DNA of 12,872 bases from contig CAUDNR010001450.1 of the NCBI GenBank assembly GCA_958430865.1, forward strand, positions 1,947 through 14,818. The letters run 5' to 3'. A program made the position numbers and the translations under genes. The notes beneath the pieces were generated by a model that had not been told where the DNA came from, made no database searches, and saw only the letters and a program-made list of their open reading frames with translations. This stretch comes from Entrophospora sp. SA101. Lineage: Eukaryota; Glomeromycota; Glomeromycetes; Entrophosporales; Entrophosporaceae. Shown in pieces: positions 1 to 12,872 of this stretch (within the stretch, counting starts at the first letter, position 1; each line of letters begins with the position of its first letter).

Positions 1-73
1 TACATTTCCATTTCTGGTATACTAAAGGATATACAAGACCAATAAAAAGTTGTGGGACTAGGTGTCCTGCACT

Positions 74-248
74 ATATCTCGCAAAAAATAAAGTAATTGA
101 ATTTAGTAATGTCATGCGAAAAACAAAGCAATTGAATTTAGTGATATCTCGCAAAAAAATAAAGTAATTGAATTAGTAATGTCACGCGAAAAACAAAGTA
201 ATTGAATTTAGTAAGGTGTCACAAAAAATAAAGCAATTGAATTCAGTA
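74..248. repeat. Five-copy 35-bp tandem repeat
   Basis: Five head-to-tail 35-bp units lie at 74-108, 109-143, 144-178, 179-213 and 214-248. All share the core AAAG(T/C)AATTGAATT(T/C)AGT. Copies 1 and 3 begin ATATCTCGC while copies 2 and 4 begin ATGTCA(T/C)GCG, so the array has a 70-bp dimeric order. The fifth unit is more diverged (AGGTGTCAC). No coding frame runs through it. It is a minisatellite of unknown role. Confidence 0.9.
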
Positions 249-312
249 ACAAAGGTTTATAATTAAAGTGTGGCGTTTTGTCATTCTACAATTAAAAACG
301 GTTAATTATTAA

Positions 313-513
313 TTAATTTTCTTTACTATTACGATTATTATAATGATGTTTATCCTTTCCATTTATCTTCGATACGCGCCCAAAAGCGAATAACCGTTTG
401 CATTTTTTTATTTGTTGTTTGATTGTTGTTACATTATTCACTTTATGTATGATATACACAGCCCATTCACGATCAACAATCAATTTCTTGTTAATTAACA
501 TTAAATCGAACAT
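313..513 (-). CDS. Small hypothetical ORF, doubtful
   Basis: This is a 66-codon ATG-to-stop frame on the minus strand, divergent from the peptide gene at 660. The product would be basic and hydrophilic (start MFDLMLINKK, end NNRNSKEN). It has no signal peptide, membrane segment or motif that I recognise. A start at 513 would leave under 150 bp to the start codon of the next gene, so the two would share one promoter region. It may be a real small gene, an exon of a lost gene, or chance in AT-rich DNA. I cannot tell these apart by eye. Confidence 0.2.
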   Translation of the reverse strand: MFDLMLINKKLIVDREWAVYIIHKVNNVTTIKQQIKKCKRLFAFGRVSKINGKDKHHYNNRNSKEN

Positions 514-575
514 TTAAAAGATCCATTTATTTGTGATTGCGAAGAATAATCAAAATTCTAAAATAACCGGTTTAC

Positions 576-592
576 TATAAATTTTTTATAAA
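576..592 (+). promoter_or_regulatory. TATA-like elements of the peptide gene
   Basis: Two TATA motifs, TATAA at 576-580 and TATAAA at 587-592, lie 68-84 bp upstream of the ATG at 660. That would put transcription start at about 610-625, in the A-rich stretch before the ATG. The start codon context is ATCAAAATGA with A at -3, favourable for initiation. This is a motif match only. Confidence 0.5.
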
Positions 593-659
593 TTCCTCAA
601 CTGCATACAATTTGAAAAAAAAAACCAAAAATCGTTAAGAATTAACTGAACAAATCAAA

Positions 660-2265
660 ATGAAATTCAATATTTCTCTTCTCTTCTTGGCCATCTTTGC
701 TGTTGCTGCTTTAGCAAGTCCAATGGGCGATAACAATAATTTAGAGAAGCGAGGTATTTCATTTATTATTATATTACTATTACAATAAACATCATTATAG
801 CCAAATATCATTGTTTTTGAAAAAATACTAACTATTAGGTTTCATTTGATTTTAAATAATAAATAGTTCCGTAAGTATTTTTGTACTATTATTACAGTCA
901 AAATCATTGTTTTTGAAAACATATTAATTATTGATTTCATTTTATTCTAAATAATAATTAGAGCAGTTACTATTATTATATATAGTCAATATCATTGTTT
1001 TTGAAAACATATAACTGTTGATTGATTTTTTTGATCTATTTTAAATAATAAATAGCAAGTAAGTATTTTCATCATTTACTATTATTACAGTCAATATCAT
1101 TGTTTTTGAAAACATATTAACTGTTGATTGATTCTCGTTTTATTTTAAATAATGAATAGCCTGTAAGTATTTTCATCATTACTATTATTACAGTCAAAAT
1201 CATTGTTTTGAAAACATATTAACTGTTGATTGATTCTTGATTTATTTTAAATAATAAATAGGAAGTAAGTATTCGCTATTATTTATTATTATCATGGTCA
1301 ATATCATTGTTTTTGGAAACATATTAACTGCTAATTTTTACTTTATTTTAAATAATGAATAAGACTGTAAGTATTTTCATCATTACACTATCATTACAGT
1401 CAATATCATTGTTTTGAAAACATGTTAACCATTGATTGTTTTTTGTTTTATTTTAAATAATGAATAGCCTGTAAGTATTTTCATCATTCATTTATTATTA
1501 CAGTCGGTATCATTGATTTTGAAAACATATTAACTGTTGATTGATTTTGTTTTATTTTAAATAATGAATAGCCTGTAAGTATTTTCATCATTTACCATTA
1601 TTACAGTCAATATCATTGTTTTTGAAAACATATTAACTGCTAATTTTTACTTCATTTTAAATAATGAATAGGAAGTAAGTATTCACTATTATTTACTATT
1701 ATTACGGTCAATATCATTGTTTTTGAAAACATATTAACTGCTAATTTTTACTTTTATTTTAAATAATGAATAGCATGTAAATATTTTCATCATTCATTTA
1801 TTATTACAGTCAGTATCATTGTTTTTGAAAACATATTAACTGTTGATTGATTCCTGTTTTATTTTAAATAATAAATAGAAAGTAAGTATTTTCATCATTA
1901 CTATCATTATGGTCAATATCATTGTTTTTGAAAACATATCAACTGTTTGATTGATTCTCGTTTTATTTTAAATAATAAATAGAAAGTAAGTATTTTCATC
2001 AAAGCCAATATCATTGTTTTTGAAACATACTAACTATTAATTTTTATTTTATTTTATTTTAAATAATGAATAAGTCTGTAAGTATTTTTCATCATTACAC
2101 TATCATTACAGTCAATCATTGTTTTTGAAAAAATATTAACTGTTTGATTGATTTTTGTTTTATTAAATAATAATAGAAAGTAAGTATTCTCATCATTTCT
2201 ATTATTACAGTCAATATCATTGTTTTTGAAAACATATTAACTGTTTAATTTTCTCTTTATAGTAA
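660..2265 (+). CDS. Secreted peptide precursor built from single-codon microexons
   Basis: The product is a predicted 46-residue secreted precursor. Exon 1 (660-753) encodes residues 1-31. These are a signal peptide with hydrophobic core LLFLAIFAVAALA (cleavage likely after Ala19), then a short propeptide ending LEKR, a Kex2-type Lys-Arg site. Fourteen tiny exons then supply the mature peptide VPAQPETPPEHKKSK, and the last exon begins with the stop TAA (2263-2265). Each tiny exon lies between an AG acceptor and a GT donor; 12 of the 15 donors are GTAAGT. Lengths 94 + 4 + 4 + 12x3 = 138 nt keep the frame open, and any other acceptor choice at exon 3 breaks it. Weak points are donor 1 (GTATTT), donor 3 (GTTACT) and donor 11 (GTAAAT). 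The peptide is Pro/Glu/Lys-rich with no cysteine. A role as pheromone, effector or other signal is inference; I do not recognise the family. About 91% of the locus is intron. Confidence 0.85.
754..2262 (+). repeat. Array of 15 homologous introns separated by 3-4-nt exons
   Basis: Exon map: 867-870 TTCC, 962-965 AGCA, 1056 CAA, 1160 CCT, 1262 GAA, 1364 ACT, 1468 CCT, 1572 CCT, 1672 GAA, 1774 CAT, 1879 AAA, 1983 AAA, 2075 TCT, 2177 AAA, terminal exon from 2263. Single positions mark the first base of a 3-nt exon. The introns between are 83-113 nt and descend from one ancestor. Each carries a variant of TCAATATCATTGTTTTTG, then a branch-site-like ATTAACTG, CTAAT or CTAAC, a T-rich stretch, and AAATAAT(G/A)AATAG before the exon. 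Direct-repeat period is about 92-117 bp. Intron 6 resembles intron 10, and intron 7 resembles intron 14, more than their neighbours. Confidence 0.92.
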
Positions 2266-3110
2266 ACAAGGCTGTATTTGCTCTTTGGTTCTTTGACAGC
2301 TTCATTTATACTTTAATTTTTGGTTGTAAAAATATTATAAACTGTACTCTTCTTTTTACTTTTATCTTTTATTTTTTATTGGATATTATAATTTTTACGT
2401 TGCATAAGGTTCTCATGCAAACGATAATGTTTATTTTACAACATAGAAAGCAAAAATAAATAAATCAAATTTATACATAATAAGTGTTTATTATAATTCA
2501 AAAAAGCAAGTTTTATGTGTCAATATAAATGTGGAATGAAAAGAAATAAAGTTGTGTTTGATAAAAGAGTTAAATAATAATAATAAGACGAAAATCTAAC
2601 AGTAGACAACGGTAGACACTGAAAAAAACCCCCCATCTGAAGCGAAACATGATTTAAGTCAAATCTCTGCTTCGCTCAGCCTGATGTTTTGAACAAAAAT
2701 GGATAAATTTTTCGGGAATTCGCATGATACGGTGATGTAAAAATAATCGCAACCATTTATCATTTTCGGAAAACGAAAATTTCATCAATTTCAAGCTAGC
2801 ATAGCAAAAAAAGAAAAAACGACCTCTGATTTACTGAAGCTGAGAAATAAAAATGTTTAAAAGATTTGTAAACCGAGTTTACTGTTTCAAGTTAATATTT
2901 ACCATGTAACAAAACATTTCAAATTTGGGTAAAATTGTTAGATTAGGGAAAACATAAAAGAAAAAAATTACACAAATATAAAAATCTATGACATTTGGAA
3001 AGGAACCATAACACAGAAACCTTTCTTTCTTTTCTTTTTTTTTACGTTAAATAATATAATTGTTATTCTCAAAAACACCAAGTCAAATTTATATATTATA
3101 TCTTTATATA
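2266..3110. other. 3' UTR of the peptide gene and intergenic DNA
   Basis: The stretch after the TAA is T-rich with several AATAAA-type polyadenylation signals (about 2453-2464 and 2541-2550). At 2762-2780 there is a perfect 7-bp inverted repeat (ATTTTCG, 5-nt loop, CGAAAAT). A looser inverted pair, CTGAAGCGAA against TTCGCTCAG, lies near 2637-2680. No gene or RNA gene is evident. The A/T-rich DNA before 3111 presumably holds the kinase promoter. Confidence 0.55.
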
Positions 3111-4643
3111 ATGTCATATGATAAGCTATTATTATCATTGTCACCAGAAAGAAAGGAATTTGTATATAAAATTTATATTGAAATACTTAATGATGCAGCA
3201 GTTAATTCTGATAGAGAAAGTAGAAAAGATTATTTTTTTTCATTGGTTGAAAAAAACAAGGAGTTTACTGAAAATGAAAAAGAATATTGTAAGGAAAGGT
3301 TTATTTATAATTTTGAATTAAATAATGCAAAAAATAAAGGGGGAAAACCAAAAGAATGTAACAAGTGCAAATTGACAAGATATTCTGATAGATTCTGTGA
3401 AGGTTGCATCAGTTTACAACTACAGTGTCTTTTTACCACTTGGACATCTGGAAATAACATAATTGATGATTTTATTCAACAATGTCAAATGAAATCATCT
3501 CTACCAAACTATATTTTAGAATGGATACCTTTTGAGCAATTTGAAAAAGTAACAAAGTTGACAGAAGGTGGATTTAGTTCGATTTATACTGCTACATGTA
3601 TAAGAGGGAGTATTGATGATTATGATGAAAATAAAAAGGAATTTAATTATTTCGGGAGGCACAAAGTAGTATTGAAAAGTTTAAATGGTTCAAGTAATCC
3701 AGGAAAAGTTTTTTTTGATGAGGTTGGTAGTTATCATTTAAACAAAATAAACAATATTGTATTATATAATACCAATTGATTTTATATTTAATTTCAGGCA
3801 ATGAATTATTGTAAAATTAAATCGAATTCAATTGTTACTTGCTATGGTATAACTAAATTCCCAAATAATGGAAATTATGCAATGGTTTTAAATCATCATT
3901 CAGAAGGAAATTTAAGGGGTTATTTGCAAAAAAATCATTTAAATTTAACGTTAAACAACAGAATTACAATCTTTTATTATTTATGTTTTGCATTAAATGA
4001 TATACATCAAAAAGATTTAATTCATTGTGATTTACATAGTGGTAATTTATTATTGCAAGGAGGTGGTTGTTATGTTACAGATTTGGGATTATGTGGACCA
4101 GTTGATGAAAAGTCATCAAATAAAGTCTATGGAATTATATCATATGTTGCACCTGAGCTACTTGGAGGCAAAAAGAATGCAAAAAATACAAAAGAAACTG
4201 ATATATATAGTGTTGGGATGTTAATGTGGGAAATATTTGCAGGCCATCCACCATTTGATGATAGAGCTCACAATCATTGCTTGATTTTTGATATATGTGA
4301 AGAAGGTTTACGACCACCAATATTACCTGATATGCCTGATGATTATGCAAAAATGATGCAGAGGTGTTGGGATGTGGATCCATCAAAAAGACCAACTAGT
4401 AGAGAGCTTTGGACATTTGCTGCTAATAAACATGATGAAATTGTTAAAAACAATGATGATAATGATAATAATGATAATAGTAATAATGGTAGTAGTGATT
4501 CGCAACGAGTACACAAATCACATCCAGATGCATATCATACAAGTAGAATATTAGATGAAGAAATTGCTAAATCTAAGGGCTTTAAAAGTTATACAAGTAA
4601 TGATAGTTTGTTAAATAATCTTGGTTTTAACTCTTTTCTCTAG
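3111..4643 (+). CDS. TKL-type protein kinase with N-terminal Cys4 motif
   Basis: Two exons, 3111-3722 and 3798-4643, give 485 residues. The 75-nt intron (GTTGGT...CAG) is phase 0, and its removal restores the alphaC region as FFDEAMNYC running into IVTCYGIT. The N-terminal third holds a zinc-ribbon-like C-x2-C-x9-C-x2-C (Cys83, 86, 96, 99). The kinase domain starts at about residue 140: glycine loop TEGGFSSIY (152-159; first Gly of the usual GxGxxS replaced by Thr), catalytic Lys189 in VVLK, HCD catalytic loop (His280, Asp282, Asn287), DLG (299-301), APE (322-324), then DIYSVGMLMWE and a C-lobe ending at the invariant Arg of PSKRPT. These features predict an active Ser/Thr-type kinase. The C-terminal tail has an Asn/Asp repeat and HPDAYHTSRIL, a tail typical of the expanded Glomeromycotina kinases. 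The substrate is unknown. An in-frame ATG at 3060 would add 17 residues; 3111 is preferred because conserved-looking sequence begins there. Confidence 0.88.
4440..4497 (+). repeat. AAT/GAT trinucleotide tract in the kinase tail
   Basis: A run of AAT, GAT and AGT triplets encodes an Asn/Asp/Ser-rich linker between the kinase C-lobe and the HPDAYHTSR tail motif. Its length is likely to vary between strains because it is triplet-based and stays in frame. Confidence 0.7.
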
Positions 4644-5253
4644 AATGTCAACAAAGGTGAATAAAAAATTTCATTATTAATTAATTGGAAATTGCTATCC
4701 ATTAATTATTACTAACAATATTTAATAGACATTAGATTCTAGTAACAATAGTAAAAGAAAGAATTGATAAATGACTATATAGTTAAATCTTCATTATAAA
4801 TTTATTATTATTTTTTATTTTATCCTATTTTTGTTTCTCGAAGCTAAATTATAATAATGTTTTGAAATAATAAACTTTTTACAGTTTTTTGTTTCTTGTT
4901 AAATGGTGATATTGTGATGGCAAATGATTCAATTAATTAGTTTACAAATTTCACTTTGGTTCCTTCTTTTTGCACCTAAACGAATCTATGAGCACATTTG
5001 ATGGTACCAGATAACTGTAAATAAATAAATATGGCCTTTTTCTAGTTCTATAAAGTTCTTTTATTCATTTGTAATCGATTTGTTTCAGTTGTTTACATTT
5101 ATTGGTCGATTGCAAACTTGCTTTGGTTTACTTGCAAACAATTTAAGTAACTTGTTTAACAGTCTTACTTTTACGATTACCATAATACTACCAGTATTTT
5201 CGATTAACCTTTGGACGGCTAATCTTGCTTGCTCACTAAAGCAAATAAATGTG
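4644..5253. other. Kinase 3' UTR and intergenic DNA
   Basis: The stretch is AT-rich with candidate poly(A) signals (AATAAA near 4660 and 4867). A long frame without stop opens near 5080 on the + strand, but it lacks an ATG and has no recognisable domain. I see no supported gene here. Confidence 0.45.
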
Positions 5254-5331
5254 ACTTTTTACCAAAGCTCCGCAATTGTTACCTTTTACCAAGGCATTAA
5301 CTACGCTCGTTGCCTTTATCAAAGCGCTTGA
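5254..5331. repeat. Degenerate short tandem repeat
   Basis: Three diverged units at about 5254-5280, 5281-5311 and 5312-5331 each open with a variant of CTTT(T/A)(C/T)CAA(A/G)GC preceded by T/A. They are followed by GC-richer spacer such as CTACGCTCGTTGC. The composition stands out from the surrounding AT-rich DNA. The function is unknown, and the units may be debris of an older repeat family. Confidence 0.4.
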
Positions 5332-5520
5332 AACAAAGAAAATAAAGACAATGTTTTTATTTTTATTTTTAAAAGTTTATTGACGATTAATTTATTTAAT
5401 AAAAATAATGATTCTATCACAGAGTTTATTTTATTAGAATGTTAATTATCTACTCTGCGGGGTCCCGAAATTATGCTTTTTCAAGCAAAGACCAGACGTT
5501 ATCCTTTGTTGATCACTACA

Positions 5521-5538
5521 ATAAAGATAAAGATAAAG
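5521..5538. repeat. (ATAAAG)3 hexanucleotide repeat
   Basis: Three perfect ATAAAG copies lie in non-coding DNA. The surrounding 5332-5600 stretch holds no gene I can support. Confidence 0.8.
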
Positions 5539-5600
5539 ATGGGTTTATCATTGCAAAGTAACTCAATCAATCAATATTGATATTACAAAAGCTTCCATAA

Positions 5601-5850
5601 TTATTTACACAGCATTTGACAATAGTTATAACAAGATTTTGCGTAATTATATACTAAAATTAGTTGACCCTGGAACATAAAGTATCGAATCCCCTGATCA
5701 ATTATGGCGCGCCATGCTGGACAAAAAGGGTACTAAAATTTTGTTGCAACAACATGATCGATGATTTTATCTACCCAATCATGTATCACGTTACAAATTG
5801 AGTATTCGTGAAAAAAGGCCTTGGATATATATTTGCAAAATTTTTTTTAA
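5601..5850 (-). pseudogene. Possible coding remnant with one in-frame stop
   Basis: Read on the minus strand, one frame runs for roughly 80 codons down to TAA at 5601-5603, broken only by TAG at 5733-5735. The translation has varied, protein-like composition (for example CNVIHDWVDKIIDHVVATKF before the internal stop and PAWRAIIDQGIRYF after it). No ATG or domain is evident. It may be decayed 3' sequence of the same lost gene as the exon-like segment at 6264-6419. Chance openness is a real alternative. Confidence 0.22.
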
Positions 5851-6263
5851 ATTTTATTAGCCTTTAAAGCAATTTTGCTTGTGTCATTTTTGATTTAATA
5901 TTAAATGACAGCGAATTTGATGTAATAGTTTTACAGCAAATAATTTTTATTTGCTAAAAAAAAAAGGGATCCTAACAAAACAAATTGTCAAAACTAATCT
6001 AAAAATCCTCTAGCACTAGACATTCACAATTGATCTTCACACCATCCTATTAATAGATAATACAACCTAATATCTCCTAATCTCTTCATCCAAGGAAAGG
6101 TGCATTAAAAAGATTGAACTTACTGTTACTAGCTAAGATTAGACAATAAATATTTAGTTGCCTTCATAAACTTTCTCTATGAGTGAACAAATTTACAATA
6201 TCATTATAATATTTTTCTGGATCTCTTGATTTTTCTGCTATTCCATGGTGCCCGCAAACTTAC

Positions 6264-6419
6264 CAGTCTTTTCCGAATTTCTTCTCTTTCTCTTTGAATT
6301 TTGTAAACAAATTTATCATAAAAGAAATTACTTTGTGACATAATGTTCACTTTGTCTGGTTTTGTTGCCAATTGCCTTGCATACATGCATGCATCCTTTA
6401 ACCAAAGAACATCCTCTTT
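6264..6419 (-). pseudogene. Exon-like remnant on the minus strand
   Basis: On the minus strand this 156-nt segment is exactly 52 codons, bounded by an AG (ACATAG) upstream and a perfect GTAAGT donor at 6263-6258. The translation opens KEDVLWLKDACMYARQLATK and ends in a charged, helical-looking stretch (IQREREEIRKRL). I found no matching upstream first exon: the next candidate exon uses an incompatible phase and collides with the CLC promoter. Past the donor a shifted frame continues with EKSRDPEKYYNDIVNLFTH and then stops. It looks like part of a broken gene, but could be an internal exon of an unannotated one. Confidence 0.35.
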
Positions 6420-6577
6420 CTATGTATGGTAGACACCAATTTCTTAATTTTGGGCCCCGATTTTAACAATCATTTCTAAAAATGGGAATAAAAATTTCAA
6501 ATACATGATTGATTGTTCGAGATAGATTTGTAAATTCATATTTAAATATTAATTAATATTAATTGATTAATTTATTC

Positions 6578-9500
6578 ATGGCTTCGGAAAGAGAAGGGTT
6601 TTTTGGTAGAGCCTTAAAGTAACTAATTATTCGTCAAATTTCTTTATATATCAATTAAAATTCTCAAGAAAACATTAAAATATTTTAATTTTGATTAATG
6701 TAGTTTATGGAATTTGTTTCAACATGAATATACACCATTGAGCGCACGTGGTAGTAGGCATTTTCGCGTAAATAGCTCTAGTTCTAACAGTAAAAGTAAC
6801 AGTAATATTGATGTTAGGGGTGGTGGTAATAATCATTATTATGATAATGATACACTGGAAGAAATTAAAAAATATGAAGATTTCACAACAATTGGTGGAG
6901 TAATATTATAATTTCATTATTTTATAATAAAATTTAACTAAATTAATTGAAATTATCATCATCATCATCATCATTATAAAATGTATATAATTGATCTTTC
7001 GTTGTTGATCGGGATTTTTTTTTGTTTTTAATAGATTGGGTCCAAGATGCAATACATGAAAGGTCAAGATTGAATTCATTAAGAAGGACTGCTGCTGCTA
7101 ATGGAAATCGATCTCCTTGGAGTAGTTGGTTAAAACTTTCATATGAAGCTGGTCAAGCATGGATAGTCGTATCTATAGTGGGTTTGTATTCCATAAAAAT
7201 ATGTAAATATAAATATTGCTTTTAATTAATTATCTATATATTACTTTAAATATTATTATTAGGCGCACTGATTGGTTTGAATGCAGCATTAATAGATATT
7301 ATTACGGAATGGCTTGCAGATATAAAAATGGGATATTGTAAAAATTCATGGTGGTTAAATCAAAAATTTTGTTGTTGGGAAATTGAAAAAGAAGGTCTGT
7401 TGTTCTCAAAAGTGAAAGTGAGGGTGACAGAGATATATATATTACAAGCCTGCTTATTAATTAGTTTCTTTGGTATTAATTAGATGGATCTTGTGAAGAA
7501 TGGCAAAATTGGTCATCATATTTTATAATAAATTGGATTTTCTTTATTTTTTTTGCGGTAACTTATTTATTTTTTAAATGCTTTTTTCCTGTTTTTAATC
7601 AATTAAAAATTTAAATTTATAAACATACCTAAATGATATTTTTTATCAATTTATTATTTTTAGACATTGTTTGCTGCAGCTTGTGCGCATACGATTCGTA
7701 TTTTTGCTCCTTATGCTGCTGGATCTGGCATTTCGGAAATTAAATGTATTTTAGCAGGGTTTGTTATGAAAGAATTTTTAGGTGGTAGGACTTTATTATT
7801 GAAAAGTATTGGCTTGGTAATTAATCAATTATATATATAGCTTTTATTGTTTTATTTTTTAATGAAAAGATAGATATTATTATCTATTTATCTTATAAAA
7901 TGCATATATTATAATAATAAATCTATAATAATTTCTGTTAATTAGCCATTGGCGATTGCATCAGGATTAAGTATTGGTAAAGAAGGTCCATCAGTACATA
8001 CAGCTGCTTGTATTGGAAATGTTGTTTCAAGATTATTTGGAAAGTATAAAATAAACAAAGGTACTATCACAATCACTGCTACAAATAACAATAACAATAG
8101 AATGATGATTATTGAATAAAAATGTTTACATGTTATTTTTGTTGATAGCTAAAATGAGAGAAATTACATCTGCATCTTGTGCAGCTGGTGTTGCTGTTGC
8201 TTTCGGATCACCAATTGGTGGTGTTTTATTTTCTTACGAGGTAAGTAGCTCATAATATAATTCTCTTCGTTCCATTCTTATTCTCATTATCGATTTTTGA
8301 TTAAAAAAAAAATTTTTTTTTTTTTGTAGGAAATGAGTTCAAATTTTCCAATGAAAACAATGTGGAGAAGTTTCTTTTGTGCATTAGTTGCAACTGTTGT
8401 ATTACAAGTAATTACAATCAATTTCCAATTGCCATGGTAGTCAAATTTATTATCATAAATATATAATTAATAAAAATTTTTAGGCAATGAATCCTTTTAG
8501 AACTGGTAAATTGGTAATGTTCCAAGTTGAGTACGATCGGGATTGGCATTTCTTTGAAATCTTTTTCTTTATAATATTAGGAATATTTGGTGTGAGTTAT
8601 TGATACGGGTTTTTTATATAAAATGAAATAATAACTCTTTATCATCATCGTCCTCATCTCGTACTAATCATTGTCATAAATATTTATAGGGTTTATATGG
8701 CGCACTGGTTATTAGATATAATCTAATGATTCAATCATTTCGTAAAAAATTCCTTCTAAAAGACTACTATGCAGTTTATGAGGCTGCTATACTTGCTTCC
8801 ATAACAGCACTTATTGGGTACCTTAATATATTTATGAAAATGGATATGACTGAAACTTTGGGAATTTTATTTCAAGAATGTGAAACAAAAACTCATGATT
8901 ATGAAGGTTTATGCAAGTATGTTGAGTATTGGAATTTGTGAGGAATTGGGAATTGAAATATTTAATGCTTATGCTCACTATTCACCTATGATATATATGT
9001 GATGTATAATATTTAGGGATTCTGAAATGTTTAGAATGGCTTGTTTATTATTTATAGCAACAGTTTTACGTTTTGGATTTATTATAATCACTTACGGAAC
9101 AAAAGTATTTGTTTATTCTTCTAATAATAATATAAATCTAATAATAATGATGGTGATGATTACAATATTTCAAAATACTAAATCTTAAAATCTCAATTAA
9201 TTAATAAATTAATTGTAGGTTCCAGCTGGTATATTTATTCCTTCGATGGCTGTTGGTGCAACTTTTGGTAGATTTTTAGGACTTTTTGTTAAGGCTTTAT
9301 ATATGTAAAATACTATTTAATTACATTTTGTGTGTTTTGTCATGTATGATAGATACTGTAAATATATTAATTATTAATTATTTTATCTAGAGCATATCCT
9401 GAATTTCCACTATTTGCAAGCTGTAAACCTGATGTCCCTGTTAGTATCAAATATATATTTATACGTATGCTTTGAGTTTTTTTTCAATTAACTTTCAATA

Positions 9501-11419
9501 TTAATTTATTTATACATTTTATTATGAAAAAAAAATTTTTTGAACTTTAGTGTGTCACACCGGGAATGTACGCATTTTTGGGTGCTGCTGCTGCACTTGG
9601 GTGTGTAATTAATTATATACTTGTTGAAATTTATCATTTTATATTTTTTAGTATTATTATATTAAAATTTAATTAAATATTTTTTTATAAATTAGTGGGG
9701 TTATGCATCTCACAGGTACTATTATCATTCTTTATTATTATTATTATTCAATAAAAAAAAATAAAAATGTTAAATCTATTTTAAAAATTAAAAACTTTAT
9801 AGTTTGTATAGTTGTTATTATGTTTGAGTTGACTGGTGCTTTAACTTACATATTACCAACAATGGTGACTTGATTCATTAATAATACATTTATCTTTCTA
9901 TTTCTGTTTCTATTTCTCTTTATCTTGATACTTACGCACATGTGATTATTTGATATATACAGATTACTTTGATGGTTACCAAGACAGTTGGTGATTTATT
10001 TGGAAAAGGTGGAATATATCCTTTAATTTTTAAAAATTTTTCTCTCGCCTACCCAAATTCCTGCGCTATAATTACTTGTTTATTATTCATTTATTTAATT
10101 ATTTCCCCTTAATTGGTTTTTTTTTTTTTAATTAATTTACTGCTGACCAAATGATAAGATCAAATGGATTTCCATTTTTGGATAAAGAAGAATATACATT
10201 TGGTGTTCCAGGTTAGTTGAATGGGATTATTTTTTTTAAATAATTTCTCCTTCCAAGATTGTATTATATAAATATATATTTGTTTATTGTTTTGGTGATG
10301 ATTATATGATAGTTGCAACCATTATGAGAAAAAATCTTACAGTAATGACAGCATCAGGATTAAAATTGGACGAAATTGGTAATAATAATAATAAAGGAGT
10401 ATATGTTATTATTATTATTTTTAATCCTTTATTTAAAAAAAAAAGATTAATTTTTATTTTTTTTTATGTATAATATTAAAAAAAATCAGAACGAATATTA
10501 TCAGAATCAAATTTTCAAGGGTTTCCAGTGGTACAAGATAAAAGAAGTATGCAACTTTTAGGACATATAGGACGTCCTGAACTGAAATACGCAATTGGTA
10601 ACTAATCCAACTAATTATGGTTTTATTTGATATTTATATACATTAACTTATATATTTATTTGTATTATGGAATGAATAAATTAGATAAAGCAAAAAGAAT
10701 AAAAGGAACATCAATTGGAACTGCGCATTGTTTTTTTAACAGTTTTGATGATTTTAATAATAATAGCATTTATGTTACTACTAATAATGATCCTGATGTT
10801 GGTGGTGGTGATGGAGAAAGTAGTAATAGCAGTTCATCTAATTTTATAGATTTTGGTCCTTTTGTTGATCAGGTAATTACTAACAAAACAATGATTGTTG
10901 CTTAATTATGAATAATTATTACTACTTGCACAACTTTTTAAAACAATGATTAATTAATAATAAGACGCCTATAACGGTGAATCCTCGTTTGCCATTAGAA
11001 ACCGTCATGGATTTATTTAAGAAAATGGGGTGGGTAATTGATTCCATAAAAACAATTATATTGATTTCAAAATTTTTCTTTTAATTGATACATTTTTTTT
11101 AATTTGATTTTAGGCCAAGAGTAATATTAATTGAACATATAGATAGATTAGTTGGTTTGATTACTGTTAAAGATTTATTAAAATATATTGCAAAAAAAGA
11201 AGCTGAAGATGATGCTGACTTGGATGATGATAATGATGACGACGACGACGACGAGGAGGATAATGATGATGATGACTTGGATGGTGATGATGATAATGAT
11301 GATGAATATGATGATGAATATGATGATGGAAATAATAATTTAAAACTAAAGTCAAGACAAAAAAAACCTAGTAATAATAATAATTATTATAATAATATTT
11401 CATTAACAGCGCCATCATC

Positions 11420-11423
<4 letters not shown>
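6578..11423 (+). CDS. CLC-family chloride/proton exchanger (Gef1/CLC-3-5-like)
   Basis: Twenty-four exons give 857 residues. CLC proteins of this clade exchange two Cl- for one H+ across endosomal, vacuolar or Golgi membranes, supporting acidification and metal homeostasis. Visible motifs are [17 protein letters not shown] before the first helix; GSGISE (215-220; usually GSGIPE); GKEGPSVH with gating Glu259; [13 protein letters not shown] with Glu316, 57 residues later, the spacing of the gating and proton glutamates in CLC-5; GIFIP (486-490); and ELTGALTY with the central pore Tyr566. Two CBS domains follow, the first from about 613-670 and the second from about 734-780, separated by a Gly/Ser/Asn-rich linker. 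The tail at 784-827 is almost all Asp/Glu. Both glutamates imply an exchanger rather than a channel. The start at 6578 lies in a 41-nt first exon, and all junctions keep phase. A Gef1 orthologue is likely, so I give no symbol. Confidence 0.95.
6955..6974 (+). repeat. (ATC)6 microsatellite in CLC intron 2
   Basis: Six perfect ATC triplets followed by AT lie within intron 2 (6895-7034). They have no coding effect. Confidence 0.85.
10016..10140 (+). other. U12-type AT-AC intron (CLC intron 18)
   Basis: Exon 18 ends GGTGGAAT and exon 19 resumes TGCTGACCAA. Joining them gives [15 protein letters not shown], the expected CLC sequence after the last membrane helix. No GT-AG pair can do this because no AG precedes the join. 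The intron begins with ATATCCTTT, identical to the minor-spliceosome 5' consensus, and ends in AC. CCCCTTAAT at 10105-10113 fits the U12 branch consensus TTCCTTRAY in seven of nine positions. Its branch A sits about 28 nt from the 3' end, somewhat farther than usual. Known biology: such introns need U11/U12/U4atac/U6atac snRNAs, retained in only some fungi. Confidence 0.88.
11200..11335 (+). repeat. GAT/GAC repeat coding the CLC acidic tail
   Basis: Triplet-rich DNA (GAT, GAC, GAG, AAT) encodes a run dominated by Asp with Glu, Asn and a few Tyr, ending in two [12 protein letters not shown] copies. It follows the second CBS domain directly. The sequence after it (LKLKSRQKK) is basic, giving a sharp charge switch. 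Confidence 0.85.
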
Positions 11424-11450
<27 letters not shown>

Positions 11451-11928
11451 TCATATATGTTTAGTAATAAAGATATTGTAGATAGATAGATACATTAGTA
11501 GATAAAATACAATATAAATATAAATATATATAATATATGTACCAATATTTTATTAATGCTGTAAAACAAAGACGACAAATAAATTTTATTTTTTCATTAT
11601 TATAATATTAATATTAATATTAACAAAAATAAAAAAAACCAAAAATTCTTTAGCTTGTACGGAAATATTCGGTTTCTTTAAAGGTGCCTCGCTTTGCATT
11701 GAATCGCTACGCGTAACTATGCGTTGCCCACCACTCGATTTTTTAGGTTCTTTATATAATTGAGAACCTAAGAAGATATAAAGATATAGATATTCGATTG
11801 GTCTCTGAATATAAAAATATTTTTGTTGATTTATTTACGGACAAAGTAATTAATGTGTGGTTAAGGATAATTAGACTTGTTTTTTTTCTTTTTTAATAAA
11901 CAATGTTTTATACAAATATTGTAGCAGA
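11424..11928. other. CLC 3' UTR and following intergenic DNA
   Basis: A TAA/AAT triplet run follows the stop at about 11421-11448, then AT-rich sequence with possible poly(A) signals (AATAAA near 11579). The 11685-11735 stretch is GC-richer (GCTACGCGTAACTATGCGTTGCC), with no tRNA fold that I could draw. No gene is supported. Confidence 0.5.
11743..11771. repeat. 9-bp perfect inverted repeat
   Basis: TTAGGTTCT at 11743-11751 and AGAACCTAA at 11763-11771 are exact reverse complements with an 11-nt AT loop. It lies about 320 bp after the CLC stop. It could be a 3'-end hairpin or a protein-binding palindrome; the sequence alone does not decide. Confidence 0.7.
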
Positions 11929-12032
11929 ATGGACGATGAAACACTCGTCGGAATAATGCAGAATCTGTGATTCAAGAATTCAATTATGTCAATAGTTGGA
12001 AATTTCTTTATGTTGGATCCGAATTAATGTAA
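11929..12032 (+). pseudogene. Short frameshifted coding-like remnant
   Basis: An ATG at 11929 opens MDDETLVGIMQNL and stops. One frame over, the same stretch reads NAESVIQEFNYVNSWKFLY and continues VGSELM before TAA at 12030-12032, overlapping a GTAAGA donor-like site. A TTGTAG acceptor-like site precedes the ATG. The second reading is protein-like, suggesting a fragment of a gene broken by a frameshift. The family is not recognised and the segment is short. Confidence 0.25.
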
Positions 12033-12630
12033 GAAAACAATTTTTTATATATATTACTCACATTTTAAATGATTCTAAGCAAATCAGCTTAGATTTTAAA
12101 AAAATTTAGAGACATTTACAATCTACCAATTTCGTTCTTTTTTCTTCTCCTTGCAAGAAGAAACTGCGCAAAAAGAGGAGCAACGATTTATTTATAATTC
12201 ATTATTAGCGCATACAACAAATTGATGATTCTTTGTGTGCTTATATATACACAGTTTTAGATGTCAGGAGTTCGGCGGTGACAGAAGCGGTAAAATCGTC
12301 GGCAGTGCGGCAGTGAGTGAGTTGTTCATAGAAGCAAATTTGGCACACAGATTGTTTGTATATCGTGAAAATCGAGTGGTTCTATCCCAATTTTGCACAA
12401 AGCAAAGCTCCAAAGTGGTGTCGGAGTTCAGAAAAGGAAATAATAACGACTTGTTTGGAATTTGAGCAGCAAATCTTCATCATAAATCTCACCGACATTG
12501 GACTTCATCAACATCATTCAAAGTTTACACGACCCTTTAAAAAATACGTAAAATGAGAAAATTTGATTTTCTATATTCTGTTTTTAAAAATGTCAATTTT
12601 TTTACAATGCTTGGTTTCAAATTTGTGCGT
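12033..12630. other. Intergenic DNA with a GC-richer patch
   Basis: 12256-12335 (GGAGTTCGGCGGTGACAG onward) is visibly GC-richer than its flanks and is preceded by TATATATA at about 12241-12248. A 76-codon frame at 12235-12465 begins without a convincing ATG and has no recognisable domain. I do not call it a gene. Confidence 0.4.
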
Positions 12631-12652
12631 TTGGTAATATTATTATTACCAA
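12631..12652. repeat. 9-bp perfect palindrome, 4-nt loop
   Basis: TTGGTAATA at 12631-12639 and TATTACCAA at 12644-12652 are exact inverted copies around TTAT. It lies in non-coding DNA. It could be a hairpin, a dimeric protein-binding site, or part of a small transposable element. Confidence 0.75.
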
Positions 12653-12829
12653 CAATGCTGAACAATCATCCCACTGGGAACTTATGCTGCTAGAAAGGAA
12701 TTTATTTTGGGGGCGTAGTCAATATTTGGTAGGACAACTCCAAATTTAATTCACGCGCATGAAATTCAAATTAGCCAATCAGAATTTTGTATTCAAACTA
12801 TACATGCTATGGTAATTATTTTGCCAAAA

Positions 12830-12857
12830 ACGTAATACGTAATACGTAATACGTAAT
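12830..12857. repeat. (ACGTAAT)4 tandem repeat
   Basis: Four exact 7-bp copies lie 15 bp from the window end. The flanks continue in similar ATTAC-rich sequence, so the array may be part of a longer structure outside the window. ACGTAAT is also close to an ATF/CREB-type half site, which is only a resemblance. Confidence 0.85.
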
Positions 12858-12872
12858 TACGAAATTAATTAC

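Follow-up and report, generated by a model that had tools for sequence, protein, structure and literature searches.

A predicted gene family of Entrophospora sp. SA101 whose putative secreted peptides may be encoded one codon per exon

Very small exons have been described in several systems. The homothorax gene of Drosophila reportedly contains a 3-bp exon, and MPC1 is said to carry one of 4 bp. In recursive splicing, ratchet points set an acceptor directly against a donor, and a long interval is removed stepwise with no exon left. A 1-nt exon is described for APC11 of Arabidopsis (PMC4674806), and in plants a pair of neighbouring microexons, 5 and 12 nt long, has been noted (PMC8831610). In the micro-exon genes (MEGs) of schistosomes, symmetric exons of 6-36 bp make up about 80% of the coding region (PMC5825161). 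The bicycle genes of aphids have about 17 exons on average, with internal exons almost all of phase 2; the family, megacycle included, has one gene with more than 100 microexons, and some of its products are found in secreted saliva (PMC9168663). SP7-like effectors of arbuscular mycorrhizal fungi are secreted, contain repeats and have one conserved intron before the first repeat (PMC11333574). These descriptions follow the parts of the cited papers that were drawn on here.

The window, i.e. the whole stretch of 12,872 nt from Entrophospora sp. SA101 that was analysed, carries a predicted gene for a secreted peptide. A leader is followed by units of about 100 nt that bear one codon each between splice-site sequences. 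As judged from the sequence, it is very probable that the introns of these units are removed one by one, so that almost every residue behind the leader would be encoded by a separate exon. The features are the following.

545-659, plus strand: 5' flank, whose TTTTTTATAAAT box (582-593) is a conserved family element (letters of the box above 80% in a consensus built from 24 distinct upstream regions)
660-753, plus strand: exon 1 of 94 nt, signal-peptide-like leader with KR site, MKFNISLLFLAIFAVAALASPMGDNNNLEKR plus 1 nt (open frame with a GTATTT donor at 754; leader matched 63 times across the genome)
754-2262, plus strand: introns, as tandem units of about 100 nt with GTAAGTATT donor, TATTAACTG branch motif and TAAATAATAAATAG acceptor (period-104 repeat; unit features)
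867-870, plus strand: exon 2, TTCC, 4 nt (AG before, GTAAGT after)
962-965, plus strand: exon 3, AGCA, 4 nt, bringing the phase back to 0; weak donor GTTACT (AG/GT flanks)
1056-1058, plus strand: exon 4, CAA (Q) (AG/GT flanks)
1160-1162, plus strand: exon 5, CCT (P) (AG/GT flanks)
1262-1264, plus strand: exon 6, GAA (E) (AG/GT flanks)
1364-1366, plus strand: exon 7, ACT (T) (AG/GT flanks)
1468-1470, plus strand: exon 8, CCT (P) (AG/GT flanks)
1572-1574, plus strand: exon 9, CCT (P) (AG/GT flanks)
1672-1674, plus strand: exon 10, GAA (E) (AG/GT flanks)
1774-1776, plus strand: exon 11, CAT (H), donor GTAAAT (AG/GT flanks)
1879-1881, plus strand: exon 12, AAA (K) (AG/GT flanks)
1983-1985, plus strand: exon 13, AAA (K) (AG/GT flanks)
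2075-2077, plus strand: exon 14, TCT (S) (AG/GT flanks)
2177-2179, plus strand: exon 15, AAA (K) (AG/GT flanks)
2263-2480, plus strand: terminal exon, TAA first, then 3' UTR with putative 3' end (AG 2261-2262; homologous tail in paralogues)

The initial annotation had proposed exon 1, 14 blocks of 3 or 4 nt and a terminal exon within 660-2265, and all its coordinates and lengths hold on re-reading. Each of the blocks (two of 4 nt and twelve of 3 nt) is indeed preceded by AG and followed by GT, and the donor, said to be mostly GTAAGT, has this form in 12 of 14 cases, the others being GTTACT after AGCA and GTAAAT after CAT. The claimed closure of the frame matches exactly: 94 + 4 + 4 + 36 = 138 nt are followed by the TAA that opens the terminal exon, giving a 141-nt open frame with a single terminal stop and the predicted joined product MKFNISLLFLAIFAVAALASPMGDNNNLEKR followed by VPAQPETPPEHKKSK and the stop. 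Microexons contribute 44 of the 138 coding nt. The tandem repeat has a period of 104 nt, and the terminal acceptor (AG 2261-2262) is the first AG 3' of the branch motif. There are two weak points: the GTTACT donor after exon 3 is poor, paralogues such as L010 having GTAAGTT there, and the array string is without stops in two of three frames, the predicted frame not being alone. Pfam gave no match for the product of the window gene and none above the cut-off for that of its paralogue L028, and Rfam at gathering thresholds gave no match within the window.

Other features of the window include a separate tandem repeat with a period of 35/70 upstream of the gene (74-249), a protein kinase gene (3111-4643; Pfam PF07714/PF00069 in the part 3801-4640), for which 212 close relatives were found at E <= 0.001 among 462 candidates in public data, and an intron-rich gene (about 7040-11420). 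The latter presumably encodes a ClC chloride channel, as its reading with a GKEGP motif resembles one; Pfam searches of two short pieces of this gene gave nothing above the cut-off.

The genome carries dozens of genes of this family, some with more than 30 predicted single-codon exons, which had been missed in the initial annotation. In the same genome the leader peptide has 63 matches with E <= 1, every one of the 63 candidates having been scored, and a DNA search of this genome (101 Mb, 2,123 contigs) returned at least 97 matching pieces (40 of 103 candidates scored). Regions around DNA matches (37) and, later, around leader matches (15) were analysed. The main statistics refer to the 37 regions and the window (38 oriented loci); from the later 15, only L048, L053, L055 and L057 are used in the argument, each by name. 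Left out of all counts are L046, L047, L049-L052, L056 and L058-L060, which are short or nearly unit-free, and L054, which has five weak calls, with a stop in one frame and two frames open. The leader was judged by eye to be of the hydrophobic signal type (putative signal peptide), and it is conserved across the family together with the TATA-like box. In most members it ends in a KR-type site, a point also missed earlier; KR is not universal, its place being taken by ER in L015 and L016, SR in L027 and MR in L037.

The 39 gene models contain 840 called units, 698 of them of 3 nt, each model having between 10 and 53 when zero-length units are counted, and predict 35 distinct products. These abound in C, P, E, D, G and K, and the predicted peptides of one subfamily are cysteine-rich. 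Barring a stop at or near the end, 33 of the 39 models are open from ATG through the called microexons, L033-L035 and L042 being counted as open after re-reading of the exon-1 boundary by eye. The six broken models are L017 and L018, with a stop within exon 1, both L039 models, whose exon 1 is out of frame, L021, without a called exon 2, and L043, which contains a frame-shifting unit. The arrays of L009, L015, L016, L024, L025 and L045 have gaps of about 2-5 units with no exon above the threshold, so their predicted strings are incomplete. A search with the predicted L028 precursor for an intronless copy in the genome gave 62 rows, not one of which spanned the whole query; all start within the first four residues and reach residue 50 at most, the longest being weak extensions of 47-63% identity. 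Among 65 pattern matches in viral contigs, none was a relative of the family.

The arrays of L030 and L040, which lie on different contigs, break off at one common position and run into an unrelated sequence, shared by the two, that repeats the TGGTATATACC motif, as if an insertion had truncated them or they had been copied together with it. Inside the intron of one L033 unit, at about 3000-3180 of the reverse complement, sits what looks like a small transposon, an insert whose ends are inverted (CTAAAGACTAGTGCCGTAA...TTACGGCACTAGTCTTTA).

Units were called with splice-site matrices trained on strong sites, the exon length being free between 0 and 15 nt, which gave 825 calls in the 38 oriented loci, 19 on the reverse strands and 0 in one set of Markov shuffles. 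With exact copies counted once and near-copies not collapsed, there are 490 unique contexts, of which 398 have exactly 3 nt between AG and GT/GC, 29 zero, 24 four, 11 one and 28 other lengths (2 or 5-12 nt); as predicted coding exons they lie far below 51 nt and have canonical sites. Nine 8-nt calls consist of AGTG, ATTG or AGCA and a following GTAA or GTAG, where an earlier donor would give 4 nt. The 449 unique introns have a mean length of 96 nt, the shortest being 74 nt and the longest 129 nt where lengths of 60 to 135 nt were admitted, with remainders of 0, 1 and 2 on division by three in 117, 158 and 174 cases. An acceptor abutting a donor, as in recursive splicing, is thus not the general state of the arrays, the 29 zero-length contexts lying at array 3' ends. 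There, AG abuts GTAAGT or GCAAGT in L010, L013, L014, L021, L027, L028, L031, L043 and L044, and such units, repeatedly the last two or three before the terminal exon, look like recursive splice sites.

Units with the same surroundings usually differ in their codon. Among unit pairs with identical 25+25-nt flanks, 259 of 296 (87.5%) carry different codons, although unit and pair counts are not independent events because units share descent. Close paralogues also differ by whole units: compared with L010, L013 lacks four units, while L026 exceeds L011 by one CGG and L018 falls short of L017 by one GTT.

Outside the phase-shifted C65-type subfamily, none of the 372 unique triplets is a stop, where 16.7 stops are expected from position-specific composition (13.8 without TAG); inside this subfamily one of 26 unique triplets is TGA. 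Gene by gene the frame test is weak, since a second frame of the array is often stop-free, and its force comes from the pooled triplets. The lengths of exons 2 and 3 vary (4+4, 4+1, 1+1, 4+7), and their sum is 2 mod 3 in all 34 models of the other subfamilies with both exons called, the 8- and 11-nt calls being re-read to the earlier GT donor. The phase-shifted loci (L033-L035 and L042, which are mutual near-copies, L053 and L055) are the best natural control for the frame. They have no phase-restoring exon 3, their triplets show a one-base rotation, and the frame that exon 1 sets is open (DCDPDPHSIDPCPVF..., DCE, ...DPPIQHDFPICC...), whereas reading the triplets as codons meets TGA in five of the six, the exception being the short L053; because four are near-copies, the six count as three independent loci. 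In L033-L035 and L042 the exon-1 donor, GTGAGT, follows after 85 nt. The open cysteine-rich members L031, L036 and L038 have a stop across an exon junction (T joined to AG or to AA), which comes after exons of 7 to 12 nt. Terminal stops were found in 21 of 21 cases, which is not an independent count because the terminal acceptors of paralogues were located by a pattern that includes the stop.

Codon choice in the microexons differs from that of long open frames. The K, E and Q codons end in AA versus AG in a ratio of 68:0, compared with 355:66 in long open frames (p = 3e-5), and fourfold codons without Gly end in T versus A in a ratio of 90:1, compared with 189:271 in the background (p = 3e-29), both p-values ignoring shared descent; with Gly included, the ratios are 108:10 and 231:313, GGA occurring nine times. 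The background was taken from 19 stop-to-stop frames of at least 180 codons, several of which span masked N and are perhaps not genes; the kinase alone as background gives 67:17 for NAA versus NAG, and CCT 4 times versus CCA 13 times. It is as if a competing acceptor were avoided, with codons shunning a final AG and, where a T-ending synonym exists, a final A, because A and the G of the donor would make AG. The branch motif, with two substitutions at most, is present in 438 of the 449 unique introns at a median of 37 nt from the acceptor, and the stretch between them is AG-free in 411 of the 438. AG occurs 0.18 times per 100 nt downstream of the branch motif, where 2.6 are expected from composition, and 1.51 times upstream. 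TTACAG inside the unit was ruled out as an acceptor, as it lies upstream of the branch motif and AG is depleted only downstream.

When the L028 precursor was compared with 5.8 billion proteins, two candidates were returned, both matches (P0001 and P0002), and a profile from ten sequences, P0002 included, found only the same two proteins among 60 candidates. P0001 reads on into intron 1, and the composition of its tail favours intron read-through by 60.7 bits. P0002 has the leader joined straight to a W/C/D-rich tail, RLPTVWCWDEQWAQWYDCRDPYVSE, with no intron read-through. In composition this tail fits microexons better than intron read-through by 46.1 bits, and better than the neighbouring kinase by 11.5 bits; P0002 probably derives from spliced RNA. 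A distant relative, L048:742-1403 (reverse complement of the region), has internal exons of 27, 6, 3 and 3 nt with the same acceptor and donor type as the family and a frame that closes to a stop, the exons being chosen by eye, and may represent an intermediate state. Around position 181 of L057 there is a similar leader with KR, where the open frame continues past KR and is cysteine-containing, with 95 residues. The exon sizes of L048 and the open frame of L057 past KR suggest that the introns of the family multiplied between ever smaller coding pieces.

The interpretation of the blocks as single-codon microexons, put forward in the initial annotation, is thus supported by the closure of the frame, the pooled absence of stops, the rotated triplets and the codon bias, and it is also fitted by the branch motif with its AG-free zone and by the contiguous public protein P0002. 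The array might instead be one large minisatellite intron, with exon 1 spliced to the terminal exon and the AG-NNN-GT blocks acting as decoys, as splice-like sites can be copied by a tandem repeat; in the window gene the tail opened by joining exon 1 to the terminal exon would then be 65 residues long, and L010, L013, L014, L027, L028 and L031 have tails of a similar kind with 40 residues (INRLYLLFGS... and near variants). This tail, however, is not family-wide, having 8-17 residues in L009, L015, L016, L024, L025 and L045, 11 in L019 and L020, and another sequence in L023 (43 residues) and L029 (54 residues). The 0 of 372 stops, the bias against AG, the rotated triplets and the variable codons in constant flanks are also left unexplained, and a decoy-filled intron, rejected on the absence of stops, the codon bias and the unshared tail, is considered very improbable. 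A product read through intron 1 was likewise rejected, since the open frame that contains the leader varies in length between 34 and 105 residues in the 63 copies. It is also very improbable that most arrays are relics of a once-expressed family, now decaying as repeats: six of the 39 models show obvious breaks, and there are arrays that are truncated or have inserts in them, but the other 33 are open, the leader and the TATA-like box are conserved, and 411 of 438 introns have kept their AG-free zone.

A different possibility is that the microexons are real and used combinatorially, subsets being skipped to give a mixture of peptides per gene. Since exons 4-15 are all of 3 nt and phase 0, any subset of them keeps the frame and the TAA, so that the window alone could give 2^12 subsets, and schistosome micro-exon genes are described, in the part of PMC5825161 used here, as varying proteins by alternative splicing. 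On the other hand, the near-uniform consensus splice sites across units favour constant inclusion, and stretches with an evident order, for example KEELAALRAALREKFLAEL in L027, give the impression of fixed products; combinatorial use is therefore regarded as a tentative and rather doubtful explanation.

In the preferred reading, which is considered reasonably likely in this full form, each codon is an exon, the spliceosome walks along near-identical introns, and recombination shuffles single codons with the frame intact. A 3-nt exon is too small for exon definition, so each intron would be recognised across itself, i.e. by intron definition. Given their size, two spliceosomes could hardly occupy one 3-nt exon simultaneously, which makes intron definition with removal step by step the likeliest route. 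The spliced upstream exon would present the next donor, as in recursive splicing, but with 3 nt retained, and the introns would be removed stepwise, likely in the 5'-to-3' direction, with one codon added to the message per step; the zero-length units at the array 3' ends would fit a recursive step. The precursor would enter the secretory path, and a Kex2-like protease may cleave it behind the KR-type site and so release a short peptide of hypervariable sequence. Whole codons might be added, dropped or swapped through unequal crossing-over or exon skipping, which would make the array a peptide-diversifying device, whose frame would survive the gain, loss or swap of units because almost every unit is phase-neutral.

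If the genes are spliced as predicted, a dozen to more than 30 consecutive 3-nt exons would be handled faithfully, which would test the limits of exon recognition and the steric room for the spliceosome, and would provide a clean natural system in which to study intron definition and the order in which introns are removed. The arrays would also be a frame-safe route to peptide diversification, in which every recombination between units changes whole codons, and would form a fast-diversifying, peptide-writing secreted family without a known counterpart in kind. Similar families may be missed elsewhere because they would be hard for standard annotation and short-read mapping to detect. The initial annotation took a run of twelve single-codon exons to be undescribed, and no run of such exons was found in the open-licence literature as far as it was searched.

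The exons of APC11, homothorax and MPC1 indicate that spliceosomes can include exons of 1-4 nt, as single exons in ordinary genes. Unlike at ratchet points, 3 nt would be retained here at most steps, with 29 of 490 unique contexts being zero-length. The SP7-like effectors differ from the present family in its single-codon exons, none being named for them in the part of PMC11333574 used here. The schistosome MEGs, with their secreted or membrane-anchored products, resemble it in having short symmetric exons and expanded families, whereas here nearly all exons are of 3 nt and lie in tandem copies of one intron unit; the two are set apart by description, as far as the source was used, since the exons here, though symmetric, are of 3 nt rather than 6-36 bp and account in the window gene for 44 of the 138 coding nt rather than about 80%. 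Like the bicycle genes, as described in the part of the source used, the present genes have numerous family members, are putative effector genes and are divided into many small exons that share a phase, but this phase is 0 in the main subfamilies (phase 2 in one subfamily), each exon holds one codon, and the models have 10 to 53 called units. MEGs and bicycle genes are thus the nearest kinds; like the exons of 1-4 nt and the ratchet points, they share parts of the design of this family, and none shares the whole.
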